This document shows, piece after piece, positions 1 through 64,000 of a stretch of 64,000 nucleotides of DNA. Below the pieces are notes generated by a model. That model was not told the DNA's origin. It saw only the letters and a list, made by a program, of their open reading frames with translations, and searched no databases. Numbering within the stretch: position 1 is the first letter of the stretch; each line of letters opens with the position of its first letter. The position numbers were made by a program, and so were the translations under genes. This DNA is from a virus: positions 113,838 through 177,837 of the IMG/VR virus record IMGVR_UViG_3300045974_000283; one strand, written 5' to 3'.

Positions 1-423
1 AGGCGCTTCTGCGACGGCCGCGTTCACACGTTCGACATCACGTTCGCCGAGCCAACCACCTACACGCACCTTGAGATCCAGCTGAACAGCGCCCAAAACC
101 AAAAGCTGTTCGACCTACCCAAGACCACTGAGAGCGCTTCTCTGCAAGATCGCCTGGACAAGATGCAGGACTTCTCGGTCCTGTTCTCGCCGATGGTTCC
201 TGTGTTGCACCCCGGCGACCTGCTCGCTGAGACGACATACAACCGCGTCTTGCAGATTCTCAACGTGTCCGGCCAGAACACCGCTCAGCGCTCTGTGCTC
301 GGGTGGACGGCTGAGACCCGTGTGGTGCAACCGCAAGAACTTCTTTCGCTCCTCCCGCGCCACCGCAAGGAGCAACCCAATTCACCGGTTCCCGCGATTC
401 CCCGCCTCAACCGTGATCTTTGA
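1..423 (+). CDS. C-terminal part of an unknown phage protein (cut by window start)
   Basis: The frame is open from the first base and ends in TGA at 421-423, giving about 140 residues with no visible start, so the 5' end lies upstream. The protein is soluble-looking with a short arginine- and proline-rich C-terminus. I recognise no motif. It ends 17 bp before the next start. Its place ahead of large co-directional unknown genes suggests a virion or assembly role, but that is inference from context only. Confidence 0.7.
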   Translation, partial: RRFCDGRVHTFDITFAEPTTYTHLEIQLNSAQNQKLFDLPKTTESASLQDRLDKMQDFSVLFSPMVPVLHPGDLLAETTYNRVLQILNVSGQNTAQRSVLGWTAETRVVQPQELLSLLPRHRKEQPNSPVPAIPRLNRDL

Positions 424-440
424 CTTCTCAAGAGACAACC

Positions 441-3392
441 ATGACCAAATCCCTTGTCACCGCTGATGACGTGAGCCAAGCAAACCCACGGGCTCTGGAC
501 GATATTCAACAGACCCTTGACCATGTCAACGAGGAGATCGACGCGCTGGAGGTTCAGTTCAAGGCGCAGATGAAGGTTATGTCGGCCCTCATGTTTGAGA
601 TCAATCAGACCGAGACGATGCAGTCGCCCACGCCACGGAGCCTGGCCGACCTCAACATCAAGGTGGAAGACCTCACCAAGCTGACCGAGAGCTACGAGAT
701 CATTGACGGTATGCAGGCCATGCTGAAGACGCTGACGGCCACCGCCTCGCAGCTTCAGGTCATGTTCCCTGGCGACAGCGGCCCGGCCAAGAAGATGCTG
801 TCCGAGACCCTGATCCTGCAGAAGAAGGTCAAGGACCGCATCAACGACGCTGCCAAGTTCATCTCCGGTCTGGCGGCTGACAAGGCCCCCAAGGTGTTCG
901 ACAAGTTCACCGACGGCATCGGCACCCTCATCGCTCGTTGCATCTCCTACGGCGACGTGGAGAATTTCCTCTATATGTTCACCACGAAGGGTGGACAGGT
1001 GGCCTTCGCCCACTACTTCCGCATGCTCCGTGCGGTGGATGAGAACGGCAACGACTTCCCCGAGCTCTACATCGTCATCTCCATGCTCGTCGGTACTGCG
1101 CCCACGTTCTACATGACGACGCTGACCGAGATGGAAACCCCGTCGGAAATCCTCTTCGCCCGTCAGGTGAGCAACCTGCGCGAAGTGGCCCGGAGCCTGC
1201 ACTCGCTGCTCGCCATGGACTCCTTCCAGAACACCATCGGTTCGACTCCTCTGCCGCTTATCATCAAGAAGGAGAAGCTCACGCCGGAGATGTTCAACAG
1301 CGCCGAACACATCGACCGCGTCTATGTGGAAGAGGAACTCGGCACTCTGGTGTTCCGACTGAAGCCCACCATCAAGGACAAGGACAGCGATCTGGCTCGG
1401 TCCATCGTGGCTCAGCTCTACACCGATACCCTGAAGATCGTCAGCAAGTTCAACGGCAAGATGCGCCCGCGCTGCACCGAACGCGACGGCCGCGTCGAAG
1501 TCGTGTTCTGGGCTCAACGCGGAGCTGAGGCCCCTGCCGCTACGGCAGATGACCTGGAAGCCCTCCAGGTCCGTTTCAAGCTCGGTGATGTTGCCACCAA
1601 GAAGATCCTGCGCATCCTCAACCGTGAGAACGCCTCCGTCAAGGTGAAGGCGGCTATGACTGCGCCTGTCCGCAACGTCGTGGACACTCTGATGAAATCC
1701 ATCAAGGGTGGAGACCTGAACGAAGGCAACGGTCAAGTCGGCGACTGGCCGATCGGCGTTGACTTCATGGGTGTCTCAGAAGAACTGATCGCTCAGATCG
1801 ATGCTCAGTTCAAGAAGCTGAAATTCGTTGAAGGCCCCGGTCGGCCCGGAAGCGGTCTGGTCAAGAAATTCAAGAACAAGGAGGGCACCGTCGAGGTCCT
1901 CGTCCACTGCCTGAATCCTCTTGGTGGACAACGCCTGCCCGGCTTCGATCTCCACAAGAACGCTCCGTCGACTGTCGGCATGAGCATCGTGACCGTGGAC
2001 GTCATCAACACGTCGATGGCTGAGCCTGTGACGGCTGCGCGCGTGTCCTCGGCGTCCAAACCCAATTACCGTCCTTGCAGGACTCTGTCCGAACTCTCGG
2101 CGGAACTGCCCGGATCAGAGTGGGATGCCCCCTTGGATCGATACGTCGTGCCCTGCCAGAGCGCTGGCGCTCTGGTGGGAATCGTCCATATGCTCGCTCA
2201 GAAGAACTTCGAGACCTATTACTCGGCGGACGGCAACCGGGTAAACCTCATTGGACCCCACAATTTCCGCGGATCTTTGTTGTGGTACAAGGAAGCTCGT
2301 AAGGTGATGCTCAGCGGAAAGGACATCCGAGGTGACGAGGTCAGCGAACCTACCCACGCGTCCGTCAGCAAGCGCGTCAAGGCCAACGTGTACGAGTGGC
2401 AGATGAAAGCCATCGACGTCGTCAAGAAGGCTTCGCGTTCCAAGGACTGGCAGATGGGCAAGCTGCGCACTCATGACTCAGTGTCGTGGGTCTGTTGCCC
2501 TACCGAGCGCCACCTGAGCGCCGAGATCTGCCTGGACTACGTCGTCATGTTCCTGTCCCAACAGTTCGGCAACCCGGTCTTCAATGAGAATTCCGCTGGG
2601 CAAACCTACAAGTGGACGATGCCCGATGCCACCGACAAGGGCTGCACGAACTTCGTCGTCATCCAGTCTAAGACCGCTGCCAAGGGTTGCCTCACCGCGA
2701 CCTTCGGTCACACGCAGTCCGGCACCCGCCGCATGTCGTCGGTCACAGCCGCTGTCACCAAGACCACCGAGCAAGCTCGCATCAAGGACAACGACGAATA
2801 CATGTGGAGGCAGTACACGGGACCAAGCATCTCGCTGAACTTCCGTGGCAAGCCGCTTCCGCTGGAACGTGGCGAGAAGATCGGCCTGCGCCTGTCCTCG
2901 AATGGCAAGTCCAAGCGCATGGTGATCGAGCGCCTCGGCTTGACCCGTGTGTTCACGCTGGATGAGAATCTTGAAAAGCAACTCATCCCCAATGTGAAGA
3001 TCTGCAAGGCTCCTTCCATGCTCTTCGCCTCCACGGGCAAGAAGCTGACGGCGTCGGGCGAAGCAGCCCGTGCTTCCTACGGCGATGCGCTGGATGATCT
3101 CCAGGACGCGGTGGCCCCGATGAACGCCAAAGCCAAGAAAATGTTTGAGGGCATCAAGCACGGCGTCGGCTCGGACTGGTCGCTGGACTACACGCCCGGC
3201 AACATGGACGAAGACGCAGCGATCGTGTTCAAGAACCTTGGCAACCCCAAGAAGACCTTCACGGTCAACGTGATCATCGACGGCACCTTCTGCGTCGTGA
3301 GCCGTTCCGCGTCCGGTCAGCTGATCTTCAGTCCAAGTCTGAAGTCCGTTGCCGATCTCAACAAACTCATCGGCCCCAAGCTGCTCGGTTAA
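441..3392 (+). CDS. Large unknown phage protein (983 aa), possible virion component
   Basis: I chose the ATG at 441 over an in-frame TTG at 420 because the TTG overlaps the previous stop and the ATG has the local pattern of an A-rich site followed by ACAACC. The N-terminal ~130 residues are helical and charged, with heptad-like spacing. The rest is mixed alpha/beta with many lysines. There are no membrane segments and no nucleotide-binding motif. Its length and place at the head of a dense co-directional block fit a structural protein, but I recognise no family. The reading frame is certain; the function is not. Confidence 0.75.
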   Translation: MTKSLVTADDVSQANPRALDDIQQTLDHVNEEIDALEVQFKAQMKVMSALMFEINQTETMQSPTPRSLADLNIKVEDLTKLTESYEIIDGMQAMLKTLTATASQLQVMFPGDSGPAKKMLSETLILQKKVKDRINDAAKFISGLAADKAPKVFDKFTDGIGTLIARCISYGDVENFLYMFTTKGGQVAFAHYFRMLRAVDENGNDFPELYIVISMLVGTAPTFYMTTLTEMETPSEILFARQVSNLREVARSLHSLLAMDSFQNTIGSTPLPLIIKKEKLTPEMFNSAEHIDRVYVEEELGTLVFRLKPTIKDKDSDLARSIVAQLYTDTLKIVSKFNGKMRPRCTERDGRVEVVFWAQRGAEAPAATADDLEALQVRFKLGDVATKKILRILNRENASVKVKAAMTAPVRNVVDTLMKSIKGGDLNEGNGQVGDWPIGVDFMGVSEELIAQIDAQFKKLKFVEGPGRPGSGLVKKFKNKEGTVEVLVHCLNPLGGQRLPGFDLHKNAPSTVGMSIVTVDVINTSMAEPVTAARVSSASKPNYRPCRTLSELSAELPGSEWDAPLDRYVVPCQSAGALVGIVHMLAQKNFETYYSADGNRVNLIGPHNFRGSLLWYKEARKVMLSGKDIRGDEVSEPTHASVSKRVKANVYEWQMKAIDVVKKASRSKDWQMGKLRTHDSVSWVCCPTERHLSAEICLDYVVMFLSQQFGNPVFNENSAGQTYKWTMPDATDKGCTNFVVIQSKTAAKGCLTATFGHTQSGTRRMSSVTAAVTKTTEQARIKDNDEYMWRQYTGPSISLNFRGKPLPLERGEKIGLRLSSNGKSKRMVIERLGLTRVFTLDENLEKQLIPNVKICKAPSMLFASTGKKLTASGEAARASYGDALDDLQDAVAPMNAKAKKMFEGIKHGVGSDWSLDYTPGNMDEDAAIVFKNLGNPKKTFTVNVIIDGTFCVVSRSASGQLIFSPSLKSVADLNKLIGPKLLG

Positions 3393-3404
3393 GGACTTCT
3401 GATC

Positions 3405-4922
3405 GTGCCCCAATCCTCTGTCACCCAAATCTTCGTCAAGGACCTCGTCCCCAAGACAATCACACTCCTGGGTGACGCGGTCCTGGCCGACGACGAGACC
3501 TTCGTCTCCTGCAACCTTTCCACACTGACGCCTACCACGAGCCCTCCTCTGGCTCTCGTCGGCAGTCCAATTTTCGCGGGCGACTTCCGTTCCGTCGCCA
3601 TCGACCTCACTGGCGGAACCCTCGGCACGACCTACGCGGTCAACTTCGAGCTGCAAACTGACGCCGCCCGGACAGTGATCATCACGGCGGCGGTGCTCGT
3701 CCAGCAGAACCTGATCTACCCGTACACGCAACCCGCACCGTCAGCGTTCCAGACGCTGATCGACTCCATCCAAGCGGGCGACGCGGCCTCCGGCAAGGCG
3801 TTCTTCATCATGCCCACGGGCTCCACGCCTGCGGCCTCGGGCTACGTCACCTGGGACCTGGTTGATGTTCAAGGCACCGTCTTGGCGATGGGCAACGCCT
3901 ACGACTACGTCTACACGGCCGGAAGCTTCAGCGACACCGTCGAAGCGAACGCTATCGTCGCGATCCCGTCCACGGTGCCGCCTACCGAGCAGAACAGCCG
4001 CTATCAACTGCGGTGGACGCTGAATATCTCCGGTTCGGCCCCGGTTGTTTCGTACGAGAACATCCGTGTGCTCGGTCTCGGCAACTCCGAGATCGGTCTC
4101 GGTTCACCTGATCTTGTGGAGATCCTTGGTGACGTCGCCCGTGCGGAACTGATCGTTGATCGTCCGTTCCCCGTTGTCTCCTTGGAGCTTTACCAATTTG
4201 ATACAAAGGTGCTCGGGCCTCTCACCGTTCCCGCTGGTCAGCCTGTCTCTTCGGGCTGGCACTACGCTACGGACGTCGCCCTGAACTCGGCTTTCGTCGC
4301 CTCGCTCGATCCGTACTCGGTCATCTGGCGGTGCGGCAACAACGCTCAGTCCTCGTCCTACTCCGAGCGCGTCAGCTCGAAGCTGTTCGTGGTGAGCCCA
4401 TCAATGCTGCAAGCGGTGGACGACATCCGCTCGTTCGTGGCGAAGTCGCGCTCCACGCTCCGGGTGCAACACGACATCATGTTCGACCACGCGACGGTGA
4501 TGACTTGGCTGCGTCGTGGCCGCGACTGGTTCAACGCTGCGGGCGGCATCGTCACCGAGTTCAACATGACCCGTGCTACCGGGGCGATGCGCGAGTTCTG
4601 GCTGCGCTACGCTGAGGTCGCTGCCCTGCAAGCGCAATACCTTGCTGAAGGTGAGAAGACCTTCGAGTTCTCCGGACAGGACATCACCTTGAGCGTTGAC
4701 CACGCTCAGTACTACGAGTCCATGGCGAACACCATCCGTGACGGCATCGCCGATGCGGTCAAGGATTTCAAGAAGTTTGTCCAGATCAAAGGCGTCTCGG
4801 GCGGTGACGGTGATATGACCGGAATCAGCGCGGGAACCTTCGGTCACATGGGCGGCGTCGGCCTGTCCCGAAACGTCCTCTCTCCTCGGTTCCCTGGACC
4901 GAACAACCGTTACAACTATTGA
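3405..4922 (+). CDS. Unknown phage protein (505 aa), probable structural protein
   Basis: It starts with GTG at 3405, preceded by AAGGA right after the upstream stop. The first ~300 residues are rich in threonine, serine, valine and proline, as in stacked beta-sandwich domains of phage virion proteins. From about residue 325 it becomes alpha-helical, with a tryptophan-rich stretch. The C-terminus is glycine-, proline- and asparagine-rich. No enzymatic motif is visible. The composition suggests a virion beta-domain protein; this is inference, not a family match. Confidence 0.72.
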   Translation: MPQSSVTQIFVKDLVPKTITLLGDAVLADDETFVSCNLSTLTPTTSPPLALVGSPIFAGDFRSVAIDLTGGTLGTTYAVNFELQTDAARTVIITAAVLVQQNLIYPYTQPAPSAFQTLIDSIQAGDAASGKAFFIMPTGSTPAASGYVTWDLVDVQGTVLAMGNAYDYVYTAGSFSDTVEANAIVAIPSTVPPTEQNSRYQLRWTLNISGSAPVVSYENIRVLGLGNSEIGLGSPDLVEILGDVARAELIVDRPFPVVSLELYQFDTKVLGPLTVPAGQPVSSGWHYATDVALNSAFVASLDPYSVIWRCGNNAQSSSYSERVSSKLFVVSPSMLQAVDDIRSFVAKSRSTLRVQHDIMFDHATVMTWLRRGRDWFNAAGGIVTEFNMTRATGAMREFWLRYAEVAALQAQYLAEGEKTFEFSGQDITLSVDHAQYYESMANTIRDGIADAVKDFKKFVQIKGVSGGDGDMTGISAGTFGHMGGVGLSRNVLSPRFPGPNNRYNY

Positions 4923-4936
4923 ACACTGGAACCACC

Positions 4937-5581
4937 ATGAAAATCCCTGCCCAAGTCTCCAAGGCCATCAAGAACGTCAACGAGTACCTCCAGTCTCGGG
5001 GCCTGAAGTGCGATACCTGGAACGGCGCGATGCCGCCCGTTCCACCGAACATCATCATCCAGCCGCTGAAGCCCTACTACACGGTTCAGTTGAACACGTC
5101 TGATGACCAAGGCACCACTTTGCGTGGACTGCGATCCATGATCAAGATGGGATTCGACAAGAGCCCGGCCACGGACTGTCTGTACACAAAGCACACGCCC
5201 GCTGGGACGGTGCAGGTCTGGTACTCGAAGACCAGACCCGGCGTCATCAGCATTGGGGTGCAGATCGAGGACAAGACTCCTGAGTCCGTTCGCTTCTGGA
5301 CGGCCATCAAGCTCCTCCCGGTCTGGAAAGATTCCAAGCCATCGATCAAGCAGAGAGAATCTGTCACGGTGTTTGAACGCGCCTGCGAAGAGTTCCGCGT
5401 GGGCTACGGCTCTGACTTGCTCGCCGTTGCCTTGAAGTACCTGATCGTCAAGGACACCACCGCAATCCGCAAGATCGCGGACACCGAAAATCAGTTCAAC
5501 GAAGAAGCCGGTGAAGCTCCGAGCACTCCAGTTCGATGCGCTCAAGCTCTGTTGCAAGGCGTCTTCGCTTACATCGGTTGA
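4937..5581 (+). CDS. Unknown phage protein (214 aa)
   Basis: I chose the ATG at 4937 over an in-frame TTG at 4919 because GGAACCACC, the commonest leader in this region, precedes it directly. The protein is mixed alpha/beta and basic in the middle, without membrane segments or metal-binding clusters. It lies 14 bp after the 505-aa gene and 12 bp before the next, so it is probably co-transcribed. I recognise no family. Confidence 0.68.
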   Translation: MKIPAQVSKAIKNVNEYLQSRGLKCDTWNGAMPPVPPNIIIQPLKPYYTVQLNTSDDQGTTLRGLRSMIKMGFDKSPATDCLYTKHTPAGTVQVWYSKTRPGVISIGVQIEDKTPESVRFWTAIKLLPVWKDSKPSIKQRESVTVFERACEEFRVGYGSDLLAVALKYLIVKDTTAIRKIADTENQFNEEAGEAPSTPVRCAQALLQGVFAYIG

Positions 5582-5593
5582 CCTGGAGCCAAC

Positions 5594-6376
5594 ATGGCCG
5601 ACGCCTTTGACCTTTCCCGTTCCCAGCTCTTCGGCTGGAACAACCCTGCCAAGGGCGCTCGTCATGTGGCGTCGCCCTTCGAGGGCTCTCTGGTTCACGA
5701 CGAAGGCTCTACCTACACGAGCGCTCCGGGCGCGCTGGCCTTCGAAAACGAGCTCGCTGCTATCTCGGACGCCTACCACATCTCTCCGAACCCGGCGGAC
5801 TATTTCTTCCGCCCGGTGCCTGCGATCATCTCGGACATCCCGAATCGCAACGGCATCGGCTTCCCGCTGAAGTCCCTCACCAAGTGGAACGCTCAACAGG
5901 GTAGGCTCGCCTACATGACCTGGAAGGGCAAACCCATGTATGAGGAGCACGGGAAGTATCACCAAGACCCTGAGAACCCGGACATCACCAAAGCCCTCGG
6001 CGTCATCGTGGACGTTTCCCTGCGGCCCCTTCGCGGCTTCGGTGGCAACCGTCTGTGGAAGGTGATGATGCTCGCGGCCCTCGACCGCACTGCCAAGGAA
6101 AAGACCCACACGAAAGACCTCGTGGGGATGGTCGAGCGGCAAGAGGTTAATACCTACAGCATGGGAGCGCTCGTCAGCGCTTACACCTGCTCGATTTGCA
6201 ACTCCGCCATCGGTCGCTGCACTCACGTCGACGAGGAAGACGCCACGTTCTTCCAAGTACAGAACGGCGTGATCGCTCACCGCCTCTGCTGGGACATCGA
6301 GGGCTGCGAACTGTCTGTCGTCATGGACCCCGCTGTCGGTCTCGCTGCCAGTGACTACGTCCGCCTGAAATACTGA
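5594..6376 (+). CDS. Unknown phage protein with a C-terminal Cys/His cluster (260 aa)
   Basis: It starts at ATG 5594 after GGAGCCAAC. The N-terminal ~180 residues show no known motif. Around residues 197-215 there is a CSICNSAIGRCTH stretch, with a further Cys near residue 235, arranged like a small zinc-binding module. One could expect a structural zinc site. It is flanked by genes with 10-12 bp spacing. It could be a virion or assembly protein; I cannot name it. Confidence 0.68.
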   Translation: MADAFDLSRSQLFGWNNPAKGARHVASPFEGSLVHDEGSTYTSAPGALAFENELAAISDAYHISPNPADYFFRPVPAIISDIPNRNGIGFPLKSLTKWNAQQGRLAYMTWKGKPMYEEHGKYHQDPENPDITKALGVIVDVSLRPLRGFGGNRLWKVMMLAALDRTAKEKTHTKDLVGMVERQEVNTYSMGALVSAYTCSICNSAIGRCTHVDEEDATFFQVQNGVIAHRLCWDIEGCELSVVMDPAVGLAASDYVRLKY

Positions 6377-6387
6377 CAAGGAACACC

Positions 6388-7134
6388 ATGATCCCGCAAT
6401 ACTTTCTCCCTGTCTCGACGCCGGACAACCGCGTCATCGGAACGGTCCCCATCAGCCTAACCACCTTCGATGGCACCGAGACGAGCGTCACCGTCGGCGA
6501 CGTCGTCTACCCCCTGAAGCGTACTCGGTTCGAGACGCCCCGCGTGCTTGGCAAGATCATCGACTACATGGCGATTGCTGCCACGGTGACCGAAGAGCGC
6601 GCTGGCCGCTTCAAGAACTTCGCCAACTACGTCGCTCAGCAGTACGACCAGATTTGGATTCCGCTGAACAGCACGGTCAACGACCGGATGCAGACCAAGG
6701 GCGACCTGACCAAGCTGCTCGAAGGCATTCGCAAGTCATCGGCGACGTCCACTCCCGGCGTCTCGGTGCCCACACCCGGCGACCTCGCTGTGTCGTGGTA
6801 TGGCAACGCACCGTTCGCCAACACGCCTCAGCAAACCTTCCTGGACCTCACTTGGGCTGCTCTGCTCGGCGTGTCCTCGGTGGATGTTCCGGCAATCGCT
6901 TCGGTCACGCTCGGCGACCTGTCCAGCCATCCCGGTTCGACCATCGACCTCCGTGCGGCGCTGGTATATCCGTCTGGCAACCCAACGATCCCCGGAGCGC
7001 CCGTTGCCACGCGAGTTCGCATCATGCGCCTGCGCCCCTCTGGTGTGACACCCGGCGACTACGTCTGGCCGCTGACGCTGACTTCCCCCACGGGTGACAC
7101 CGTGACCATTACGATCACCCTGACCGTTGTCTGA
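6388..7134 (+). CDS. Unknown phage protein, beta-rich C-terminus (248 aa)
   Basis: It starts at ATG 6388 after AAGGAACACC, the cleanest copy of the local leader. The N-terminal half is mixed. From about residue 140 it is rich in Thr, Val, Pro and Gly and ends in a repetitive TVTITITLTVV-type beta strand, as in immunoglobulin-like or tail-associated beta domains. That suggests a virion surface or tail role. No catalytic motif is visible. Confidence 0.68.
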   Translation: MIPQYFLPVSTPDNRVIGTVPISLTTFDGTETSVTVGDVVYPLKRTRFETPRVLGKIIDYMAIAATVTEERAGRFKNFANYVAQQYDQIWIPLNSTVNDRMQTKGDLTKLLEGIRKSSATSTPGVSVPTPGDLAVSWYGNAPFANTPQQTFLDLTWAALLGVSSVDVPAIASVTLGDLSSHPGSTIDLRAALVYPSGNPTIPGAPVATRVRIMRLRPSGVTPGDYVWPLTLTSPTGDTVTITITLTVV

Positions 7135-7142
7135 GGACCACC

Positions 7143-7745
7143 ATGAGCATTCAAGTTTACGCGACGCGAGTCGTCGCTGCAGATTCCTCACTGAAGGACG
7201 CTGCGATCCAAGCGATGCTGTACCAGATGCGTCATGAGATGATGGCAAGCGCTATCACCCTCAAGAAGTTTTGTCAGCGTGGATTTGTTGAAGACGTCCT
7301 CGATGATGCGGCTCTTGTGGACGGCGGTCCCTTGAGTGTCGTTGCCAAGGATCCGTCTCTGAGAAAATCTTTTCTGGCAATACCTTTCGCCAAGTGGGAC
7401 GAGTTCTACAAGAAGAAGTTCTCAGGAAACCTATCTTTCAAGGGTCTTCTGAAGCCTGAGGTCAAGCTCCTGAAGGAAATCACGTACCGAACGGGCTATA
7501 CCATCGATGTGGAAGCCCTGTCAGGTGCCAACAACTCCAACCCAATCACCCTCAAGGTGATCTCGCCCAACAAGATCGCCATCGGTTCCGGCGGTCGCGG
7601 ATGGGACAGCCCGGTCTTCACTGCGCAAGATCTCGCAAGCCTCGGCATGACCGTCGACTCTGTGAAGGAGATGTTTGCCAGGTTCGGCCTTGGAACCGCG
7701 AAGCGTGAAGTTCAGCGCAAGCCCAAGATGCTCGGTCCCGATTGA
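7143..7745 (+). CDS. Unknown phage protein (200 aa)
   Basis: ATG 7143 follows GAGGACCACC, 8 bp after the previous stop. The protein is mostly helical and lysine-rich, with no membrane segment or metal cluster. The C-terminal ~40 residues are basic. I recognise no domain. Its spacing and leader match its neighbours, so it belongs to the same transcription unit. Confidence 0.66.
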   Translation: MSIQVYATRVVAADSSLKDAAIQAMLYQMRHEMMASAITLKKFCQRGFVEDVLDDAALVDGGPLSVVAKDPSLRKSFLAIPFAKWDEFYKKKFSGNLSFKGLLKPEVKLLKEITYRTGYTIDVEALSGANNSNPITLKVISPNKIAIGSGGRGWDSPVFTAQDLASLGMTVDSVKEMFARFGLGTAKREVQRKPKMLGPD

Positions 7746-7759
7746 TACTGGAGCCCACC

Positions 7760-8071
7760 ATGTCCGAAACCACCTTGACCGACGGCTCGCCCGTCACGCC
7801 TGACCACCGCGAGATCAACCCCGCCACGGGTCAACAGAAAGCCTACGTCGTGCTCAGCGACGAGGAACGCGCGAAGGGTTTCATCCGCCCGGTACGTGAC
7901 TCCTATGTCCACAATACCTGCGGCGCTGTGACCAAGATGGGCCGCACCATCGCGGAGACCTACGCCCGCGACCCAAAGTTCTACGCTGGAACGTTCTGCT
8001 GCGTCTGCAGGGCTCACTTCCCGCTGATGCAGTTCAAGTGGGACAACACCGACATCGTTCTCGGAACATGA
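7760..8071 (+). CDS. Small cysteine-rich protein, possible zinc ribbon (103 aa)
   Basis: I chose the ATG at 7760 because it follows GGAGCCCACC; an upstream in-frame start at 7742 would overlap the previous stop. Cysteines occur in HNTCG near residue 50 and in FCCVCRAHF near residue 83, which could form one zinc site. It ends in an ATGA overlap with the next gene. The function is unknown. Confidence 0.62.
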   Translation: MSETTLTDGSPVTPDHREINPATGQQKAYVVLSDEERAKGFIRPVRDSYVHNTCGAVTKMGRTIAETYARDPKFYAGTFCCVCRAHFPLMQFKWDNTDIVLGT

Positions 8072-8283
8072 CCGATCCCCTGAAGTGCGCTATCGTCATT
8101 GATAGATGGAAGTTTGACATCTTCCATCGGGTGCTCACGCAGTCTGGATACACCTACGAGCATATGCAAGGTCCGGTTCCCAACACGATACTTCTCTCCG
8201 TGCTGACCAACAACGCGGTCGCTCTGAAGGAAGTTGTTACGCGAGCCAACGAAGAAGCCGCCCTCACTTGGAAGACGACATGA
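8068..8283 (+). CDS. Small unknown protein (71 aa)
   Basis: Its ATG at 8068 overlaps the upstream stop by 4 bp (ATGA), and its own stop overlaps the next start in the same way, so it is probably translationally coupled on both sides. It encodes a compact alpha/beta protein beginning MTDPLKCAIV. No family is recognised. The overlaps are the main support that it is real. Confidence 0.58.
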   Translation: MTDPLKCAIVIDRWKFDIFHRVLTQSGYTYEHMQGPVPNTILLSVLTNNAVALKEVVTRANEEAALTWKTT

Positions 8284-8798
8284 CCAATTCAGGAACCCGC
8301 GTCGTGGCTGCGGAAAACGCCGCGAAGCCCGCCGAACGGGTTCTCCTCCTGTGGGATATCTACTCGCCCACGCTGGAAGCCCGCCTCATCTCCGATCTGC
8401 TACGCCTCATCGGTACGCTGCCTCTAGGCTCGACCGTGTCAGTGATGAAAGGCGCGGCCAAGACGAACGCCGGATCCGTCCAGCGTCTGGTAGAACGTCT
8501 CGGTTTCGAGTTCAGCTACTGGAAGCCCGGTCAGCCCCTCACGGCGATCATGCGGTACTTCAAGGACACCCCGCCTGACCTTCCCGACTACGACTACGGA
8601 ACCGCCGTGTTCGATCGTCCGATGGGCGGTCCTCGGTTCGAGACCACGATGCACACGCCGGACCCCGCGCCGCCCCCTCAGGTCTACGTGCCGATCAACG
8701 ACCCCTATCCCAAGTTCCGCTCGCGTGTCCCTCAAGGCACTCCGTCCACCGGAAACCTTCCGTGGTGGGCATGGACCAATAACGTGGTGATCGAATAA
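8280..8798 (+). CDS. Unknown protein with proline-rich C-terminus (172 aa)
   Basis: It starts at ATG 8280 in an ATGA overlap. Residues 20-110 look like an alpha/beta fold with a hydrophobic first strand (ERVLLLWDIYSP). The C-terminal 50 residues are rich in proline and aromatics and are probably extended. It ends TAATG, sharing bases with the next start. The function is unknown. Confidence 0.62.
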   Translation: MTNSGTRVVAAENAAKPAERVLLLWDIYSPTLEARLISDLLRLIGTLPLGSTVSVMKGAAKTNAGSVQRLVERLGFEFSYWKPGQPLTAIMRYFKDTPPDLPDYDYGTAVFDRPMGGPRFETTMHTPDPAPPPQVYVPINDPYPKFRSRVPQGTPSTGNLPWWAWTNNVVIE

Positions 8799-11311
8799 TG
8801 CAAATCGTCTACTCTGATTACATCCGTGGCATGAACGCGATGGCGGGTGGCAACTATGTCACCGCGTTCAGCATCCCTGGTCCGCTCGGCGCCTTCTTCA
8901 AGTCGGTCAAGTCGGAGCTGACCTCGCTCGCCAACGACATCAAGGTCGAGTTCAAGGACGTCCTCAAGTGCTTCGCCAACGGTGAAGCCTTCAAGCTGTT
9001 CAAGGCCCTGAAGTTCAGTCTGACGGCGCTGCTCAAGGGCATCCGCACGTTCGTGGCTCTGCTACCTCGTGGCATCACGAGTTTCTTCCAAGAACTGCAT
9101 GATGCAGGCTACGTCGAGAAGCTGCGCACAGGTGCAGTCAAGGTGGACGAGATTCTCCACAAGTATCCTGTCTTGAAGAAGCTCGCCGGACCTGTGATGG
9201 CTGGCCTACTCTTCTGGATGTGGACTTCGATGGCGTTCACGGGCGACCCGTGGACGGACTTTGACGTCTCGCACATCGGTGATGCGATGCTCGGTCATTA
9301 CAGCATTGAGACACTGTTCACGTCTCCTGCGGGCTTGACGGGTCTGGCGCTGCTCGCGGCTGGAATCACGATGCCCGGCCTGCCTATCTCGTGGCTTGGC
9401 GTCACCTTGTTCAACACGCTGATCGCCATCGCGTTCACGCTCGGGAAGAAGTACGCCCCAGCTGTCGCACCGAAGATCCGCACTTTGATTCCGAAGGGCA
9501 AGTTCGACAAGCGCGACACTTCGAGCCCGCCTCTTGAAACCGAAACCGCCAACGTGAAGGCCCGTATGTCCATTCGTGAAATGCAAATCGCTGCGCTGAG
9601 CCCCAAGGCTTATGCCATGTTCAAGGGAAAGATCGCCGAGCTCAACCAGGACCTCGTCGGCATCTACCACATGATCAAGACGGACGGCAAGTTTCCGCCT
9701 CCGCTCTACCTCGTTCAGCAGGCCAACAAGCTGCGTCGCGTTGCCAACAATCCGGCGAACGTTCAGAACTTCAAGGACCTCATCAAGTTCATGGAAGTGA
9801 CCCTTGGCACGGCGATGCTTAAGCGCAAGGTGCAGGCCGACGGCAGCATCTTCACGGTCGAGATGCGTGACGCCGCCAAGCAGATGATGCGCGAGGCCAC
9901 CAAACGGATCGAGGACTTCGCCAACGACATGGACAGCCTGGACGCTAACGGTCCGCAATCTTCTGTTCCGGCGCTGCTCACCTCGTATGTGGACTACTTC
10001 GTATATCAGCTGAGTATGTTGTCGATCAACGGCTTCATCATCAAGGCCGAGCTGACCAACGCCAAGAAAGTCGGCGTTCTGCTGGACAAGAACAAGACCC
10101 GTAGCGTCATCCCGCGGAAGGTCAAGGAACTCCTTGATGAGGGCACCCCGGCTCCCGCTTCCCCGCTCTCAGTACCCGGTCAGTCTCTTGTGACTCTGTA
10201 CGCGGTGTTTCTGATGAACCTCAAGCAAAACGATCCCAGTGTCAGCAAGCCCCAAGCTGAATCGCTTTTCCACAAGTGCATCGGCCGACTCCGAAACGGA
10301 ACCTATCTGGCCAACGAAACCGAGGCATTCCTGAGGACCATGTCCCCAGCAGAACGCCGTGAATTTGCCTTGAACCCTGAAGATTCTCCGCGAGGTTCTG
10401 CCCGTGGGAACGCCAACGCGTTCTTGGATGAACTCGTCGAAGAGGCGATGGGTCTGATCGAGAGCGCGGGTGAGGACGAAGATGAAGCTCCGCGCAGCCT
10501 TTATCCACCGAAGCCCGCCGCCCCGGCCCCCGCCACACCTGCCAAGGTGATCAAGCCCTTCGGCCCTCCGTACCTTGACGCCAAGAGAGTTCCTTATCTC
10601 TCCCAGCTTGCGCACTACATTGTGCGCTATCTGTGGGAGGAAGACGATATCGATCGCGCAGCGGAAGCCATCGGGTGGGATGATGCCACTCTCAACGCCG
10701 AGTACAGGGAACGCGCTGAGCTGGAACTCGGTCTGGTCGCTCAGGATCTCTACACCTCGTTCATACCCGCGCTCGTGGAACTGGACGCTCACCTCCGACG
10801 CGGCAGCGTCAACGGTGAGAAGGCCATCTTTGACTCTGTCAAGACCTCCAAAGACGGGATGCCTACCGATGAGGCTATAAACGCGAAGGTCAACCTCAAG
10901 AGGAACCCCCTCTCGGAGGCCGCGACCAAAATCTTGAAGCGGATGTTCACGGCCAAGAAACTGGTCATTGCAACCATCATGCTTCGCTTGAAGAAACAAC
11001 AGAAGAATCCGGCGCTGGCCCCGAGTTTTGCGGTGGGCCTCCCCCTCACACCCGCGAATGTCTATGAAACGCTCTCGAAGTCCAGCGGCCTGAACTGGTC
11101 TGATCTGCTCACCAGCATGGGGTACACGAACATCTACCGGAACCCAAATGAATTGGGTCTTCGTGGAAGCCTCGAGGACTGCCTCGAAAAGCTGCGGAAA
11201 GCTGGCAAAGTTCGCACGGAGTCTTACGCGGGCGAGGACACCGTCTTCATCGCTATCCAGCGGCCCGCTGCCCCCAAGAAACCGCCGTCTGGCAACATCC
11301 CCACCTTCTGA
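8798..11311 (+). CDS. Large unknown protein with two hydrophobic segments (837 aa)
   Basis: ATG 8798 shares one base with the previous TAA. The N-terminal third is helical and lysine-rich. Two hydrophobic segments follow, at about residues 128-150 (GPVMAGLLFWMWTSMAF) and 172-215, and may insert in a membrane. The middle is predicted helical. Around residues 560-590 there is an acidic then Pro/Ala linker, and the last ~240 residues are again helical and basic. This layout fits a tape-measure-like, ejected or membrane-associated phage protein. No motif decides between these. Confidence 0.7.
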   Translation: MQIVYSDYIRGMNAMAGGNYVTAFSIPGPLGAFFKSVKSELTSLANDIKVEFKDVLKCFANGEAFKLFKALKFSLTALLKGIRTFVALLPRGITSFFQELHDAGYVEKLRTGAVKVDEILHKYPVLKKLAGPVMAGLLFWMWTSMAFTGDPWTDFDVSHIGDAMLGHYSIETLFTSPAGLTGLALLAAGITMPGLPISWLGVTLFNTLIAIAFTLGKKYAPAVAPKIRTLIPKGKFDKRDTSSPPLETETANVKARMSIREMQIAALSPKAYAMFKGKIAELNQDLVGIYHMIKTDGKFPPPLYLVQQANKLRRVANNPANVQNFKDLIKFMEVTLGTAMLKRKVQADGSIFTVEMRDAAKQMMREATKRIEDFANDMDSLDANGPQSSVPALLTSYVDYFVYQLSMLSINGFIIKAELTNAKKVGVLLDKNKTRSVIPRKVKELLDEGTPAPASPLSVPGQSLVTLYAVFLMNLKQNDPSVSKPQAESLFHKCIGRLRNGTYLANETEAFLRTMSPAERREFALNPEDSPRGSARGNANAFLDELVEEAMGLIESAGEDEDEAPRSLYPPKPAAPAPATPAKVIKPFGPPYLDAKRVPYLSQLAHYIVRYLWEEDDIDRAAEAIGWDDATLNAEYRERAELELGLVAQDLYTSFIPALVELDAHLRRGSVNGEKAIFDSVKTSKDGMPTDEAINAKVNLKRNPLSEAATKILKRMFTAKKLVIATIMLRLKKQQKNPALAPSFAVGLPLTPANVYETLSKSSGLNWSDLLTSMGYTNIYRNPNELGLRGSLEDCLEKLRKAGKVRTESYAGEDTVFIAIQRPAAPKKPPSGNIPTF

Positions 11312-11313
11312 TC

Positions 11314-11595
11314 ATGGCGAAGCGACCGTTCATCAAGCGGTCGGCTTCCGGGGTTTCACGCATCACCCGCGACGAGTACGGGCCTGAATGGCGCTCCACT
11401 ACCAAAGCGGTCGCCACTCGTGAGGGTCATTCGTGCTTTGACTGCGGGACGAAGCGCCCGGAGGACGGCCCCTACGAGACCCACCACATCATTCCGCTGA
11501 GTCGCGGTGGAACAACTACCAAGGCCAATTTGATATACCTGTGCAAGCGGCACCACGACAAACGTCATCCCGGTCACACAATCAGGCGGCGATAG
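11314..11595 (+). CDS. HNH endonuclease
   Basis: This 93-aa protein has the HNH/McrA layout: CFDCG, then THHIIPLSRGG, an Asn (KANLIYLC) and a final CKRHHDKRH. The two CxxC-type pairs would hold structural zinc, and the first His of HHI with the later Asn and His would form the beta-beta-alpha metal active site. It sits between unrelated genes with only 2 bp upstream, and a promoter-like motif follows its stop. It could be a free-standing mobile nuclease or a packaging-associated HNH protein. The assignment to the fold is solid; the role is not. Confidence 0.88.
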   Translation: MAKRPFIKRSASGVSRITRDEYGPEWRSTTKAVATREGHSCFDCGTKRPEDGPYETHHIIPLSRGGTTTKANLIYLCKRHHDKRHPGHTIRRR

Positions 11596-11598
11596 CCT

Positions 11599-11605
11599 GT
11601 TAATG
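11599..11605 (+). promoter_or_regulatory. GTTAATG promoter-like motif
   Basis: The sequence CCTGTTAATGGGC starts 43 bp upstream of the ATG at 11642, just after the HNH gene stop. It is one of eight such + strand sites at 26-43 bp before a start. It resembles a -10-type element; the role is inferred from position only. Confidence 0.45.
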
Positions 11606-11641
11606 GGCTCGCCCGCTCTACCACTCACCAGGAACCCTCTC

Positions 11642-12355
11642 ATGGCCCTCGACGTTCTTTCCACCACGCAAACCCAGAAGATCGACGACTCCGTTTCGCC
11701 GAGTGAAAATTTCTCCCACGTTGCCGACGAGTACCGTGTTGACTCTTCCACTGGCAACGTGACCGCCGCCTCCGAAGGTGACGGCCAGGACGACGGTTTC
11801 AATCTCGGCGCTCCGGTCGATGACACTGCCCTGCTCCAGCTGATCAACGCTTGGCTGATGATCAACCCCGTGCCATCCGGCAATGAGGTCGTCTCGTTCA
11901 TCATGTCCTTGGGCTTCGACTTCGAGCACGACTCGGAAGCCTTCAACAACATGATCGACATCGTGACTGACATGATCACGGGCGAAGGCCAGGACCTGTC
12001 AGACTCCGCACCTGAATCCGAATCGGATGACACTGCCTTTCCCATCTTCGATCCAGCAGACGGCCTCACTTTTGAGGACAGCGATTTCGGCGATGATGAA
12101 GACGAAGAAGACCTCGAACACGAGACTGACGGCGAGGGTTTCTTTATTGAGTCCGCTGCCGACGACACGAACACCCCGGAACCCCGGGACACCGACACCA
12201 CTGAAGACAACCCCTCACTCGAACTCGGCGCCGCCGAGCCAGACGCTCTGGCAGACGGCCTGAACAACGACGGCACCACGGTCACGGGCGAAGACCCCGA
12301 AGCCGAAGCCCTCCGCAACGACGGCAAGCCTGTCCAGGACGCCGATCAATCCTGA
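11642..12355 (+). CDS. Highly acidic unknown protein (237 aa)
   Basis: I chose ATG 11642 because CAGGAACCCTCTC precedes it; an in-frame upstream ATG at 11603 falls inside the promoter-like motif. The protein is strongly acidic throughout, with Asp/Glu runs around residues 120-170 and a disordered, Thr/Asp/Pro-rich C-terminal third. Such composition is seen in scaffold or DNA-mimic proteins, but nothing specific is recognised. It has its own promoter-like motif. Confidence 0.66.
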   Translation: MALDVLSTTQTQKIDDSVSPSENFSHVADEYRVDSSTGNVTAASEGDGQDDGFNLGAPVDDTALLQLINAWLMINPVPSGNEVVSFIMSLGFDFEHDSEAFNNMIDIVTDMITGEGQDLSDSAPESESDDTAFPIFDPADGLTFEDSDFGDDEDEEDLEHETDGEGFFIESAADDTNTPEPRDTDTTEDNPSLELGAAEPDALADGLNNDGTTVTGEDPEAEALRNDGKPVQDADQS

Positions 12356-12380
12356 TCCCTTTCTTTCCCAAGGAACCACC

Positions 12381-13208
12381 ATGTTTGCAACGATTCACGA
12401 ACACTCGCCCGTCAGCCCCCGTCTGGCTCTCGTCACTGCCTCCTTCGTGGGTGGTGACGTTTCTCGTCAAGACGAAATGCTCGACGCCATCACTGCTTCC
12501 CTCGGCGGCTCTGCTGTCGCGGTGCGCGGAAGCTGGTCTTGGGTTGACCCTGAGCACAAAGAGACCGCCATCGGCTTCGTCTCCTCGGCTCGCCAGACCG
12601 TGGTGATCGAAGGCCAAGAGCCCGACCCCTCCAAGTTCCACCGCGTCCAAGCCAATGTCTACGTTGACAAGGGCGACGAAACCGTCTGGAACATGGCCGA
12701 AGGCGCTGGCGGCAAGTACCTCACGCGCTCGGGTCAAGACGACCTGCGCTCCGTGCTGGAAGCCGCCCGTCACAGCCCGACGGGTTCGACCCCGCGTCTG
12801 GCTCGCATCAACCGCGCGAACGCTACCGTTCACGACGTCGTTGGCTTTGTGGCTGAAGGCCGCAACGTGGCCGAGATGGACTACGGCGTCGTCGTGGAAG
12901 TTGGCAATGGCGCGCTGATGGTCATGTCCACGCTGCAAGACGGCGCTTTGGTCACCGTGCCGGAAACCCATGTGGCTTCGGTCATGGAACTCACGCCCGA
13001 AGGTCGTCCGCAAGTCAGCGCCTCGGCTGTCACGCGCATCAAGGCCTCGCGCGTCACCGCTGCCGACGGCATGAACGACACCTCGTTTGATCGCAGTATG
13101 AACCCGGCTGGTCCGCTCACGCCCCAGGAATACTGGAAGCTGGCCTATCGCGACCAGAACTACATCAACATGATCCTCAAGCAAGTGGCGGAAGTCGCTG
13201 CTCTGTAA
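12381..13208 (+). CDS. Unknown protein before a terminator (275 aa), possible virion protein
   Basis: ATG 12381 follows CAAGGAACCACC, an excellent leader. The protein is evenly mixed alpha/beta, with a run of beta-prone, Val-rich segments at about residues 145-220 and an aromatic helical C-terminus (EYWKLAYRDQNYINMI). Codon use looks optimised, as in abundant proteins. A strong terminator follows directly, so it ends a transcription unit. An abundant virion protein is plausible, but I recognise no family. Confidence 0.7.
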   Translation: MFATIHEHSPVSPRLALVTASFVGGDVSRQDEMLDAITASLGGSAVAVRGSWSWVDPEHKETAIGFVSSARQTVVIEGQEPDPSKFHRVQANVYVDKGDETVWNMAEGAGGKYLTRSGQDDLRSVLEAARHSPTGSTPRLARINRANATVHDVVGFVAEGRNVAEMDYGVVVEVGNGALMVMSTLQDGALVTVPETHVASVMELTPEGRPQVSASAVTRIKASRVTAADGMNDTSFDRSMNPAGPLTPQEYWKLAYRDQNYINMILKQVAEVAAL

Positions 13209-13231
13209 GGCGGTCGACATCGTCTCAATAC

Positions 13232-13265
13232 GGGGACGCTGCCTAACGGTGGCGTCCCCGTTTTC
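13232..13265 (+). terminator. Rho-independent terminator
   Basis: A perfect 8-bp stem GGGGACGC/GCGTCCCC (13232-13239 with 13252-13259) with a 12-base loop is followed by GTTTTC. It lies 24 bp after the stop at 13208 and closes the upstream unit. Confidence 0.85.
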
Positions 13266-13280
13266 GTTTCTGGGAACATC

Positions 13281-14144
13281 ATGCTCAAAGCTCGCGGCTT
13301 CACCGTCATCCAACCCAAACAAACCAAGCCACCCCTCCCCAAGAACAAGCCTCGTGTGGCGGATCCTGATGAGGACGACATCCCGCCTTGGGAGTCGTCC
13401 GCCAAGAAGCGCCCGCCCAAGCGCACCATGAGCGATGTCGTTCCCAAGCTGGCCGCGAAGAAAGCCTCTGAGCCCACTCAACGCAAAGCCCGCCGAGCTG
13501 ACCCTGTCGAAGACCTTGACCCCGATCCACCCTCACGACAAGTCCGGCCGCAACGCACAGCTCCCATTGTTCTCGCAGATCAGAGTGCTCCCCGTAGGAA
13601 TGCAGTCGCACCGCGTCCTAAGCCTGTCGTGGTCCCTGATGCTCAGTTCGACCAGGAGAGCGTGAAGGCCCTAAAGTCGCGCTTCGGCAACAAGGCCCAG
13701 ACCATTCTGGACATGCTGGATTCCGACGAGGAAACGGATGGCGCCGTGTCCCTGCTAAGCCGCTCGCTCGTGCAAACCCTCGTCGGCGTTCTGCCTATGG
13801 CGGAGAGCAACGTGCGCGAGTCCCGTGGTGCCAAGGGCATCTATCAGCTCAACCAACTCGTTTCGGGTATCCGCGAGATGATGGTGGACCTGCAAGCGCT
13901 GCGTGACAAGGGCAACCTCGGCCGCTCCGTCGTTGACCGTCATGTGCGCCCAGCCTACATGGACATGAGCGTTCAGGTCATGCAGTCGTTCACTCTAATC
14001 GAGTCCTTTGCACAATCGCGGATGAAGAGCGCCGATTACAGGGAATTCCGGGCTCATGTGGACGAAGTGAAGAAGAACCTCGCTGGATATCTCACAGCTC
14101 AATACGCAGACCTTCGAGAGGGTGTTGCGAGCTCGCTGACATGA
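13281..14144 (+). CDS. Unknown protein with a basic, proline-rich N-terminus (287 aa)
   Basis: ATG 13281 comes after GGGAACATC, 16 bp beyond the terminator. The first ~115 residues are Pro/Lys/Arg/Asp-rich and probably disordered. The rest is helical, with a repeated alternation of charged and aliphatic residues suited to a helical bundle. No active-site motif is visible. The function is unknown. Confidence 0.65.
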   Translation: MLKARGFTVIQPKQTKPPLPKNKPRVADPDEDDIPPWESSAKKRPPKRTMSDVVPKLAAKKASEPTQRKARRADPVEDLDPDPPSRQVRPQRTAPIVLADQSAPRRNAVAPRPKPVVVPDAQFDQESVKALKSRFGNKAQTILDMLDSDEETDGAVSLLSRSLVQTLVGVLPMAESNVRESRGAKGIYQLNQLVSGIREMMVDLQALRDKGNLGRSVVDRHVRPAYMDMSVQVMQSFTLIESFAQSRMKSADYREFRAHVDEVKKNLAGYLTAQYADLREGVASSLT

Positions 14145-14151
14145 CCAGCCT

Positions 14152-14158
14152 GTAAATG
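14152..14158 (+). promoter_or_regulatory. GTAAATG variant of the promoter-like motif
   Basis: GCCTGTAAATGCG lies in the 81-bp gap after the 13281 gene, 74 bp before the next ATG. It matches the GTTAATG sites at six of seven core bases and shares the GCCT left flank. The longer spacing makes it weaker. Confidence 0.25.
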
Positions 14159-14225
14159 CGCCCCTACCCCATTTTTATGCCCAAAGCCCCCTGCCGATAA
14201 ACGACCGTCTCATCCGCGAGGAGAT

Positions 14226-14921
14226 ATGAGTGACTTCCAACATCTGACGCATCTAGGCATTGATACGAGTGTCATGCCAACTCACCTGTCTCTGCCCAAG
14301 GCGTTCAACCAAGACGCTCATCATCTCTGGGTCGATGCTTACAACTCCGATCTGGTCCAGCGCGGCATCGAGGAGAAGGTCAAGTCGCCTGCTCTGTGGC
14401 AGAAGCTCGTTCGCCAGTTCCTATCCCGCTGCGAAGAAGCCGACACGTTCCCGTACACAGGACGCGCCGATGTCAACGACTCCTCTAAAGCGGCGCTACA
14501 AGCTGCCCGCAAGAGCCTCGTTGACTTCTTCCACAGCATGGGCATCTTCGAGCGCATCAAGATCCGCTCTGTGGAACGCACGGTGCGCTTCACCAGCGAC
14601 AGCTTCGTGCTGGAGGCCGTTGCCTACCTTCGAGAGATCGAAGACCCCACCTTTCAAGAGTGGATGCGGCGTCAACCAAATCCTGGCTTCCAGTCCGGTC
14701 AAGGCTGCATCCGCCGCCCGCTTGGCAAGGGCACCACGGTGGAGTTCTGCGAAGACCGCAAGCGAGGCCCCCGCCTGACCTACCGCATCCAGGGTATCTC
14801 GCCGATCCGACTCAGTGATCCGCGATACTCCCGCAACAAGCTGCAGAATCACGTCCTTGATTCGATGTGGAAACCCCTCATCGAAGCTTATCCCATCCGT
14901 TCGATCCACCATTCCTATTGA
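14226..14921 (+). CDS. Unknown basic protein (231 aa)
   Basis: ATG 14226 is preceded by GAGGAGAT, a strong classical Shine-Dalgarno site. The protein is basic and largely helical in the N-terminal 150 residues, with a beta-prone arginine-rich C-terminal third, and could bind nucleic acid. It is the first gene after an 81-bp gap and lies 11 bp before the large helicase gene, so the two may be co-expressed. I cannot assign a family. Confidence 0.66.
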   Translation: MSDFQHLTHLGIDTSVMPTHLSLPKAFNQDAHHLWVDAYNSDLVQRGIEEKVKSPALWQKLVRQFLSRCEEADTFPYTGRADVNDSSKAALQAARKSLVDFFHSMGIFERIKIRSVERTVRFTSDSFVLEAVAYLREIEDPTFQEWMRRQPNPGFQSGQGCIRRPLGKGTTVEFCEDRKRGPRLTYRIQGISPIRLSDPRYSRNKLQNHVLDSMWKPLIEAYPIRSIHHSY

Positions 14922-14932
14922 CTGGAACCCAC

Positions 14933-17900
14933 ATGACCTTCTCGCACACCTTTCACATGCGTCGCCCGGCTCCCGCCGCGCCGCGAGTTCCTCTGCGGAG
15001 CTCGGCGCTTTCGCAGCGCGCTGCCAAGCTGGTGACCGCCCGCTCGGCCTTCTCGGATGAGGAACTTCGCCCGGTCTCGAACCTGAAGATTACCCACAAG
15101 TTCCCGGCCGGTGAAGACCGTTCGGGTGCCATGAAGTTTTATCGTGGTGCCATCAAGTACGGCAAGAAGAACATCAACCACGCCCTGTGGACGCAAGCTG
15201 GATGCTGCGTGATGTTCGGTGGCGTTCAGTGGGCTCGCCCCAATGAACCGCAGATGAAGAAGAAACAGTTTCGCTACTTGATCGTCGGCGAAGAGGCAAT
15301 CATCGACTCCGCCGCTCCTGGTCTGGTGTCCGTAAAGATGGAGACCGACGGTGCTCTGGTGAAGATGCCTGCGGCCACGTTCCCCAAGTCGCATGCGCAG
15401 ATGGCTCAGTTCCTTCCGACCTTCACGGCTGCGGAAGACCCGATGCGGAACATCCCGTTCACCGAGAACTTGATCACTGACGGTCAGTTCATTCCTGCCA
15501 AGCAACTCCTGGCTCTCGCCAAGGGCTCGCTGGCCGAAGCGGCCTGCCGCGAGCTGGCTGACATCCCTGACGCTGGCATCGAGTTCCGCAGCGATGGCGC
15601 GGACTGGAATCTTCTGGTCGTGCTGAAGTTCACCCGCGCTCAAGTGTCGGCGATGACGCAGACCGACTGGCTGATGGTGCGCCCGGTTGACTTCTTCAAC
15701 ATGATGCACGAGTGGGCCAACACGCGGATGAACCGCTACGGCAAGGCGCTCGCTCTCTTCTCGATGCCGCTGTCCCGCATCGCCAAGACCCTGCCTGAGA
15801 ACGGCGATCCCCGCGTCTCGGAAGACTTGGGCATCATGATCGACGAGAAGGCCGACTACTGGTTCCTGCCGAAGAAGGCCAACAACATCACTCGTTACGA
15901 GTCAGAACATCTGGGTCAGATCAGCCGCCCCGACGGTTCGTTCTCGCTTATGCCGCTGGCCTCCGAGGGAGACGTTCGTCCGACCCAGCCTCAGTCGGGC
16001 CTCGTGCTGTGCGACTGGACCAACTACAAGATGTCCTACGTCAACGGCGAGGGACGGTTGGAGATCAAGAACACCGATCGCTGCATCGCCGCGCTTCCGC
16101 AGCATTACCTGCGAGTGCTGAACTTCCGGCTCTCGTCCGATTTTGCGATGAACGTCTGGACTCAGTCCCTGCTGATCGCTCAGAAAGTGCTGAACAAGAC
16201 GTACTCGGGTCAGGCTTACGACTTGTCGTTCAAGTTCATCGTGAGCGCCATCCTGAGCGAGATCACTTCCGATCCGGAAAACGAGGGTGGGCAACACAGC
16301 GTCGAAGACCTGAGGATCCAAGACCTCTACGTCTACAAGGACCGCATCCCCGTGCTCCAGTACTTCTGGGAAGCCATCGAAGAGATCTGCGTCTACTCGC
16401 AAACCTCGATCGAGAACCTCTACTCGAAGTACGCCTTCACCACGATCAGCCAACTGGTTGCCACCCTTCAGATTCTGACCAAGATCGCCCCGAAGCGAGC
16501 CGAACTCATGGCCGCCGACCGCGAGCGCCAAAAGGCTTATCAGGACCGCTCTGTCGATCCCAACTACAACATCGGTGAGCTCCCGCTGATCTCGACCGAT
16601 CCGGCTGGTCGTGCAATGATGCCCCACCAGACTCGGGTTGCCTCGCGTCTGCGCAACTCCCCACCGTTCGCGATGATCGCCGTGGACGCGGGTGGCGGCA
16701 AGACCATCTCGATCATCTCGGACTTCCTGAAAGAGTTCCGCGATGGCACCGTCAAGCGCGGTCTCATCATGTGCCCGCCGCACCTCGTTGCTCAGTACGT
16801 CAAGGAGTTCCTGTACCTGACGGACAGCAAGGTCAACGTCATCGCGATCAACACGTTCACCATCAAGACGCACGGCATCGAAGGTCTGCGCAAGCTCCTG
16901 CTGACGGCCCCTCCCAACAGCGTGGTCGTCACCGACTATGACCTTGCCAACTCGCGTGACAAGGTCATGAAGGTCTGCTACGGCACCCAGTCCTCGGGCG
17001 TCTACTACCTCGTGGACATGCTGCGCCAGTTCCGCTTCGACTACGTCGCGTTCGACGAAGCGCACTACCTGAAGAAGTCTGGCGCCGAACGCACTCGCTC
17101 AGTCGCTCGCTTGACGGTCGACATCCCCATCAAGCGTCTGGCTTCAGGTACGATGACGCCGAACTCGCCGATGGACATCGCCGGTCTGGCTGGTCTGTGC
17201 GATCCGACCATTTTCCCGGTGGACGACTTCGAGAAGACCTACAAGAAGGAGACGCTGCGCAAGGGTCGCAAGGTCATGCTGTATGACACCGCTGCCATTC
17301 GCGCCCGGCTGGAACAGGACATCGCCTTCGTGCAGATCAAGCGCAAGGAGTGGGCCGCATGGCTTCCGCAGCTCGTCGAGAAGGCTCACGCGGTTACGCT
17401 GTCTCCGGCTCAACAAGCTGTCTACGACACCGTGCTCCACCAAGTCATGGAGGAGATCCAGGCCAAGCTCGCCAGCGGCAACAACACCGCCCTGAACGAT
17501 CTGCTGCTCGGTGTCAAGAAGGGTGAAGACGACGAGGATGACGGCGCTCCGGCTGGCAAGAAGGAAGACGACGATGACTCGTCTCCCGACGACGGCGTGG
17601 ACATCGACTCGCTACTCAACCCGATGCTTTTCCGCCTGGAATCGTTCTCGTCGAACCCGGCCGGTGACGTGTACGGCGGAACCATACTGACGGGTGACGA
17701 CCGCTTCTCGCCGAAGGTGGGCAAGATGGTGGATATCATCCGCGACCACCTCGACGCGGGTACTCCTGGCAAGGTTCTGGTGTTCTGCAACTACAACCAG
17801 GAGGTTGACGGCATCATGGAAGCCCTCCCTGAGGACATCCGTGCCATGACGGTTCACTACTTTGCCTCAGACAAAGAAGCCTGCGCTGCTGAGTTCGAAA

Positions 17901-19513
17901 GCAATCCGAACAAGATGGTCATGATCGGCATCGAAGTTTCGATGAACACGGGCTTGAACCTCCAGTTCTGCTCGCGTCTGATCCGTATGTCTACCGTGTG
18001 GACCCCCGGCGCGCTGGAACAGGGCAACGCACGGGTTCAGCGTCCGAACCTGAAGTCGGCCGAGAACCGCGCGAACGTGTTCATCGACTGGGTCGTCTGC
18101 GACCGCACGATCGACGTCACCAAGCAAGCCTACCTGCTCACCAAGGTGATGCACATCGGCAAGTTCGACGAAGCGACCAACCCACTGTTCGCGAGTGTCA
18201 ACCCGCCGCCTCTGAACAAGATGTCTCTGGCAAACATCGCCAGCTCCAACACGGCAACAGCGGTGGACGTTCAAGACGTCTATGAGACTTACGGCGAGTT
18301 CAAGCAGGCTCAGTTCGAGGACTATCGGCAGTTCCGTGAAAAGAACAAAGCAGACGCCGGTCCTGATGGTCGCCCGCAGATGCAGCGTCTGATTCCGGGT
18401 CCCAACCCGGAAGGCTCGAAGCTGATGTACCGCATCCCCTACGTCCCCGGCCTTGACCTGTTCAAGACGGAAGACTTGGGCCTCAAGCGGTATGACCATC
18501 TGCTGCGCTTGAACGAAGCCGAGCTGGCTGACGACGGTGACGATGCTGACGACGAGAAGGACGATTCGGCTACGCTGACTGAGAACCAGAAGATGCGTGG
18601 CATGGGCGTTCACACCGAGTTCGGCGAGGGCATCATCGTCCGCGTCAACAAGAAGAAGCTCCGTGTTCAACTGACGAACGGCAGCGTCGTCACGGTTCGC
18701 AAGCTGGCAGCGTTCGTCATCACGCGCAAGCAGACCAACGCCATCGACATGCGAGCTGCGATTCTGAACCAGATCGAAGGCATCCCCAACGACGCCCCGG
18801 TCTCGGTTCCTGCTCAGGGTAAGCCAAAGGTCAAGAAGGAAGCTCCGAAGGCTGAAGAGCCCAAGGCCCGCACGGCTGCTTCGATCAAGTTCGCGCTGGA
18901 GATCGTGGTCGTCAACGACTTCTTGGGTGTTCAGTTCAAGAATGCCATCAAGAACTCGGACGCGGCTGAGTATCTGGAAGGCCGGAAGTTCGGCGCTCCT
19001 CCTGAGTTCTTCTACGCTGCAATGAAGACGCCTGACGTCATGCTCAAGCAATTCACCAAGTGGAAAGACGCGGGCTTCTCGGTGGACAAGGCTTTCAGCA
19101 CTTCCTGCCATGACCTCTACGAGAACTTCATCAAACGCAAAGCTTCCCTCGGCCACATGGTCGGTCTGGCCACGAAGGCTGAGCTGACGAACTTCGTCAC
19201 CATGAAGCTGAAGCCCCAGAACAGCAAGACGCTGCTCAAGCCTTATCCGATCGTGACTGAGGAAGAAGTTCTGTTGGCTCTGCCAGCGACGGGTCACCCG
19301 GCGTCTGTCGAAGCCATCACGAAGCGCGTTCCTGGCATGGTCTGGAAGAAGGCGGCTGCTGACTCCATCCGTCAGCGGTTCTTCACGAGCCCTGACGAAC
19401 TGGCTGACGTCATGCGCGGGTTCATCAACGACGGTGTCACCATCACCAACCTCGATGAGCTCCGCAAGAATTGGGCCGCTCTGATGACGCGTCGCAAGAA
19501 GATGAAGCTGTAA
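14933..19513 (+). CDS. Very large SNF2/SF2-family helicase-like ATPase (1526 aa)
   Basis: I chose ATG 14933, after CTGGAACCCAC, over an upstream in-frame ATG inside the previous gene. A helicase core spans about residues 570-1060: motif I DAGGGKT (GGGKT 587-591), motif II DEAH (708-711), a motif III-like ASGTMTPNSP, then the second RecA lobe with VLVFCNYNQEV and motif VI EQGNARVQRP (1029-1038). About 560 residues precede the core and about 460 follow, the latter including acidic linkers and a small SH3-like segment near 1225. Such enzymes translocate on duplex DNA using ATP. Whether it acts in replication, transcription or takeover of host DNA is not shown. An acidic insertion (about 865-900) interrupts the core. 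Confidence 0.85.
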   Translation: MTFSHTFHMRRPAPAAPRVPLRSSALSQRAAKLVTARSAFSDEELRPVSNLKITHKFPAGEDRSGAMKFYRGAIKYGKKNINHALWTQAGCCVMFGGVQWARPNEPQMKKKQFRYLIVGEEAIIDSAAPGLVSVKMETDGALVKMPAATFPKSHAQMAQFLPTFTAAEDPMRNIPFTENLITDGQFIPAKQLLALAKGSLAEAACRELADIPDAGIEFRSDGADWNLLVVLKFTRAQVSAMTQTDWLMVRPVDFFNMMHEWANTRMNRYGKALALFSMPLSRIAKTLPENGDPRVSEDLGIMIDEKADYWFLPKKANNITRYESEHLGQISRPDGSFSLMPLASEGDVRPTQPQSGLVLCDWTNYKMSYVNGEGRLEIKNTDRCIAALPQHYLRVLNFRLSSDFAMNVWTQSLLIAQKVLNKTYSGQAYDLSFKFIVSAILSEITSDPENEGGQHSVEDLRIQDLYVYKDRIPVLQYFWEAIEEICVYSQTSIENLYSKYAFTTISQLVATLQILTKIAPKRAELMAADRERQKAYQDRSVDPNYNIGELPLISTDPAGRAMMPHQTRVASRLRNSPPFAMIAVDAGGGKTISIISDFLKEFRDGTVKRGLIMCPPHLVAQYVKEFLYLTDSKVNVIAINTFTIKTHGIEGLRKLLLTAPPNSVVVTDYDLANSRDKVMKVCYGTQSSGVYYLVDMLRQFRFDYVAFDEAHYLKKSGAERTRSVARLTVDIPIKRLASGTMTPNSPMDIAGLAGLCDPTIFPVDDFEKTYKKETLRKGRKVMLYDTAAIRARLEQDIAFVQIKRKEWAAWLPQLVEKAHAVTLSPAQQAVYDTVLHQVMEEIQAKLASGNNTALNDLLLGVKKGEDDEDDGAPAGKKEDDDDSSPDDGVDIDSLLNPMLFRLESFSSNPAGDVYGGTILTGDDRFSPKVGKMVDIIRDHLDAGTPGKVLVFCNYNQEVDGIMEALPEDIRAMTVHYFASDKEACAAEFESNPNKMVMIGIEVSMNTGLNLQFCSRLIRMSTVWTPGALEQGNARVQRPNLKSAENRANVFIDWVVCDRTIDVTKQAYLLTKVMHIGKFDEATNPLFASVNPPPLNKMSLANIASSNTATAVDVQDVYETYGEFKQAQFEDYRQFREKNKADAGPDGRPQMQRLIPGPNPEGSKLMYRIPYVPGLDLFKTEDLGLKRYDHLLRLNEAELADDGDDADDEKDDSATLTENQKMRGMGVHTEFGEGIIVRVNKKKLRVQLTNGSVVTVRKLAAFVITRKQTNAIDMRAAILNQIEGIPNDAPVSVPAQGKPKVKKEAPKAEEPKARTAASIKFALEIVVVNDFLGVQFKNAIKNSDAAEYLEGRKFGAPPEFFYAAMKTPDVMLKQFTKWKDAGFSVDKAFSTSCHDLYENFIKRKASLGHMVGLATKAELTNFVTMKLKPQNSKTLLKPYPIVTEEEVLLALPATGHPASVEAITKRVPGMVWKKAAADSIRQRFFTSPDELADVMRGFINDGVTITNLDELRKNWAALMTRRKKMKL

Positions 19514-19519
19514 ACACAA

Positions 19520-19540
19520 CGGGGCGGATGATCCGCCCCG
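19520..19540 (+). terminator. Probable terminator hairpin
   Basis: A perfect inverted repeat CGGGGCGGAT/ATCCGCCCCG around a single central base lies 7 bp after the helicase stop. There is no T-tract, so it may be a weak terminator or an mRNA-stabilising hairpin. Confidence 0.55.
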
Positions 19541-19565
19541 TCTCCACCAACTCAGGAGAACACCC

Positions 19566-19946
19566 ATGTCTGATGAACAAGTTGAACTCAATCTCACCCA
19601 GAAGATCAAAGCGTTTCTGATTTCCACCGGAGCGGCGCAGACGCCCGGAACGGAACTCAGCGGTCACGAGGAAACGCACTTCTGCGCTCTCGTCGAACTG
19701 CGCACGGGAACCCCTGCGCACATCGTGCGCGACAACGTGGCGATCATCGAAGGCTTCATCAACTCCGGCATCGGAGCTGCGGACCCCGTCGAAGCGCCTG
19801 CGGTGGAAGCCGTGGTCGAAGAGCCGAAAGCTGCGACCACGCCGCCTGAGCCTCCCAAAGAACCCGTGGTTGACCCGGTCGCCGGCCCCGTTGTTGACCC
19901 CGTCGCTGGCACCCCTGTCGCCAGCTCCGAAGGAGCAGCAGAATGA
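19566..19946 (+). CDS. Small protein with a Pro/Val repeat tail (126 aa)
   Basis: ATG 19566 follows CAGGAGAACACCC. Residues 1-70 form a small helical domain. The rest is a Pro/Ala/Glu/Val tail with repeats of the type PVVDPVAG. The tail is probably a flexible linker or anchor. It ends in an ATGA overlap with the next gene, suggesting coupled expression. The function is unknown. Confidence 0.64.
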   Translation: MSDEQVELNLTQKIKAFLISTGAAQTPGTELSGHEETHFCALVELRTGTPAHIVRDNVAIIEGFINSGIGAADPVEAPAVEAVVEEPKAATTPPEPPKEPVVDPVAGPVVDPVAGTPVASSEGAAE

Positions 19947-20290
19947 CCATCTTCGCTGCGAAGCATCGGCCCGCGAAAGGCCCGTTCGTTGCGTCGATCA
20001 TCAAGAACGGGACCAACGACGAGTTCGCTTACATGAGCGTCGCTGGTCTGGCCCGTCCCGGTGCCACCAACTACGGCTATCGCTTTCAGGCCAAGGGCTC
20101 CTCGGTCGAGGTCGCTTTCACGCTCGACGATCCGATCAAGGCTACGAACCCGGCTTCTCAAGGCTCGGTGGCTTGGGAAGTAGTGTCGACAGTGGCACCC
20201 GGCACCTCAGTTCAGGTGGACTCCACTTCCGGCACCGCCTTCCGGTTCAAGTTTGTGGACCCCGGCTCCATCACGGTCTCGTCGCTGTGA
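19943..20290 (+). CDS. Small beta-rich protein (115 aa), possible virion decoration
   Basis: ATG 19943 overlaps the previous stop. The sequence alternates small, aromatic and charged residues as in a single beta-sandwich domain, with Ser/Thr/Val-rich strands at the C-terminus. The size and composition resemble phage decoration or fibre-like domains, but no family is recognised. Confidence 0.62.
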   Translation: MTIFAAKHRPAKGPFVASIIKNGTNDEFAYMSVAGLARPGATNYGYRFQAKGSSVEVAFTLDDPIKATNPASQGSVAWEVVSTVAPGTSVQVDSTSGTAFRFKFVDPGSITVSSL

Positions 20291-20308
20291 TCGGCCAACT
20301 GGCTCACG

Positions 20309-20315
20309 GTTAATG
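20309..20315 (+). promoter_or_regulatory. GTTAATG promoter-like motif
   Basis: CACGGTTAATGGG lies in the 53-bp gap after the stop at 20290 and starts 35 bp upstream of the GTG start at 20344. Confidence 0.45.
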
Positions 20316-20343
20316 GGTTCATGCCAACACTGGATTCCATACC

Positions 20344-20847
20344 GTGAGCCACCTTCTGATCTACCTCGCCCGCCTGCAAGACGCTGGATACCAAGAGCTC
20401 AACCTCAGGCTCGGAGTTCGCAAAGACCGCACCCGGACCATGACGGTCATCACGCCTCCTTCGGTCTTCAACGTGTTCTCGAAACCGAACGTGGCCCCGT
20501 CCACCCCTCGCGTCTTCAACCTTGATGGCGAGGACCCGGTCCTTCGCGCAGTGACCGATGACCTCCTGTACGATTCGGACGACCTGCCTATCACGCCAGA
20601 GGCAGTCGCTCTCGCCATCAAGGACCATCCGCATCTGAAGATCGACATCGAGGAGTTCGCGGCCGACGCCAACAAAGCGCTTGAGGCGATGAAGGCAGAC
20701 CCCAATCCTGACGACGACCCTCCGACCGCTGAGATGGAAGCAAGTGTCGCCCGTCTCACCGAGCGCGTCAAGTACATGATGAAGGGCATGGACATGGCGT
20801 CCAAGCCGGTGTTCGTTCGATCCAAACCAAAGGGCAAACCTCTGTGA
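20344..20847 (+). CDS. Unknown protein (167 aa)
   Basis: It starts with GTG 20344. No good Shine-Dalgarno is visible, which may matter because a promoter-like motif lies only 35 bp upstream. The N-terminal half is mixed. The C-terminal half is acidic then helical and lysine-rich. It overlaps the next gene by 4 bp (GTGA). The function is unknown. Confidence 0.6.
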   Translation: MSHLLIYLARLQDAGYQELNLRLGVRKDRTRTMTVITPPSVFNVFSKPNVAPSTPRVFNLDGEDPVLRAVTDDLLYDSDDLPITPEAVALAIKDHPHLKIDIEEFAADANKALEAMKADPNPDDDPPTAEMEASVARLTERVKYMMKGMDMASKPVFVRSKPKGKPL

Positions 20848-21101
20848 ACGCTGATCCTTTTGATACTGCTCAAGAGCAGGAAGCCGCCTTTACCCAAGAA
20901 GCCATGTGGAGGGCTTCCAAGGCAGCGGAAGCCCCCAAACGATTACCCAAGACCCCCGGCCTGTGTGACTTCTGCGAAGAGTCCACGCCATCCGCACTTC
21001 ACCTTTTCTGTTCCACTGACTGCCGAGACCAAGATGCCAAAGAATGCCGTATTCGATCCAGACGGGGTCTCACGAGTCAACTTCAACATCAAGATCGATG
21101 A
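20844..21101 (+). CDS. Small zinc-finger-like protein (85 aa)
   Basis: GTG 20844 overlaps the previous stop. Residues 40-62 carry CDFCEES followed by FCSTDC, a CxxC...CxxxC arrangement typical of short treble-clef or FCS-like zinc modules. Its 3' third overlaps the next gene in another frame by 68 bp. It is probably a small zinc protein; the role is unknown. Confidence 0.52.
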   Translation: MNADPFDTAQEQEAAFTQEAMWRASKAAEAPKRLPKTPGLCDFCEESTPSALHLFCSTDCRDQDAKECRIRSRRGLTSQLQHQDR

Positions 21102-21405
21102 TTCTATTCACGTCGAGCTGAATAACCCCGGCAAGGTGCAAGCACTGACCAACGATGTCATCGCGTTTGTCAACATCGTGGACCAGCAGACCGTCGGCAG
21201 CATCCCGGCCTACCAGACGAAGGGGTTCCGCTGCGCCGCCGCTCAGAAACATTTGGAAGCTGGCCTGCCGTTGTTCCTCTTGGCCTCCGGTTGGAACAAC
21301 GTGTCCTCGCGTATGGAAATCGACGAGGAACAGACGGTGCTGATCCATCTGAAGAATCACTGCGATTTGCTCGCCAAGTCTGCCAGCGGCTACCTGAGCC
21401 ATTGA
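21034..21405 (+). CDS. Unknown protein (123 aa)
   Basis: I chose the internal ATG 21034 because residues upstream in this frame look like a frame-shadow (Pro/Arg-rich), while from MPKNAVFDPDG onward the composition is normal. It then overlaps the zinc-finger gene by 68 bp. The protein is a compact alpha/beta fold without known motifs. A long non-coding stretch follows. Confidence 0.58.
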   Translation: MPKNAVFDPDGVSRVNFNIKIDDSIHVELNNPGKVQALTNDVIAFVNIVDQQTVGSIPAYQTKGFRCAAAQKHLEAGLPLFLLASGWNNVSSRMEIDEEQTVLIHLKNHCDLLAKSASGYLSH

Positions 21406-21565
21406 GGCTAGAACCCGCGCCCCAAGCAAAGCCAAAACACCCCTCTTTTTCATAGGCTGGACGGTCTAAAACGAAGGGTTTTCCGCGTCTAGCAGGGTTT
21501 GCCCATACACCCGAAAATACCCTCGTTTTCCGGTGATTCCTCCTTCACCTCATAAGCGTCCCCAT
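21406..21565 (+). repeat. Non-coding region with an imperfect long inverted repeat
   Basis: This 160-bp gap is AT-richer than its surroundings. Arms at 21468-21485 (AAAACGAAGGGTTTTCCG) and 21512-21529 are near-complementary, with a 26-base loop that itself holds GGGTTTGCCC. A further CCCCTCTTTTTC lies upstream at 21440-21451. It could be a terminator, a structured leader for the nuclease gene, or an origin-like element. Confidence 0.5.
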
Positions 21566-22594
21566 ATGGCATTCCAACGTCACAGAGAAGTCCCGCATGT
21601 GGGAATTCTTCCCGGGTCTGCCTCGTCTATCGAACATGCTATCGACGCTGTCTACGGACATGTTCTTGACAACGGATACACTCATTCGCACACTGACCCC
21701 GAACGCACGAACCGCCTGAGGATATCCTCGTTCCCTTTCTGCGCTCGCGCTTGGTGGCTGAATCAACCAAACTCCCGCAATCGCACCCGCCGCTCCACTG
21801 GCATCGGCCAGTATTTCACCTCCGTGGGGACCGCCGTTCACCACGTTATCCAATCGTGCGCCTCCACGCTCGCTGGACCCTGCCACTCGCCCGTCGAGGA
21901 GGATCACAAGGTACATCGGTTCCCCGGCGGAGCTCTGCTCATCCAGTCTTGGAAATGCAAGAACTGCCGCGCCTCTGTCGAGTTCGGCCCTCGCCCCAAG
22001 ACCTGCGCCTACTGCAAGGAAGACGTCTTCATAGGCGACGAGACCGAGGTTGAGTTCGGCAAGTTCACGCTCGGGCATATGGACGGCACTATCGCTTTCC
22101 CGCACGAGAAGGACGCCCCGTACTCGAAGAAGTGGTTTCACATTCCGATCGACTACAAGACGTCCTCGAAGGCTGTCCTTGAAGGTGGGAAGCTGCCCTA
22201 CCCCACGAACGAGGACCAACTCCTTAGCTACGGATGCATCCTGCACCGAGACGGCTACAACGTGCCCGGCACCGTGCTCATCTACATCTGCCGCGACAAC
22301 CCGAACAACCGAAAGGTCTGCTTCTCCAAGCTCGACGTCGCCAAGCAAGAGCAGAAGATGCTCGGCTACGAAGCCACCTACAAAGCGGCTCGCAAGGTGA
22401 AGACAATCGAGGAGTTCATGGAACTCGGCCAGCGTACGAAGGACGACTTCGAGCGCTCGTGCGACTACTGCCAGTTCAAGCCCATGTGTATGAAAGAGAC
22501 GCTAGGCAAGGGCGACGACGTCATCAAGGCGCAAGCTGCGAGCGTCGTCAAGTTCCTCAACGGCCGTCGTATGTGGGACTACCCGAAGTTCTAA
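21566..22594 (+). CDS. PD-(D/E)XK nuclease, Cas4/RecB-like
   Basis: I chose ATG 21566, where the normal composition begins; a TTG at 21533 is possible. Residues 130-160 hold two CxxC pairs (CKNC, CAYC) of a zinc ribbon. The nuclease core shows GHMDGTIAF (Asp) and IPIDYKTSS (Asp-x-Lys), then a helix with QLLSYGCIL. Near the C-terminus CDYCQFKPMC resembles the cysteine cluster of RecB/Cas4-type exonucleases that binds Fe-S. It probably processes DNA ends in recombination or degrades host DNA. It stands alone after a structured non-coding region, 1 bp before the next gene. Confidence 0.78.
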   Translation: MAFQRHREVPHVGILPGSASSIEHAIDAVYGHVLDNGYTHSHTDPERTNRLRISSFPFCARAWWLNQPNSRNRTRRSTGIGQYFTSVGTAVHHVIQSCASTLAGPCHSPVEEDHKVHRFPGGALLIQSWKCKNCRASVEFGPRPKTCAYCKEDVFIGDETEVEFGKFTLGHMDGTIAFPHEKDAPYSKKWFHIPIDYKTSSKAVLEGGKLPYPTNEDQLLSYGCILHRDGYNVPGTVLIYICRDNPNNRKVCFSKLDVAKQEQKMLGYEATYKAARKVKTIEEFMELGQRTKDDFERSCDYCQFKPMCMKETLGKGDDVIKAQAASVVKFLNGRRMWDYPKF

Positions 22595-22595
22595 C

Positions 22596-22784
22596 ATGAG
22601 CACGACACCCTTCACCCGCGTCTGTCGCTACTGCCGTCAGCCAATCCGCCGCGTCTACGGGCTCATATGGCACGATGGCTCTTCCACCAAGTTTCCGCAA
22701 TACTGCCCGGTCTATGGTGGAGCGCTCTCCACCCTTCTGCACGAGCCTGCGCCTGTTAATGATGGCACGAGCAAGGAGCAATGA
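22596..22784 (+). CDS. Small zinc-binding protein (62 aa)
   Basis: ATG 22596 lies 1 bp after the nuclease stop. CRYC at residues 10-13 and a later YCP give a possible zinc site. The 3' end carries a GTTAATG motif and overlaps the next start (ATGATG). The role is unknown. Confidence 0.55.
   Translation: MSTTPFTRVCRYCRQPIRRVYGLIWHDGSSTKFPQYCPVYGGALSTLLHEPAPVNDGTSKEQ
22755..22761 (+). promoter_or_regulatory. GTTAATG promoter-like motif (inside the 3' end of a gene)
   Basis: GCCTGTTAATGATGG lies in the last codons of the 22596 gene and starts 26 bp upstream of the ATG at 22781. It shares the GCCT flank with other sites. The shorter spacing makes it less certain. Confidence 0.35.
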
Positions 22785-23182
22785 TGTCAGTCCGAAGAGC
22801 CAAGAAAACACCGCGAACTCGCTACGAATCCAAGGCGTATCGAGGCTATCTGAAAGCGGCTGCGTATCACTCGTCGACCAGCATGTTCTTCAACTTCATG
22901 TTAGACGTGATAAAAACGTCGGGCATAACCAGAAAGCTTCTAGGCCTCGCTGGCTATGATCCATCAGTCTCTCCCCGAGAGAAGGATCCCGAACTTGAAA
23001 AGTACGACCGTCGTAAGCGCGTCTACGAGATACCGAGTCATTGGGCTACGGAACCCGTCCAGTTCTACTTCCCAGAGTACACCATCCCAATCAACCGATT
23101 CTTCGAACAGGAACCGCCGTGTCAGTCCCCGCCAAACCTCACGACCGATTCGTCCTGTGCCCCTTGTTCACCCCGCTTATGA
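22781..23182 (+). CDS. Unknown basic protein (133 aa)
   Basis: ATG 22781, a double ATG, follows AAGGAGCA. The first ~105 residues are basic and rich in aromatics. The last ~25 residues are Pro/Ser/Cys-rich and overlap a small ORF in another frame, so the real end could be affected by a sequence error. No family is recognised. Confidence 0.55.
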   Translation: MMSVRRAKKTPRTRYESKAYRGYLKAAAYHSSTSMFFNFMLDVIKTSGITRKLLGLAGYDPSVSPREKDPELEKYDRRKRVYEIPSHWATEPVQFYFPEYTIPINRFFEQEPPCQSPPNLTTDSSCAPCSPRL

Positions 23183-23250
23183 CGGGTCCTCAGCGCCGCG
23201 CCGTCTGGTCGCGATGGGCTCATGCTCGTGGAACCGACTGGAGTAGGTGA
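23119..23250 (+). CDS. Possible small protein (43 aa)
   Basis: GTG 23119 gives 43 residues (begins MSVPAKPHDR) with a natural-looking Arg/Trp-rich C-terminus. It overlaps the 22781 gene by 64 bp. Support is weak: there is no clear ribosome site, and it could be a shadow. Beyond it, 23251-23351 holds only a 6-bp hairpin (GACAGC/GCTGTC at 23273-23290) and no gene. Confidence 0.3.
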   Translation: MSVPAKPHDRFVLCPLFTPLMTGPQRRAVWSRWAHARGTDWSR

Positions 23251-23351
23251 CGATCGGGACGGCCGCACCTGAGACAGCTACAAGGCTGTCGTATCTCTCC
23301 AGGAGTTCCCGACAAGAAGCGGCACCACACCATAAACCCCAAGGAGTTCCT

Positions 23352-23762
23352 ATGTCCGACATCCAAAACACCCCTCCCGTCCAACACGCATCCACCCAGA
23401 ACGCCGGATGGGCCTATCTGCTCATGAAGGTTCTTACCGAACTTCTCCCACCCACTATCGGGGCTAAAGGACCGCGCCGTCATGTCCTCTGCTTGACTGC
23501 ACCGGAAGACCTTGAGAAAGGTCCGATGGAAGTTCTCATTGCCTGCGAGGAAAGGCCCGTTGCTATCACCCTTTCTGATGAAGACTTGGTGAAGAACCCT
23601 CAAGAGCTCGCCGTCGAAATCCGCGACCTCATCATGGGTCCGGCCGAGACGGCCGAGACGCCCAAGTCGCCAGAGGCCATCGTTTGGGAGCAGGGCTACA
23701 ACGCTGCCTTCATGTACATGAACACCGACGCAACTGACATCCCTGCCAACCCTTACCTCTGA
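23352..23762 (+). CDS. Unknown acidic protein (136 aa)
   Basis: I chose ATG 23352 because CAAGGAGTTCCT precedes it; an in-frame start 105 bp upstream lies in sequence with non-coding character. The protein is acidic and mixed alpha/beta, with a hydrophobic strand near LLIACEERP and a Tyr/Asn-rich C-terminus. The function is unknown. Confidence 0.63.
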   Translation: MSDIQNTPPVQHASTQNAGWAYLLMKVLTELLPPTIGAKGPRRHVLCLTAPEDLEKGPMEVLIACEERPVAITLSDEDLVKNPQELAVEIRDLIMGPAETAETPKSPEAIVWEQGYNAAFMYMNTDATDIPANPYL

Positions 23763-23767
23763 TCATC

Positions 23768-24121
23768 ATGGAAAAGATCCTTCCTCAAGAATCCATGCTC
23801 AGCGTGGTCCGCTTCGTTGGTGGCCTTCAGATCATCGGCGACGTTCGACGCCAGCTGAACGGCCTCTACATCGACAGGGCCCTGGAGATCATGGTCGCTC
23901 AGGTGCCCATGAATGGGCCGCAAGGCATCGCCGTGCAGAACATCGTTCAGTTGGTCCCGATCAGTGCGGCTGCCTCAGGCAAGGGAGAGAACATCGGTCC
24001 GTTCAAGGACGACGTCATCCTGCTCTGTAAGCCGATGCCCCGCGAAGCGCAACTCGCGCAGCAATACATGAACGCCACCACGGGACTCATCTTCGCACCG
24101 GGAATGATGCCACCACGCTGA
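23768..24121 (+). CDS. Unknown protein (117 aa)
   Basis: ATG 23768 lies 5 bp after the previous stop. It encodes a compact alpha/beta protein, moderately hydrophobic, without metal or nucleotide motifs. It precedes the 5'-3' exonuclease gene by 23 bp and may be co-transcribed with it. No family is recognised. Confidence 0.6.
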   Translation: MEKILPQESMLSVVRFVGGLQIIGDVRRQLNGLYIDRALEIMVAQVPMNGPQGIAVQNIVQLVPISAAASGKGENIGPFKDDVILLCKPMPREAQLAQQYMNATTGLIFAPGMMPPR

Positions 24122-24144
24122 CCATCGCCATCACGGAGTCCCTC

Positions 24145-25122
24145 ATGGACAAAGTCCTCATCGCCATCGACGGCAACTGGCTCGTCCACCGCTCCCTGAG
24201 CATGTGCGCCAAGGTGCCGGAGGAAGCCCGCCCTCGCGTCGTGGCTCGTCAGCTCGTGTCGTGGGCTTACAACTACGCCGCGAAGGTTCGAGCCACGCAC
24301 GGCTTCGTCGCCTTCGACGGTGGTGACATCTTCCGCCGCAAGATCTGGCCTCTGTACAAGGCCAACCGCAAGACGCTCCTCGTCAACGGCCAACCCGTAT
24401 CCGACGAGGAGCGCGACCGCCTGATCAGCTCAGGTGCCCCAATCGAAATCCAAGACCGCCCGGATCTCTACGCCTCCATGACACTGGCGCGTGAGACCCT
24501 GCGGTCTTTTGATTTTCCTGTCCTACATCCAACACGCCTTGAGGCCGACGACGCTCTTGCCTCGGCCGCTGCACTGGCTGAGCGAACGGGTGACCTACGC
24601 CACGCCTACCTCTGCACCCGCGACAAGGACATTGTTGGCTCGATAAACGAGAAGGCTTCGCAGTGGATGCCCGGCAAAGCCGACGAAGCACCGGAGGTCG
24701 TCTCCTTGGCAAACGTAGGCGACCGTCTCGCCAGGATCGTGGGGATACGGGCCGCCAAGTGGACGCCTCGCAAGTTCCGCGAGTATCAGGTTCTGGTCGG
24801 TGACCCCACTGACTACATCCCTGAGATCATCTCGCCGGGTCAAGCGGTCAGTCTGCTGAATCGGATCAACAGTCTTGGTGATTGGCTCTACTCCGCGTCG
24901 GACGGCATCCAGTTCTGCAAGAAGCATAGCGCTGCCATCATTCGGAACCGTGAGCTTGTCATCATGGACAACACTCTCATCCCGGACTTGGCACCGCTGC
25001 GCATACCCAAGCCCCGCACTGATGTCGAGCGCCTTCACGCCCCGGCTGCTCTGGCGGCGATGCACGACTATCACAAGCTCATGGCTATCAACCCCAATCG
25101 TTCGCTCTTTGGAAAGAGGTAG
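24145..25122 (+). CDS. 5'-3' exonuclease (FEN/PolI N-terminal family)
   Basis: The 325-aa protein has the family signatures in order: IDGNWLVHRS with the first catalytic Asp, FDGGDIFRRKIWPLYKANRK, LEADDALAS, CTRDKDIVG, and VLVGDPTDYIPEI matching the GDxSDNIPG of the helix-hairpin-helix. Such enzymes remove RNA primers and flaps with two metal ions. The split polymerase of this phage begins with a UDG-like and 3'-5' exonuclease part and lacks this activity, so the two probably work together, as T4 RNase H works with gp43. It leads into the base-modification run. Confidence 0.88.
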   Translation: MDKVLIAIDGNWLVHRSLSMCAKVPEEARPRVVARQLVSWAYNYAAKVRATHGFVAFDGGDIFRRKIWPLYKANRKTLLVNGQPVSDEERDRLISSGAPIEIQDRPDLYASMTLARETLRSFDFPVLHPTRLEADDALASAAALAERTGDLRHAYLCTRDKDIVGSINEKASQWMPGKADEAPEVVSLANVGDRLARIVGIRAAKWTPRKFREYQVLVGDPTDYIPEIISPGQAVSLLNRINSLGDWLYSASDGIQFCKKHSAAIIRNRELVIMDNTLIPDLAPLRIPKPRTDVERLHAPAALAAMHDYHKLMAINPNRSLFGKR

Positions 25123-25177
25123 ACCATGCGCGACCGCACCTTCGCTGACTTTGTTCTTTTCACCGGAATCACTCAAC

Positions 25178-26092
25178 ATGACCAAGAACGCACTGAAGAC
25201 CGTCGCTCAGCCGATCCCCTTCCCGCCCCACATGGAACAAGCGGCCTTCTGGATTCGGGAGCGGGAGAGCATCCGCCAGAAGAAGGACTCCGGCCTGCCG
25301 CCTCCGTGGACTCAAGATCCAATGATGGCGGGGACGAGATGGTGCAACGTGAGGCGGATGGACGATAAGGTCAGCAAGTGGCTTCTCGATCACTTCTACG
25401 TCAAGAACCTTCCGCCAGCTCAGATGGCCGTCGGCGCGGCACTGGCTCGCCTCATCAATCGTCCTGAGACACTCATCCGCATGTGTCCCTCAGGTTATCA
25501 AGGCTTCGACAACGCCCGGTTCCGCAAGGTGCTCCGAGCCATGAAGGCTGCGAAGGAGCAGATCTTCACCGGCGTCTACATCATCAACGGTGCGCAAGCC
25601 AACGGCCGCGACAAGTGGGAGCTCGTGCTCGACAACCTCGACGGGATGCGCCGCGCTCTCAAAGACAAGGACCTCGATCTGTCGTCCATGTCCGCAGTCC
25701 ACACAAAGCTGATGGAGACCAAGGGTCTGGGCTCTTTCTTGGCAGGTCAAGTCGTTGCTGACCTGCGACACGTTCTGCCTCAAGGTCAATGGCTCGACCG
25801 CAACACTTGGGCTCCCGTCGGTCCCGGTTCCACGAAGGGCCTCAACTACGTGTTCAACACACCCGGTGAGCGCACGACGCAAGCTCGCTTCAACGAGCTT
25901 CTCCCGATCTATGTCAAGGCGGTTAATAAGATGCCCGGCATCGCTGCCATCGCCCGCGAACGGAAGCTCGAAGCGCATGACTACCAAAATACGCTATGTG
26001 AAATTTCCAAGTGGGCGCGCCTGCGTGAAGGCGGACGTTCGAAGAACAAGTATCAAGCGAAGCCGCCCGGTGAACAGCTGACCCTTCTGTGA
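25178..26092 (+). CDS. Alpha-glutamyl/putrescinyl-thymine pyrophosphorylase-like protein
   Basis: I chose ATG 25178 after CACTCAAC; upstream residues in the frame are shadow. Of the family signature I see FWIRERESIRQKK (24-36), PWTQDP (43-48), CNVRRMDDKVSKW (56-68), and the C-terminal LCEISKWARLREG. This helical, glycosylase-like family replaces the pyrophosphate on 5-hydroxymethyluracil in DNA with an amine or similar group to make hypermodified thymines. The usual partner, a 5-hmdU DNA kinase, is not found in this window. It heads a run of modification-like genes. Family membership is well supported; the nucleophile is unknown. Confidence 0.78.
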   Translation: MTKNALKTVAQPIPFPPHMEQAAFWIRERESIRQKKDSGLPPPWTQDPMMAGTRWCNVRRMDDKVSKWLLDHFYVKNLPPAQMAVGAALARLINRPETLIRMCPSGYQGFDNARFRKVLRAMKAAKEQIFTGVYIINGAQANGRDKWELVLDNLDGMRRALKDKDLDLSSMSAVHTKLMETKGLGSFLAGQVVADLRHVLPQGQWLDRNTWAPVGPGSTKGLNYVFNTPGERTTQARFNELLPIYVKAVNKMPGIAAIARERKLEAHDYQNTLCEISKWARLREGGRSKNKYQAKPPGEQLTLL

Positions 26093-26098
26093 GGCATC

Positions 26099-26950
26099 AT
26101 GAGTGAACTAGCCATCTACATCCCGAGTCGGAGCCGCTTCGAGAAGTCCCTTACCTTGAAATACTTGACTCCGAACTGGGACAAGGGACCGATCTATCTC
26201 GTGGTGCCCGCTGAGCAGCGCAAGGACTATCGGTTTCTCGCCAAACAATACGGCGTGACCATCCTGCCGTGCTCGGAGTCTGGCATCGCCTTGACGCGTC
26301 TGTTCTGCGGTGAACACGCCACGGACAAGTTCATCATGTTCGATGACGACCTCCGCTTCTCCTACCGACCCAAGCGGAACAAGGAGACGGGCATCGACCA
26401 GACGGGCAAGAACGCTCAAGGACTAAGGCTTTACAAGGCCGAAGGCAGCCAGATCACGCGAATGCTGACCATCGCTGAGACGCTGCTCGACAGATACGCT
26501 CACATCGGGGTCTCGCCTCGCGCGGGCAACCAATCGATGCCTCTGCCGATACGCGAGTGCGCTCGCCCGCTACGCGTCCTTGGCTACCGCAAGCGAGAGT
26601 TCCTCTCATGTGAACACGGCCGCGTCGCGATCATGGAAGATTTTGATGTCACACTTCAGTTGTTGACGCGTGGCTACAAGAACGCCTTGATCACGACGCA
26701 TGTGAACGATCAGCTCGCGACGAACACGGAAGGAGGCTGCTCCGATTATCGCACCGAGAAACTTCACAACACGAATGTCAAGAAGATGCACTCCCTGTGG
26801 GGAGTGCCGATCACCAAGATCGTCGAGAAGAAGAACGTCAGTGCAGCGGCCTTGGCAGCGGGTCTCGCCGCCCGCAAAGAGCTGAACATCCAATGGATCA
26901 AAGCCTGGAAATCCTCCGGCAAAGACCTCAAACCCAGACTATCACGGTGA
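26099..26950 (+). CDS. TET-associated-type DNA-base glycosyltransferase-like protein
   Basis: This 283-aa protein has a GT-A-like start IYIPSRSR (6-13), a second strand IYLVVP (32-37) and an acidic metal/nucleotide-sugar motif MFDDDLRF with DDD at 82-84. This pattern matches the TAGT glycosyltransferases found beside TET/JBP or other base-modifying enzymes in phages, which are thought to add sugars to hydroxymethylated bases. It follows the pyrophosphorylase-like gene by 6 bp. It could instead be a generic GT-A enzyme acting on cell-surface sugars; the neighbourhood favours DNA. Confidence 0.65.
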   Translation: MSELAIYIPSRSRFEKSLTLKYLTPNWDKGPIYLVVPAEQRKDYRFLAKQYGVTILPCSESGIALTRLFCGEHATDKFIMFDDDLRFSYRPKRNKETGIDQTGKNAQGLRLYKAEGSQITRMLTIAETLLDRYAHIGVSPRAGNQSMPLPIRECARPLRVLGYRKREFLSCEHGRVAIMEDFDVTLQLLTRGYKNALITTHVNDQLATNTEGGCSDYRTEKLHNTNVKKMHSLWGVPITKIVEKKNVSAAALAAGLAARKELNIQWIKAWKSSGKDLKPRLSR

Positions 26951-26953
26951 CCC

Positions 26954-27940
26954 ATGGACATCTATCCTGTTGACCCTCCTTTCAGCCTTCAAGTCGAGCC
27001 CACTGAGGGCTGCTCGTTGGCTTGCTCATTCTGCGGCATCGCTTCTATCCGCGACAATGGAGCCAACGCCAACGAGGGCGTCCACGGCAAGAACTCCGCT
27101 CCCTACAAGCACATGGAGCGGGCCACCCTGATCCGACTGATGAAAGAAGTGAAGCGGCTCAAGTGGAATCCCCGCATCGAGTTCGCGATGCACGGTGAGC
27201 CTTCGATGCACCCTGACCTTCCTGGACTGGTCTCGGCGACCCGGAAGATTCTCGGCAATTCAGCTCACATCATGATCACCAGCAATGGCTCAGGTCTGAC
27301 CACGCCTGAGAAGATCAACGCGTTGATAGCGGCTGGCCCGAACACGCTGGCGCTGGACGACTACAAGCACGCCAAGTTCATGCCGAAGATCAAGGAGTTC
27401 GTGCGGACTCTTGGTCACACTGTGTTCGACTATCCGGCTGACAAGGAAGGCAACCCGCACCATCGCAACAAGGGCAGTCGCATCGTCCTGATCAACGACA
27501 TCAGTGAGAACACCGACGGCAACCATCAACTGACGAACCAAGGCGGAAGCTCGTTCGATGCTTTGACCGAGCCGCTCGTGCGTCGCTGCGCCAAGCCGTT
27601 CCGCGAGCTGTCTGTGCGCTGGGACGGCAATGTCGCCATCTGCTGTGACGATTGGGTCGGAGCCTACAAGATCGGCAACACGAACGAGCTGCCGCTCGAC
27701 GAAATCTGGCTGCACCCGCGTTTCGAGGCGGCTCGCCGTCGCCTGTACGCCAAGGACCGCGACTTCGGCCCGTGCAAGGGCTGCAACGTGAAGACCATGC
27801 GCGACGGCCTGCTCCCCGACAAGATGGGGAAGGGCGAGATGAAGGGCGTCTCTCCGGCCAGCGAGGCGCACCTGCGAGCGGCTCTGCGCGGTCGCATCTT
27901 CTCGATCAAGGAAGTCAAGGAAGTCAAGAGCGTCGCATGA
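26954..27940 (+). CDS. Radical SAM enzyme with SPASM/twitch-like C-terminus
   Basis: The cluster-binding motif is C20-x3-C24-x2-C27 in EGCSLACSFCG. AMHGEPSMHPD matches the GGEP region and ITSNGSGL the following strand. The C-terminus has RRCAKPFRELSVRWDGNVA, ICCDDW, GNTNELPLDEIW and GPCKGCN, the pattern of an auxiliary-cluster domain. It would use S-adenosylmethionine to start radical chemistry. Between sugar-transferase genes beside a thymine-modification enzyme, it is a candidate for tailoring the base or sugar. It overlaps the next gene by 4 bp. The substrate is unknown. Confidence 0.85.
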   Translation: MDIYPVDPPFSLQVEPTEGCSLACSFCGIASIRDNGANANEGVHGKNSAPYKHMERATLIRLMKEVKRLKWNPRIEFAMHGEPSMHPDLPGLVSATRKILGNSAHIMITSNGSGLTTPEKINALIAAGPNTLALDDYKHAKFMPKIKEFVRTLGHTVFDYPADKEGNPHHRNKGSRIVLINDISENTDGNHQLTNQGGSSFDALTEPLVRRCAKPFRELSVRWDGNVAICCDDWVGAYKIGNTNELPLDEIWLHPRFEAARRRLYAKDRDFGPCKGCNVKTMRDGLLPDKMGKGEMKGVSPASEAHLRAALRGRIFSIKEVKEVKSVA

Positions 27941-29157
27941 AAACAGTCCTCGTCCTCGACCTGCTCTACTACGATGTTCATCCGACCGTCCACAAGAACG
28001 GTGTCACGCCCACCGCTCTTGAGGAGGCCTCCGTTCTGGCAGCGCACGGGTATCGGGTGATCTTCGGGTGCGCTGGCTCCAACTTGAACCGGCTGAAGAA
28101 AGCGTATCCTGAGGTCGAGTTCGTCAACCTGTTCCCGCAGACCTATGCCAGCATGCTCGATGACGACAAGCACACGGTTGAGAGTTCTGGCTTCTCTCCG
28201 ACGGTGGCAGCTAAGATCAAAGAGATCGTCATCAACGAGAAGATCTGGGTCATCTCGTGCTCGTCGATGCGTCAGCTGCTCAAGCATCTGGAGAAAGTAG
28301 ACCTACCGTGCCCTGTCGTGTACACGATGCACTTCTGGCCTCAGCCAAATCTGATGTTCCACGCGAGCACGGTCGGTGGTCTGCTGGCGATCCGTGAGAA
28401 CCCCAAGTTCTACATCTGTGCCAACACCGAGTTCACGATGGAGCAGCACCTTGAGCAGTCGCGGCTTGCTCACGCGAAGGGCTTGATTCGTGGTTCCGCT
28501 CTCGCGGCCTACGATCGCTTTGAGGGCAACTACTCGGACAGCTTCTGGAGACGCATGACCTGTAGCGACTCGGTGCCGGACATCCCAGTCTGCAACGTAC
28601 CCTCCGGTCGCCTCATAGTTGCCAGTCGCACCCACAAGGCCAAGAACCCTGTCTTCTGCTCGGCAAGTCCCCTGATCGACTTCCACCTTCTGGTCTATGA
28701 GAACCCAGACAAGGACGCTCAAGCCATCCTGGACAAGATGGCGTCGGTGGGTGCCAGCGTGCAACGCAACACCCCTCAGGTCAAGCTCTACAAGCTGATG
28801 GCGCGCAGCTCAGGGGTCGTGGTCTCATGCACGTTCGAGACCTTCGCTCGTACATCTTTCGAAGCGGCCTGCTCGGGCGTCCCTAGTCTGGTGTTCGTGG
28901 ACAAGACAGGCAAACACGCCGTCCATTCCTGGAGCCAGCAAGCGGGCGTTCAGTTCGACTCGTTCCGTTTCGCCGACCTGAAAGACCGCAAGAACCGATT
29001 CAAGGCAGCGGTCGAGCATGTCGCCACAGGCTGGTCGTATGAGGAACGGCTGGAGCTCAAGCGGAGAGTTCGCAGCTACTTCAGCGCCAAGAACTTCGTG
29101 GCCGAGCGTACCTCTGCGTTCAAGGCGGCATGGTCCAAAATGAAAGCGTCCTCATGA
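27937..29157 (+). CDS. GT4-like glycosyltransferase 1 (GT-B fold)
   Basis: I chose ATG 27937, in an ATGA overlap with the radical SAM stop. It has a Rossmann-like N-terminus (MKTVLVLDLLYYDVHPT), a short GNT-like linker and a second lobe with LLVYEN, then KLMARSSGVVVSC and ETFARTSFEAACSGVPSL. The last matches the E-x7-E donor-binding motif of GT4 enzymes. The donor sugar and acceptor are not shown. It is overlapped by the next glycosyltransferase gene, so the two are co-translated and may extend one glycan. Confidence 0.78.
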   Translation: MKTVLVLDLLYYDVHPTVHKNGVTPTALEEASVLAAHGYRVIFGCAGSNLNRLKKAYPEVEFVNLFPQTYASMLDDDKHTVESSGFSPTVAAKIKEIVINEKIWVISCSSMRQLLKHLEKVDLPCPVVYTMHFWPQPNLMFHASTVGGLLAIRENPKFYICANTEFTMEQHLEQSRLAHAKGLIRGSALAAYDRFEGNYSDSFWRRMTCSDSVPDIPVCNVPSGRLIVASRTHKAKNPVFCSASPLIDFHLLVYENPDKDAQAILDKMASVGASVQRNTPQVKLYKLMARSSGVVVSCTFETFARTSFEAACSGVPSLVFVDKTGKHAVHSWSQQAGVQFDSFRFADLKDRKNRFKAAVEHVATGWSYEERLELKRRVRSYFSAKNFVAERTSAFKAAWSKMKASS

Positions 29158-30170
29158 TCAACATCCTTCACTGTTCGCCGTGGCCCATAGGCGGCGCAAC
29201 GTCGTACACAGTTCACCTCGCATCTGTCTTCGAGAAGACAGGTGTCCCTCACCGGATCATCCGCTTGGCAAAGAAGACTGAGCGCAAGTCCCGTGAGATG
29301 GGTTCCTACGGGGTTTCTTATGTCAACACCTCCGTCGAGGACGCGGCCAAGCTGGACGGCAAGTTCCTGCTCGCATCAGCGCCAACGGATGAAGACATGG
29401 GGCTGGCCTGCGCCAAGCTAGTCGAGCGTTCCCGTGGTGCCTACGTCTTCCACGATCCCAACGAGTTCGGCATGTACCCTCATTGGGACGCCAGAAAGCG
29501 ATGGGGCTCTCGGTGCCGGGCAAGCGTCATCTGCATCCGCGAGCAGGGTCGTGTTCATATCCCCGAGGGCGTGTTCATTCCCCACCCATACGTCCGCACC
29601 TTCTCCAAGAAGACTCACAACGATGCCAAGACCAAGACGGCTGTCAGCGTCGCGCGGGTGAGCGGTGTCAAGAAAGCCCACTGGATCATCGAAGCGAACC
29701 AGACCCTACACGAAGCCGCCCGCGTTGACCTACGCGGAGAGGTCAATCGCATGTGGTGGAAGTTCACCATCGAGAAGAAGTTCCCCGGCATCCAACTGCC
29801 TGAGAACGCTGGCTTTCCCCGCATCATGGGTGCCGCTGCTGAGATCTGCAAACCCTATCAGCTGATGGTCGATCTGACCATCTTCAAAGAGGACGGCGGC
29901 GGAACTCAGTACGCGATGCTCGAAGCCATCGACGCGGGCGCTGTTCCCGTGATGACCAAGGAATGGTGCTCGTATCCGGGCAAGGCCAGTGACCTCGTGA
30001 TCCAGATCACCGACACGGATGGCCTGAAACGCCTCTTGAAGTCCTCACGGAAAGGCGTGCTCATGAGCGACATCGACGGCCTTCGCCAGTCGAACTACGA
30101 GTATCTCGATTCCGTCCACTCACCCAAAGCGGTCAGCCGCGCCTACGTCTCAGCCCTGGAGTCTGCATGA
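29154..30170 (+). CDS. GT4-like glycosyltransferase 2 (GT-B fold)
   Basis: I chose ATG 29154 in an ATGA overlap over an in-frame ATG 24 bp upstream. ILHCSPWPIGGATSYT resembles the N-terminal GGxxxY glycine motif of GT4 enzymes, and the second lobe carries KEDGGGTQYAMLEAIDAGAVPV, matching the donor site including E-x-I-x-A-G-xPV. The protein is 338 aa, slightly short. Together with gene 27937 it forms a glycosyltransferase pair. The substrate is unknown. Confidence 0.75.
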   Translation: MINILHCSPWPIGGATSYTVHLASVFEKTGVPHRIIRLAKKTERKSREMGSYGVSYVNTSVEDAAKLDGKFLLASAPTDEDMGLACAKLVERSRGAYVFHDPNEFGMYPHWDARKRWGSRCRASVICIREQGRVHIPEGVFIPHPYVRTFSKKTHNDAKTKTAVSVARVSGVKKAHWIIEANQTLHEAARVDLRGEVNRMWWKFTIEKKFPGIQLPENAGFPRIMGAAAEICKPYQLMVDLTIFKEDGGGTQYAMLEAIDAGAVPVMTKEWCSYPGKASDLVIQITDTDGLKRLLKSSRKGVLMSDIDGLRQSNYEYLDSVHSPKAVSRAYVSALESA

Positions 30171-30793
30171 AAGTTCTCGTCACGGGAAACCCCCGAAGTG
30201 GCACCCTGTCCCTCAGTCTGACGCTGCGCAAAGCCGGACTCGATGTCGGCCACGAGCGCATGGGCAAGGACGGTACGGTGTCGTGCTTCTTCTTCAAGCA
30301 AGTCGAATACTACCCCCGGGAAGGTGGAACCGAGAACCGTCACCTGACCGACGGCAAGGATGACAACTTCGATGAAGCCGAGTTCGACTTCGCTTACCAT
30401 CTGGTGCGCAATCCGCTCAAGTGCATCCCATCTATGCAGAAGATCGTCAACCGTCGCCACCGACAGTGGATACGGGACATCGGCATCTGCGAGTGGGACC
30501 CCAAGAACCAGTCGAACATAGAGTGGTGCGCCTTGGCGTGGTATCACACGAATCTGTACATCGAGCAGAACCTGAACTTCCCTCGGCTGCGGGTGGAGAC
30601 CCTCTTGAAAGACTGGCCCAATGAACTGTGCCCGCGTCCAACCGAGATCAAACACTCGCACAAGAGCTCGGGCTTTCGCAAAGCTGCACCGATCACTCCG
30701 GCTCAGCTCACGGATATATCGGGAGCGGCCCTTTCCAAATCCATCCTCGACATGGCGCGCCGCTACGGCTACGCCAAGTCCGACCTTCAGTAG
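30167..30793 (+). CDS. Sulfotransferase-like P-loop protein
   Basis: It begins MKVLVTGNPRSGTLSLSL. GNPRSGT at 7-13 matches the 5'-phosphosulfate-binding loop (PRSGT) of sulfotransferases rather than the GKS/T loop of kinases. YHLVRNPLKCIPS matches the RxP 3'-phosphate-binding region. At 208 aa it is small. It ends the overlapping run. In this setting it could sulfate a sugar or modified base. An alternative is a diverged P-loop kinase replacing the missing 5-hmdU kinase. Confidence 0.68.
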   Translation: MKVLVTGNPRSGTLSLSLTLRKAGLDVGHERMGKDGTVSCFFFKQVEYYPREGGTENRHLTDGKDDNFDEAEFDFAYHLVRNPLKCIPSMQKIVNRRHRQWIRDIGICEWDPKNQSNIEWCALAWYHTNLYIEQNLNFPRLRVETLLKDWPNELCPRPTEIKHSHKSSGFRKAAPITPAQLTDISGAALSKSILDMARRYGYAKSDLQ

Positions 30794-30810
30794 TTCAACC
30801 CGGAGTTCAC

Positions 30811-31611
30811 ATGACATCACCTTCACAATTAGTTTTTCCAAAAGCGACCTACCGTAGTGTTCGCGGGGTCATACCCGATAGAGTTTTCACTGTCACCGAG
30901 GTCAGGCCGAACGAAAGTTCTCCGAGCGCATCCATCATCTGTTACACCGACGGCCAAACAGGCACCTGGATGATGGACCAGAGATCTTTCCTTGAGGAAT
31001 TCGTTCTGCTCAAGCCTTACGAACCGGAGCCGCCTTTCAAGGTCACCGCTGGCACCCTCTACCGCCACACCAAGTCCGGCCTCCTTGGTTCCCTGTGGTC
31101 CTTGAACGGCTACCGAGCGCTCTTCGAAGTCATGCTTGTGGAGGGTGACGTTCGGTTGCGCCGGGTCTCGGTCGACCGAGAGCTCCAAGCGAACTTCGAG
31201 TCTGGAGTCGACGAGTTCCGGGACCAGACACTGAACCTCCTGTACCCGCCCGCGTCGATCGTGATCTTCACGCACCTGTCGTTCCTCCAGTCGTTCACGC
31301 CCGTCCAGTTCAAACTTCAGCGGCCTGAGGACCCCAAGCCGAAGCCCCCAAGTTCTGGCCGACCGGAGTGGCTGATCCGCATCGACGTCGAGGCAGGCGA
31401 GCTGAGCGTCAAGATGCAGAAGCTCACCACGTTCCTGTGTGAAGTTCACCTGCTTCCCGAAGGCCGCAAGCCCACGGCTTCACAAGAACTGCTGATGCGC
31501 CTGCAACTGGACGCCATGCGCCTCTACTACCAGATCCTGCTGAATCGTCTCAAGGACGGTGAGGACGCGATGGCCGACGCTCAGGTCGTTCACCATATAG
31601 GCAACGCATGA
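30811..31611 (+). CDS. Unknown protein with helical C-terminus (266 aa)
   Basis: I chose ATG 30811 after CCGGAGTTCAC. Residues 1-170 form beta-rich domains with short repeats of strand-turn type. After a Lys/Pro linker (about 175-185) a helical hairpin of about 70 residues follows (GELSVKMQKL ... LQLDAMRLYYQILLNRL), a pattern seen in small phage proteins of unknown role. It overlaps the next gene by 4 bp. Confidence 0.62.
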   Translation: MTSPSQLVFPKATYRSVRGVIPDRVFTVTEVRPNESSPSASIICYTDGQTGTWMMDQRSFLEEFVLLKPYEPEPPFKVTAGTLYRHTKSGLLGSLWSLNGYRALFEVMLVEGDVRLRRVSVDRELQANFESGVDEFRDQTLNLLYPPASIVIFTHLSFLQSFTPVQFKLQRPEDPKPKPPSSGRPEWLIRIDVEAGELSVKMQKLTTFLCEVHLLPEGRKPTASQELLMRLQLDAMRLYYQILLNRLKDGEDAMADAQVVHHIGNA

Positions 31612-31937
31612 CTGATGCTGTCCAACCCCCAGAAGAAACCAAGCCGCCTCTGACCGAGTTTCAACGCGGCGCTCGGGCGATGTTCGACTACTTCCATATC
31701 CGGGCGGCGAACAACTGGCATGGCAACCCGAAGGTCCAGGAGCAGTGCGCCAAGGAAAACACCCTGCTCCTGAGCTGGGTTGAGGACGCCCTTGAGAGTG
31801 TGGATCCCGCCATCCACGCCGAGTGGAAAACTCTCCAGGAAGCCACCAAGAGCGCCTATCACCAAGGGTATCTCGACGCCTTGGCAACGAAACAGTCCCA
31901 CAATGCTCCACCGACAACAAAGGCGTCCGTCGTATGA
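31608..31937 (+). CDS. Unknown helical protein (109 aa)
   Basis: ATG 31608 lies in an ATGA overlap. The protein is helical with Trp and Tyr in the middle (FDYFHIRAANNWHG) and a Thr/Pro-rich end. No motif is recognised. It overlaps the following gene by 4 bp. Confidence 0.58.
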   Translation: MTDAVQPPEETKPPLTEFQRGARAMFDYFHIRAANNWHGNPKVQEQCAKENTLLLSWVEDALESVDPAIHAEWKTLQEATKSAYHQGYLDALATKQSHNAPPTTKASVV

Positions 31938-32383
31938 CCCCGCACAAACAACTCAACCTCCACAAGCCGCTTGAAGGCCAGATCGGCGACTGCTTCCGCA
32001 CGGTCATTGCCTGCTTGCTCGACCTGCACCCTTCGGACGTACCTCACTTCTACCAAGAGGTCTGGCACGAGCCCGATGCTGCTCAGACTGCTGAACGCGA
32101 ACTTCGCAAGTTCTTGCGGCACTATGACCTGGACTTCATCGAGGTTGCCTACAAGGACACCTTGCTGAACGTCATGGAAGCGCAAGCGATCATGAACCCC
32201 GGCATCTACTACCTGCTGACAGGAAACTCAGCGAACGGCGTCGGTCACGTGGTCATCTGCTGCGGAGACCAGATCGTCCACGACCCGGCCATTGACAATT
32301 CCGGTATCGTTGGCCCTTCCGACACCGGGAACTATCACATCACGTGGCTCGTGCCAAGTCTCATGCGCCGCCTTGCCTGTTAA
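31934..32383 (+). CDS. Papain-like/C39-like cysteine-peptidase-fold protein (149 aa)
   Basis: The sequence has GDCFRTVIACLL (candidate nucleophile Cys), NGVGHVVICC (candidate His) and VHDPAID (candidate Asp), the order of a papain-like C39-type triad. Small phage proteins with this layout are widespread and mostly uncharacterised. Its TAA stop lies inside the GTTAATG motif preceding the next gene. It could cleave a protein or be an inactive binder. Confidence 0.62.
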   Translation: MTPHKQLNLHKPLEGQIGDCFRTVIACLLDLHPSDVPHFYQEVWHEPDAAQTAERELRKFLRHYDLDFIEVAYKDTLLNVMEAQAIMNPGIYYLLTGNSANGVGHVVICCGDQIVHDPAIDNSGIVGPSDTGNYHITWLVPSLMRRLAC

Positions 32384-32385
32384 TG
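32379..32385 (+). promoter_or_regulatory. GTTAATG promoter-like motif overlapping a stop codon
   Basis: TGCCTGTTAATGGCC starts 42 bp upstream of the ATG at 32421 of the thymidylate-synthase homologue. Its TAA is the stop of the previous gene. Confidence 0.45.
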
Positions 32386-32420
32386 GCCCCGCTTCACAAC
32401 CCTCACTGAAGATTTCCATC

Positions 32421-33620
32421 ATGAACAAACCGACCCCGGTCACCGATCTCAACGGCGCGATCACGCTCGCAGCCACAAGCCCGGACAGCCATCTGTTCCG
32501 GCTGCTCTACCTTCTCCAGTCCGAACAGTATCACGGCGTCGTGGCCCAGACCGAGAGCCGCAACGGCCCCGTCCTGCGCTTCACGGTGCCTGTCATCACT
32601 TCGTGGATTTGCCCCGATCAGCGCGTGAGCTTCTGGGACAAGCGCGATGCCAATCCATTCTTCCACTACATGGAAGCGATCTGGATGTTGGCGGGCCGCG
32701 ACGACGTTGCCTTCCCGTCCTACTTTGCCAAGCAGATCAAGCAATTCTCCGACGACGGTGAGACCTTGAACGGTGCCTACGGCTATCGCTGGCGCAACTT
32801 CTTCGACAACGGCAACTTCGATCAACTCGAAGACGCCATCGCTCAGCTCAAGGCGAATCCCTCGTCGCGTCGCGTCATCCTGCAGATGTGGCACGCGGTC
32901 GCTGATCCGCAGAGCGCCGCTGAGGGCTCGAAGGACGTCCCCTGCAATATCTCGGTGATGTTCGATGCCGTCAACGGCAAGCTGAACATGACCGTCGTCT
33001 GCCGCTCCAACGACATCATCTGGGGTGCCACGGGCGCGAACGTGGTCCACTTCTCGATTCTGCACGAGTACGTCTCGGCGGCTGCGGGCCTGCGCGCTGG
33101 CACCTATCATCAGGTGAGCAACAACCTTCACGTCTACACCGAGTTCCCGGTCTCGAAGCCGCTGCTGGAAGCCACGGACGATCCGACACCGGAAGAACTG
33201 CGCGGTGACTATCCGGGCGAGGCGCTCGACCTGTACGCGGCGCGTGAGAACGGTCTTTTCCCGATGCCGCTGTTCCGTTCGAACGAAGTGGTCGATGCCG
33301 ACGAGTTCGATGATGTCCTGCTGGATACAGACTTCCTGGACGCGATTCGGGAAGAGTTCGACGAGGATAGTGTTTCGCGTCAGCAGAACATCCAAGCGTA
33401 CATTGACGCCTTGAAGGAAATGGCGATTACCGGAGCTGGATGGCGGCAACACGCCAACGTGATGCAGGCTGCTTTCATCATGCACCGCGAGCTTGGTCAA
33501 ACCTCTGAGGCCATCGAGTACCTCAAGGAAGCCAACATCGGCCCCGACTGGAAGCTCGCATGTGTCAACTGGCTCCAACGCCGTCTGGACGCCGCCAAGG
33601 CAAAGGAGATCGCAGCATGA
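32421..33620 (+). CDS. Thymidylate-synthase homologue, probable dUMP hydroxymethylase
   Basis: The 399-aa protein shows TS-family signatures: SRRVILQMW, DVPCNISVMF with the catalytic Cys at 175, CRSNDIIWGATGAN and NNLHVYTEF. With one extra residue, Asn207 aligns with the TS Asn that selects uracil (Asp in dCMP hydroxymethylases), pointing to dUMP. The Cys context is PCN rather than PCH, and the last ~110 residues after the TS core are unusual. Alternatives are a true TS or a dCMP hydroxymethylase. It overlaps the YfbR-like gene. Confidence 0.72.
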   Translation: MNKPTPVTDLNGAITLAATSPDSHLFRLLYLLQSEQYHGVVAQTESRNGPVLRFTVPVITSWICPDQRVSFWDKRDANPFFHYMEAIWMLAGRDDVAFPSYFAKQIKQFSDDGETLNGAYGYRWRNFFDNGNFDQLEDAIAQLKANPSSRRVILQMWHAVADPQSAAEGSKDVPCNISVMFDAVNGKLNMTVVCRSNDIIWGATGANVVHFSILHEYVSAAAGLRAGTYHQVSNNLHVYTEFPVSKPLLEATDDPTPEELRGDYPGEALDLYAARENGLFPMPLFRSNEVVDADEFDDVLLDTDFLDAIREEFDEDSVSRQQNIQAYIDALKEMAITGAGWRQHANVMQAAFIMHRELGQTSEAIEYLKEANIGPDWKLACVNWLQRRLDAAKAKEIAA

Positions 33621-34312
33621 AAGACCGCTTGATTGGCTTGGGTCTCCCGCACGACCCCGAGTTCGCCGCTCGGGTTCAGTCATTCACGGCTGTCCACGCT
33701 CATGTTCGTGGCTGCGCGACCAAGCGCTACCACACTGAGCCCACGCTGCAGAACGAGACGGTCGGCGCTCACGTCGGCTTCATGGTCGGTGCGGCCTTCA
33801 TCATCTACGACACGCCTTCGCTGGCGCTACTCAAGGCCATCAGCCTGCACGATCACATGGAAGCCATCACTGGCGACATGCCCGCGCCGATGAAGGTCCG
33901 GAGGCCCGAGCTGAAAGCCATCATCGACGAACTGGAGATGGAGTTCCACGGCGAGTCGAAGCTGCCCGGCTGGCCCATGCTTGACGCGCACGAAGAACGG
34001 CAACTGAAGGTCTTGGACCGCCTGTCAGGAGTCGCCTGCGCCTCGCAAGAACTTCGCATGGGCAACTGGAGCGTCCACCACGTTCTGGGTGCCTTCTGCG
34101 GTTACTTCGCGACGCTGAAGCCCGAATGGAAGGAGCTCTACTTCTTCGAGGGTCTTCTGGACACCGCACCGAATCGCAACCGGGCTGTCCCCGACGACAC
34201 AAAGCGTCTGTTCGAGGCGATGGTCAAGAGCGTCCGTGAGGCGGCGTCTCCCAAATACCGCACGAACCCCAAGCCGGACGGCATGTCTTCCCTCGGTCCA
34301 ATCGCGAGCTGA
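33617..34312 (+). CDS. HD-domain 5'-deoxynucleotidase (YfbR-like)
   Basis: I chose ATG 33617 (ATGA overlap). The motif order is ETVGAHVGFMV, then SLHDHMEAITGDMPAPMK, close to the HDxxExxTGDxPxPxK of YfbR. H...HD...D would hold the metal. YfbR removes the 5'-phosphate of dNMPs. Next to a dUMP-modifying enzyme it could deplete dTMP or other dNMPs so that the modified nucleotide dominates. The protein is 231 aa, slightly longer than YfbR. Specificity is not visible. Confidence 0.8.
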   Translation: MKDRLIGLGLPHDPEFAARVQSFTAVHAHVRGCATKRYHTEPTLQNETVGAHVGFMVGAAFIIYDTPSLALLKAISLHDHMEAITGDMPAPMKVRRPELKAIIDELEMEFHGESKLPGWPMLDAHEERQLKVLDRLSGVACASQELRMGNWSVHHVLGAFCGYFATLKPEWKELYFFEGLLDTAPNRNRAVPDDTKRLFEAMVKSVREAASPKYRTNPKPDGMSSLGPIAS

Positions 34313-34315
34313 ATC

Positions 34316-34618
34316 ATGGGCCACTACCTTAGCGAGATGCAGTGCAACGACTGCGGTCGCGTCCGCTGCGAGTGCAAGCGCAAGCCGGACCCGGAGCCGG
34401 AGTGGACGATCAACGACAAGTTCGAGGTCGTTCACCGTGACACGATATCTCTCATGTATCGGTCTCGGGCAACTTGGTTCTATACCAAGGAAGCTGCTGA
34501 AAACATGGTCTTGCCTACTCTCGAGGACAGTATCAAGATGGCGCAGGAACGCATTGAGCAAGACAAGAAACGGGTCGCCAAGCTGAAAGACCTACGCAAG
34601 AAACTGGAGTCCAAATGA
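34316..34618 (+). CDS. Small zinc-binding coiled-coil protein (100 aa)
   Basis: ATG 34316 lies 3 bp after the previous stop. The N-terminus has MQCNDCGRVRCECK, two CxxC/CxC pairs. The C-terminal 35 residues (MAQERIEQDKKRVAKL) form a charged coiled coil. It overlaps the next gene by 4 bp. The function is unknown. Confidence 0.6.
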   Translation: MGHYLSEMQCNDCGRVRCECKRKPDPEPEWTINDKFEVVHRDTISLMYRSRATWFYTKEAAENMVLPTLEDSIKMAQERIEQDKKRVAKLKDLRKKLESK

Positions 34619-34803
34619 CATCTCTCACCCTCATGAACATTGGAGTGGGCCTGCTCGGCGTCGCCGTTCTGCTCCACGGCGGGATCTCTTTCTTCTCGAC
34701 AGGCTACTCGAAGGCCGGGTACATAGCGCTTGTCAGCGTCTGCTGTACGTCCATCGTTTGCATGTTGTCAGCGCTCACATGGGTTCAGTTCTTCCACCCC
34801 TAG
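34615..34803 (+). CDS. Small membrane protein with two hydrophobic segments (62 aa)
   Basis: ATG 34615 overlaps the previous stop. Residues 6-28 and 36-58 are hydrophobic, so it is probably a hairpin in the host inner membrane. Its stop lies in a small inverted repeat. The function is unknown. Confidence 0.58.
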   Translation: MTSLTLMNIGVGLLGVAVLLHGGISFFSTGYSKAGYIALVSVCCTSIVCMLSALTWVQFFHP

Positions 34804-34816
34804 CAATTTTAGGGGT
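34796..34816 (+). terminator. Possible terminator hairpin
   Basis: ACCCCTA/TAGGGGT forms a 7-bp stem around a 7-base GCAATTT loop over the stop codon of the 34615 gene. It has only a short T run afterwards. Confidence 0.4.
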
Positions 34817-34836
34817 TCCAACACCCGGAGACTTCC

Positions 34837-35298
34837 ATGTCGCTCACCGCTGCCCAGATTCTCAAGTCCCTCGCCCGAGTGCCACCCGGCAAAGACGGCG
34901 AGGACCGTTTCGATCGTGCCACCCGCGTGAAGGTAACCGAGCTCAAGCGCGGCAAGGTCAAGACGAACGGCAACATCCGCTTCCTGTGCAAGACCAAGAC
35001 CCCGGAACACGTCAAGGGTCGCCTCATCGTGGAGACTTACGTCACCTCGGTCGAGTTCAAGATGCAGGGCAAGATGGCGGGCAAGTACGTCATTGTCTCC
35101 TGCGGATGCCCGGACTTCTGCTTCATGTGGGAATACAACCTCACGCAGAAGGATGCGTCCATGATCAAGTACGGCAACGGCGAGGCCCCCACGAAGCCGA
35201 TTCCTATCGGCATGTGCAAGCATCTGATCCGCACCTTCGATCAGCTCGTGACAAAGGCTCAAGTCGACTCCAAATTCGTACTCCCGGTGACCACATGA
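34837..35298 (+). CDS. SWIM-type zinc-finger-like protein (153 aa)
   Basis: ATG 34837 follows CCCGGAGACTTCC. Near residue 89, SCGCPDF gives CxC, and near residue 129, GMCKHLIRTF gives CxH, the CxC...CxH spacing of SWIM zinc domains that bind DNA or proteins. The basic N-terminal part may contact nucleic acid. It overlaps the sigma-like gene by 4 bp, suggesting joint expression. Confidence 0.68.
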   Translation: MSLTAAQILKSLARVPPGKDGEDRFDRATRVKVTELKRGKVKTNGNIRFLCKTKTPEHVKGRLIVETYVTSVEFKMQGKMAGKYVIVSCGCPDFCFMWEYNLTQKDASMIKYGNGEAPTKPIPIGMCKHLIRTFDQLVTKAQVDSKFVLPVTT

Positions 35299-36272
35299 GC
35301 AATAACTACGCACACAGCACCAACTTCGCCGGGATGAAGAATGTCGCAGAGCAGTTCGACTCGAACCTGACCTCCGCACAGTATCTTCAGGCGTTGGACA
35401 GCCTCCTGTTCCGCGCCTACTCGCCGATCATAATGGCGACCAACTCATTCGACGCCCTCGTGGGTCAGCTCATCGGCTGGCAAGAAACTACACGCAAGCG
35501 CAAGGTCTCGTTCCAGCATCGGGACGAGTTCATTCCCATCGCACTGACTTGGCTGTGTCTACCGTCTCGGGAAGAGAAGGCCGCACGGGCTGCGGATCTG
35601 CTGCTGGACCGGGCTGCTCTAGCTGAGTTCGTCGAAACCTTCATAAGCTCGATGGATCGATTCGAGCAGGCGTCCAACCTCCTGCTGACCGACAAGGACG
35701 GCAACCCGTGTTCCATCGATGAGCACATGGCCTTCGCCCACTCCGTCGTGGACTCGTGTGGTGCGCCATCCATAGGTGTTCTGCTAAACGCCATCACCGA
35801 GAGCAAGCTCTACATCAGCCGTTATCACAAGTTCGCGGAAGCCATCATGACGCGGTTCACCCGCCTCTGCCTGATGACTGCTCAGCGCGACTACGTGAAC
35901 GTCTTCGGGCACTCCATTGATTTGAACGACGCTGTCCAGGTCTACATGATGGTGGCCCGCCGCGCCATCGACAAGTGTGACCCGCGCCAAGGCGTCCTCA
36001 CCTCGCACATCCAGTCCTGGCTCAAGTCCGGTCGCTCCATCATCGCCGACCAACAGAAAGGCGACGGCAGCGCCATCACGCTGGATGACACCGAGGAAGA
36101 ACCTTACGAGGGCTCCGAGGCGGAAGCGGTCAGTCGCAGCGAACATTCAAGCCGCGTCAGCGAGATCGCCCGTCTTGTTGACCCCGAAGGCTACGGTCGA
36201 GCTTGGCTCGGCCTGAACGAATCACCAACCTGGATACGCTCACAAATGGAAGCCCTCACCACGCATCAGTAA
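35295..36272 (+). CDS. Divergent sigma-70 region 2-like protein
   Basis: ATG 35295 overlaps the previous stop. Around residues 205-255, DLNDAVQVYMMVARRAIDKCDPRQG, followed by a Trp-containing helix (IQSWLKSGRSI), resembles sigma region 2: the aspartate-rich helix that grips the RNA polymerase clamp and the -10-reading helix. The rest (325 aa) is helical, with an acidic stretch near 260-270. It could be a late sigma-like factor in the style of T4 gp55 and could read the GTTAAT motifs. No region 4 is visible, as in gp55. Alternatively, the resemblance may be chance. Confidence 0.5.
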   Translation: MSNNYAHSTNFAGMKNVAEQFDSNLTSAQYLQALDSLLFRAYSPIIMATNSFDALVGQLIGWQETTRKRKVSFQHRDEFIPIALTWLCLPSREEKAARAADLLLDRAALAEFVETFISSMDRFEQASNLLLTDKDGNPCSIDEHMAFAHSVVDSCGAPSIGVLLNAITESKLYISRYHKFAEAIMTRFTRLCLMTAQRDYVNVFGHSIDLNDAVQVYMMVARRAIDKCDPRQGVLTSHIQSWLKSGRSIIADQQKGDGSAITLDDTEEEPYEGSEAEAVSRSEHSSRVSEIARLVDPEGYGRAWLGLNESPTWIRSQMEALTTHQ

Positions 36273-36320
36273 ACCTTCACAACCATCACGCGTCCCCTTC
36301 ACACAAACCGAAAGTTCACC

Positions 36321-36986
36321 ATGTCCACCAAGAAAACCAAGGCTCCGGCCAAGGCTGCACCCGCCCCGGCGTCCAAGCCTGTTCTCAAGAACGCACCGAA
36401 GCCCGCTGCGAAAACTGCCGCTCCGGCCGCGAAGCCTGCTCCCGGGGCGAAACCCAAGAAGGTCAATCCTGCTGAGCTGAAGGTCGCCGCCAAGGAACTT
36501 GGTCTGGTGAAGAAAGCCCTCAAGGGTGCAATCGCTGCAACGCCGAAGCCGCCCAAGACGTCCAGACCCTTAAAGCCGATTCTGATCGTTCCGATCTTCC
36601 CGGCTGTCACTGGCCTAGGAATCCTGAAGGTCACGGAAGTCGCCGGTGAGTTCAACAACCGGCTCGAACTTCTGCTGCGCTCCCTGCCGCTGCAACTGGC
36701 CGTCCACTACCGTCAGCGCGCGACGCCGTTCATCGGCTCCGACATGCAGAAGCCCATGACCGGTGTCTACATCGGTTTCCTGGCAAGTCAATCAATTCCC
36801 GCACCCGCTTTCGTCTACTACTCCAGCCAACTCGACCGCTGGTCCTACTTCCACGACACCTGGGACGGTATGCTTTCGGCCATGAACGGCGGCAACGATG
36901 CCCCTGGCCTGCGCCCCGCAAGCAAGAAGGCGATCCCCGATATCTTCTACTGGTCTGGGTTCAACCACGACCCGATGGAAGTCTGA
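36321..36986 (+). CDS. Unknown protein with a histone-H1-like Lys/Ala/Pro N-terminus (221 aa)
   Basis: ATG 36321 is preceded by a purine-poor stretch. The first ~70 residues are repetitive Lys/Ala/Pro, typical of nucleic-acid-binding tails. The C-terminal ~130 residues are a folded alpha/beta domain with Trp/Tyr. No motif is recognised. It may bind DNA or RNA loosely. Confidence 0.6.
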   Translation: MSTKKTKAPAKAAPAPASKPVLKNAPKPAAKTAAPAAKPAPGAKPKKVNPAELKVAAKELGLVKKALKGAIAATPKPPKTSRPLKPILIVPIFPAVTGLGILKVTEVAGEFNNRLELLLRSLPLQLAVHYRQRATPFIGSDMQKPMTGVYIGFLASQSIPAPAFVYYSSQLDRWSYFHDTWDGMLSAMNGGNDAPGLRPASKKAIPDIFYWSGFNHDPMEV

Positions 36987-37011
36987 ACTTCACACCCACC
37001 AAGGAACACCC

Positions 37012-37932
37012 ATGCAAGCTCCACTCCCACTGAAAGAGCTCTACGAAGCTCAGGTCGCGCTCAACGCCAAGACCCTCCCGGCCTTCCTGCCCTGCGGCGC
37101 GGCAAAGAAAGTCTTCATCGATGCGCGTGACCAATCTATCCGCCTCCCGGTAGACTTCAAGCAAGCCATGCAGCGCGAGCTCGATGAGCTGGCCGTCGTG
37201 CTGCCCTTCGGCCACTGGAAGGATACCGCCAAGCAGATGCGCGCCATCAGCTTCAACGACTTCCAAAATCTCCTCCTGGAACTGGTGGACATTTTCCACT
37301 TCCTGATGAGCGAGAACTTGGTCGAAGTGGCTTCGGTCTGCAACGACGGTCAACCTGATCTTGACGTGATCGTCAAGCACTCGGTGGCTCGCCACACAGA
37401 GGCCCTCCTGTTCCTGGCACCCCGTGACCCGTCGATCACGACCTTCGCAGACGTCTGGCACAAGGTGAACGAGAACGGCCAGATGAACATCGGCGACTTC
37501 TGCACACTCGCCAACCTGAACACTGAGGTGAGCAGTTTCAGCGCTCGGCTGGCCCCCGGTGCCACGCTCGAATCGGAGCGCGTGATCTACAACTTCCACA
37601 CCCTCCTGAGCATGTTCGGCTTCTCGAACGATGACCTGCTCACGGTCTATCGCGGCAAGGGCGTTCTCAACGAGTTCCGCCAGTGCAACGGCTACCGCGA
37701 CGGCAGCTACATCAAGCAATGGAAGGGCGCTGGAACTTCCACCATCGAGGACAACGTGGTGATGCTCGGCATGATCAGCCGGAGCATTCCGGCCTTCCTG
37801 CCCGATGGTGTCGAGCCCTACGACTTCTCACCCGGCGAACTGTTCATGATGTTGGACGCCGAGTACAAGGCGATGAAGGCTGTCCTGGAGTCGAAGAGCC
37901 GCACCTTCAAAACTTCAGACGCCCACTCTTGA
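37012..37932 (+). CDS. Dimeric-type dUTPase (MazG-like superfamily)
   Basis: I chose ATG 37012 after AAGGAACACCC. It has the helical metal-binding signature NLLLELVDIFHFL (ELxD-type) and the later dUTPase pattern YRGKGVLNEFRQCNGYR, followed by KGAGTSTIEDN, equivalent to the family's KNxxNxxRQxxGY...G.EDN. This enzyme splits dUTP to dUMP and pyrophosphate. In this phage the dUMP could feed the TS homologue, and low dUTP would keep uracil out of DNA. The length (306 aa) includes extra inserts. Confidence 0.82.
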   Translation: MQAPLPLKELYEAQVALNAKTLPAFLPCGAAKKVFIDARDQSIRLPVDFKQAMQRELDELAVVLPFGHWKDTAKQMRAISFNDFQNLLLELVDIFHFLMSENLVEVASVCNDGQPDLDVIVKHSVARHTEALLFLAPRDPSITTFADVWHKVNENGQMNIGDFCTLANLNTEVSSFSARLAPGATLESERVIYNFHTLLSMFGFSNDDLLTVYRGKGVLNEFRQCNGYRDGSYIKQWKGAGTSTIEDNVVMLGMISRSIPAFLPDGVEPYDFSPGELFMMLDAEYKAMKAVLESKSRTFKTSDAHS

Positions 37933-37949
37933 ACTTTCGAGGCCGGGCT

Positions 37950-37956
37950 GTTAATG
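37950..37956 (+). promoter_or_regulatory. GTTAATG promoter-like motif
   Basis: GGGCTGTTAATGCACG lies 18 bp after the dUTPase stop and starts 39 bp upstream of the ATG at 37989. Confidence 0.45.
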
Positions 37957-37988
37957 CACGGCCAACTTCCACAACCCATAGGTGAACT

Positions 37989-38360
37989 ATGCCAACTGAA
38001 CAAGAAATCGAAGCCGAGATTGTGCGCAAGGGCCTCACGGCTCCGCGCATCACCCCGATCTTCATCGACAGTCTCATCGTCAAGGAAGACTACCACGTTT
38101 TCCCCGGCTCCCGAGTGACGGTCTGCGCGTTGTTCCTCAAGAACGGCTACGTCGTCGTCGGCGAAGGCGCGGCTGCGCACTCCGCAAACTTCGATGCTGA
38201 GACCGGCCGTCAAGCTGCTCGCAGAGTCGCTCGCGAGAAGATCTGGCCGCTGGCCGGATACGCCCTGCGCGAGCAGCTGACACAGGCTCACGATCTGGCG
38301 CTCGAAGTCGCGGCCGAGGCACAGGCGGAAGCTGACGCTCAGGCTCAAACAGCTCTCTGA
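37989..38360 (+). CDS. Gp49_66-family phage protein (123 aa)
   Basis: Residues 30-85 fit the Phage_gp49_66 family pattern: IVKEDYHVFPGSRVTVCAL, then KNGYVVVGEGA, NFDAETGRQAAR and KIWPLAGY. Such proteins are widespread in phages and have no settled function. A helical Ala/Glu-rich tail follows. It stands just upstream of the ssDNA-binding-like gene. Confidence 0.75.
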   Translation: MPTEQEIEAEIVRKGLTAPRITPIFIDSLIVKEDYHVFPGSRVTVCALFLKNGYVVVGEGAAAHSANFDAETGRQAARRVAREKIWPLAGYALREQLTQAHDLALEVAAEAQAEADAQAQTAL

Positions 38361-38386
38361 ATTTCTCAACACCTTACGAGGTATCA

Positions 38387-39952
38387 ATGGCTACAGCAAC
38401 CAAACGAAAAGCATCTGGCAAGGACTTCGACGACGTCCCGACGAGTGGCTACGGGGACAAGTCCCGCAAGCCCACTGAGCAGGTCCAGATGCTCAACACG
38501 CCTGACGGCAAGTGGACTCTCTTCCGCCCGATCGGCCCCGCTTACAGCTACGCGGGTCACTGGATCACGGTGACGAAGAAGGACGGCAAAATTTCGCAGT
38601 TCTACATGGCCTGCGCGGCATGGGATCCCGAGAGTGTCCAACGGCAAGGCGGCAACGGCGCGGAACACTGCAAGTTCTGCGCACTGGAAGCGTTCTACAA
38701 AGAGAACGACACGCCACGGGACGACCGGAAGTCGCGATTCACGGTGGACCACTACGCGAACGTCATCTCTCGTGTCGAGCAGAAGCGCAAGCCGGAAGAC
38801 GCCTACATCTCCGAGGACGAGGCCGCAACGGGCTTCAAGACTCTAGACTCCGACTCCTGGACCCCGGTGCGCGTCGTGCGCATGACCGACAACGTGGTGC
38901 GGAAGGTCAAGGGCATCCGCGAGCTGAACGTTCATGAAGACCCCGAGACCGGCGACTCGCAAACCTATCCGGCTTCCCACAAGAAGTTTGGCTGTGACAT
39001 TCAGCTGAAGTACACGGCCAAGAATCCGCCTGCAACTCGGTACGAGACCAATCGCGGCAACCCCACACCGCTGAAGAAGTCCGAAGCTGCCTACCTGATC
39101 TGGGACTTGAGCGACCTGACCGACTACCCGACCACGGCCGAGATGGCTGCTGAGTTCGACTCGTGGGCTGCACGGAACCATGTCGTGATCCCCGGCCTGA
39201 CCAAGAAGGTCGCAGGCAAGGGCAAGCCTGCCCCGGTCGATGACGAGGACAGCGAGGACGAAGACGAAGTTCCGAAGGCCAAAGCCAAGCGCAAACCTGC
39301 TCCGGTGGCCGACGAGTTCGATGATGACGGTGAAGATGAGGCTCCGGCTCCCAAGGCAAAAGCCAAGAAGAAGCCTGCGGTCGTTGAAGATGACGACGAG
39401 TTCGGCAATGATGACGACGAAGACGAAGCGCCTCCTCCCAAGGCGAAAAAGCCCGCTCCAAAGCGTCAAGCTGAACCCGAAGACGACTTCGAGGACGATG
39501 ATGACACTCCTCCTCCGAAAGCCAAGGCCAAACCCGCATCCAAGAAACCGGCACCCGTCGAAGACGACGATGACGACTTCGAAGACGATACGCCTGCTCC
39601 GCCCAAGGCCAAGAAGCCCGCTGCGAAGAAACCTCCTGTCGTCGAGGACGACGATGACTTCGAGGAAGAGGACGCTCCGCCTCCGAAGGCCAAGGCGAAG
39701 CCCGGCAAGAAGCCTCCGGTGGTCGAGGATGATGACGATGACTTCGAGGATGACACGCCGACTCCACCCAAGGCCAAGAAGCCCGCTGCCGCTCCTGCCA
39801 AGAAGAAGCCTGCTCCAGTGGAAGACGACGACTTCGAGGAAGAGGACGAGCCGCCTGCCCGCAAGCCTGCGGCGAAAGCCAAGCCTGCGGCTGTCGCGGC
39901 CAAGAAGAAGCCGCGTCCTCCCGTCGACGATGACGATGAGTTCGAAGACTGA
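38387..39952 (+). CDS. Putative ssDNA-binding protein with long charged-repeat tail (521 aa)
   Basis: Residues 1-275 form the folded part, with TLFRPIGPAYSYAGHW (the start of an OB-like domain) and a zinc-site pattern (MACAAW ... EHCKFCALE), as in T4 gp32-type proteins. From residue 285 to the end the protein is a polyampholyte of about eight KAKKPA...VEDDDDFED repeats. Acidic tails recruit partners in single-strand-binding proteins. Position directly before RecA and SbcCD genes supports the assignment. The folded part is not similar enough by eye to be sure. Confidence 0.6.
   Translation: MATATKRKASGKDFDDVPTSGYGDKSRKPTEQVQMLNTPDGKWTLFRPIGPAYSYAGHWITVTKKDGKISQFYMACAAWDPESVQRQGGNGAEHCKFCALEAFYKENDTPRDDRKSRFTVDHYANVISRVEQKRKPEDAYISEDEAATGFKTLDSDSWTPVRVVRMTDNVVRKVKGIRELNVHEDPETGDSQTYPASHKKFGCDIQLKYTAKNPPATRYETNRGNPTPLKKSEAAYLIWDLSDLTDYPTTAEMAAEFDSWAARNHVVIPGLTKKVAGKGKPAPVDDEDSEDEDEVPKAKAKRKPAPVADEFDDDGEDEAPAPKAKAKKKPAVVEDDDEFGNDDDEDEAPPPKAKKPAPKRQAEPEDDFEDDDDTPPPKAKAKPASKKPAPVEDDDDDFEDDTPAPPKAKKPAAKKPPVVEDDDDFEEEDAPPPKAKAKPGKKPPVVEDDDDDFEDDTPTPPKAKKPAAAPAKKKPAPVEDDDFEEEDEPPARKPAAKAKPAAVAAKKKPRPPVDDDDEFED
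39240..39949 (+). repeat. Coding repeats: alternating basic/acidic tail
   Basis: About eight imperfect units of 25-30 codons, each with a Lys/Ala/Pro block followed by Val-Glu-Asp/Asp/Phe-Glu-Asp acid blocks. The DNA is accordingly repetitive and prone to expansion or contraction. Confidence 0.85.
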
Positions 39953-39979
39953 CCTCACAGTCCGTTGAATCGCACTGAA

Positions 39980-40006
39980 GGGCCGACCGCTGTGTCGGCC
40001 CTTTTC
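39980..40006 (+). terminator. Strong rho-independent terminator
   Basis: GGGCCGAC/GTCGGCCC forms an 8-bp stem with a 6-base loop and is followed by TTTTC. It lies 28 bp after the ssDNA-binding-like gene and separates it from RecA. Confidence 0.9.
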
Positions 40007-40027
40007 GTTTCTACCCCGGAGTTTTAG

Positions 40028-41605
40028 ATGCCCAGACCCAAACAGAAGCTTCTGCTAGACATCAACCAAGAAGAGATGACCAAGAAACGAGCCCGCAAGG
40101 TGGCGCTTGCTGAGGTGGAAGAAGCCGACGAGGACGACGATGAAGAGGTCGAAGTCGCGGACGAGGTCGTCGACCAGACAGGCAAACGCGTTGACCGTTC
40201 CATGGAGATCATGGGTCTGCTTCGCGAGATGGAGAAGGTCGTCCACATCAACGCCGTAAGCTTCGGCGAAGAAACGCGGATGCACACGAGCCTGCTGTGC
40301 CTCGACCTGCTCATCGGTGGAGGCATCGCTCCCGGATGGTACACCTTCTCCGGCCCCGAGCAATCGGCCAAGACGACAGCGGCCATCAGCATCTCAGCGG
40401 CATCAGCTGATCAGGACGTTGACCTGCGCGTACTTTGGGACGCTGAGAACTCTTCTGGTTCCTCCACGGACTACGTCGCTCGCATCTTCTCAACGGTGGG
40501 TTCCAAGCAATCGGTCGACAGCGTCTTCGGCGTTCGCGATGACAAGGGCGTCTACATCGTCCCACCGAAGATCTACTACCGGGATGATCCTGAGGGTGCC
40601 AAGCTGTTCTCGTGGTTGCGTGGAGTACTCACGCGCCTACCAGACAAACGCTTCGAAAACGGCGATTGGTGGTACGTCTATGACGACGCGAAAGACATCA
40701 TGAAGATGAAGGCCAAGTTGAAGGCCCTCGACTACAAGATTGATGTCAAGATGACGGCCCGCAATCCTGGACTGTGGGTGAAAGCCCCGAGTAGTAGTCT
40801 GCAGCTCCTCATCGTGTTGGACTCTCTGCCGTCCCTACTCCCGCCGTCGCAAGAAGACGACGAAGCTGACAACTCACTGGCCGTGATGGCCCGCTTCTTC
40901 TCTAAGGAACTCCCTCGCGTCAAGGGTCTGTTCCGAGCCAAACGCTGTGCGATGGTTGCCATCAATCAGCTCCGCACCAATCCGATGCAACGCTTCGGCA
41001 ACCCAGAAGGTGAGCCCGGAGGCCAAGCGCTAAAGTTCTTTTCTGACGTTCGTCTCAAGTTCTATCCGAACGCTCTGTCGGCGGCTCCCTTTGCACCCAA
41101 GGCGGCTGAGGACGGCAAGGGCAAGTTCGAGTCCGAACCTTCGGTGTGCGGAACCGGCACGGATACCTATCGCTACATCAGCGTCGACACGATCAAGAAC
41201 AAGCTGTCCACTCCGGGTCGCACGAAGACTTGGCTGCGTCTGTGGGTCAGCGACAAGGACGGTCACGGCATGGGCTACGACCCGGTCTTCGACACCTTCT
41301 ACTACCTGCACCAGACTGGTCAGGTCATGGGCAAGCGCTCTGTGATGAAGCTGAACATCCAGGGTCTGGGCGAGGCACCGAAGACGAATACGTGGGCGGA
41401 GTTCAAGCAGATGGTCATCGGCACCGCCGCTCAGAAGAAAGCTGCCTTCGCCAAGATCGGCTACAAGGCGGTTGACTTGCGACGTGGATGTCTGGGTCAA
41501 ATCCGTCGTGGTGTCGGTTCGGAACTACTGCTGGCAAACGCCAAGAAGCTCCTCGCCGCTCCCAAGGAGAAGATCGAACGCACGGCTGACAAAGACGAGG
41601 AGTGA
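40028..41605 (+). CDS. RecA/UvsX recombinase
   Basis: Residues 109-117 are the Walker A GPEQSAKTT, with LLIVLDSLPSL as Walker B, and AINQLRTNP plus GGQALKFFSDVRLKF match the L2-adjacent region of RecA. It coats single-stranded DNA and drives strand exchange, and in phages it starts recombination-dependent replication. The N-terminus has an acidic extension (about residues 28-50), and at 525 aa the protein is longer than RecA. It follows a terminator and heads the SbcD/clamp-loader/SbcC set. Confidence 0.9.
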   Translation: MPRPKQKLLLDINQEEMTKKRARKVALAEVEEADEDDDEEVEVADEVVDQTGKRVDRSMEIMGLLREMEKVVHINAVSFGEETRMHTSLLCLDLLIGGGIAPGWYTFSGPEQSAKTTAAISISAASADQDVDLRVLWDAENSSGSSTDYVARIFSTVGSKQSVDSVFGVRDDKGVYIVPPKIYYRDDPEGAKLFSWLRGVLTRLPDKRFENGDWWYVYDDAKDIMKMKAKLKALDYKIDVKMTARNPGLWVKAPSSSLQLLIVLDSLPSLLPPSQEDDEADNSLAVMARFFSKELPRVKGLFRAKRCAMVAINQLRTNPMQRFGNPEGEPGGQALKFFSDVRLKFYPNALSAAPFAPKAAEDGKGKFESEPSVCGTGTDTYRYISVDTIKNKLSTPGRTKTWLRLWVSDKDGHGMGYDPVFDTFYYLHQTGQVMGKRSVMKLNIQGLGEAPKTNTWAEFKQMVIGTAAQKKAAFAKIGYKAVDLRRGCLGQIRRGVGSELLLANAKKLLAAPKEKIERTADKDEE

Positions 41606-41608
41606 CCC

Positions 41609-42664
41609 GTGGGCAAACCCCTGAAAATAGTCGGCATCGGCGATCTGCATCTTGACGGCAAGATGGCTTCGCATGTGCCCGAATACAATCGCGTCTGCAT
41701 AGACGAGGTTCGGGCTATCATCGACACCGAGTACCGCAAGGGCTTTAAGATCTTTGCCCTCCTCGGTGACGTCTTCGACACCGAGGTTCCCAGCACTAAC
41801 GGTGACACGGGCGGCTATCGCCTGCTCGTGAAGCTGTTCACGGAGTTCCACTATGTTTCTTTCCTGGTTATCGGGGGCAACCACGACGTTGACAGTCAAA
41901 GCACAGAGTACTCGCATTCGCTGTCGCTACTGCAAACTCTCGTCGATACGGGATGCCTGCCCAATGTCACTGTCGCCATACGGGATCCTCTTGAGGTCTA
42001 CCAAGAGACCGGGACGCCTGTGCTCCTGCTTCCGTGGCCTCACGAAGAGGCTCGCGAAGGTTCATGCAACCTCATGCACACGGAGTTCGCGGGCTGCACA
42101 AGGGACAACGGGCAGCCGACCAAGGTAAAAACTCCAGTGCCTGAGCACTTCTGTGTCATCGGTCATCTGCACACGGCACAGAACACCCTCGACGTTCACT
42201 GGCCCGGTACGCTGAACCAGAAGAACTTCGGTGAGGGTGTAGACAAGCGATACATGAAGGTCTGGTGGACCGGCGACAAGCGCACCACGAAGGTGGAGTA
42301 CGTTCGCCACGCTCCGTCCTACATCCTGCGCAACGTGGTCATCAACTCTTTGGAGGAGTACGAGGCGTTCGTGGTGGAAGCCAAGGCCGCACCGGAGTCG
42401 ACCCTCTTCAAGGTCTTCGTGAACAGCCGACAGGTCCTACTCCCGGTTAATGCGTTCGCCGGGCTACCTTCCGTGGTCAAGCACAATCACTTCCAGTCCA
42501 AAGCTGAGCTCAACGCGGGTCTCGCGGGCGACCTCCACCTTGAGGACAGCCAGAGGCAACACGTTGACCTCGTTGGTTCGTATCAGGACTGGATGCGTCG
42601 CAACGACGTAGACCCTGCGGTCGGCAGTCGTTCCCTTGAACTCCTCGAATCCTTCATCACATGA
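41609..42664 (+). CDS. SbcD/gp47-like nuclease subunit
   Basis: GTG 41609 lies 3 bp after the RecA stop. It has the calcineurin-type phosphoesterase motifs: GDLHLD, GDVFD, GGNHD and VIGHLHTA. It would form the Mre11-like nuclease partner of the SbcC-like ATPase at 44373, resecting or opening DNA ends. The C-terminus (about 230-350) is the capping/partner-binding part. It overlaps the clamp-loader gene. Confidence 0.9.
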   Translation: MGKPLKIVGIGDLHLDGKMASHVPEYNRVCIDEVRAIIDTEYRKGFKIFALLGDVFDTEVPSTNGDTGGYRLLVKLFTEFHYVSFLVIGGNHDVDSQSTEYSHSLSLLQTLVDTGCLPNVTVAIRDPLEVYQETGTPVLLLPWPHEEAREGSCNLMHTEFAGCTRDNGQPTKVKTPVPEHFCVIGHLHTAQNTLDVHWPGTLNQKNFGEGVDKRYMKVWWTGDKRTTKVEYVRHAPSYILRNVVINSLEEYEAFVVEAKAAPESTLFKVFVNSRQVLLPVNAFAGLPSVVKHNHFQSKAELNAGLAGDLHLEDSQRQHVDLVGSYQDWMRRNDVDPAVGSRSLELLESFIT

Positions 42665-43752
42665 CACAGACCGCCCTTCACCTAAAGTACCGACCCAAGA
42701 CCCTCGACCAAGTCATAGGCCACGCCAAGGCGGTCCGCGCGATGACGAGCGCCGTCGAGACCGGGAAGTGGCCCTCGGCGGTGGCCTTCTTCGGCCCTCC
42801 ATCAGCAGGCAAGACGACGCTGGCCTACGCCCTCGGCTGCTCGGCCTTCGGGGCCACGACCGTCGAGAACAACTCGCACCCCGCGTTCACCGAGGTCGTT
42901 GGCACCGACAGCAAGACCATCGACGATGTCCGTGCGCTGATCGCCCTGTCGAAGACCCGACCCATGCGAGGCAACCGTCGGTTCATCCTGATCGACGAGG
43001 CGCACGGTCTGCTCTCCAACGCTCAGGCCGCTGGAGCACTGCTCGGTGCGCTGGAACGACCCCCGGCTTCCACGACCTGGATTCTGTGCTCGATGGAACC
43101 GGACAAGTTCCGCGGCTCCACGGTGGGCAACGCCATGCTTTCCCGCCTGACGAAGTTCAACCTGAGCAAGCCGACAGAAGCCGACCTGATGGCTCAGGCG
43201 ATGCGTATCGCCAAGGGCGAGAAGATGGCGAAGTTCTTGGACAAGGCGGTCCTTGCTCAGGTGGTCCAGGCCAGCGAGGGCATGATGCGCGAGGTTGCGA
43301 ACCTGCTGCAATGCCTGCAACTGGAGTCGTCCTCGCTGGAGCCCGGCACTAAGTTCACGGCGGCGGACGTATCCGGAGTCCTCAGCTCCGCAACGTCGGC
43401 CGACCAAGACGAGACCATCGCAGCGTTCCTCACAGCGGTCTACGCGGGTCAGCTCAGTACGGCGGCGACACACGCCCTGAACGTGACCGAAGGGTTCCGC
43501 TTCATCAACGCCATGCTGCAAGCGCACTGGACGGCGATGAACATCCGCTTCATGAACGGCGAGCGCCATCCGCGTCTTCAGGTGTACGGTGCGGCCAAGA
43601 CCCTCACGGCTTTCCTCATGGCGACCAAGCCTGCTTCGGCCGTCATGCTGAAAATTCACCACGAGCTCTGCGAGCTGAAAGCGCGTTCGCAAGCCTTCGC
43701 GGTGCCTGAGCAGTTCCTCTTCACCGACTTCCTCTATCGGGTGGCAGCATGA
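42661..43752 (+). CDS. Clamp-loader ATPase (RFC-small/DnaX-like, gp44-like)
   Basis: Signatures in order: KYRPKTLDQVIGH (RFC box), GPPSAGKTT (Walker A), FILIDEAHGL (Walker B), a sensor 1 region (WILCSME) and SRLTKF near the SRC motif (Ser-Arg-Leu for Ser-Arg-Cys). It would load a sliding clamp for the polymerase. I do not see a clamp gene in the window. It overlaps the next gene by 4 bp. Confidence 0.88.
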   Translation: MTQTALHLKYRPKTLDQVIGHAKAVRAMTSAVETGKWPSAVAFFGPPSAGKTTLAYALGCSAFGATTVENNSHPAFTEVVGTDSKTIDDVRALIALSKTRPMRGNRRFILIDEAHGLLSNAQAAGALLGALERPPASTTWILCSMEPDKFRGSTVGNAMLSRLTKFNLSKPTEADLMAQAMRIAKGEKMAKFLDKAVLAQVVQASEGMMREVANLLQCLQLESSSLEPGTKFTAADVSGVLSSATSADQDETIAAFLTAVYAGQLSTAATHALNVTEGFRFINAMLQAHWTAMNIRFMNGERHPRLQVYGAAKTLTAFLMATKPASAVMLKIHHELCELKARSQAFAVPEQFLFTDFLYRVAA

Positions 43753-44162
43753 TCAGCAAACCTCCAACCGTTCAAGAACTCCTCAGTCAGACAGCTGGAG
43801 TTGCGACATGCCTCGTTTGCGGAAAGAACCGCCGCCTTGACCAACCTGAGAATATGTGCGGCTGCACTATCTCGCGGCCCAAGCCAGCGGGACTCGCTCC
43901 GGGCGACATGGCCGACTTCTGGCACGAAGGCTCTCAGCGCTACTACCGGGCGAGGGTGGACCGCGAGCTGACCGAAGAGGAAGTTCACGGGCATCCCTTG
44001 GAACAAGAGCCGGACTACACGTTCACCGTGACTCACAACGTATCGTTCATCTCTGACAAGTACGTTCCAGACCCGGCTGCTCAGTGCTCCTGCGGCGAGG
44101 CGCATCGGGGTGGAGCTATCGCATGGTTCTGCCTGAAGCACGGCAACACGAAGGTGGACTGA
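43749..44162 (+). CDS. Zinc-binding unknown protein (137 aa)
   Basis: ATG 43749 overlaps the clamp-loader stop. Cysteine pairs CLVCG near 21, CGC near 37, and CSCGEAH near 115 suggest one or two zinc sites. It lies between clamp loader and SbcC, so it may assist replication, but no family is recognised. Confidence 0.6.
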   Translation: MISKPPTVQELLSQTAGVATCLVCGKNRRLDQPENMCGCTISRPKPAGLAPGDMADFWHEGSQRYYRARVDRELTEEEVHGHPLEQEPDYTFTVTHNVSFISDKYVPDPAAQCSCGEAHRGGAIAWFCLKHGNTKVD

Positions 44163-44163
44163 C

Positions 44164-44370
44164 ATGGCCTACGATGACAAGAACAAGACCATCATGCAAC
44201 CCCAGATTCCCAATGAGCCCGCTGAACTAGCGGCTGTCCGACGCGCGAACAACCCGAGCAACGAACCTGTCGGTCACTTCACCGGGCGCTGCCGTCACTG
44301 CGGCTCCAAAGATCTCTGGGACGACAACCTTCACTACGGCTGCAACTCCTGCAAAGCCCTGCTGAGCTGA
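44164..44370 (+). CDS. Small zinc-ribbon protein (68 aa)
   Basis: ATG 44164 lies 1 bp after the previous stop. CRHCGSKDLW and YGCNSC form a two-CxxC zinc ribbon in the last 25 residues. Such ribbons bind nucleic acids or proteins. The role is unknown. Confidence 0.65.
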   Translation: MAYDDKNKTIMQPQIPNEPAELAAVRRANNPSNEPVGHFTGRCRHCGSKDLWDDNLHYGCNSCKALLS

Positions 44371-44372
44371 AC

Positions 44373-46604
44373 ATGCGAACCTTCAAGCGCCTGACCCTTC
44401 GGGGCTTTCCGTTCTTCAAGGACCAGACGTTTGAGTTGAACGCCAACCCGCTCACCGTCATCACGGGCCTCAACTTGGAGGGCGTGACCAAGCGGGCGGG
44501 AGGCCCGGCCAACACAAACTTCACGGGCAAGTCCCTGTTCTTCTCGCAACTGCGCGACCTGTTCTTCCCGTCTGGTGCCTCAGGCAAGGCCAAGGACAAG
44601 ATCCGTTCCGGCGAAGTCGAGCTTCTGATAGACGTCGGCAACCTAGCCTTCGAGATCGTGCGCTACGGCAAGGGCAAGGGCGACCGCTTTCGCATCACGA
44701 AGAACGGGAAAGACGTCACGCCTACAACCTCTGCCGATCAAGCGGCCTACGTCGCGCGCATCCTCGGCATGTCGCAAGACACCTACGAGGTCACCTACTA
44801 CCTCGACCATCTGAAGCCTCATGCCCTGCGCACGGGCGACACCGCTCAGCGCAAGGCGTTCTTCACCGAGTTCTTCGAACTGTACGCGGCCGACGAGGTC
44901 CGCAAGAAGATCAGTACGAAGCGCTCCGAGATACGGCGGGACTCAGCGGTCTTGGTCGAGCTACGCGACCAACTGAAGGCGATCCCGGAGGACGACGGTG
45001 CCACGATCCAGGCTTCGCTCGACAAGTGGCAAGGCCGCGTCACCGCGATGACCAATCTGCTGGAAGCCCTCCGCGAGCGCCGGGCGCTGCACGACTTCCG
45101 CACTCAACACGCTTCGGCGCTGTCGTATCTTGAGGCGCAGCGCTGCACCTCTGTGAAGGTGGCCCGCCACAAGCTCGCTTCGATGGAAGCCTCGGCAGAA
45201 GCAGGACGCAAAGCCCTCGCCGACGTCCGTGCTCAGGCCCGCTACTCGGTAGAGTTGGACGACTACCATCAGGCGCAAGTCGGTCGGCTGGAGTTCTTGC
45301 AGTCGCTGAATGTCGAAAGCGACGAGGACCTCGAAGCCAAGACCGAGATCATGGCCCGCCGTCTGCGGAAGGCCGAAGCAGAACACCTCGCAGCCCGCAC
45401 CGAAACTCAACGTGCTGACCATGCCTACGCCAAGGTGATGCTGGAATACCGTGATGCTGTCCAGTCGATGCGTGACGCCAAGAGCAGTCTGATCGAACTG
45501 AACGAGCGCGGCCCGAACGGAACCTGCGCCACCTGCGGTCAGGAAACGACCAACGAGCACTTCGACGCCGAGGTCTCTGCGGCCAAGAAGAAAATCCGTT
45601 CAGGTCAGACCCTAGTCGCCAGCCTCGAAGAGAAGCTCAAGACTGCGATGGCGGAACAGACTGCTTCCACCGAGAAGCTCGCCATCTGGGAAGGTCGTGT
45701 AGACGCCACCACGCGCAAGCTCGAAGCCTACGAGAAGGTTCCGCCGATTCCTGTGGAGCCGAAGCGGCCCAATGGCATGAGCAAGGACGCCCCGAGTCCG
45801 GCCAAGCTGCAGAAACTTCTGGACGAGCTGACCCCTACCATCAGCGCCCTGCAAGACCTGCTCGACGAATCGGTGCGGCCCCTGCTGCTCCAGCACTTCG
45901 GCAGCACAGACGAGCCCTACTCCAACGAGGAGTGGGACCGCATCAGCGACAAACTGCGCAAGGCGCAAGTATCAGTGGGCGTCCTGGAATCCAGGCAGAG
46001 CGCTCTGTTCGAGGCGGCTACCCTGCGCGAGAGCCTGACCAAGCGCATCGCCGAGCTGGAGGACTCGGTCAAGGACACAGAGCCTATCAACGTGCTCTAC
46101 AAAGCCTTCTCGTCCAACACGGGCGTCAAGACTCTGCAGATACGTTCCACCTGCGCGATCCTCGAAGCTCAGGTCAACAAGATGGCGGCTCAGCTCTTCC
46201 CCAACCCTTACACCTTCCGGTTCGACCTCGACAAGCAATTCACGCTCGACGTCACCCGTACCGTGGGCAAGAAGGAGGTGACCTCCGACGTTCGCAAGCT
46301 GTCAGGCGCCGAGGCTGGTCTGTTCGACCTACTGCTGTCCATCAGCTTGATGAGCTTCTTGCCCGCGTCCAAGCGCTGCAACCTTTTGATCATGGACGAG
46401 ATCGACGCCAACTTTGGCCCGAGCGTTTCCCAAGTCTTCGTGAGCTTCCTACCTAAGCTGGCACAGATGGTTCCAAACATACTGATCATCACCCCGAAAG
46501 AAACGAACTACGGTTCGGATGCGGTCTACTACACGGTCGTTCATCGTGCGGGCCAGTCTAAGATCCTTACCGGGCGACGTCGTGCTCAAGGGGTCGCTTC
46601 ATGA
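44373..46604 (+). CDS. SbcC/gp46-like ATPase (Rad50 family)
   Basis: The N-terminus has a P-loop split by an insertion: GLN, then about 16 residues, then TGKS (FTGKSLFF). Long coiled coils surround GPNGTCATCGQE, whose CATC is the zinc hook. The C-terminal part has LSGAEAGLFDL (signature) and LLIMDEIDANFG (Walker B/D-loop). At 743 aa it is the size of a small SbcC. It pairs with the SbcD-like nuclease at 41609. The P-loop insertion is unusual. Confidence 0.88.
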   Translation: MRTFKRLTLRGFPFFKDQTFELNANPLTVITGLNLEGVTKRAGGPANTNFTGKSLFFSQLRDLFFPSGASGKAKDKIRSGEVELLIDVGNLAFEIVRYGKGKGDRFRITKNGKDVTPTTSADQAAYVARILGMSQDTYEVTYYLDHLKPHALRTGDTAQRKAFFTEFFELYAADEVRKKISTKRSEIRRDSAVLVELRDQLKAIPEDDGATIQASLDKWQGRVTAMTNLLEALRERRALHDFRTQHASALSYLEAQRCTSVKVARHKLASMEASAEAGRKALADVRAQARYSVELDDYHQAQVGRLEFLQSLNVESDEDLEAKTEIMARRLRKAEAEHLAARTETQRADHAYAKVMLEYRDAVQSMRDAKSSLIELNERGPNGTCATCGQETTNEHFDAEVSAAKKKIRSGQTLVASLEEKLKTAMAEQTASTEKLAIWEGRVDATTRKLEAYEKVPPIPVEPKRPNGMSKDAPSPAKLQKLLDELTPTISALQDLLDESVRPLLLQHFGSTDEPYSNEEWDRISDKLRKAQVSVGVLESRQSALFEAATLRESLTKRIAELEDSVKDTEPINVLYKAFSSNTGVKTLQIRSTCAILEAQVNKMAAQLFPNPYTFRFDLDKQFTLDVTRTVGKKEVTSDVRKLSGAEAGLFDLLLSISLMSFLPASKRCNLLIMDEIDANFGPSVSQVFVSFLPKLAQMVPNILIITPKETNYGSDAVYYTVVHRAGQSKILTGRRRAQGVAS

Positions 46605-47296
46605 GTGCGAAGGTCTACCCTATCGGCATCGCCCTCGGCCTGCCGCTGATGTCGCTGATCGAGGTGATGGAAGTCGTGGTGGGCGAGCTAGGCGCACCAC
46701 TGAGGGCGGTGACCTTGGTCAACGGAGTGCGCAACGACTATGGTATCGACCCGTCCACGCTGCGCTTCTACTCACCATGGAAGTTTGTCTTCCTCAACAA
46801 CTGTGCTGACCTGCGGCGTCTGTCAATGGAAGCGGATCGTCAGGTGTTCCTGATCAGCTCGGAGCATTCGGAGCTGGACCGCTACAAGATACCTATCTAC
46901 CCGATGGGTCGGTTGAAGGCGCACGATGCTGCCTACCTAACGGCGAACGACGACCCATTGGAGCTTCATAACCCGCCGCCCTTCGACATCCTGAAGGAAG
47001 CGCTGGAAGCTTCCACGCGCAAGTCGTTCATGTCTCTGGTCAACCCCCTGTTCTACAGGGTTGTCTCGGCCGAACGAGACCGGGCTCGCAGCGAGTTCGT
47101 TGCTTTCATGTTCGGTGGCCCCACGCCTACCGGCATCCCAGACATCCTCAAGCGGGCGCTGGACAGCCCTGAGTGCGCTCAGCTGAAAACATGGGCGGCT
47201 CATGCCGTGCAGAACGGTCTCGACAACACGCTGGATGTCTACCCAGACGCCGATGAGTTCGACATTCGTTACCTGATCGCCAAACATTCAAAGTGA
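46601..47296 (+). CDS. Unknown protein (231 aa)
   Basis: ATG 46601 overlaps the SbcC stop. It is an alpha/beta protein without visible motifs. Two Pro-rich loops (PPPFDIL, GGPTPTGIPD) occur in the second half. The tight link to the recombination operon suggests a related role. No family is recognised. Confidence 0.6.
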   Translation: MSAKVYPIGIALGLPLMSLIEVMEVVVGELGAPLRAVTLVNGVRNDYGIDPSTLRFYSPWKFVFLNNCADLRRLSMEADRQVFLISSEHSELDRYKIPIYPMGRLKAHDAAYLTANDDPLELHNPPPFDILKEALEASTRKSFMSLVNPLFYRVVSAERDRARSEFVAFMFGGPTPTGIPDILKRALDSPECAQLKTWAAHAVQNGLDNTLDVYPDADEFDIRYLIAKHSK

Positions 47297-47604
47297 GCAA
47301 GATGAGCCCTCCAACACAGATTGAAAATCTCAAGTATCAGAATCCGTGGGCGATGACCCCTGCCGTGTGCAAGGTTCTGGAGAAGATGATGCTCGTCGAC
47401 AGCATGATCGAAGTCGCCGACCTGCTGAACCTCTCGCTGAAAACCGTTGAGACTCAGCTTTCGACTGCCAAGAAATTCATGGGTATCAAATCGAGGCATC
47501 GAGTGGTCTTGGCCTACTACGAATTCCACCGTCTCAAGGAGGAGGATCCGAGTCTGGTGGTCACACTTGTTAATGGGTGGCCCATACACCCTGAGGAGAA
47601 ATGA
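47293..47604 (+). CDS. LuxR/GerE-type helix-turn-helix regulator (103 aa)
   Basis: GTG 47293 overlaps the previous stop; an ATG three codons on is possible. Residues 20-80 match the LuxR-type HTH: MTPAVCKVLEKM, then EVADLLNLSLKTVETQL and KFMGIKSRHRVV. No receiver or ligand domain is present. It is probably a small DNA-binding transcription regulator of phage or host promoters. A GTTAATG motif lies in its last codons. Confidence 0.78.
   Translation: MSKMSPPTQIENLKYQNPWAMTPAVCKVLEKMMLVDSMIEVADLLNLSLKTVETQLSTAKKFMGIKSRHRVVLAYYEFHRLKEEDPSLVVTLVNGWPIHPEEK
47569..47575 (+). promoter_or_regulatory. GTTAATG promoter-like motif (3' end of the HTH gene)
   Basis: CACTTGTTAATGGGTGG starts 37 bp upstream of the ATG at 47606, inside the last codons of the LuxR-type gene. 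Confidence 0.4.
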
Positions 47605-47605
47605 G

Positions 47606-47809
47606 ATGAACATTCACGACGACCAAGCCGCCCCGAACTCAGCGGTGGTGGCGTTCCAAGAGGGCTCCGCGGCCTACGACCTCGGTGTTGACCCCGGCAA
47701 CAATCCATACGACGACGAATCCGACGAATGGGTTCAGTGGCGCGAGGGCATGGCGGAAGCGGCCGAGGAGGCCGACGACATCGACGTCCTGCGGGAGCTG
47801 CGGCCGTGA
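47606..47809 (+). CDS. Ribosome-modulation-factor-like small protein (67 aa)
   Basis: ATG 47606 follows a strong GAGGAGAAATGAG. AFQEGSAAYDLGVDPGNNPY followed by EWVQWREGMAEA matches the RMF-like pattern (Ayr-G-x-Ay..G....NPY....WxxGw..A). RMF dimerises and inactivates ribosomes. The acidic sequence here differs from the basic host protein, so ribosome binding is uncertain. Confidence 0.55.
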   Translation: MNIHDDQAAPNSAVVAFQEGSAAYDLGVDPGNNPYDDESDEWVQWREGMAEAAEEADDIDVLRELRP

Positions 47810-48090
47810 ATGACAAGCCTCAGTTCGGCATCTTGCTCGTTGGTCTCGCGGCTCTGGTCGGGTTCCTAGTTCTGGTGGCCCCGCGAATGGAAGCTCCGAT
47901 TGCAGATCATGGCAACCCGGAATATCTGGCCGAGAGAGCGAGAGGCATGGCCGCAATCGCAGCGGCGCGCGATGCCGAAATCGAGGAGCAATGCGCTACG
48001 AACCGACGCAGCCGCCGAAGCTGTCACTACTTCTACACGCAGAAGGAGTTCCAGCAAACCCACAAACGGCAACTCGGAATATCACCGTGA
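47806..48090 (+). CDS. Small membrane-anchored protein (94 aa)
   Basis: GTG 47806 overlaps the previous stop. Residues 8-25 (GILLVGLAALVGFLVLVA) form a single membrane segment, followed by a charged, Arg/Glu-rich soluble part with Cys. It overlaps the polymerase gene by 4 bp. The function is unknown. Confidence 0.58.
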   Translation: MNDKPQFGILLVGLAALVGFLVLVAPRMEAPIADHGNPEYLAERARGMAAIAAARDAEIEEQCATNRRSRRSCHYFYTQKEFQQTHKRQLGISP

Positions 48091-50573
48091 AAATCCCTCA
48101 GCTCGAAGACCAGTTCGATCAGCTTCGCGAGATGAAATCGTTGAGTACGCTCAACGTCGCCGAAGGCTACGAGATCAACCCGCGTGTCCACCCGTTCTGG
48201 GGCAAGGCCAAGCGCAAGATGTTGTTCGTGTTGGAGAGCGTAGACGGTTCTGATATCAAGGCCGGGCGGTTGTTCGCGTCGCGCCTCGTGGGTCGCAACA
48301 ACGACTTCGAGGTCAACCGCATGATCGCCACCATGCGGAACACGCTGAAGCAGTCGTGGCATCTTTATCAAGAGTACCTCGAGCTCAACTCGCTGACGGA
48401 CGAATCAGCAGACCCCGACTTCGTGATCGGCTTCGTCAACTTCAACGCCACGAAGTACTTCCACCTAGTTGGCACACCGCGCCAGAATGCCCTCGCCAAA
48501 TGCGCCGAGCGTGTCCGCGCTGTCATTGCTGAGCTGGAACCCACAGACGTCGTCATCTTCGGCGACACGGCCACGCAGATGCTGGTCAAGGACCCGATGC
48601 CTACCGTGCTCCCGTGGAAGCGCGGATGGGTTCTTGAAACACAGATCGGTGACCACGCCTGCCGCGTCATCCCTACCCTGGACATCGAGCCGCTCTACAA
48701 TCAGTCTGGCGCGGATGCTGGCGATGACGGGGACGATGACGCTTCCGGCCCGGCTGACTTGCTCTACTTCGTCTGCCGCAACCTCTGCCACGCCTACGCA
48801 CAGAAGCACCTGCACTCGCTCGCTCACATCAAGCCCAAGGTAATCTTCGTCGACACGATGGAGAAGTTCCAGGCTCTGTACGACAAGCTGATGTCCACGC
48901 CTATGGACTTTCCGATCGGATGGGACTTGGAGACCGCCTCGCTGGAGGCGTACAAGAACGCCATCTACACGGTCCAGATCGCCTTCAGCACGACTCAGGG
49001 TTACATGATCCCGCTGCGGCACAAGGACACGCCGTTCGACGAGGAAGAACTCCAGTACATCGAGTCCTGCCTGCGGTACTTCATGTCCCGGCGCAAGCGC
49101 TCGGAACGACGCATCCTGGTCGGTGCCAACTTCCAGTTCGACATGAAGGTGATGCGCGGTCAGTGGAACATCCCGGTCATATACCACTACGTCTGGGACG
49201 TCGCGGCTGGCGAAATTCTGATTGACGAGAACATAGCGCTGTTCGACCGTATCAAGTTCCGTGTTCTGCACGAGAACGTCAAGGTCACCCTCGGCAACCT
49301 GAGGGCTCTGGCTACTCACTACGGCAACGACCTCTATTGGCGTATCGCCTTCTCGAAAGGTGAGCGGCACACGTTCGGCAGCATCAACGTGTGCGAGGAC
49401 AAGAACGCTCAGTTCTACGGCATCTTCGACGCGGTCATTGTGCTCGGCATCCGCCAGCAACAGATTGCCAAGGCTACGAAGATTCGCCTGTCGCCGAAGC
49501 AGACCTACGAGGGATACTATCAGCGCCACGTTGCCCGGCAGATGTCCAACACCTGCCACGCTACATCGTCGATGCATCAGCACGGCTCGCACGTTGAACT
49601 GAAGTTCATGGCGCATCTGGCAAGCAAGGACTCGCCGATCCTCACAGTGATGCGCGACACCGAGCGCGAGCTTATGGCGTCGCCCCTCGTGGAACAGGCT
49701 AACGACCGTCTGTGCAAGGCTGAGGGAGTTCGGGCTACGGGTCTCTTCAAGCAGAAGATCAACCTCTTCTCACTCAGCAAGGGCGACGGCCTGGAGCAAC
49801 TCTTCTTCGGTGTCATGGGTTTGAAGCCTATCGCCATCAGCGACAAGACGGGCAAGCCATCCATCGACAAAGTGTTCCTTGCCGAGTATGCTCCTCTCTA
49901 CCCAGAGGTAGGTCTAGCGCAGCAATGGCGCATCGCCCAGAAGCTGGTCAGTACCTACGTCAAGGGATGGGCCATCAAAGCGCAGAAGGCTGGCGACTCC
50001 TTTGCTGACCACTGCCTACGGGCGAGTTTCAGCTTCATGATCGTCACGGGGCGGCTCAACTCGTTCGATCCCAACCTTCAGCAAGCTCCGTCACGAGGCA
50101 AGCTGGCGAAGCTCATCAAGGAAGCGTTCCGTGCTCGCAAGGGTCGCTTCAACTTCGCGTGGGACTTCAACGCATCCGAAGTCCGGTGGGCGGCTTGTTT
50201 GTCCGGCGACACCATCCTGCGCGACGCGTTCCTTGCCGGGTTAATGCTGAGGCGGCAGCTCATCAAGGAAACTGATCCCGAGAAGCGCAAGGCCATCATC
50301 AAGCTGATCAAGACCGAAGGCGACATCCACGTTCGTAGCGTGTTTGCGTTCTTCGGCATCTGGGTTGACAAGGACCATCCGCTGCGCGCCGCTGTCAAGG
50401 CGGTCGTGTTCGGCGTCCTGTACGGCAAGGCCGCTGCCACGCTTTCCAAGAACCTGATGGGCGAAGCCCGCTATCGCCACCGCGACATCATCCTCGCGGC
50501 TAAGAAACGCGTCAAAGCCATCCAAGCGCAGATCAAAGCGCTCACCGTCACGAAAGAAGCCGAGGAAGTATGA
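48087..50573 (+). CDS. Family A DNA polymerase, N-terminal fragment (exonuclease, palm/fingers to motif B)
   Basis: I chose GTG 48087 (overlap GTGA). The 828 residues contain a UDG-like N-terminal domain (VNFNATKYF, GTPRQNALAK, VVIFGDTATQML), then a DEDDy 3'-5' exonuclease (WDLET with D280 and E282, NFQFD, and YGIFD), and then the polymerase palm: motif A WDFNASEVRW (Asp693) and motif B KAVVFGVLYG (771-780). The chain ends about 48 residues later, just after the O helix. The primer-strand, motif 6 and motif C parts are in the gene at 52694. No intein motifs are seen. Confidence 0.85.
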   Translation: MKIPQLEDQFDQLREMKSLSTLNVAEGYEINPRVHPFWGKAKRKMLFVLESVDGSDIKAGRLFASRLVGRNNDFEVNRMIATMRNTLKQSWHLYQEYLELNSLTDESADPDFVIGFVNFNATKYFHLVGTPRQNALAKCAERVRAVIAELEPTDVVIFGDTATQMLVKDPMPTVLPWKRGWVLETQIGDHACRVIPTLDIEPLYNQSGADAGDDGDDDASGPADLLYFVCRNLCHAYAQKHLHSLAHIKPKVIFVDTMEKFQALYDKLMSTPMDFPIGWDLETASLEAYKNAIYTVQIAFSTTQGYMIPLRHKDTPFDEEELQYIESCLRYFMSRRKRSERRILVGANFQFDMKVMRGQWNIPVIYHYVWDVAAGEILIDENIALFDRIKFRVLHENVKVTLGNLRALATHYGNDLYWRIAFSKGERHTFGSINVCEDKNAQFYGIFDAVIVLGIRQQQIAKATKIRLSPKQTYEGYYQRHVARQMSNTCHATSSMHQHGSHVELKFMAHLASKDSPILTVMRDTERELMASPLVEQANDRLCKAEGVRATGLFKQKINLFSLSKGDGLEQLFFGVMGLKPIAISDKTGKPSIDKVFLAEYAPLYPEVGLAQQWRIAQKLVSTYVKGWAIKAQKAGDSFADHCLRASFSFMIVTGRLNSFDPNLQQAPSRGKLAKLIKEAFRARKGRFNFAWDFNASEVRWAACLSGDTILRDAFLAGLMLRRQLIKETDPEKRKAIIKLIKTEGDIHVRSVFAFFGIWVDKDHPLRAAVKAVVFGVLYGKAAATLSKNLMGEARYRHRDIILAAKKRVKAIQAQIKALTVTKEAEEV

Positions 50574-51265
50574 AACAATTCGAATTCCACCACACCGTCA
50601 CAGGCATCTCGGTCAAGATGTTCGCCCACCTCTGCCTTCAGAGGCGGATGCGGGCGCTGGTCATCGACAACCTGACCAACGACACCGGGAAGACCGTGTC
50701 GCAGGATTTCATCACTGCTTCCGAGTTCAAGGACGAGATGAGCTATAGCGGGGCACTTGAAATGCTCGCTTACCAGAAAAGCTTCCTGGTCAGCGCGGGA
50801 GCGGTCGTGCTTCGTAGCAAGATCGAGGTAAACGCCAAGCAAGAACTAGCTGGAATGCCGATTCCGCTTGGCGACATCATGCTACCTGCGGGCATGTACC
50901 ATGAGACGCATGTGACCGTGTCAGTGCCCGACGAGAAGCTTCCGCAGTTCTTCAGCGTCGCCCGCCAGCACAGGTTCCACGTTTCTATGGACGGCCTGCA
51001 GAATGCTCACCGCCATCGCCGTCTGCGTCCGGGCCACAAACAACAGGACGCAAAGTTCTGGTTGACGGCGCGCTCACCAGATGCCAGCCTCGTGCGTCTG
51101 GAATCGCATACGAACGCCATGATGTGCGACCTCGACAGCTTCTCTATCAGCCACAAGGAGCCTCAGTACGAGCTCGTCATCCATGACAGCAATCTGCCGC
51201 ACGACGACCGTTGGATGGGCCGACCCCGTCAACTGTCTGACGATCTTTATGCGTTGGCGGCATGA
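50570..51265 (+). CDS. Unknown protein in the polymerase gap (231 aa)
   Basis: ATG 50570 overlaps the polymerase N-fragment stop by 4 bp. The protein is mixed alpha/beta with His/Arg-rich stretches (FHVSMDGLQNAHRHRR) and no homing-nuclease motif (no GIY-YIG, LAGLIDADG or HNH seen). Its tight coupling suggests it is not a recent insertion. The function is unknown. Confidence 0.6.
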   Translation: MKQFEFHHTVTGISVKMFAHLCLQRRMRALVIDNLTNDTGKTVSQDFITASEFKDEMSYSGALEMLAYQKSFLVSAGAVVLRSKIEVNAKQELAGMPIPLGDIMLPAGMYHETHVTVSVPDEKLPQFFSVARQHRFHVSMDGLQNAHRHRRLRPGHKQQDAKFWLTARSPDASLVRLESHTNAMMCDLDSFSISHKEPQYELVIHDSNLPHDDRWMGRPRQLSDDLYALAA

Positions 51266-51567
51266 TGGGAGTTCTTACTTCTTCTGCTCCGAAGGTCACG
51301 CGCATCGACTACGGAGAACTCGCCAAGACCGACCCCAAGGCCGCGCTGACCTCTTGGTTTGACTTCCACTCCCAGGATCACAACGAGGAACATATGACGG
51401 TGGCGCCGGAACGCTCGGCGCCTTTCTACGTGACCCGCCTCGCTGAGGACGGTCAATACTACGGTAGCGACCGCATCCTCACGGAAGCAGAACTCCTGAA
51501 GCGGAAGTTCACCCTCTCATGGACGCAACGTGATTACCCATGGATAAGTTTCGAGGACGAGTCATGA
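51262..51567 (+). CDS. Unknown protein in the polymerase gap (101 aa)
   Basis: ATG 51262 overlaps the previous stop. It is small, mixed in composition, with many aromatic residues in the C-terminal half (WTQRDYPWISFEDE). It ends in an ATGA overlap. No family is recognised. Confidence 0.55.
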   Translation: MMGVLTSSAPKVTRIDYGELAKTDPKAALTSWFDFHSQDHNEEHMTVAPERSAPFYVTRLAEDGQYYGSDRILTEAELLKRKFTLSWTQRDYPWISFEDES

Positions 51568-52148
51568 CGTCTGCTCCCCCGAAGTACCTGTCAGGTGGCG
51601 TCATGACGCCTATGCAAATCACCTTCTTGGCTCGCGAGCTGTTCGTGTTCAGCGAGATCGTCAAGGGCAACATGGACCGCTATCCTGAGGATGATAACGT
51701 CTGGAACGAGCCAGAGGTGTCCATCGCTGTCCGTATGTACTGGGAACCTATCGCTCGTCACGCTATAGCTCTGGCCGGGCCTGTCATCTCCAAGTCCGCC
51801 GCCGAGATGACGTCGATGGTCAACAACCATCTGGTCTTGTCCTGCGTCGCCTATGCGGTTCATCATAGAACTGTGCTCGCGCAACCACGCGGATCTCGTG
51901 TTCACCTGTCGCCTGATTCGGTGGCTGAGATCGTAGCCGGATATATGCCGTCTATTGGTTCTACTGTGGCTCACGGCAAGGCGCAGTCGCTTGGTCTTGT
52001 TGGTCGATCACTTGAGTCAATCAAGAAACTGGAGCAGCTTGAAGACTACGAGATGGACCGGGACGAACTAAGGGATATTCAGCAATCGCTGCTCGAATAT
52101 CAGTCTTGGCTGATGACTTCGGCGGTGACCGACAAGGCAGCATCATGA
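51564..52148 (+). CDS. Unknown helical protein in the polymerase gap (194 aa)
   Basis: I chose ATG 51564 in the ATGA overlap over an ATG 24 bp upstream inside the previous gene. The protein is helical, with a long C-terminal acidic helix. No motifs are visible. It overlaps the next gene by 4 bp. The function is unknown. Confidence 0.58.
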   Translation: MTSAPPKYLSGGVMTPMQITFLARELFVFSEIVKGNMDRYPEDDNVWNEPEVSIAVRMYWEPIARHAIALAGPVISKSAAEMTSMVNNHLVLSCVAYAVHHRTVLAQPRGSRVHLSPDSVAEIVAGYMPSIGSTVAHGKAQSLGLVGRSLESIKKLEQLEDYEMDRDELRDIQQSLLEYQSWLMTSAVTDKAAS

Positions 52149-52657
52149 CCCAGCGAAATCACCACGGGCCATTCTTCGAGTCGGACGGCCACCGACTGCT
52201 ACAGTTGATTCTTAGCTCTTTGAAGACTCACATAATGATGACAGGGAACTGGAGTGGCAACATCACGCAGGTCTCTCATAAATACATAAACGGATCGGCT
52301 GTTCAGATATCTATACCACAAAGTGTCCAGAACTTGGTCATCAGTCAGAAAGGAAATGAGCCGATTCTGATAATGTCGAGACAAGCCTTTGGGCTATTCA
52401 TAAAGAACCTAGGCTCAGGCAGTGACCCGTTGACCTTGGACGGCAGCTACGAGTTCACGCGGCCAGAATTCTCGTCTCAGGCTCAATCAGACCTTCCGAT
52501 TTCAATGAAAATACAAATCGGCGGCATGATGCTGGAATTCAAGGTTCTGGTTCTGCACTCCGTACCGGGCGACATACCGGAGTTCGACGATGCCCTTTCG
52601 GAGCGCGTTATTATGACTCCAACCGATCTGTACACCTGCTATCTGCCGCGCTGTTAA
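52145..52657 (+). CDS. Unknown protein, base composition unlike neighbours (170 aa)
   Basis: ATG 52145 overlaps the previous stop. The gene has visibly lower GC and different codons (many AAA, ATA, AAT) than the flanking genes, hinting at a separate origin. The protein is mixed alpha/beta with Ser/Ile-rich strands. Its stop TAA lies in the GTTAATA motif. It could be a recent acquisition in the polymerase gap. Confidence 0.6.
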   Translation: MTQRNHHGPFFESDGHRLLQLILSSLKTHIMMTGNWSGNITQVSHKYINGSAVQISIPQSVQNLVISQKGNEPILIMSRQAFGLFIKNLGSGSDPLTLDGSYEFTRPEFSSQAQSDLPISMKIQIGGMMLEFKVLVLHSVPGDIPEFDDALSERVIMTPTDLYTCYLPRC

Positions 52658-52659
52658 TA
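52653..52659 (+). promoter_or_regulatory. GTTAATA promoter-like motif overlapping a stop codon
   Basis: GCGCTGTTAATAGCACC starts 41 bp upstream of the ATG at 52694, so the polymerase C-fragment could have its own promoter. The TAA of the motif is the stop of the previous gene. Confidence 0.45.
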
Positions 52660-52693
52660 GCACCGCACAATCCGACTTAGTTCGAGGGTATTT

Positions 52694-53602
52694 ATGTCAG
52701 ACACCAAATCCAAACCTATCGCACCTGCACCGACGCGTGAATCCCTGACCAAGGAATTGGCCGCGGCTCACGCCGCACTCACCAAGGCCCTAGCCGATCA
52801 GCAAGAGGAGATGGTCACCTCCAAGATTCCCTACGAATCCCAACGCGATCCCAGCGGATGGCTCGGATTCTCATCCGAGGTCTACGACAAGTTTTTCGCG
52901 GGGTATCCTGGCGTATCCGCCCGAATCGACCTCTACAAGGAACAGATACGCGAACGCCTCTGGGTTATCTCACCTATCGGCCAGCGTCGTACCATGTACC
53001 GAATCCTGACGGGCGACCCGTCATTCATCGCGGGCGCTGAACGCCGTGCGGTCAACTCGCCGATTCAGGGTATCAGCTCGCAGGTAGGCATCACCGCCGG
53101 ATACCTGATTCAGATCGAGGTCTACGAATACTGCCTAGCCCGCAAGATTCCCGTCGAGTACACCACGATGTTCGTTCGTGCGGTTCACGACGCATCCTAC
53201 TTCGAGGAATCCTACCGCCTGATCATCCCTGCCATACACATCAATCAGCACGTTGCCACCGTCGGCGTCCATGAATACTACAAGAAGGAATTCAACTACG
53301 AGTTCCTGCTCGATCCTGAGATCGAGATGGAAGTGGGCGCGTCGGATGCCCGCGCTGATTCGTGGAATTGGGTTCTGGACGATCTGCCACCTCTGCTCAT
53401 CAAGGCGCTCGACGACCGCATCAAGGACGGATACGTCAAGGCCGAGCACCGTGCCAAGGCGCTGGAGGTCATCTTCAAGCCGTGGGTCAACAAGGCAGAA
53501 CGCCAGTATCTCCAGCGCAAGTATCCTCTGCTCCAGGTATCCGATCTGGAAGAGGAAATCTGCCTCGCCCTCGAACGCAACAACATCACACCGGAAAGGT
53601 AG
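52694..53602 (+). CDS. Family A DNA polymerase, C-terminal fragment (motif C half)
   Basis: After a ~60-residue new leader, the sequence resumes PolA from the P helix: VYDKFFAGYPGVSARID, GQRRTMYRILTGD, AERRAVNSPIQG (motif 6 Arg, Asn and Gln), and motif C VHDAS with Asp166. The normal motif C Glu is Ala here. The last ~100 residues are an extra helical extension. It should pair with the 48087 product to form an active site. The leader lacks intein features, so non-covalent assembly is likelier than splicing. Confidence 0.82.
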   Translation: MSDTKSKPIAPAPTRESLTKELAAAHAALTKALADQQEEMVTSKIPYESQRDPSGWLGFSSEVYDKFFAGYPGVSARIDLYKEQIRERLWVISPIGQRRTMYRILTGDPSFIAGAERRAVNSPIQGISSQVGITAGYLIQIEVYEYCLARKIPVEYTTMFVRAVHDASYFEESYRLIIPAIHINQHVATVGVHEYYKKEFNYEFLLDPEIEMEVGASDARADSWNWVLDDLPPLLIKALDDRIKDGYVKAEHRAKALEVIFKPWVNKAERQYLQRKYPLLQVSDLEEEICLALERNNITPER

Positions 53603-53605
53603 AAA

Positions 53606-53809
53606 ATGGATCCAATCTTGAAATGCCCGCAATGCGACAGCGAACGGATCGCCGTTACCGCTGAGCAGATGTTCATGATAAACACCCTTGAACACTACTG
53701 TCACAGCGTGAAGACGCAAGACGACAACGCGAAGGTCGAATGCCTTGACTGTCATTGGGCAGGAAAACGCGGCCGACTGGAAGCCCTCAACGCACCAAAG
53801 AAAGGCTGA
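53606..53809 (+). CDS. Small zinc-ribbon protein (67 aa)
   Basis: ATG 53606 lies 3 bp after the polymerase stop, with a purine-rich AAAGGTAGAAA site. LKCPQCDSE and VECLDCHWAG give two CxxC pairs, a zinc ribbon. The function is unknown. Confidence 0.63.
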   Translation: MDPILKCPQCDSERIAVTAEQMFMINTLEHYCHSVKTQDDNAKVECLDCHWAGKRGRLEALNAPKKG

Positions 53810-53812
53810 ACC

Positions 53813-54004
53813 ATGTTCCAAGTCCTCTTCATCACGACTCAGTTTCCTCAATCATCCACATTCCAGGCCCATGAGATACCGCCGAACGTACACACAGTGA
53901 TCGGCTCGTTTCCAACGAGGGACGAGGCGATCATCGCCGCAGAACGTGCTAACGCATCTACCACCGGAATCAGACTCACCGACGCCGTCTGCCTCTTCAA
54001 TTAA
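53813..54004 (+). CDS. Small unknown protein (63 aa)
   Basis: ATG 53813 lies 3 bp after the previous stop. It is a compact alpha/beta protein with a beta strand VLFITT and a terminal helix. No motif is recognised. Confidence 0.5.
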   Translation: MFQVLFITTQFPQSSTFQAHEIPPNVHTVIGSFPTRDEAIIAAERANASTTGIRLTDAVCLFN

Positions 54005-54013
54005 GGAACCATC

Positions 54014-54217
54014 GTGTCAACTTTCAACGACAGCATGATGCGCGAAATCGCCGAAGAAGCCAAAGGCCCGGTCCTGCGTGAATATCGCGGCTATCAAATC
54101 CGCCAAGACGGCCCCACCGACTTTGCCATCCTTCGATGCGGTTCCGAATTCGTGCGGACGCGGTGCGGCTCCTCCTGGAGTTGCATCTGCTACATAGACG
54201 GACTCCTGTCCCCGTGA
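54014..54217 (+). CDS. Small unknown protein (67 aa)
   Basis: GTG 54014 follows AAGGAACCATC. The N-terminal half is helical and charged; the C-terminal half holds several cysteines (LRCGSEFVRTRCGSSWSCIC). No clear zinc pattern is seen. Confidence 0.48.
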   Translation: MSTFNDSMMREIAEEAKGPVLREYRGYQIRQDGPTDFAILRCGSEFVRTRCGSSWSCICYIDGLLSP

Positions 54218-54245
54218 GTTCCCTCAACCTAGAAAGCACCTCACC

Positions 54246-54464
54246 ATGAAATTCCTCACCCTCCTCATCGCGGCCATCGTTGCCGTCACCGCCCTCGTCA
54301 TTGTGCGAACGCGCCTCCTGGCGATCCACACCTTCGTCATCTACGGCCTGTGGACGCTCGTTCAGCAAGTCATGAAGAACTCCCCGTTCTTCGTGCCGGA
54401 ACCGTCGTGGATCACGGTCGGCGCCATCTCGCTGGCCGCTTGGCTCTTCGTTCGCGGCAAGTAA
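54246..54464 (+). CDS. Small membrane protein with two segments (72 aa)
   Basis: ATG 54246 follows AAAGCACCTCACC. Residues 2-22 and about 52-70 are hydrophobic, so a membrane hairpin is likely. A holin-like role is possible given the lysis-like genes further on, but nothing specific supports it. Confidence 0.55.
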   Translation: MKFLTLLIAAIVAVTALVIVRTRLLAIHTFVIYGLWTLVQQVMKNSPFFVPEPSWITVGAISLAAWLFVRGK

Positions 54465-54503
54465 GCCGTCTTCCCGTCTCACGCAACTTCACCAGGAAAC
54501 ACC

Positions 54504-54848
54504 ATGTCCATCTTCACCAAGAACACCTCCGCCGCCGCTGACGCTGCCATCCGCTCGCTCGCCCTCACGGCGAACACCGTCGCCACGGAGCAACTAAATG
54601 CCATCCTGCCAGAAAAGGCCAAGAACATCGTCAACAACGACGTCGGCCGCATCGTCGTTGGCAACGTGCTCGCAGCGCTCGTCCGTTCCTTCTTCAAGGG
54701 TTCCAAGATGGCCGAGCAGTTCGCCAACGAGCTGGTCACGACGGGCTACCAAGAAGTGACCAACAACATGGCTGACGTCGCCACTGAGGCGGTCGGCGAA
54801 GCGGCGGGCGAGGCCCGGAGCAAGAAGCCCACCGACGGCGCGATCTGA
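54504..54848 (+). CDS. Unknown alanine-rich helical protein (114 aa)
   Basis: ATG 54504 follows CAGGAAACACC. It is rich in Ala, Asn and Thr and looks entirely helical, with a hydrophobic middle (VVGNVLAALVRSFF) that could bind a membrane or bundle. The function is unknown. Confidence 0.58.
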   Translation: MSIFTKNTSAAADAAIRSLALTANTVATEQLNAILPEKAKNIVNNDVGRIVVGNVLAALVRSFFKGSKMAEQFANELVTTGYQEVTNNMADVATEAVGEAAGEARSKKPTDGAI

Positions 54849-54869
54849 GCGCGGAGCCTAGGAGCCGCC

Positions 54870-55418
54870 ATGATTCAAACCTTCTTGAAGGCGGTTATCC
54901 TCGCCGCCCTGACGGGGATTCTGTGGGCACTGCGAATCACGCCTGCGCCTCCATCAGAGGTCAAGGTCAAGTCAGAGCGCCGACCTCTCACGGTTCGGGC
55001 TGATCTTATCCGTATCGTCAACTCGGATGCGTTCGTGGGTATATGGGCGATCGTGACGATCTTGTCTACGGGTATCTTCCTCTGGTCTGTGCTCTTTGCC
55101 GCTATGAGTCTTTGGCTACGCGGTGACCTCACCGCCGTCCTCGTGAGCAACTCGACGCTCAAGGGCTTGACGGTCTTTGTTGTCCTCAACGGAATCACAT
55201 TCCTGAAGGTCAACGGATACCTACCGCCTGCGGTGACATGGAAGTACATCATCCTCTTCATACCGCGAGTTATCGGGCTCATCCTTTGTCATTTCTGGTT
55301 CTTCGTATTCCTCGGTCTGACGGTTGCCGGTCTCGCGGCTTGCTTCTTTGTCGATCCGTGGTTCCTACTCAGCGCCGTCTTCTTTGCTTGGCTAACCGCT
55401 TCGGAAATCAACTCATGA
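54870..55418 (+). CDS. Multi-pass membrane protein (182 aa)
   Basis: ATG 54870 follows GGAGCCGCC. Hydrophobic segments lie at about 5-22, 60-85, 95-120 and 125-175. It is strongly aromatic and basic between segments. Such small multi-pass proteins in phages may change the host membrane. No family is recognised. It overlaps the next gene. Confidence 0.62.
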   Translation: MIQTFLKAVILAALTGILWALRITPAPPSEVKVKSERRPLTVRADLIRIVNSDAFVGIWAIVTILSTGIFLWSVLFAAMSLWLRGDLTAVLVSNSTLKGLTVFVVLNGITFLKVNGYLPPAVTWKYIILFIPRVIGLILCHFWFFVFLGLTVAGLAACFFVDPWFLLSAVFFAWLTASEINS

Positions 55419-55711
55419 TCCTCTTCGAAACTCATCCGATAACCTGCTCGTGTTCCTACTGCAAGGTTTCCAGTTCACTCGGTGACGACCGCCTGCACTA
55501 CGGGCTCAACATCCCGAACAACAAGAGCTGGAATTCCTGGTGGGTCATCAAGTGGGGACACAATCGCTACATCCGCTGGACGAACCCGTGGATGCGCGAC
55601 TGGCGGGAACTGCTCTGGCGGTTCATTCGCTGGACCTTCACCACGGCGCTCTCGTCCGTCGTGGCCTTCGTCGTCTTCCAAATCCTTCTTCACTGGTGGC
55701 CCCTCAAATGA
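55415..55711 (+). CDS. Membrane protein with Cys-rich N-terminus (98 aa)
   Basis: ATG 55415 overlaps the previous stop. TCSCSYCKVS near residue 10 gives a cysteine cluster. A Trp/Arg-rich middle (WNSWWVIKWGHNRYIRW) precedes a C-terminal hydrophobic segment (about 72-92). It may sit on the inner membrane. The function is unknown. Confidence 0.55.
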   Translation: MILFETHPITCSCSYCKVSSSLGDDRLHYGLNIPNNKSWNSWWVIKWGHNRYIRWTNPWMRDWRELLWRFIRWTFTTALSSVVAFVVFQILLHWWPLK

Positions 55712-56106
55712 GAAGTCTCAAACTCGACATCACCCTTTCTGCCATCATCGCGCTGATGACGTCCGGCGTTCTGTTCCACCGGATCGCCAACGCCGGAACC
55801 GTGTACCGCGACCGCCCGTATCCCGTGCCGATCACGTCGCAGGTTTGCATGGTCAAGTTCGCGGGCTACAACCTGAACGCCAACGTGATCACGGAAGTCT
55901 CCGTTGGAAAGCGTGACAACGGAGAAGACCACGTTGACAACCCCAAATGGGGTTTCCTTGAACCAGAAAAGGTCTGGGTCAAGCGCCCCACGATCATGTC
56001 GCTCCGCGTCACCTTGGCTACTGGCGTCCAGTACCAGATCACCGAGGGCAACCTCGAAAAGCAAGAAGCCGACTTCCTCGACAGCATCCGGAGGACCTGC
56101 AAATGA
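55708..56106 (+). CDS. Secreted or anchored small protein (132 aa)
   Basis: ATG 55708 lies in an ATGA overlap. The N-terminus (KLDITLSAIIALMTSGVLFH) is a signal-like or anchor segment; the rest is a soluble beta-rich domain with Cys near residue 47 and at the C-terminus. It is probably exported. The function is unknown. It overlaps the next gene. Confidence 0.55.
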   Translation: MRSLKLDITLSAIIALMTSGVLFHRIANAGTVYRDRPYPVPITSQVCMVKFAGYNLNANVITEVSVGKRDNGEDHVDNPKWGFLEPEKVWVKRPTIMSLRVTLATGVQYQITEGNLEKQEADFLDSIRRTCK

Positions 56107-56345
56107 TCGGCATCACGACCGTCCTCGTGTGGGTCTTGGTGACAACCGATGAGCGTCAGCAGGGTCCTACCGCCAAGTCAACGATCAGCTACAGCCCTCC
56201 GGTGGCGACCGCGCAAGCCTGCGAGACTTTGAAGGGCAAAGTCATCCTCGGAAACGCGGGTCTGCTCACAAATCGTTGCGTTCAGATCGAGATGGCCGTG
56301 CCATACCAAGAAATGCCACCTATCCAGATGAGGCCCCTCAAATGA
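56103..56345 (+). CDS. Small protein, possible exported (80 aa)
   Basis: ATG 56103 overlaps the previous stop. A short hydrophobic start (ITTVLVWVLVTT) is followed by a soluble part with two Cys (near 40 and 60). It ends in an ATGA overlap. The function is unknown. Confidence 0.5.
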   Translation: MIGITTVLVWVLVTTDERQQGPTAKSTISYSPPVATAQACETLKGKVILGNAGLLTNRCVQIEMAVPYQEMPPIQMRPLK

Positions 56346-56719
56346 GCAACGACCCCAATCACTACACGGTCTTCACCGAGGAGCGCTTCAGCCAAGAGCT
56401 CAAGGTAAACCGCTTCCAGGCGATGATGGAGGCCAAGCACGAGATCGAAGCCCTCGGTCCCAACCCGGTCTGGCAGTTCATCTTCCAGGCTGCACGGGAC
56501 GCCCTGGAAACACGCGACCGCATGTTCGTCGTTCCGGTGGAAGCCCTCAACGCGATAGCATGGGCTGATCAGCATCGGTTGCAGATGGAGGCGGGCAGCG
56601 AGCTTGTCCCTACTCAACCAAACATCGGCAATGAGATCATGGACAAGCTGACTCGCCTCGGCTTCCAGGTCTCGATCCGCAATCAGGTGTTGATGGTCTA
56701 CTGCCGTTCACCGTTCTGA
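56342..56719 (+). CDS. Unknown protein (125 aa)
   Basis: ATG 56342 overlaps the previous stop. It is helical in the first 85 residues, then mixed, with a hydrophobic C-terminal strand (QVSIRNQVLMVYC). No motif is recognised. Confidence 0.55.
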   Translation: MSNDPNHYTVFTEERFSQELKVNRFQAMMEAKHEIEALGPNPVWQFIFQAARDALETRDRMFVVPVEALNAIAWADQHRLQMEAGSELVPTQPNIGNEIMDKLTRLGFQVSIRNQVLMVYCRSPF

Positions 56720-56726
56720 GGGCATC

Positions 56727-57434
56727 ATGGCAAAAATCCAGACCGAAACCTTCCTCCAGACCCCGCCCCAGATCAGCCGAGACTGCGATCACATCATGGT
56801 CAGCGAAATGGGCTTCACGGGGAGCGCCTACTGCTGCGCTCAATGCGGCCTCTACGTTTTCGAGCGTGAGCAGGAAGCCGACTTCCTTCCCCTGTGTCGT
56901 GCTATGGGCAACGTGATCGACCCTTCTCACCCTCAGTACGAGGCTCTCAAGAAACACGCCCTCGAAGCTCGTGCCAAGGTGGACGCCGGAGAAGATCCTC
57001 GTCCGATCCGTGAGCCTGCGAAATGCAAACCACTGGAACACATAATGGTTGAGGGCTTCGGCATGTACGGTGACGCGGTGACCTGCGCTACCTGCGGGCT
57101 GAGTCTGTACGACGATGCGGAGATTTTCAAGGGCCGAATCATCACAGCGAATCACCCAGAGCACAAGAGACACTTCGCGATGGCAGAGGCAGCCCGCGCT
57201 GCGGCCAACCCCAAGATCGGGCCAACGGCCACAGACCCTCGTCCCATTCCGGAGCCCTGCCAGCACGACCACGTTGAGAAGCCCGGCCTCGCGCGCTACT
57301 GCCTGCATCAATGTCGTGCCGTCCTGAAGGATTGGGGCTTCTGGATCGGCGTCACTGTCTCGTTCCCCATTGAACACTTCCTTTGGGAGCATATATGGCC
57401 GTTCCGCCTTCTGACGAACCTGCTCGGCCTGTGA
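56727..57434 (+). CDS. Protein with two duplicated zinc-like units (235 aa)
   Basis: ATG 56727 follows TGAGGGCATC. Two similar units, CDHIMVSEMGFTG...CAQCGLYVF and LEHIMVEGFGMYG...CATCGLSLYDD, each end in CxxCGL and are followed by a DPRPI-EP linker. They appear to be an internal duplication, probably with one zinc each. A C-terminal hydrophobic stretch (about 200-232) may anchor it in a membrane. Confidence 0.62.
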   Translation: MAKIQTETFLQTPPQISRDCDHIMVSEMGFTGSAYCCAQCGLYVFEREQEADFLPLCRAMGNVIDPSHPQYEALKKHALEARAKVDAGEDPRPIREPAKCKPLEHIMVEGFGMYGDAVTCATCGLSLYDDAEIFKGRIITANHPEHKRHFAMAEAARAAANPKIGPTATDPRPIPEPCQHDHVEKPGLARYCLHQCRAVLKDWGFWIGVTVSFPIEHFLWEHIWPFRLLTNLLGL

Positions 57435-57619
57435 AGCTGTGCTCTAGTGTTCTCGCCTGTCTGGCCTGCGTGAACGGTGATACGGGCACCGCTCGACATC
57501 TTTCCGAAGCCGCTCGGCGAGCACCCTTCCAGCGCAACTGCCTCGCAAGAGACGCTGTCTATCAAGCCTGTAAATGGTCACCTGTCAACGTTCGCAACCA
57601 AGCAAAGGATCCATCGTGA
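57395..57619 (+). CDS. Small cysteine-containing protein (74 aa)
   Basis: ATG 57395 lies inside the 3' end of the previous gene (40-bp overlap), with GGGAGCATAT before it. It contains KLCSSVLACLACVN, three Cys that may bind a metal, and a basic C-terminal half. The composition is natural, but its reality rests on the ribosome site alone. Confidence 0.42.
   Translation: MAVPPSDEPARPVKLCSSVLACLACVNGDTGTARHLSEAARRAPFQRNCLARDAVYQACKWSPVNVRNQAKDPS
57570..57576 (+). promoter_or_regulatory. GTAAATG variant of the promoter-like motif
   Basis: AAGCCTGTAAATGGTC starts 46 bp before the GTG at 57616 (55 bp before the ATG at 57625). It shares the GCCT flank and six of seven core bases with the main motif. 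Weak support. Confidence 0.28.
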
Positions 57620-58203
57620 ACAACATGAAGTTCTACGTCATCTACTCGTATCGCCCCTCTTTTGTGAACAGCCTCGTTCGCGCCTTCGACGCCGGATGGG
57701 CGCACTGGTGGAAGGGTCGGTTCGGCCACTGCGGCCTCATCTTCATGCCGAACGACGGCAACGTCCGCATCTTCGACTCACTGCCTTCGCGCGGCGTCGG
57801 CAGTCGCACGTTTGACGGCTACTTCGAGGGTCTGTCCGAGTACGCCATCATTGAGCTGACCGCTGAGTCACCGGCTACGCTGGCGCTGGCAAAGGCGAAC
57901 GCGCAACGCTACATCGACGAGAAGCGTCAGTACGACCAGAAGGGCATCCTCGCTCTGTTCCTGCGCGCCCTGTTCGGCACCGCTCCGCACCTGCAAGACA
58001 GCGACGAGTTCTGGTGCGATGAGTTCGTCATTTCCCTAGCGATCGACGCCTGCCCCCAACTGCTCGGCCACTACCTCGATGACATGCGCGCCGGGCGTCT
58101 GGGCGTGAACATCACGTTCAAGATTCTGTCCGGCATGGGCATCGACGTCACCCAAGTCTTCGGCGACATCGTCAAAGCCAACATTGAGCAGGGAGCGCAA
58201 TGA
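57616..58203 (+). CDS. Permuted papain-like (NlpC/P60-superfamily, YiiX-like) protein
   Basis: The start is GTG 57616 or ATG 57625; an AAAGGA lies 6-13 bp before. FGHCGLIFMP (His) comes before DEFWCDEFVIS (Cys), the circularly permuted order of YiiX-like members of the NlpC/P60 superfamily, which cleave amide or ester bonds in cell-wall peptides or lipids. It could be the phage lysis amidase or a lipid-processing enzyme. Confidence 0.62.
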   Translation: MNNMKFYVIYSYRPSFVNSLVRAFDAGWAHWWKGRFGHCGLIFMPNDGNVRIFDSLPSRGVGSRTFDGYFEGLSEYAIIELTAESPATLALAKANAQRYIDEKRQYDQKGILALFLRALFGTAPHLQDSDEFWCDEFVISLAIDACPQLLGHYLDDMRAGRLGVNITFKILSGMGIDVTQVFGDIVKANIEQGAQ

Positions 58204-58730
58204 TGCAACGCGGATTCACCAAAGCAAACGCCAGAGCAGTCAAGCTCTCCCCAACCCTTACTCGACGGCCGATCTCGTCAGCGACCACGATCAGCATCTC
58301 GGTGGCGGCCCCTTCCGTGCTTCTGACGCACTTCGAGGCGGTCTTCATGTTGAAGTTCATCCTGGGCACCTACGGGGGATACGTTCTTGGCTTCGAGAAG
58401 GGACAGTTCCTCATAGGCGTCCAGTCGGACTTCCCGAGCGCTTGGGAAACGGTGGCCGAGGGCGGTCGAATTGAAGATGTTGTCACAGAGTTCTTCTCTG
58501 TGACGATGGACGGGCTTCGGGCCGACAGTCGCAAGCAAATCCTCAATAGCGCCTCGCACTGGATGGAAGACGACGACGCGCTCGTCGAAGGCCTCGACGG
58601 CCTCCCCGACAAAATCGAGACCCTGCTGACTCCCAACGCCGGGATGGTGACGGACGGCTCCCGAAAGCTGAAACTCATCGATCTGCCCCCTGTGGTGCGC
58701 GAGGGCCTGATCGACTACCTTTCCAAGTGA
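58200..58730 (+). CDS. Unknown protein (176 aa)
   Basis: ATG 58200 (ATGATG) overlaps the previous stop after GGGAGCGCA. An alternative start is ATG 58347; the residues between are Ser/Thr/Arg-rich and look less protein-like. From 58347 it reads as a mixed alpha/beta domain with an acidic middle. No motif is recognised. Confidence 0.52.
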   Translation: MMQRGFTKANARAVKLSPTLTRRPISSATTISISVAAPSVLLTHFEAVFMLKFILGTYGGYVLGFEKGQFLIGVQSDFPSAWETVAEGGRIEDVVTEFFSVTMDGLRADSRKQILNSASHWMEDDDALVEGLDGLPDKIETLLTPNAGMVTDGSRKLKLIDLPPVVREGLIDYLSK

Positions 58731-59125
58731 CCCGCGTCAACCTCGTTCCGCCAGCCGAACTGTGCGATCAGCATCTGCTGGCGGAACACCGCGAGATCAC
58801 GCGCATCCCGTCGCTGGTCAAGAAGCGCAAGGTCAATCTTGACAGCATCCCGCAAAGCTACCGCATCCGCTCCGATGCTCACCCAGAGCTAGGGCGCGGG
58901 CATGTGGCCTTCTTCTACGATAAGCTGGGATGGCTGCTCGATCGCTACTCTGCCGTTCACAACGAGTGCAGGCGTCGGGGCTTCGACGTCGGATGGAACT
59001 GGACTCAGGTGCAAGACCTGTCCCTGTGTCTGTGGTGGCAACCGTCACCCGACGACGTTCAGCGCAACCGCAACCGCATCCACGAGCAGATGCCTCCCAA
59101 ACCAAGGTTCACAAGGCCAGTATGA
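58727..59125 (+). CDS. denV: DenV-type pyrimidine-dimer DNA glycosylase/endonuclease V
   Basis: GTG 58727 overlaps the previous stop. The N-terminus MTRVNLVPPAELCDQHLLAE matches T4 endonuclease V: catalytic Thr2, then E11-L-x-D-Q-H, with Arg22, Glu23 and Arg26 in place. GHVAFFYDKLGWLLDRY and RRGF follow as in the family. It cuts the glycosyl bond of UV dimers and nicks the abasic site, acting on phage DNA. The 132-aa length is normal. Confidence 0.9.
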   Translation: MTRVNLVPPAELCDQHLLAEHREITRIPSLVKKRKVNLDSIPQSYRIRSDAHPELGRGHVAFFYDKLGWLLDRYSAVHNECRRRGFDVGWNWTQVQDLSLCLWWQPSPDDVQRNRNRIHEQMPPKPRFTRPV

Positions 59126-59670
59126 ACCCTTCTCCCATTCTTCTGGCGTTCTACCTGAGGAAGACCCTTCCGTACGAGCTTCCCAACGTGCTGACCGATG
59201 CCGGGCTGCAACGCTACGAATTCGACCATTCGGGCGCTCACGCCTCCGGGTCCGGCTACGTCTTGCACAATCAGCAGTTCTACGTCTGGAACGCCGAGCA
59301 AATCTTCCAGAGCGCCTCTCTGCAGATAGGTGAGCGCGTCCGCCCGTTCGGTGCCGTTAATGTGCAGTACGACCAGATGGATGTTTCGCTGCTCGGCTTC
59401 TACACGGCTGAGGCGGACATCCTGGTGGCGACCAACATCGCCGACTACGACCTGCGCGTGGAGGAGCTTGCTGACCGCAAGAACCAGACTCTTCCGTGGG
59501 TGTACCGCTTCCGCAAGACTGACAAAGCCTCCTTCAGTCTCAACTCGCGGCGCATCTGTTCGCGATGGGCGTCGTGGCGAGCCAACGCATTACCTGAGGC
59601 CAGTCGGCGCTTCCAGGTTCTTGAATCGAAACTTCTGACAGGCGCAGCCGATGATCTCTCACCTGATTGA
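59122..59670 (+). CDS. Unknown protein (182 aa)
   Basis: I chose ATG 59122 in a 4-bp overlap. It is a mixed alpha/beta protein with an Arg-rich C-terminal part. The 3' end overlaps the primase gene by 20 bp. No motif is recognised. Confidence 0.56.
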   Translation: MNPSPILLAFYLRKTLPYELPNVLTDAGLQRYEFDHSGAHASGSGYVLHNQQFYVWNAEQIFQSASLQIGERVRPFGAVNVQYDQMDVSLLGFYTAEADILVATNIADYDLRVEELADRKNQTLPWVYRFRKTDKASFSLNSRRICSRWASWRANALPEASRRFQVLESKLLTGAADDLSPD

Positions 59671-60712
59671 CCCTGTCGCCCGCGCTGAGCATGTGAAGGC
59701 TGAGATCGCGGGCCTGCCGGGCAAGAAGCGCACGGGTTCGCGCTTCACCATGATCCAGTGTCCGTTCCACGCCGACGACACGCCTTCCGGCCAGCTCAAG
59801 CACGATGTCAACAAGCCGAACAGCGTTGGATACTACGTCTGCCGTGGATGCGGCCAGTCCATCGTGTGGAACATCTTCGCTGACCGCTTGGGTCTGCAAC
59901 CCTTCCAGCGCTCCGACTCCCCAGACGTTCCCGAGATCAACCAAGACTACCTGAAGCAAGCCCTGCTCGGCGAGGACGAAGATGAGGATGGTATGAAAGA
60001 CGCTGAGTACACACTCAGCCGCCTCAACCAAGAAGCCGCCGACAAGATGGGTCTTCCTGACCTGTACTGGCGCACCTTCTCGTTCCAGTTCCTTACGTCC
60101 ATCGGCGCTCGCATGTTCACGTCGCGTGGCTTCGTCGAGGACACGGGCGAGTTCGGCGAAGTGAACTACATTTTTCTTCCGATCTATGTGTCTGGCACCC
60201 TGCGCGGCTACATCAGGGCGAGACCCTTCAAGCCGAAGGACCCAAGCGTTCCCACATACATGAATGCTCGTGGTGGCTGGAGCCGTACCTACGGTCTGTT
60301 CCCCTACGACGCCGCTGTCGAAGTGATGCGGACAAACGACCTGAAGACGATGGTCTTGGTCGAAGGCCCCCGTGATGCCCTGCGTCTTCTGTCTGTCGGC
60401 ATCCCAGCGCTCGCCATCCTAGGCACTCACTCGTGGACGCCGAACAAGGTGCATCTGCTGGAGAAGACCGGAGCTGACCGGATGATCCTGTGTATGGATG
60501 CCGACCGGGCGGGCCGTCAGGCTACCAAACTTTTATACACGGGGCGCAAGGAAGAGAAGTCCATTGCGCCTGCGTTGAAGAACGTATTTCAAACTTCAAC
60601 CTTCGAGTTGAAGGACTACCGCAAGAACCCCCAGAACGGCAACGAGAAAATAGATCCGGCCTCTGCACCCAAGCGAGCGCTGGCTGATCTGAAATCCATC
60701 ATCGAGTCTTAA
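59651..60712 (+). CDS. DNA primase (DnaG-like: zinc ribbon plus Toprim)
   Basis: ATG 59651 overlaps the previous gene by 20 bp. The N-terminus has CPFHADDTPSG and CRGCGQS, the primase CHCC-like zinc domain. Later VLVEGPRDALRLL and LCMDADRAGRQATK are the Toprim Glu and Asp-x-Asp motifs. At 353 aa it lacks a separate helicase domain. It would lay RNA primers for the replication fork together with the split polymerase. Confidence 0.87.
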   Translation: MISHLIDPVARAEHVKAEIAGLPGKKRTGSRFTMIQCPFHADDTPSGQLKHDVNKPNSVGYYVCRGCGQSIVWNIFADRLGLQPFQRSDSPDVPEINQDYLKQALLGEDEDEDGMKDAEYTLSRLNQEAADKMGLPDLYWRTFSFQFLTSIGARMFTSRGFVEDTGEFGEVNYIFLPIYVSGTLRGYIRARPFKPKDPSVPTYMNARGGWSRTYGLFPYDAAVEVMRTNDLKTMVLVEGPRDALRLLSVGIPALAILGTHSWTPNKVHLLEKTGADRMILCMDADRAGRQATKLLYTGRKEEKSIAPALKNVFQTSTFELKDYRKNPQNGNEKIDPASAPKRALADLKSIIES

Positions 60713-60724
60713 CCAAGGAAAACC

Positions 60725-61177
60725 ATGTCATTCATCATCGAGTACCTACTCGGCCAGCTCATCAAGCGAGGCCTCACGCCCACGGCAGCAAAGTGGATCG
60801 CGGAACTCATCCTCTTCGCGGCTCAGGCCCTGTTCTTCGGATACCTCGGATATCAGTTGGACGCCCACTTCAAGAACATCGAGATCGGTGCCTTGGAGAT
60901 CAAGCTGAAGGCGGCGAACGACGAGATCGAGTCCATGATCAAAGCGGCCAAGGAGCAGCAGACTACCGCTGAGACAACCGCTGTCACCAAGGTCACTGAG
61001 ATCAAACAGGTGAACGCCAAGAAGCAAGACGTCCTCGGCAAGTTCATTGACGGCGTGAAGAATCGCCCTGAACCGCCTCCGGTCATTCTGCCGCCCGGTG
61101 AAGCCTGCACCATCGACAAGATGTTCGACGCCACCTTCCTCGACGACATCAACCACATTCACGCCATCCTGGAGTAA
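60725..61177 (+). CDS. Possible inner-membrane spanin (i-spanin-like)
   Basis: ATG 60725 follows CAAGGAAAACC. One membrane segment (about 25-47, WIAELILFAAQALFFGYLGY) is followed by a long periplasm-type coiled coil (about 50-115) and a C-terminal region with Pro and one Cys. This is the layout of Rz-type inner spanins. It is paired with a lipobox protein 3 bp downstream. Role inferred from the pair. Confidence 0.55.
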   Translation: MSFIIEYLLGQLIKRGLTPTAAKWIAELILFAAQALFFGYLGYQLDAHFKNIEIGALEIKLKAANDEIESMIKAAKEQQTTAETTAVTKVTEIKQVNAKKQDVLGKFIDGVKNRPEPPPVILPPGEACTIDKMFDATFLDDINHIHAILE

Positions 61178-61180
61178 GCC

Positions 61181-61501
61181 ATGATCACCAAAACCTATTC
61201 ACATTGGAACGTGCGCAACTTCGCGCGTATGCTCATCGTTCTGTTCTACGTCGGTCTGGCGCTGTTTGCGCTGTCCGCCTGCCAACACTGCCCTCCGATC
61301 GGCCCCGCTCCGGTGAACACCGTGGACACCAAGGGGCTGGAGAAGGCTTGCGAGGGATTTGTGGATATCACGAAAGATGATGTCGTTTCCAAAGCGGCCT
61401 TCGAATCTTGGTACTCCAAGAACGCCTCGCGACACGCTGAGTGCTCTCGTCTGCACACTGGACTGGTGGAAACGCTGCGAACAGCGAAGATCATCAAATA
61501 G
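61181..61501 (+). CDS. Putative lipoprotein, outer-spanin-like
   Basis: ATG 61181 lies 3 bp after the i-spanin-like gene. The N-terminus is basic, then hydrophobic (MLIVLFYVGLALFALSAC) and ends in a LSAC lipobox, so Cys35 would be lipidated. A Pro-rich start of the mature part (HCPPIGPAPVN) fits outer spanins. At 106 aa it is longer than usual for Rz1. Confidence 0.55.
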   Translation: MITKTYSHWNVRNFARMLIVLFYVGLALFALSACQHCPPIGPAPVNTVDTKGLEKACEGFVDITKDDVVSKAAFESWYSKNASRHAECSRLHTGLVETLRTAKIIK

Positions 61502-61509
61502 GGGATATT

Positions 61510-61548
61510 CAGGGTGGCACGGCACTTTTATGCAGTAAGCCCACCCTG
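61510..61548 (+). terminator. Inverted repeat after the spanin-like pair
   Basis: CAGGGTGG/CCACCCTG forms an 8-bp stem with a 23-base loop containing CTTTTATG. It lacks a T tract, so it is a weak terminator or a regulatory hairpin. Confidence 0.4.
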
Positions 61549-61564
61549 AGATTGAGGTCATCCC

Positions 61565-62065
61565 ATGTCAGATTCATCAAGTTCGCCGAAGGAAATTCCA
61601 CTGCCGCACTCGGGCAATGATACGCGGATGCCGCACGGCCACGTTCACATCCGCACTCAGCCGCTCTTGGACGGCAGCGGGTTCATGTTCAGTCTTGTTG
61701 ATGACTTCATGTTCCCATCCCGCGCCGTGCTCTTCCACGTTCTGCGAGACGCGCTTTCAGCCTACGAAGGCGGGCGCTTTCTCAGTGTGAAGTACGCTGC
61801 CCTCGTGCTAGAGATTCAGCTCCCGGTCATCCATGATCCGGTGGAACTGGTTTTCTACACCGACGCCCTCATCACCTTCCGGGACCCCGTCGAAGCCATC
61901 AACACCAAGCGCGAGCTGATGCTGTCGCGGGTTCCCAGTCAGCCCTACTACTTCCGCAAGAAGAGTCCTCACGATGCCAAGTCTCCACACGCGCAACGCC
62001 CTAGTCGTGGTCCCGGACAAGTCGTTCTTGTCGATGCAACACCGTCGGAAGACGAATCAGCATGA
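61565..62065 (+). CDS. Unknown protein (166 aa)
   Basis: ATG 61565 lies after GAGGTCATCCC. The main part (about 25-130) is an alpha/beta fold with aromatic strands. The last ~35 residues are basic then Pro/Ser-rich. It overlaps the following gene. No family is recognised. Confidence 0.55.
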   Translation: MSDSSSSPKEIPLPHSGNDTRMPHGHVHIRTQPLLDGSGFMFSLVDDFMFPSRAVLFHVLRDALSAYEGGRFLSVKYAALVLEIQLPVIHDPVELVFYTDALITFRDPVEAINTKRELMLSRVPSQPYYFRKKSPHDAKSPHAQRPSRGPGQVVLVDATPSEDESA

Positions 62066-62708
62066 CCCCGCAAGCGAGCTAGAGCGTCAGCTTCGGCAGT
62101 ATGAGCAGATGGTCCAGGGCTGCAAGAACGCCATCGACCATCTGGCCCGCACGAACCGTGATGTCTTCGATTGCCTGGAAGCCTTCAAGGCGGTCATCCA
62201 CGAGATATACCTCTCGCAGTCCGAGCGGGACCTGAAGGACCCGATAGCGAACAACGTCGGCGAGTATGTGGGCGACAGCACTCACGTCTTCAACTTCTTG
62301 TTCGACACTAACGGTTCGCCTGCCCGCGTCTACGTGAGCGAGCGCCTGTTCAAGGTCTACTACCGACAGCTCGTCTCCGTCTACCATCCCCGCAACGGGG
62401 ATCCGGCCAGCGAAACGCTTCACGCGATACGCTCAGCCTACCGTAGCAAGAACCTCCCGGCGCTCTACAGTCTTTGGCTGAAGCGGCGCTCGGGCAAACC
62501 TGATCCTGAAGTAACGGGCAAATGCCTGTCGCACACGCGAGGGCAGATCAACCGCCTGGGAAACACTATCTTTCACGTGCCGATGGCTCTGGTCAGCACG
62601 GCCGGCGATTCCCAAGCCAAGGCAGCTGAGCTCCTTATCAAGATCGTCTACGACCGAATCAACGCGCTGTGCAAGGCGTGTCAACCCAAGAGAGAACAAG
62701 ATGCCTGA
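62034..62708 (+). CDS. J-domain-like protein with HPR in place of HPD (224 aa)
   Basis: I chose ATG 62034 (M-Q-H-R-R), which overlaps the previous gene by 32 bp; an ATG at 61974 is also possible. Near the middle, LFKVYYRQLVSVYHPRNGD, then HAIRSAYRSKNLPAL, resembles helices II and III of a DnaJ J-domain, with HPR instead of the essential HPD. It may bind DnaK without stimulating it, or the match may be accidental. The C-terminus is helical. Confidence 0.45.
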   Translation: MQHRRKTNQHDPASELERQLRQYEQMVQGCKNAIDHLARTNRDVFDCLEAFKAVIHEIYLSQSERDLKDPIANNVGEYVGDSTHVFNFLFDTNGSPARVYVSERLFKVYYRQLVSVYHPRNGDPASETLHAIRSAYRSKNLPALYSLWLKRRSGKPDPEVTGKCLSHTRGQINRLGNTIFHVPMALVSTAGDSQAKAAELLIKIVYDRINALCKACQPKREQDA

Positions 62709-63168
62709 GCACCCTTATCGTACGACTGGCGGATTCCACGACGAGACCGATCGTTGCGGCGCGGGCGTCCTGGTCTACTGCCTTGCCGTGAGAAAGTTCC
62801 TTGTTGGCAAGCGCGGCCCTGATTGCAATCAGCCGCTCACGTGGGCTCCCTTCGGGGGCATGGTTGAGCCCGGTGAGAATATCCTCGTCGCGGCCTGCCG
62901 TGAACTGTGGGAAGAGGCCAAGGTCGGCCTCCGCGTGGACGACCTCGCCGATCTGTATTGCAGCGAGGGTACGAACGGCTTCAAGTTCTACACGTTCATC
63001 GCAGCGGTGGCCGAGCAACCGATCGTCCGCATCAACGAGGAGAGCAGCGACTTCCTCTGGTTGACCCCGCAAGAGATGGCTGACATCGGCCCCAAGCATC
63101 CTGGCTTCGAGGCCCTTCTACTGGATGAAGAAGTTCAGCGGCGCATCCGACTGGTCACGAGTCTCTAG
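62701..63168 (+). CDS. Nudix hydrolase
   Basis: The Nudix box GGMVEPGENILVAACRELWEEAKV fits Gx5Ex7REUxEExGU, with Ala-Lys in place of the last Gly region. Such enzymes split nucleoside diphosphates linked to another group, including modified dNTPs, NADH or capped RNA. In a phage with modified nucleotides it may clean the dNTP pool, but the substrate is not shown. It overlaps the previous gene by 8 bp. Confidence 0.86.
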   Translation: MPEHPYRTTGGFHDETDRCGAGVLVYCLAVRKFLVGKRGPDCNQPLTWAPFGGMVEPGENILVAACRELWEEAKVGLRVDDLADLYCSEGTNGFKFYTFIAAVAEQPIVRINEESSDFLWLTPQEMADIGPKHPGFEALLLDEEVQRRIRLVTSL

Positions 63169-63172
63169 CCCG

Positions 63173-63179
63173 GTTAATA
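63173..63179 (+). promoter_or_regulatory. GTTAATA promoter-like motif
   Basis: GCCCGGTTAATAGGCC lies 5 bp after the Nudix stop and starts 38 bp upstream of the ATG at 63211. The right flank GGCCGGGC could pair with the left CCCGG, giving a small palindrome. Confidence 0.45.
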
Positions 63180-63210
63180 GGCCGGGCTTCACCATCACAA
63201 CATCACCATC

Positions 63211-64000
63211 ATGGCAACAGGCAAACTACGATCTCACGTCGCTTCCGCTCAGAAGGGCGACTACGTTCTCATCTCGTTGGACACGGATGAGGATGGCGTG
63301 GACGGTACGCATATCCCCGTCAAGATTCACAAAATCTCTGACAGCAAGATCCAAGCGCACGAGGCCAAGTCGGGCCATTGGAACCGTGAACGCCAGACGT
63401 TCATCGTGACCAAGGACCGCATCGTCGCCAACTTCGGATCGAAGCCGCTCAAGCTGATGGTCAGCGGCACGAACTTCAACGAAATCTTCGACAAGCACAC
63501 GCACCAACATCCGATCTTCGGCGCTCTGAATTTTTCGTTCGAGCCCGACGAGGACCAGCTCAAGCATCTGGTCGCCGGGTACACCAAGTCTTTCAAGTGG
63601 CTGAAGTCGGCTGGCCTCGCTTCGCTTCCGGAACTTCCGCTCGTGCATGAGATCACGCATCTGCCGCACAAGTACGTCGGACAGGTTCGGGCTTCACGGG
63701 CGCTCAGTTCAGACAAGCCCACGTTCATCCGGTTCTGCCCCACGCACAAAAACCTTCAAGACCCAGCGGAATTGTTCTACGTCGTCATGCACGAGCTGGC
63801 TCACGTCATCGACCTGAACGTCTTGCAGCCCGGCAGTCCCAAGTTGACGGCCGCGTGGATTCGCATGTTCGAGCGCACCGTGGAAGCCAAGACGCTGGCG
63901 CAGGACACGGTCGATGAGATCTACGAAGCCTTAACCTCCACCGTGGACTTCAAGGGTTTCAAGTCGACCCTCAACGAGGAGACGACGGAAGCCGCCAAGC
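63211..64000 (+). CDS. HExxH-type protein, cut by window end
   Basis: ATG 63211 opens a frame that runs out of the window (at least 263 residues). The N-terminal ~100 residues are beta-rich and basic. Residues 194-198 are HELAH inside VMHELAHVID, the zinc-metalloprotease consensus, and the helix-forming surroundings fit. A third ligand would lie further on. It may be a protease acting on host or phage proteins. Confidence 0.6.
   Translation, partial: MATGKLRSHVASAQKGDYVLISLDTDEDGVDGTHIPVKIHKISDSKIQAHEAKSGHWNRERQTFIVTKDRIVANFGSKPLKLMVSGTNFNEIFDKHTHQHPIFGALNFSFEPDEDQLKHLVAGYTKSFKWLKSAGLASLPELPLVHEITHLPHKYVGQVRASRALSSDKPTFIRFCPTHKNLQDPAELFYVVMHELAHVIDLNVLQPGSPKLTAAWIRMFERTVEAKTLAQDTVDEIYEALTSTVDFKGFKSTLNEETTEAAK

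Follow-up and report, generated by a model that had tools for sequence, protein, structure and literature searches.

Our results indicate that the analysed stretch of viral DNA (the window: 64,000 nucleotides, positions 113,838-177,837 of IMGVR_UViG_3300045974_000283, a linear record of 177.8 kb referred to as G000) carries, at 25178-34312, a cluster for DNA modification and not for surface polysaccharide. The phage most likely substitutes hydroxymethyluracil (hmU) for thymine in its DNA, and then adds sugars. We consider it likely that the cluster as a whole is an operon for a glycosylated thymine, in which hmdU is glycosylated and the sugar is radical-oxidised and possibly sulfated, with no amino acid or amine being installed. 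The genes, with coordinates in the window, are:

25178..26092, plus strand: HEL, PF18723/phrog_2396 protein, 304 aa, helical, without a P-loop (Pfam 2.6e-42, PHROG 4e-52)
26099..26950, plus strand: TAGT glycosyltransferase, PF20691, GT-A type (Pfam 4.5e-15; phrog_842 7.5e-36), intact DDD motif at 82-84
26954..27940, plus strand: radical SAM/SPASM enzyme (rSAM), BtrN-like (Pfam domains), CxxxCxxC at 20-27, auxiliary-cluster Cys at 212, 230/231, 274 and 277
27937..29157, plus strand: GT_A (P0004), probable GT4-like glycosyltransferase, an orphan (TIGR02472 glycosyltransferase domain, 0.0013; E-x7-E motif)
29154..30170, plus strand: GT_B, member of a 14-member GT-B-type glycosyltransferase family recurring beside rSAM (alternative start 29130)
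30167..30793, plus strand: P0006, probable PAPS-dependent sulfotransferase (PRSGT as 5' phosphosulfate loop; R81-x7-S89 as 3' phosphate site)
32421..33620, plus strand: P0007, thymidylate-synthase-family (TS) pyrimidine hydroxymethylase, probable dUMP hydroxymethylase (phrog_5131 6e-100)
33617..34312, plus strand: HD-domain YfbR-like 5'-deoxynucleotidase (PF12917 2e-7; phrog_6047 7e-22)

The six adjacent genes that a sequence-only reading had described at 25178-30793 are all present as open reading frames in the order and on the strand given there, and the 4-bp overlaps claimed for the last four (rSAM, GT_A, GT_B and P0006) are seen at 27937-27940, 29154-29157 and 30167-30170. The extent of the cluster had been set too short, however, as it runs 3' to the hydroxymethylase and the nucleotidase at 32421-34312, two genes that also share a 4-bp overlap.

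The best PDB match of P0007 is a CMP 5-hydroxymethylase, ahead of all thymidylate synthases, its catalytic C175 is intact, and its family is common to the hmdU phages M6 (gp58) and ViI. By homology, it corresponds to the TS-family dUMP hydroxymethylase of these phages. The family of the HD nucleotidase (cluster 5) occupies the same position in 21 sources, M6 gp59 is likewise placed, and its role is probably depletion of the dTMP pool. By analogy with M6 and ViI, the TS-family enzyme would form hm-dUMP and the HD protein would remove dTMP, bringing hmdU into DNA. The neighbourhood HEL-GT-rSAM-TS-HD-DNA polymerase is conserved in sister contigs. When the neighbours of the families were compared, as the earlier reading had suggested, the TAGT, GT-B and rSAM families were found to adjoin genes for hydroxymethylase or TET, HEL, HD nucleotidase and DNA polymerase. 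The gene set, taken at first as unfamiliar, is not a one-off: dozens of independent viral contigs carry the same combination, which exceeds chance. A DNA-level search of phages gave no match. Tet_JBP had no match in G000, and the positive control was likewise silent in that search.

HEL matches the PF18723 family profile and retains the invariant residues common to M6 gp55 and PhiW-14 gp72 (R29, R60, D63, R91, F187, D195, D207, GPG215-217, C274, E275 and K278). The HEL profile found no match in the PDB; the best fold matches of its AF2 model (pLDDT 90) are the AlkA/OGG1 DNA glycosylases, which are weak (E 0.08). The initial description of this gene as alpha-glutamyl/putrescinyl-thymine pyrophosphorylase-like is not supported: PF18723 now bears the name '5-hmdU DNA kinase, helical domain', and the amine-adding family is PF18724. 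HEL is probably an hmdU-recognising DNA protein, and it may recognise or flip out hmU within DNA.

The partners of HEL fall into two kinds. In a HEL-seeded scan of viral contigs, 28 loci had a kinase, 24 a glycosyltransferase, 15 neither and none both (p=3.7e-8). The HEL tree contains at least seven supported independent partner swaps, every one in the exclusive direction. Between L128/L136 (kinase-HEL-TS-HD) and L109 (TAGT-TAGT-HEL-TS), the HEL proteins are 90-91% identical and the TS proteins 81%, and L042, with the order TAGT-rSAM-HEL-TS-HD, stands at 79% HEL identity in the same comparison. Brevibacterium phage LuckyBarnes, a cultured relative, has the order TS-TAGT-TAGT-HEL and no kinase. 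Thus HEL changes partners, and it may act as a shared platform that works with a P-loop kinase in other phages and with glycosyltransferases here. The window is a member of the glycosyltransferase branch.

The TET-associated-type glycosyltransferase recognised at the outset is borne out by PF20691 (56.6 bits against a cut-off of 27.5), and D82-D84 are invariant in 31 sequences. TAGT is predicted from its family to transfer sugar to a (glycosyl-)hydroxymethylpyrimidine in DNA. The TAGT of T2/T6, of the same family and with the DDD motif intact, adds a second glucose onto glucosyl-hmC, whereas the TAGT of the window accompanies a probable dUMP hydroxymethylase; solitary TAGTs occur in 288 of 753 genomes and are likely novel transferases (PMC13216743). 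Of the two GT4-like enzymes proposed earlier, neither of which matches Pfam as a single sequence, GT_B gains support through its family: the 14 members, from sister loci, share an invariant DGGG-Q-Y-EA-AG pattern, and two of them match Glyco_trans_1_2 (PF13524). For GT_A, the evidence is the weak TIGR02472 match and the E-x7-E motif (ETFARTSFE); viral contigs and phages yielded no relatives of it, and hhalign found no match between GT_A and GT_B. The GT_B and TAGT profiles had no match in the PDB. Judging from their families, TAGT, GT_B and probably GT_A would glycosylate the hydroxymethyl group with a mono- or oligosaccharide.

The radical SAM assignment also stands, through radical SAM and SPASM Pfam domains and cysteines that show little or no variation across 40 sequences (C20, C24, C27; C212, C230 or C231, C274, C277). 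The nearest solved structure is BtrN (profile against the PDB, 5e-27; BtrN was the only match for the single sequence), which resembles rSAM in the auxiliary-cluster cysteines and the C-terminal domain. BtrN catalyses the two-electron oxidation of an aminocyclitol alcohol (PMC9012708). Its substrate is a free aminocyclitol. Oxidation of a ring alcohol is predicted for rSAM too, which would oxidise (or epimerise) a sugar hydroxyl. The rSAM family is essentially a phage family, with a single relative found in 84,980 prokaryote genomes. It adjoins a glycosyltransferase in 34/34 and 37/38 full-flank loci, and lies beside TS or TET in 36/38 and beside a kinase in none. Moreover, rSAM appears to track the glycosyltransferase and not HEL, because rSAM+GT also occurs with TET/JBP (PF12851) without HEL, in L003, L004, L020, L051 and L269, the last of these from Actinomadura rayongensis DSM 102126.

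The sulfotransferase-like nature of P0006 is upheld by the R-x7-S PAPS signature, with R81, P83, S89 and G12 invariant in 19 viral sequences. A sub-threshold Pfam sulfotransferase match (0.03) and a best profile match in the PDB to the sulfotransferase 5x2b (0.005) are consistent with this assignment. The top Foldseek match of the AF2 model (pLDDT 78), to SULT2A1, is weak (prob 0.38, E 0.06). P0006 was also considered as the missing kinase, and rejected: its loop has no P-loop lysine and the sulfotransferase motifs are present. As the weakest step of the proposed pathway, P0006 might use host PAPS to sulfate a hydroxyl of the sugar. A modification starting from hmU, and the sugar-bearing, perhaps sulfated, thymine derivative originally predicted, remain supported as predictions.

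An M6/ViI-type pathway, in which HEL activates hmdU (as pyrophosphate or phosphate) for attachment of an amino acid or amine, rSAM isomerises the attached group and sugars come later, would agree with the homology of HEL, TS and HD to M6 gp55, gp58 and gp59, and M6 likewise encodes a radical SAM protein, gp53. We find this very unlikely, however, given that kinase and glycosyltransferase contexts of HEL are exclusive. The P-loop 5-hmdU DNA kinase (PF18748) was found in M6 and ViI and in none of G000 and 33 sister records, although a highly diverged kinase could escape and the record is perhaps incomplete. The amino acid:DNA transferase (PF18724), detected in M6 at 2e-48, was not found in the same records, the sole trace in G000 being a sub-threshold match of 42 residues on the other strand (E 0.01). 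Nor did M6 gp51-gp54 match the window, the pieces of G000 or the rSAM loci; the roles of gp51-gp55 are those we take from Pfam names and general knowledge, gp51 being of the PF18724 family. The M6-type amine pathway was rejected on the absence of kinase and transferase, and the earlier idea of an amine added to activated hmU is not supported. Several glycosyltransferases and a sulfotransferase are common in surface-polysaccharide or receptor-modifying clusters, but such a role is scarcely credible here: linkage to TS/TET, HEL, HD and DNA polymerase is consistent in unrelated phages, and the one rSAM relative in prokaryote genomes adjoins TET. That reading was rejected on gene neighbourhood; the sequence-only reading had named glycosyltransferases in surface-polysaccharide clusters as evidence against itself, and no GT or rSAM relatives were found in host glycan loci.

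Within DNA modification, radical SAM enzymes modify thymine-linked groups in M6-type pathways, and HEL is near rSAM in most loci, as would suit an rSAM acting on the base or the hydroxymethyl carbon. We hold this to be unlikely, as the coupling to glycosyltransferases is stricter than that to HEL (GT occurs without HEL in the TET loci and in several more), the substrate of BtrN is a cyclitol alcohol, and many HEL+TAGT loci have no rSAM. It is similarly doubtful that TS, HEL, TAGT, GT_B and rSAM alone act on DNA while GT_A and P0006 serve elsewhere, for example on a host or virion glycan. Neither of the two has a homologue in the sister modification loci, their membership of the cluster resting on operon overlap, and relatives of P0006 (L150-L188) lie away from DNA-modification families of the window type. 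Against this, both are joined by 4-bp overlaps within the same operon, and a second sulfotransferase-like family recurs beside TAGT-rSAM in sister loci (L003, L024, L034, L043-L046 and L049). This family shares with P0006 the R-x7-S spacing alone, and homology is not claimed because the alignment misplaced the loop.

Most of the work on how phages hypermodify thymine has dealt with groups derived from amino acids. The cluster resembles those of Pseudomonas phage M6 and Salmonella phage ViI (5-NedU, 5-NeOmdU) in its TS hydroxymethylase, HEL, HD and DNA polymerase, which follow the same order. It differs in that no P-loop hmdU kinase, no amino acid:DNA transferase and no PLP enzyme was detected, and glycosyltransferases and a BtrN-like rSAM stand in their place. 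It shares the rSAM+GT module with phage TET/JBP systems, but follows the TS route. Yersinia phage YerA41 bears a ~1 kDa oligosaccharide on thymidine (PMC9023294), as is only predicted for the window, and its genes include those for a 5'-deoxynucleotidase and a thymidylate synthase (PMC7354516); its biosynthetic genes are unassigned, and the passages considered do not mention rSAM, HEL or a sulfotransferase. Bacillus phage SP-15 also has a sugar-bearing hypermodified thymine, a glucosylated, phosphoglucuronolactone-bearing dihydroxypentyluracil (PMC5977210), but with another gene set, of Thy1-type synthases and a teichuronic-acid-like cluster.

The core set is present in dozens of uncultured viruses and absent from the known thymine-modifying phages, although parts of the module have possibly been mentioned earlier (e.g. 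Iyer 2013). It points to a second, widespread branch of thymine modification, built on the same platform with glycosyltransferases and a radical enzyme that probably acts on sugar. Such a modification would probably protect the phage from host nucleases. To our knowledge, no sulfate ester on a DNA base occurs in nature. We put forward, tentatively and as less than probable, a natural base with a radical-oxidised, sulfated sugar chain, HEL being a base-presenting adaptor that pairs with different transferases and not a kinase helical domain or pyrophosphorylase. The glycosyltransferase branch alters the likely role of HEL, and that role is directly testable with near-identical HEL proteins from two phages, one of which pairs it with a kinase and the other with a glycosyltransferase.

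The window, the 3′-most 64 kb of an IMG/VR virus record of 177,837 bp, also encodes a family A DNA polymerase, a clamp loader, SbcCD-like proteins, a RecA-like protein and a 5′-3′ exonuclease. The six ORFs and three 4-bp overlaps claimed by the sequence-only reading are all present; they encode, in order, a PF18723 helical-domain protein (HEL), a PF20691 protein (TAGT), a radical SAM/SPASM enzyme (rSAM), a probable glycosyltransferase, GT_B and a probable sulfotransferase (P0006). Two genes a little way 3′ of them are part of the same system, the second being a YfbR-like HD gene that overlaps the first:

32421-33620, thymidylate-synthase-family protein (TS), best solved-structure match CMP 5-hydroxymethylase, ahead of any thymidylate synthase

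TS-type and HD-type genes occur in the same order in phage M6. A 149-aa protein without a Pfam match (31934-32383, starting MTPHKQLNLHKPLEGQIGDCFRT) adjoins the hydroxymethylase gene upstream. A comparison with 50,697 phage records gave no DNA-level match to the window; neither rSAM nor GT_B had a relative among them, and TAGT had only four, distant ones (E 1e-3).

Neighbourhood counts, together with a single prokaryote relative that adjoins a TET gene (84,980 genomes scanned), indicate that rSAM is a phage DNA-modification enzyme coupled to glycosyltransferases. The majority of the 55 viral loci from a scan seeded with rSAM have HEL, TAGT and/or GT_B, and TS adjacent, often with the HD protein and DNA polymerase. 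A glycosyltransferase lies within 6 kb of rSAM in 34/34 distinct loci having 5 kb on both sides; a profile-based second scan, which overlaps the first, found one in 37 of 38 full-flank loci, with TS or a TET/JBP oxygenase in 36 and a hydroxymethyldeoxyuridine (hmdU) kinase in none. Eight loci of this second census carry TET/JBP in place of TS and lack HEL. Neighbourhood scans retained only their top 80 loci and relied on peptides that are conserved, and many compared records are fragments. The module of rSAM and glycosyltransferase with TET/JBP in place of TS, and lacking HEL, was seen at L003, L004, L020, L029, L050, L051 and L269, the last from Actinomadura rayongensis, a cultured strain. 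L040/L041:7410-10978 holds a duplicated module, rSAM-TAGT-TAGT-rSAM, with TS, TET and HEL all absent nearby, and L026:7480-9212 a tandem pair of HEL genes adjoining TAGT and rSAM.

In M6, ViI and PhiW-14 the route to the 5hmdU-derived bases runs through an hmdU kinase (PMC6449724). M6 encodes this P-loop kinase (PF18748) together with a PLP-type enzyme, an amino acid:DNA transferase (PF18724) and an rSAM unlike the window's. Kinase and transferase were undetected in the window's record and 33 sister records (M6 positive control detected), and M6 gp51-gp54 matched nothing in the rSAM loci. In a HEL-seeded scan, unbiased as to partner, with kinases identified by similarity to M6 gp54 and ViI 061, the distinct loci among the best 80 had a kinase (28), a glycosyltransferase (24) or neither (15), and never both; record-wide searches were consistent with this. 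A tree built from 100 HEL proteins has at least 7 partner switches on supported branches (the best tree has 11), each of them exclusive. The clearest swap sets kinase-HEL-TS-HD (L128, L136) against TAGT-TAGT-HEL-TS (L109), with 90-91% identity in HEL and 81% in TS; the HEL of L042 (TAGT-rSAM-HEL-TS-HD) is 79% identical to those of L128 and L136, and the sister of M6 gp55 is the glycosyltransferase-type HEL of L024 (52% identity). The cultured Brevibacterium phage LuckyBarnes (L145:4610-8625, TS-TAGT-TAGT-HEL, kinase absent) offers itself as a model in which to study the glycosyltransferase branch. No description of the HEL-glycosyltransferase-rSAM branch, nor of a sulfated DNA base, was found in the papers searched; solitary TAGTs were earlier flagged as likely new transferases (PMC13216743).

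HEL, mostly with TS, stands without kinase or known glycosyltransferase nearby at L068, L070, L071, L079, L083, L091, L098, L108, L111, L113 and L121, possibly with a third type of partner. The hmdU kinases of the M6, ViI and Bhz59 records are annotated 'terminase small subunit', and the name of phrog_800 is equally misleading. The genes so annotated (PF18748/phrog_800) are:

L063:5686-6249, hmdU DNA kinase
L065:8204-8866, hmdU DNA kinase
L149:6249-6986, hmdU DNA kinase

Since the invariant residues of HEL are kept while its partner changes between kinase and glycosyltransferase, and hydroxymethyluracil is common to both branches, HEL would most simply act on this base in DNA. The fold predicted for HEL (pLDDT 90) best matches, weakly, the base-flipping glycosylases AlkA and OGG1. 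We infer a base-recognising adaptor; HEL may itself be catalytic.

TAGT, with an intact DDD motif, and GT_B are glycosyltransferases judging by their families. Either can be the sole one of a locus, so that one suffices; with three, the window is predicted to make a branched sugar or an oligosaccharide. SP-15 has a glucosylated hypermodified T (PMC5977210), and YerA41 a thymidine bearing an oligosaccharide (PMC9023294). The closest solved structure to rSAM is BtrN (profile, 5e-27; the only match in a single-sequence search), an enzyme whose reaction takes two electrons from an aminocyclitol (PMC9012708). The cysteines for one auxiliary cluster are present in rSAM. Because rSAM accompanies a glycosyltransferase even in loci without HEL and TS, its likeliest target is a sugar hydroxyl.

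The viral family of P0006, gathered by pattern search, has invariant G12, R81, P83 and S89, R-x7-S being the PAPS site, and its profile has a sulfotransferase as top PDB match (0.005). Inside rSAM modules (L003, L024, L034, L043-L046, L049) there is another sulfotransferase-like family, which has RRSG[GS]H or RRSGN plus R-x7-S. That two such sequence families share one type of neighbourhood makes sulfation more likely, but the relatives of P0006 outside the window occur in other surroundings. These relatives (L150-L188) form a widespread family of small sulfotransferase-like viral proteins with the pattern PR[ST]GT...DVGHE..G.DG, which Pfam models barely reach (3 of 19 members).

Follow-up and report, generated by a model that had tools for sequence, protein, structure and literature searches.

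A family A DNA polymerase encoded in two pieces and split within the fingers in a probable jumbo-phage relative

Split family A DNA polymerases are not without precedent. The OM43 phages MEP401 and MEP402 carry one (PMC10580990; L010 among our sequences), in which, according to the available text of that report, the exonuclease with the N-terminal part and the C-terminal part of a phage PolA are found in separate genes with an uncharacterised gene between them, and for which the authors considered an intron. Replicative polymerases in two genes are likewise represented by PolB3 of Methanobacteriales and PolB of Nanoarchaeum, the former ascribed to erratic intein loss and the latter to intein trans-splicing in the accessible part of PMC4104785. 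In jumbo phages, a split DNA polymerase III alpha consists of two stand-alone proteins that are proposed to rebuild one enzyme (PMC7824862, available text), and the excerpted report on phage MIJ3 describes a jumbo-phage PolB in two genes with one gene between (PMC6892783).

Here we analyse a viral locus (the window, a stretch of 64,000 nucleotides) in which a family A polymerase is divided just past the O helix of the fingers. In a literature search, mostly without subscription papers, this finger site did not turn up as the split point of any family A polymerase.

The two polymerase genes and the genes between them

The initial annotation had assigned the exonuclease and motifs A and B to one gene and motifs 6 and C to another, with the cut just after the O helix. 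The motif positions (Table 1), Pfam and a family profile bear this out, in that the N piece stops after RAAVKAVVFGVLY and the profile match of the C piece begins at 748. The N piece matches positions 25-231 of the 381 of Pfam DNA_pol_A (E 2.5e-26) and, under the family cut-off, the Pfam 3'-5' exonuclease (E 2e-4). The C piece matches DNA_pol_A at positions 238-317 (E 4e-8; 32.9 bits against a cut-off of 34.3) and positions 748-983 of the 1014 of a profile built from five whole relatives (E 2.5e-53). Since Pfam, PHROGs and the family profile concur, the assignment is far beyond chance. The defining features of family A (the DNA_pol_A profile, motifs A, B and C, and the catalytic aspartates) are found only in the two pieces jointly, with the exonuclease and N-terminal part in one intact ORF and the C-terminal part in another.

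Table 1. Features of the split polymerase locus, in window coordinates
Feature	Coordinates	Strand	Remarks
N piece, family A DNA polymerase	48087..50573	+	828 aa (GTG start); contains a UDG-like domain, the 3'-5' exonuclease and the thumb, as well as motif A and the O helix
Exonuclease motif I, IGWDLETASL (D280, E282)	48915..48944	+	Invariant alignment columns
Motif A, DFNASEVR, residue 693, first catalytic aspartate	50163..50186	+	D693, E698 and R700 invariant (26 rows)
Motif B / O helix, RAAVKAVVFGVLY, residue 767	50385..50423	+	Model helix 765-778
C-terminal helix of N piece, residues 783-820	50433..50546	+	Predicted, with block pLDDT of about 62-74; corresponds to hairpin helix 1 of whole relatives
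Intervening gene 1	50570..51265	+	231 aa; matches the AbiEi profile of PADLOC (E 2.6e-17) but nothing in Pfam, PHROG or NCBIfam
Intervening gene 2	51262..51567	+	101 aa; without family
Intervening gene 3	51540..52148	+	202 aa; without family
Intervening gene 4	52145..52657	+	170 aa from ATG 52145 (183 aa from TTG 52106); without family
C piece, family A DNA polymerase	52694..53602	+	302 aa; remaining fingers and palm, motifs 6 and C
N-terminal extension of C piece, about 52 residues	52694..52849	+	Missing in hairpin-less relatives; likely hairpin helix 2
Motif 6, RRAVNSPIQG	53042..53071	+	R117, R118, N121 and Q125 invariant
Motif C, VHDA, second catalytic aspartate	53183..53194	+	V164, H165 and D166 invariant

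The open frame around the N piece extends from 47991 to 50573. Within it, translation more likely starts from the GTG at 48087, because this codon shares 4 bases with the stop of the preceding ORF and because the alignment with the closest relative, L155, begins at residue 1 of the GTG product.

The two pieces are separated by 2.1 kb holding four ORFs that overlap by 4, 28 and 4 bases, followed by a gap of 36 bases to the start of the C piece, upstream of which there is a GAGGGT. The earlier description of four tightly overlapping genes without a homing-nuclease signature holds, as searches with Pfam, PHROG, NCBIfam and PADLOC profiles found no homing-nuclease family among them. For gene 1, a single weak phage match (E 1e-3) was obtained, in an unannotated record of 635 kb; no homologues were found for genes 3 and 4, and a search for genes 1, 3 and 4 in six related records, run without a positive control, also found none.

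Split and whole relatives

The initial annotation had suggested looking at related phages, and the same cut is indeed present there: a C piece beginning at the same seam occurs in six other IMG/VR contigs, in five of which the N piece is also seen. Alignment queries were needed to find relatives, since single-protein scans of viral contigs with either piece returned none; one scan of genome contigs gave nothing beyond two distant matches. The nearest relative (L155, 46% identity) has a whole polymerase. The halves directly adjoin in L054, L055 and L161, with no gene between them, and are separated by one gene in L126 and by two small ones in L166. In L124, a KilA-N gene lies ahead of the C piece and the N piece falls beyond the contig edge. 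The intervening genes are unrelated and differ from one virus to another, which suggests that, once cut, the seam acts like any gene boundary and gathers cargo genes. In all split cases the catalytic motifs are kept and both pieces are intact ORFs, with L124 judged on its C piece only. For the exonuclease of L126, the pattern scan matched a chance site, and the alignment contains the stretch DTEGASL. Several of the C pieces are preceded by stop-start overlaps or by sequences resembling ribosome sites.

A complete polymerase elsewhere in the genome had been named as the finding that would speak against a two-chain enzyme. Across the 177.8-kb record, which is possibly a fragment given that no end repeats were found, we found neither another PolA nor any PolB or PolIII alpha. 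Likewise, the relatives G002, G003 and G004, whose enzyme is split, contain two PolA pieces each, and G001, whose enzyme is whole, contains one.

The pair L054 and L055 is the only one in which constraint after the split can be measured, since none of the split relatives is close to the window polymerase. The proteins are identical at 0.76 of positions in the N piece, 0.74 in the C piece and 0.90 in the N tail, and third codon positions differ at 0.63 (N) and 0.59 (C). A dN/dS ratio is not computable, because silent sites are saturated, and the sequence comparison indicates that in this pair both pieces, including the N tail, evolve under constraint.

The trees require at least five changes between the whole and the split state, and the split label is little clustered (a value as low was reached in 26 of 500 shuffles). 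A single clade for all seven split rows was rejected (p-AU 1e-58), the groups having been defined once earlier trees were known. For the three split rows of the window's clade, a single clade was likewise rejected (p-AU 3e-4), in a post hoc grouping that includes L124, filled in only 24% of columns. Contrary to the joint trees, a tree of the C piece alone places these three rows together. The C piece of the window sits on a long branch.

The helical hairpin at the seam

Whole polymerases of this family differ in the length of the seam, which is 21 residues in 14 of them and 55-104 in 20. Among the split rows, N tails measure 35-48 residues (six rows, as the N piece of L124 is not seen) and C heads 42-64 (seven rows); the pieces of the window lie at the upper end of both, with 48 residues past the O helix in the N piece and 64 before the next conserved helix in the C piece. 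The whole sisters within the window's clade, L155 and L130, have no extra sequence at the seam.

A model of the whole BcepSauron polymerase (pLDDT 89.6) has the fold of the Pol I large fragment (against Bst Pol I, 4dsj: Z 32.8, rmsd 4.3, 570 residues), and its long seam is modelled as a hairpin of helices 746-773 and 779-801. The model of the N piece (pLDDT 83) matches the Motura polymerase (TMq 0.77) and ends in a single long helix, predicted with moderate confidence only. On the other side of the cut, the C piece of L126 aligns at its head, from residue 2, with hairpin helix 2 of BcepSaruman and BcepSauron. A simple test of amphipathicity in the tails and heads did not support helix periodicity in 10 of 11 segments, the exception being the L126 tail (56 of 2000 shuffles).

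Interpretation and comparison with known systems

We consider it very probable that the locus encodes a jumbo-phage relative's replicative polymerase of family A, in the form of two polypeptides that assemble into one enzyme. The first chain has the exonuclease and the thumb, along with half the palm and the part of the fingers that runs up to the O helix; what remains of fingers and palm is on the second chain, as is the second catalytic aspartate. As neither chain can act as a polymerase by itself, the two most likely assemble non-covalently. The cut lies within a helix-loop-helix inserted into the fingers, at its loop, and leaves one hairpin helix on each chain, and these helices probably re-pair and help to hold the chains together. 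We infer physical assembly, activity and helix pairing from sequence and models. The initial proposal of a two-chain polymerase gains support at this level, where every sequence test agrees with it: the motifs are all kept across two intact ORFs, and the strongest new support comes from the same cut in six other contigs, three of them without a gene in between, and from the constraint in one pair.

Because related viruses share a cut at the same flexible helical hairpin, the two-piece enzyme looks real and repeatedly evolved rather than a broken gene. A decaying polymerase pseudogene, in a phage whose DNA is copied by a host polymerase or by one not seen in the record, would be compatible with the long branch of the window and with a record that may be incomplete; it is nevertheless highly improbable, given that both pieces retain their catalytic residues in uninterrupted frames of 828 and 302 codons, and given the same cut in six further contigs and the constraint on both pieces and the N tail in L054 and L055. 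That the split is a sequencing or assembly error has a negligible probability even for a metagenomic contig, since 2.1 kb with four overlapping ORFs is impossible as an indel error and since the seam is common to contigs from other samples. The halves might also be joined after transcription or translation, by a split intein or by an intron that splices itself or in trans. The split PolB with intein reported in phage MIJ3 (PMC6892783, available text) and the intein-like or HNH insertions elsewhere in the polymerase family (L031, L128) provide some precedent for such joining. At this locus such joining is very unlikely: tail and head leave little room for intein halves, and neither piece has a Pfam intein/Hint match, in agreement with the initial reading of both fragments; the same library does detect one in L031. 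Furthermore, the intervening stretch is tightly packed with ORFs, and in L054, L055 and L161 nothing lies between the halves. Rfam gave no match at E<=1 in 47900-53900, which is a weak test, as Rfam was also empty at gathering score for the comparison loci L084, L126, L164 and L166, so that no positive control gave a match.

If the polymerase works as two chains, the role of the hairpin is less certain. We give about even chances to the view that the same finger hairpin was cut independently in several jumbo-phage lineages, and that the two-chain form is stable, with the hairpin halves as a built-in joining device. It is rather unlikely, though worth consideration, that the hairpin ends are irrelevant to assembly and that the palm/finger core holds the chains together, the hairpin being just a loop that tolerates a cut. 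The negative amphipathicity test and the 20 whole polymerases with a long but unsplit seam would argue in favor of such a loop, but split cases from several lineages retain the extra ends while the whole sisters L155 and L130 have none, and the N tail of L054 and L055 is more conserved than the N piece overall. Should the hairpin halves indeed act as a joining device, the hairpin of whole relatives could be a natural site pre-adapted to splitting, or a scar left where ancient splits had fused again, and splitting would uncouple the amounts of the exonuclease-bearing and the palm-bearing chain and admit other genes into the middle of the replicase.

A cut between the two catalytic aspartates of a replicative polymerase is drastic, yet it seems to have been made repeatedly at the same loop. 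If this is true, the loop marks a place where a well-studied polymerase fold is naturally split, which would be useful for making two-part polymerases, and the whole, hairpin-bearing and split relatives form a set in which protein fission can be compared step by step. A consequence for annotation is that a C piece called hypothetical may belong to a functional replicase as one of its halves.

With respect to the known systems, the polymerases of the jumbo phages Motura, BcepSauron/BcepSaruman and PaBG are members of the same family and about 30-36% identical to the N piece, but each is encoded by one gene, with the hairpin uncut in BcepSauron and absent in Motura and PaBG. The archaeal split PolB enzymes (PMC4104785, accessible part) are of family B, whereas the window polymerase is of family A and has no intein trace. 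The split PolIII alpha of jumbo phages is of another polymerase family, has another cut and accompanies a family B polymerase (PMC7824862, available text), and MIJ3 PolB is a family B enzyme with reported intein blocks and an HNH nuclease (PMC6892783, excerpt), neither of which is seen at the present locus. In MEP401, the cut precedes motif A, such that the second gene starts with MILNADAKALEW and includes the O helix, whereas the polymerase of the window is cut after the O helix, in a helical hairpin. The family profile places the two cuts at different sites as well, since the alignment starts from 716, at the O helix, for the second gene of MEP401 but from 748 for the C piece of the window. 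Since a split PolA was thus already known at another site, what is new here is a variant with recurrent splitting at one loop.

Two genes for one family A polymerase

The initial annotation described a family A DNA polymerase (PolA) divided between two genes, and this is confirmed, with the coordinates it gave (see the table). Against a 1014-position profile derived from five uncut relatives, the product of the first gene, the N piece, is matched up to position 757 and that of the second, the C piece, from 748 to 983; hence both pieces jointly make up a complete polymerase. The N piece has motifs A and B and the C piece motifs 6 and C, with four overlapping genes between the two, all as annotated. 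The N piece, for which an upstream ATG at 47991 would be an alternative start (32 further residues), contains a weak UDG-like match (E 0.014), the 3'-5' exonuclease and DNA_pol_A positions 25-231. The usual Pol I motif C is HDE; here the motif lacks the second acidic residue, and VHDA or VHDS is likewise found in the relatives shown. A complete polymerase was not found elsewhere: a PolA profile search of the whole parent record (177,837 bases) returned exactly these two pieces, and searches of the same record for PolB and PolIII alpha gave no match.

Features of the window and of related loci
Feature	Record	Positions	Remarks
Helicase homologue	window	14861-19510	~28 kb upstream of polymerase
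Homologue of RecA of Motura	window	40028-41602	
Small protein	window	47293-47604	upstream of polymerase; weak helix-turn-helix of LuxR/GerE or sigma-70 region 4 type
N piece	window	48087-50573	828 aa from GTG
Intervening gene 1	window	50570-51265	most of the gene matches two PADLOC AbiEi profiles (E 2.6e-17, 8.8e-15)
C piece	window	52694-53602	302 aa; DNA_pol_A positions 238-317
Motif C	window	53183-53194	VHDA
Primase homologue	window	59639-60709	~6 kb downstream of polymerase
Helicase homologue	L155	902-6835	aligns in two pieces, gaps ~1-2 kb
RecA homologue	L161	12369-16589	aligns in three pieces, gaps ~1-2 kb
Polymerase	L164	4409-8705	cut between motif A and O helix
Polymerase	L128	5031-8786	in-frame HNH_3 and AP2 insertion between motifs A and B
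Polymerase, N part	L031	7145-8653	between exonuclease and polymerase, ends in an intein/Hint-like stretch; Pfam E 8e-5, under the cut-off

The nearest polymerases of named phages are those of Achromobacter phage Motura, the Burkholderia phages BcepSauron and BcepSaruman, and PaBG, and in the records examined of Motura, BcepSauron and PaBG the gene is a single CDS. Further named phage records that we examined have a polymerase uncut at this seam; those of Sen-NF and MEP401 are cut elsewhere. The closest relative of the N piece (46% identity across residues 1-796) is encoded on L155, a 238.5-kb IMG/VR contig, where the polymerase is whole and the sole PolA match of the record.

In relatives of the window, polymerase, a small gene and primase are kept side by side, and in L155 and L157 helicase and primase homologues closely flank the polymerase; the distance of both from the polymerase in the window indicates a much enlarged replication cluster. 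The gaps in the L155 helicase and L161 RecA alignments suggest inteins, introns or more split genes. Intervening gene 1 had no Pfam, PHROG or NCBIfam match. AbiEi is the antitoxin of AbiE, and no partner toxin was recognised adjoining this gene.

Recurrence and position of the cut

We fetched 157 loci, many of them the same contig twice, and scanned the reading frames of all except L153 and L154. Six further contigs are cut at the same seam. The annotated view that the polymerase seems to work as two chains is supported, and this recurrence strengthens it. The C-piece start comes one base after the N-piece stop in L054 and overlaps that stop in L055; the overlap in L161 reads TGATG. The halves are separated by two small genes in L166 and by one 337-aa gene in L126, while in L124, whose N piece lies beyond the contig end, the C piece is preceded by a KilA-N gene. 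None of the intervening genes scanned matched a homing-nuclease family, as the annotation had it for the window; with inserts that vary from zero to four genes, the cut is independent of any particular insert. In three records of split relatives (G002, G003, G004), PolA matches are confined to the two pieces.

The split is common to L054 and L055. Their coding sequences differ at 0.63 (N) and 0.59 (C) of third codon positions, against 0.22 and 0.14 (N) and 0.25 and 0.13 (C) of first and second positions; protein identity is 0.90 in the N-piece residues past the O helix (tail) and 0.60 in the C-piece residues before the next conserved helix (head). Provided that the split predates their divergence, both pieces would be under purifying selection.

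Seam length, i.e., the residues from the O-helix end to the next conserved helix, was compared in 41 chosen rows, after setting aside polymerases cut at other sites, distant families, near-duplicates and two fragments at contig ends (L137, L150). Among whole polymerases it is exactly 21 in 14 rows and 55-104 in 20; the seven split rows have heads of 42-64 residues, and tails of 35-48 in the six with an N piece. When the whole BcepSauron polymerase is modelled with AlphaFold2 (pLDDT 89.6, pTM 0.88; against Bst Pol I, Z 32.8, rmsd 4.3 over 570 residues), the insertion forms two helices (746-773 and 779-801) past the O helix (728-741). The window's N-piece model (pLDDT 83, pTM 0.78) has its O helix at 765-778, followed by a terminal helix at 783-820 of moderate confidence, and the L126 head aligns to the BcepSauron hairpin region from residue 2. 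Together, these place the cut in the predicted loop of a helical hairpin. A crude test of amphipathic periodicity was negative in 10 of 11 segments, which leaves the structure modelled for the uncut relative as the basis for the probable helix pairing.

Origins and working form of the split enzyme

A tree of the 41 rows, built from both polymerase parts with the hairpin columns removed, requires the state, whole or split, to change five times; as many changes are forced by its well-supported branches alone. The window groups with the whole L155 (support 100), L054 and L055 with the whole L051, and L166 with the whole L128, L011 and L012, while L161 stands apart. A tree constrained to place all seven split rows in one group is worse by 662 log units (p-AU 1e-58), and one constrained to unite the window with L124 and L126 is worse by 64 (p-AU 3e-4). 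Re-fusion could explain part of this pattern, although rejoining of halves that have foreign genes between them seems improbable, for which reason we read the pattern as about five splits. In a C-only tree, window, L124 and L126 do group together, which makes the number of splits within that clade uncertain, such that four may be enough.

Family A polymerases require both catalytic aspartates; with these on separate chains, a heterodimer of N and C chains would most likely be the working form. The helices flanking the cut would probably assist chain pairing, and the N chain by itself could retain exonuclease activity. Judging from the sequence, translation looks coupled where the halves' genes overlap; the window's C piece has a ribosome-site-like sequence of its own.

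Other cuts and known split polymerases

Further interruptions occur in this polymerase family. The L164 pieces are separated by a 374-aa DUF7487 gene whose C part is nuclease-like by eye, and the L161 polymerase carries an insertion of ~185 aa in the same place as that of L128. Polymerases are cut near the PNLQQ motif in L084, L085, L092 and L008; a 261-aa ORF, HNH nuclease-like by eye, lies between the L084 pieces, and Rfam gave no match in L084.

A family A split at this seam was not found in the searched literature, which covers few subscription papers, and a word search of two papers on phage PolA diversity (PMC11348598, PMC6302109) returned no statement on split polymerase genes. Split PolB occurs in archaea (PMC4104785) and, with an intein, in phage MIJ3 (PMC6892783), and jumbo phages with a divided PolIII alpha are described (PMC7824862). 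The MEP401/402 phages split a family A enzyme too (PMC10580990), but before motif A, unlike the window, and none of the four is cut at the window's seam. Split polymerases are already known, and the cut at this seam is a new variant of them.
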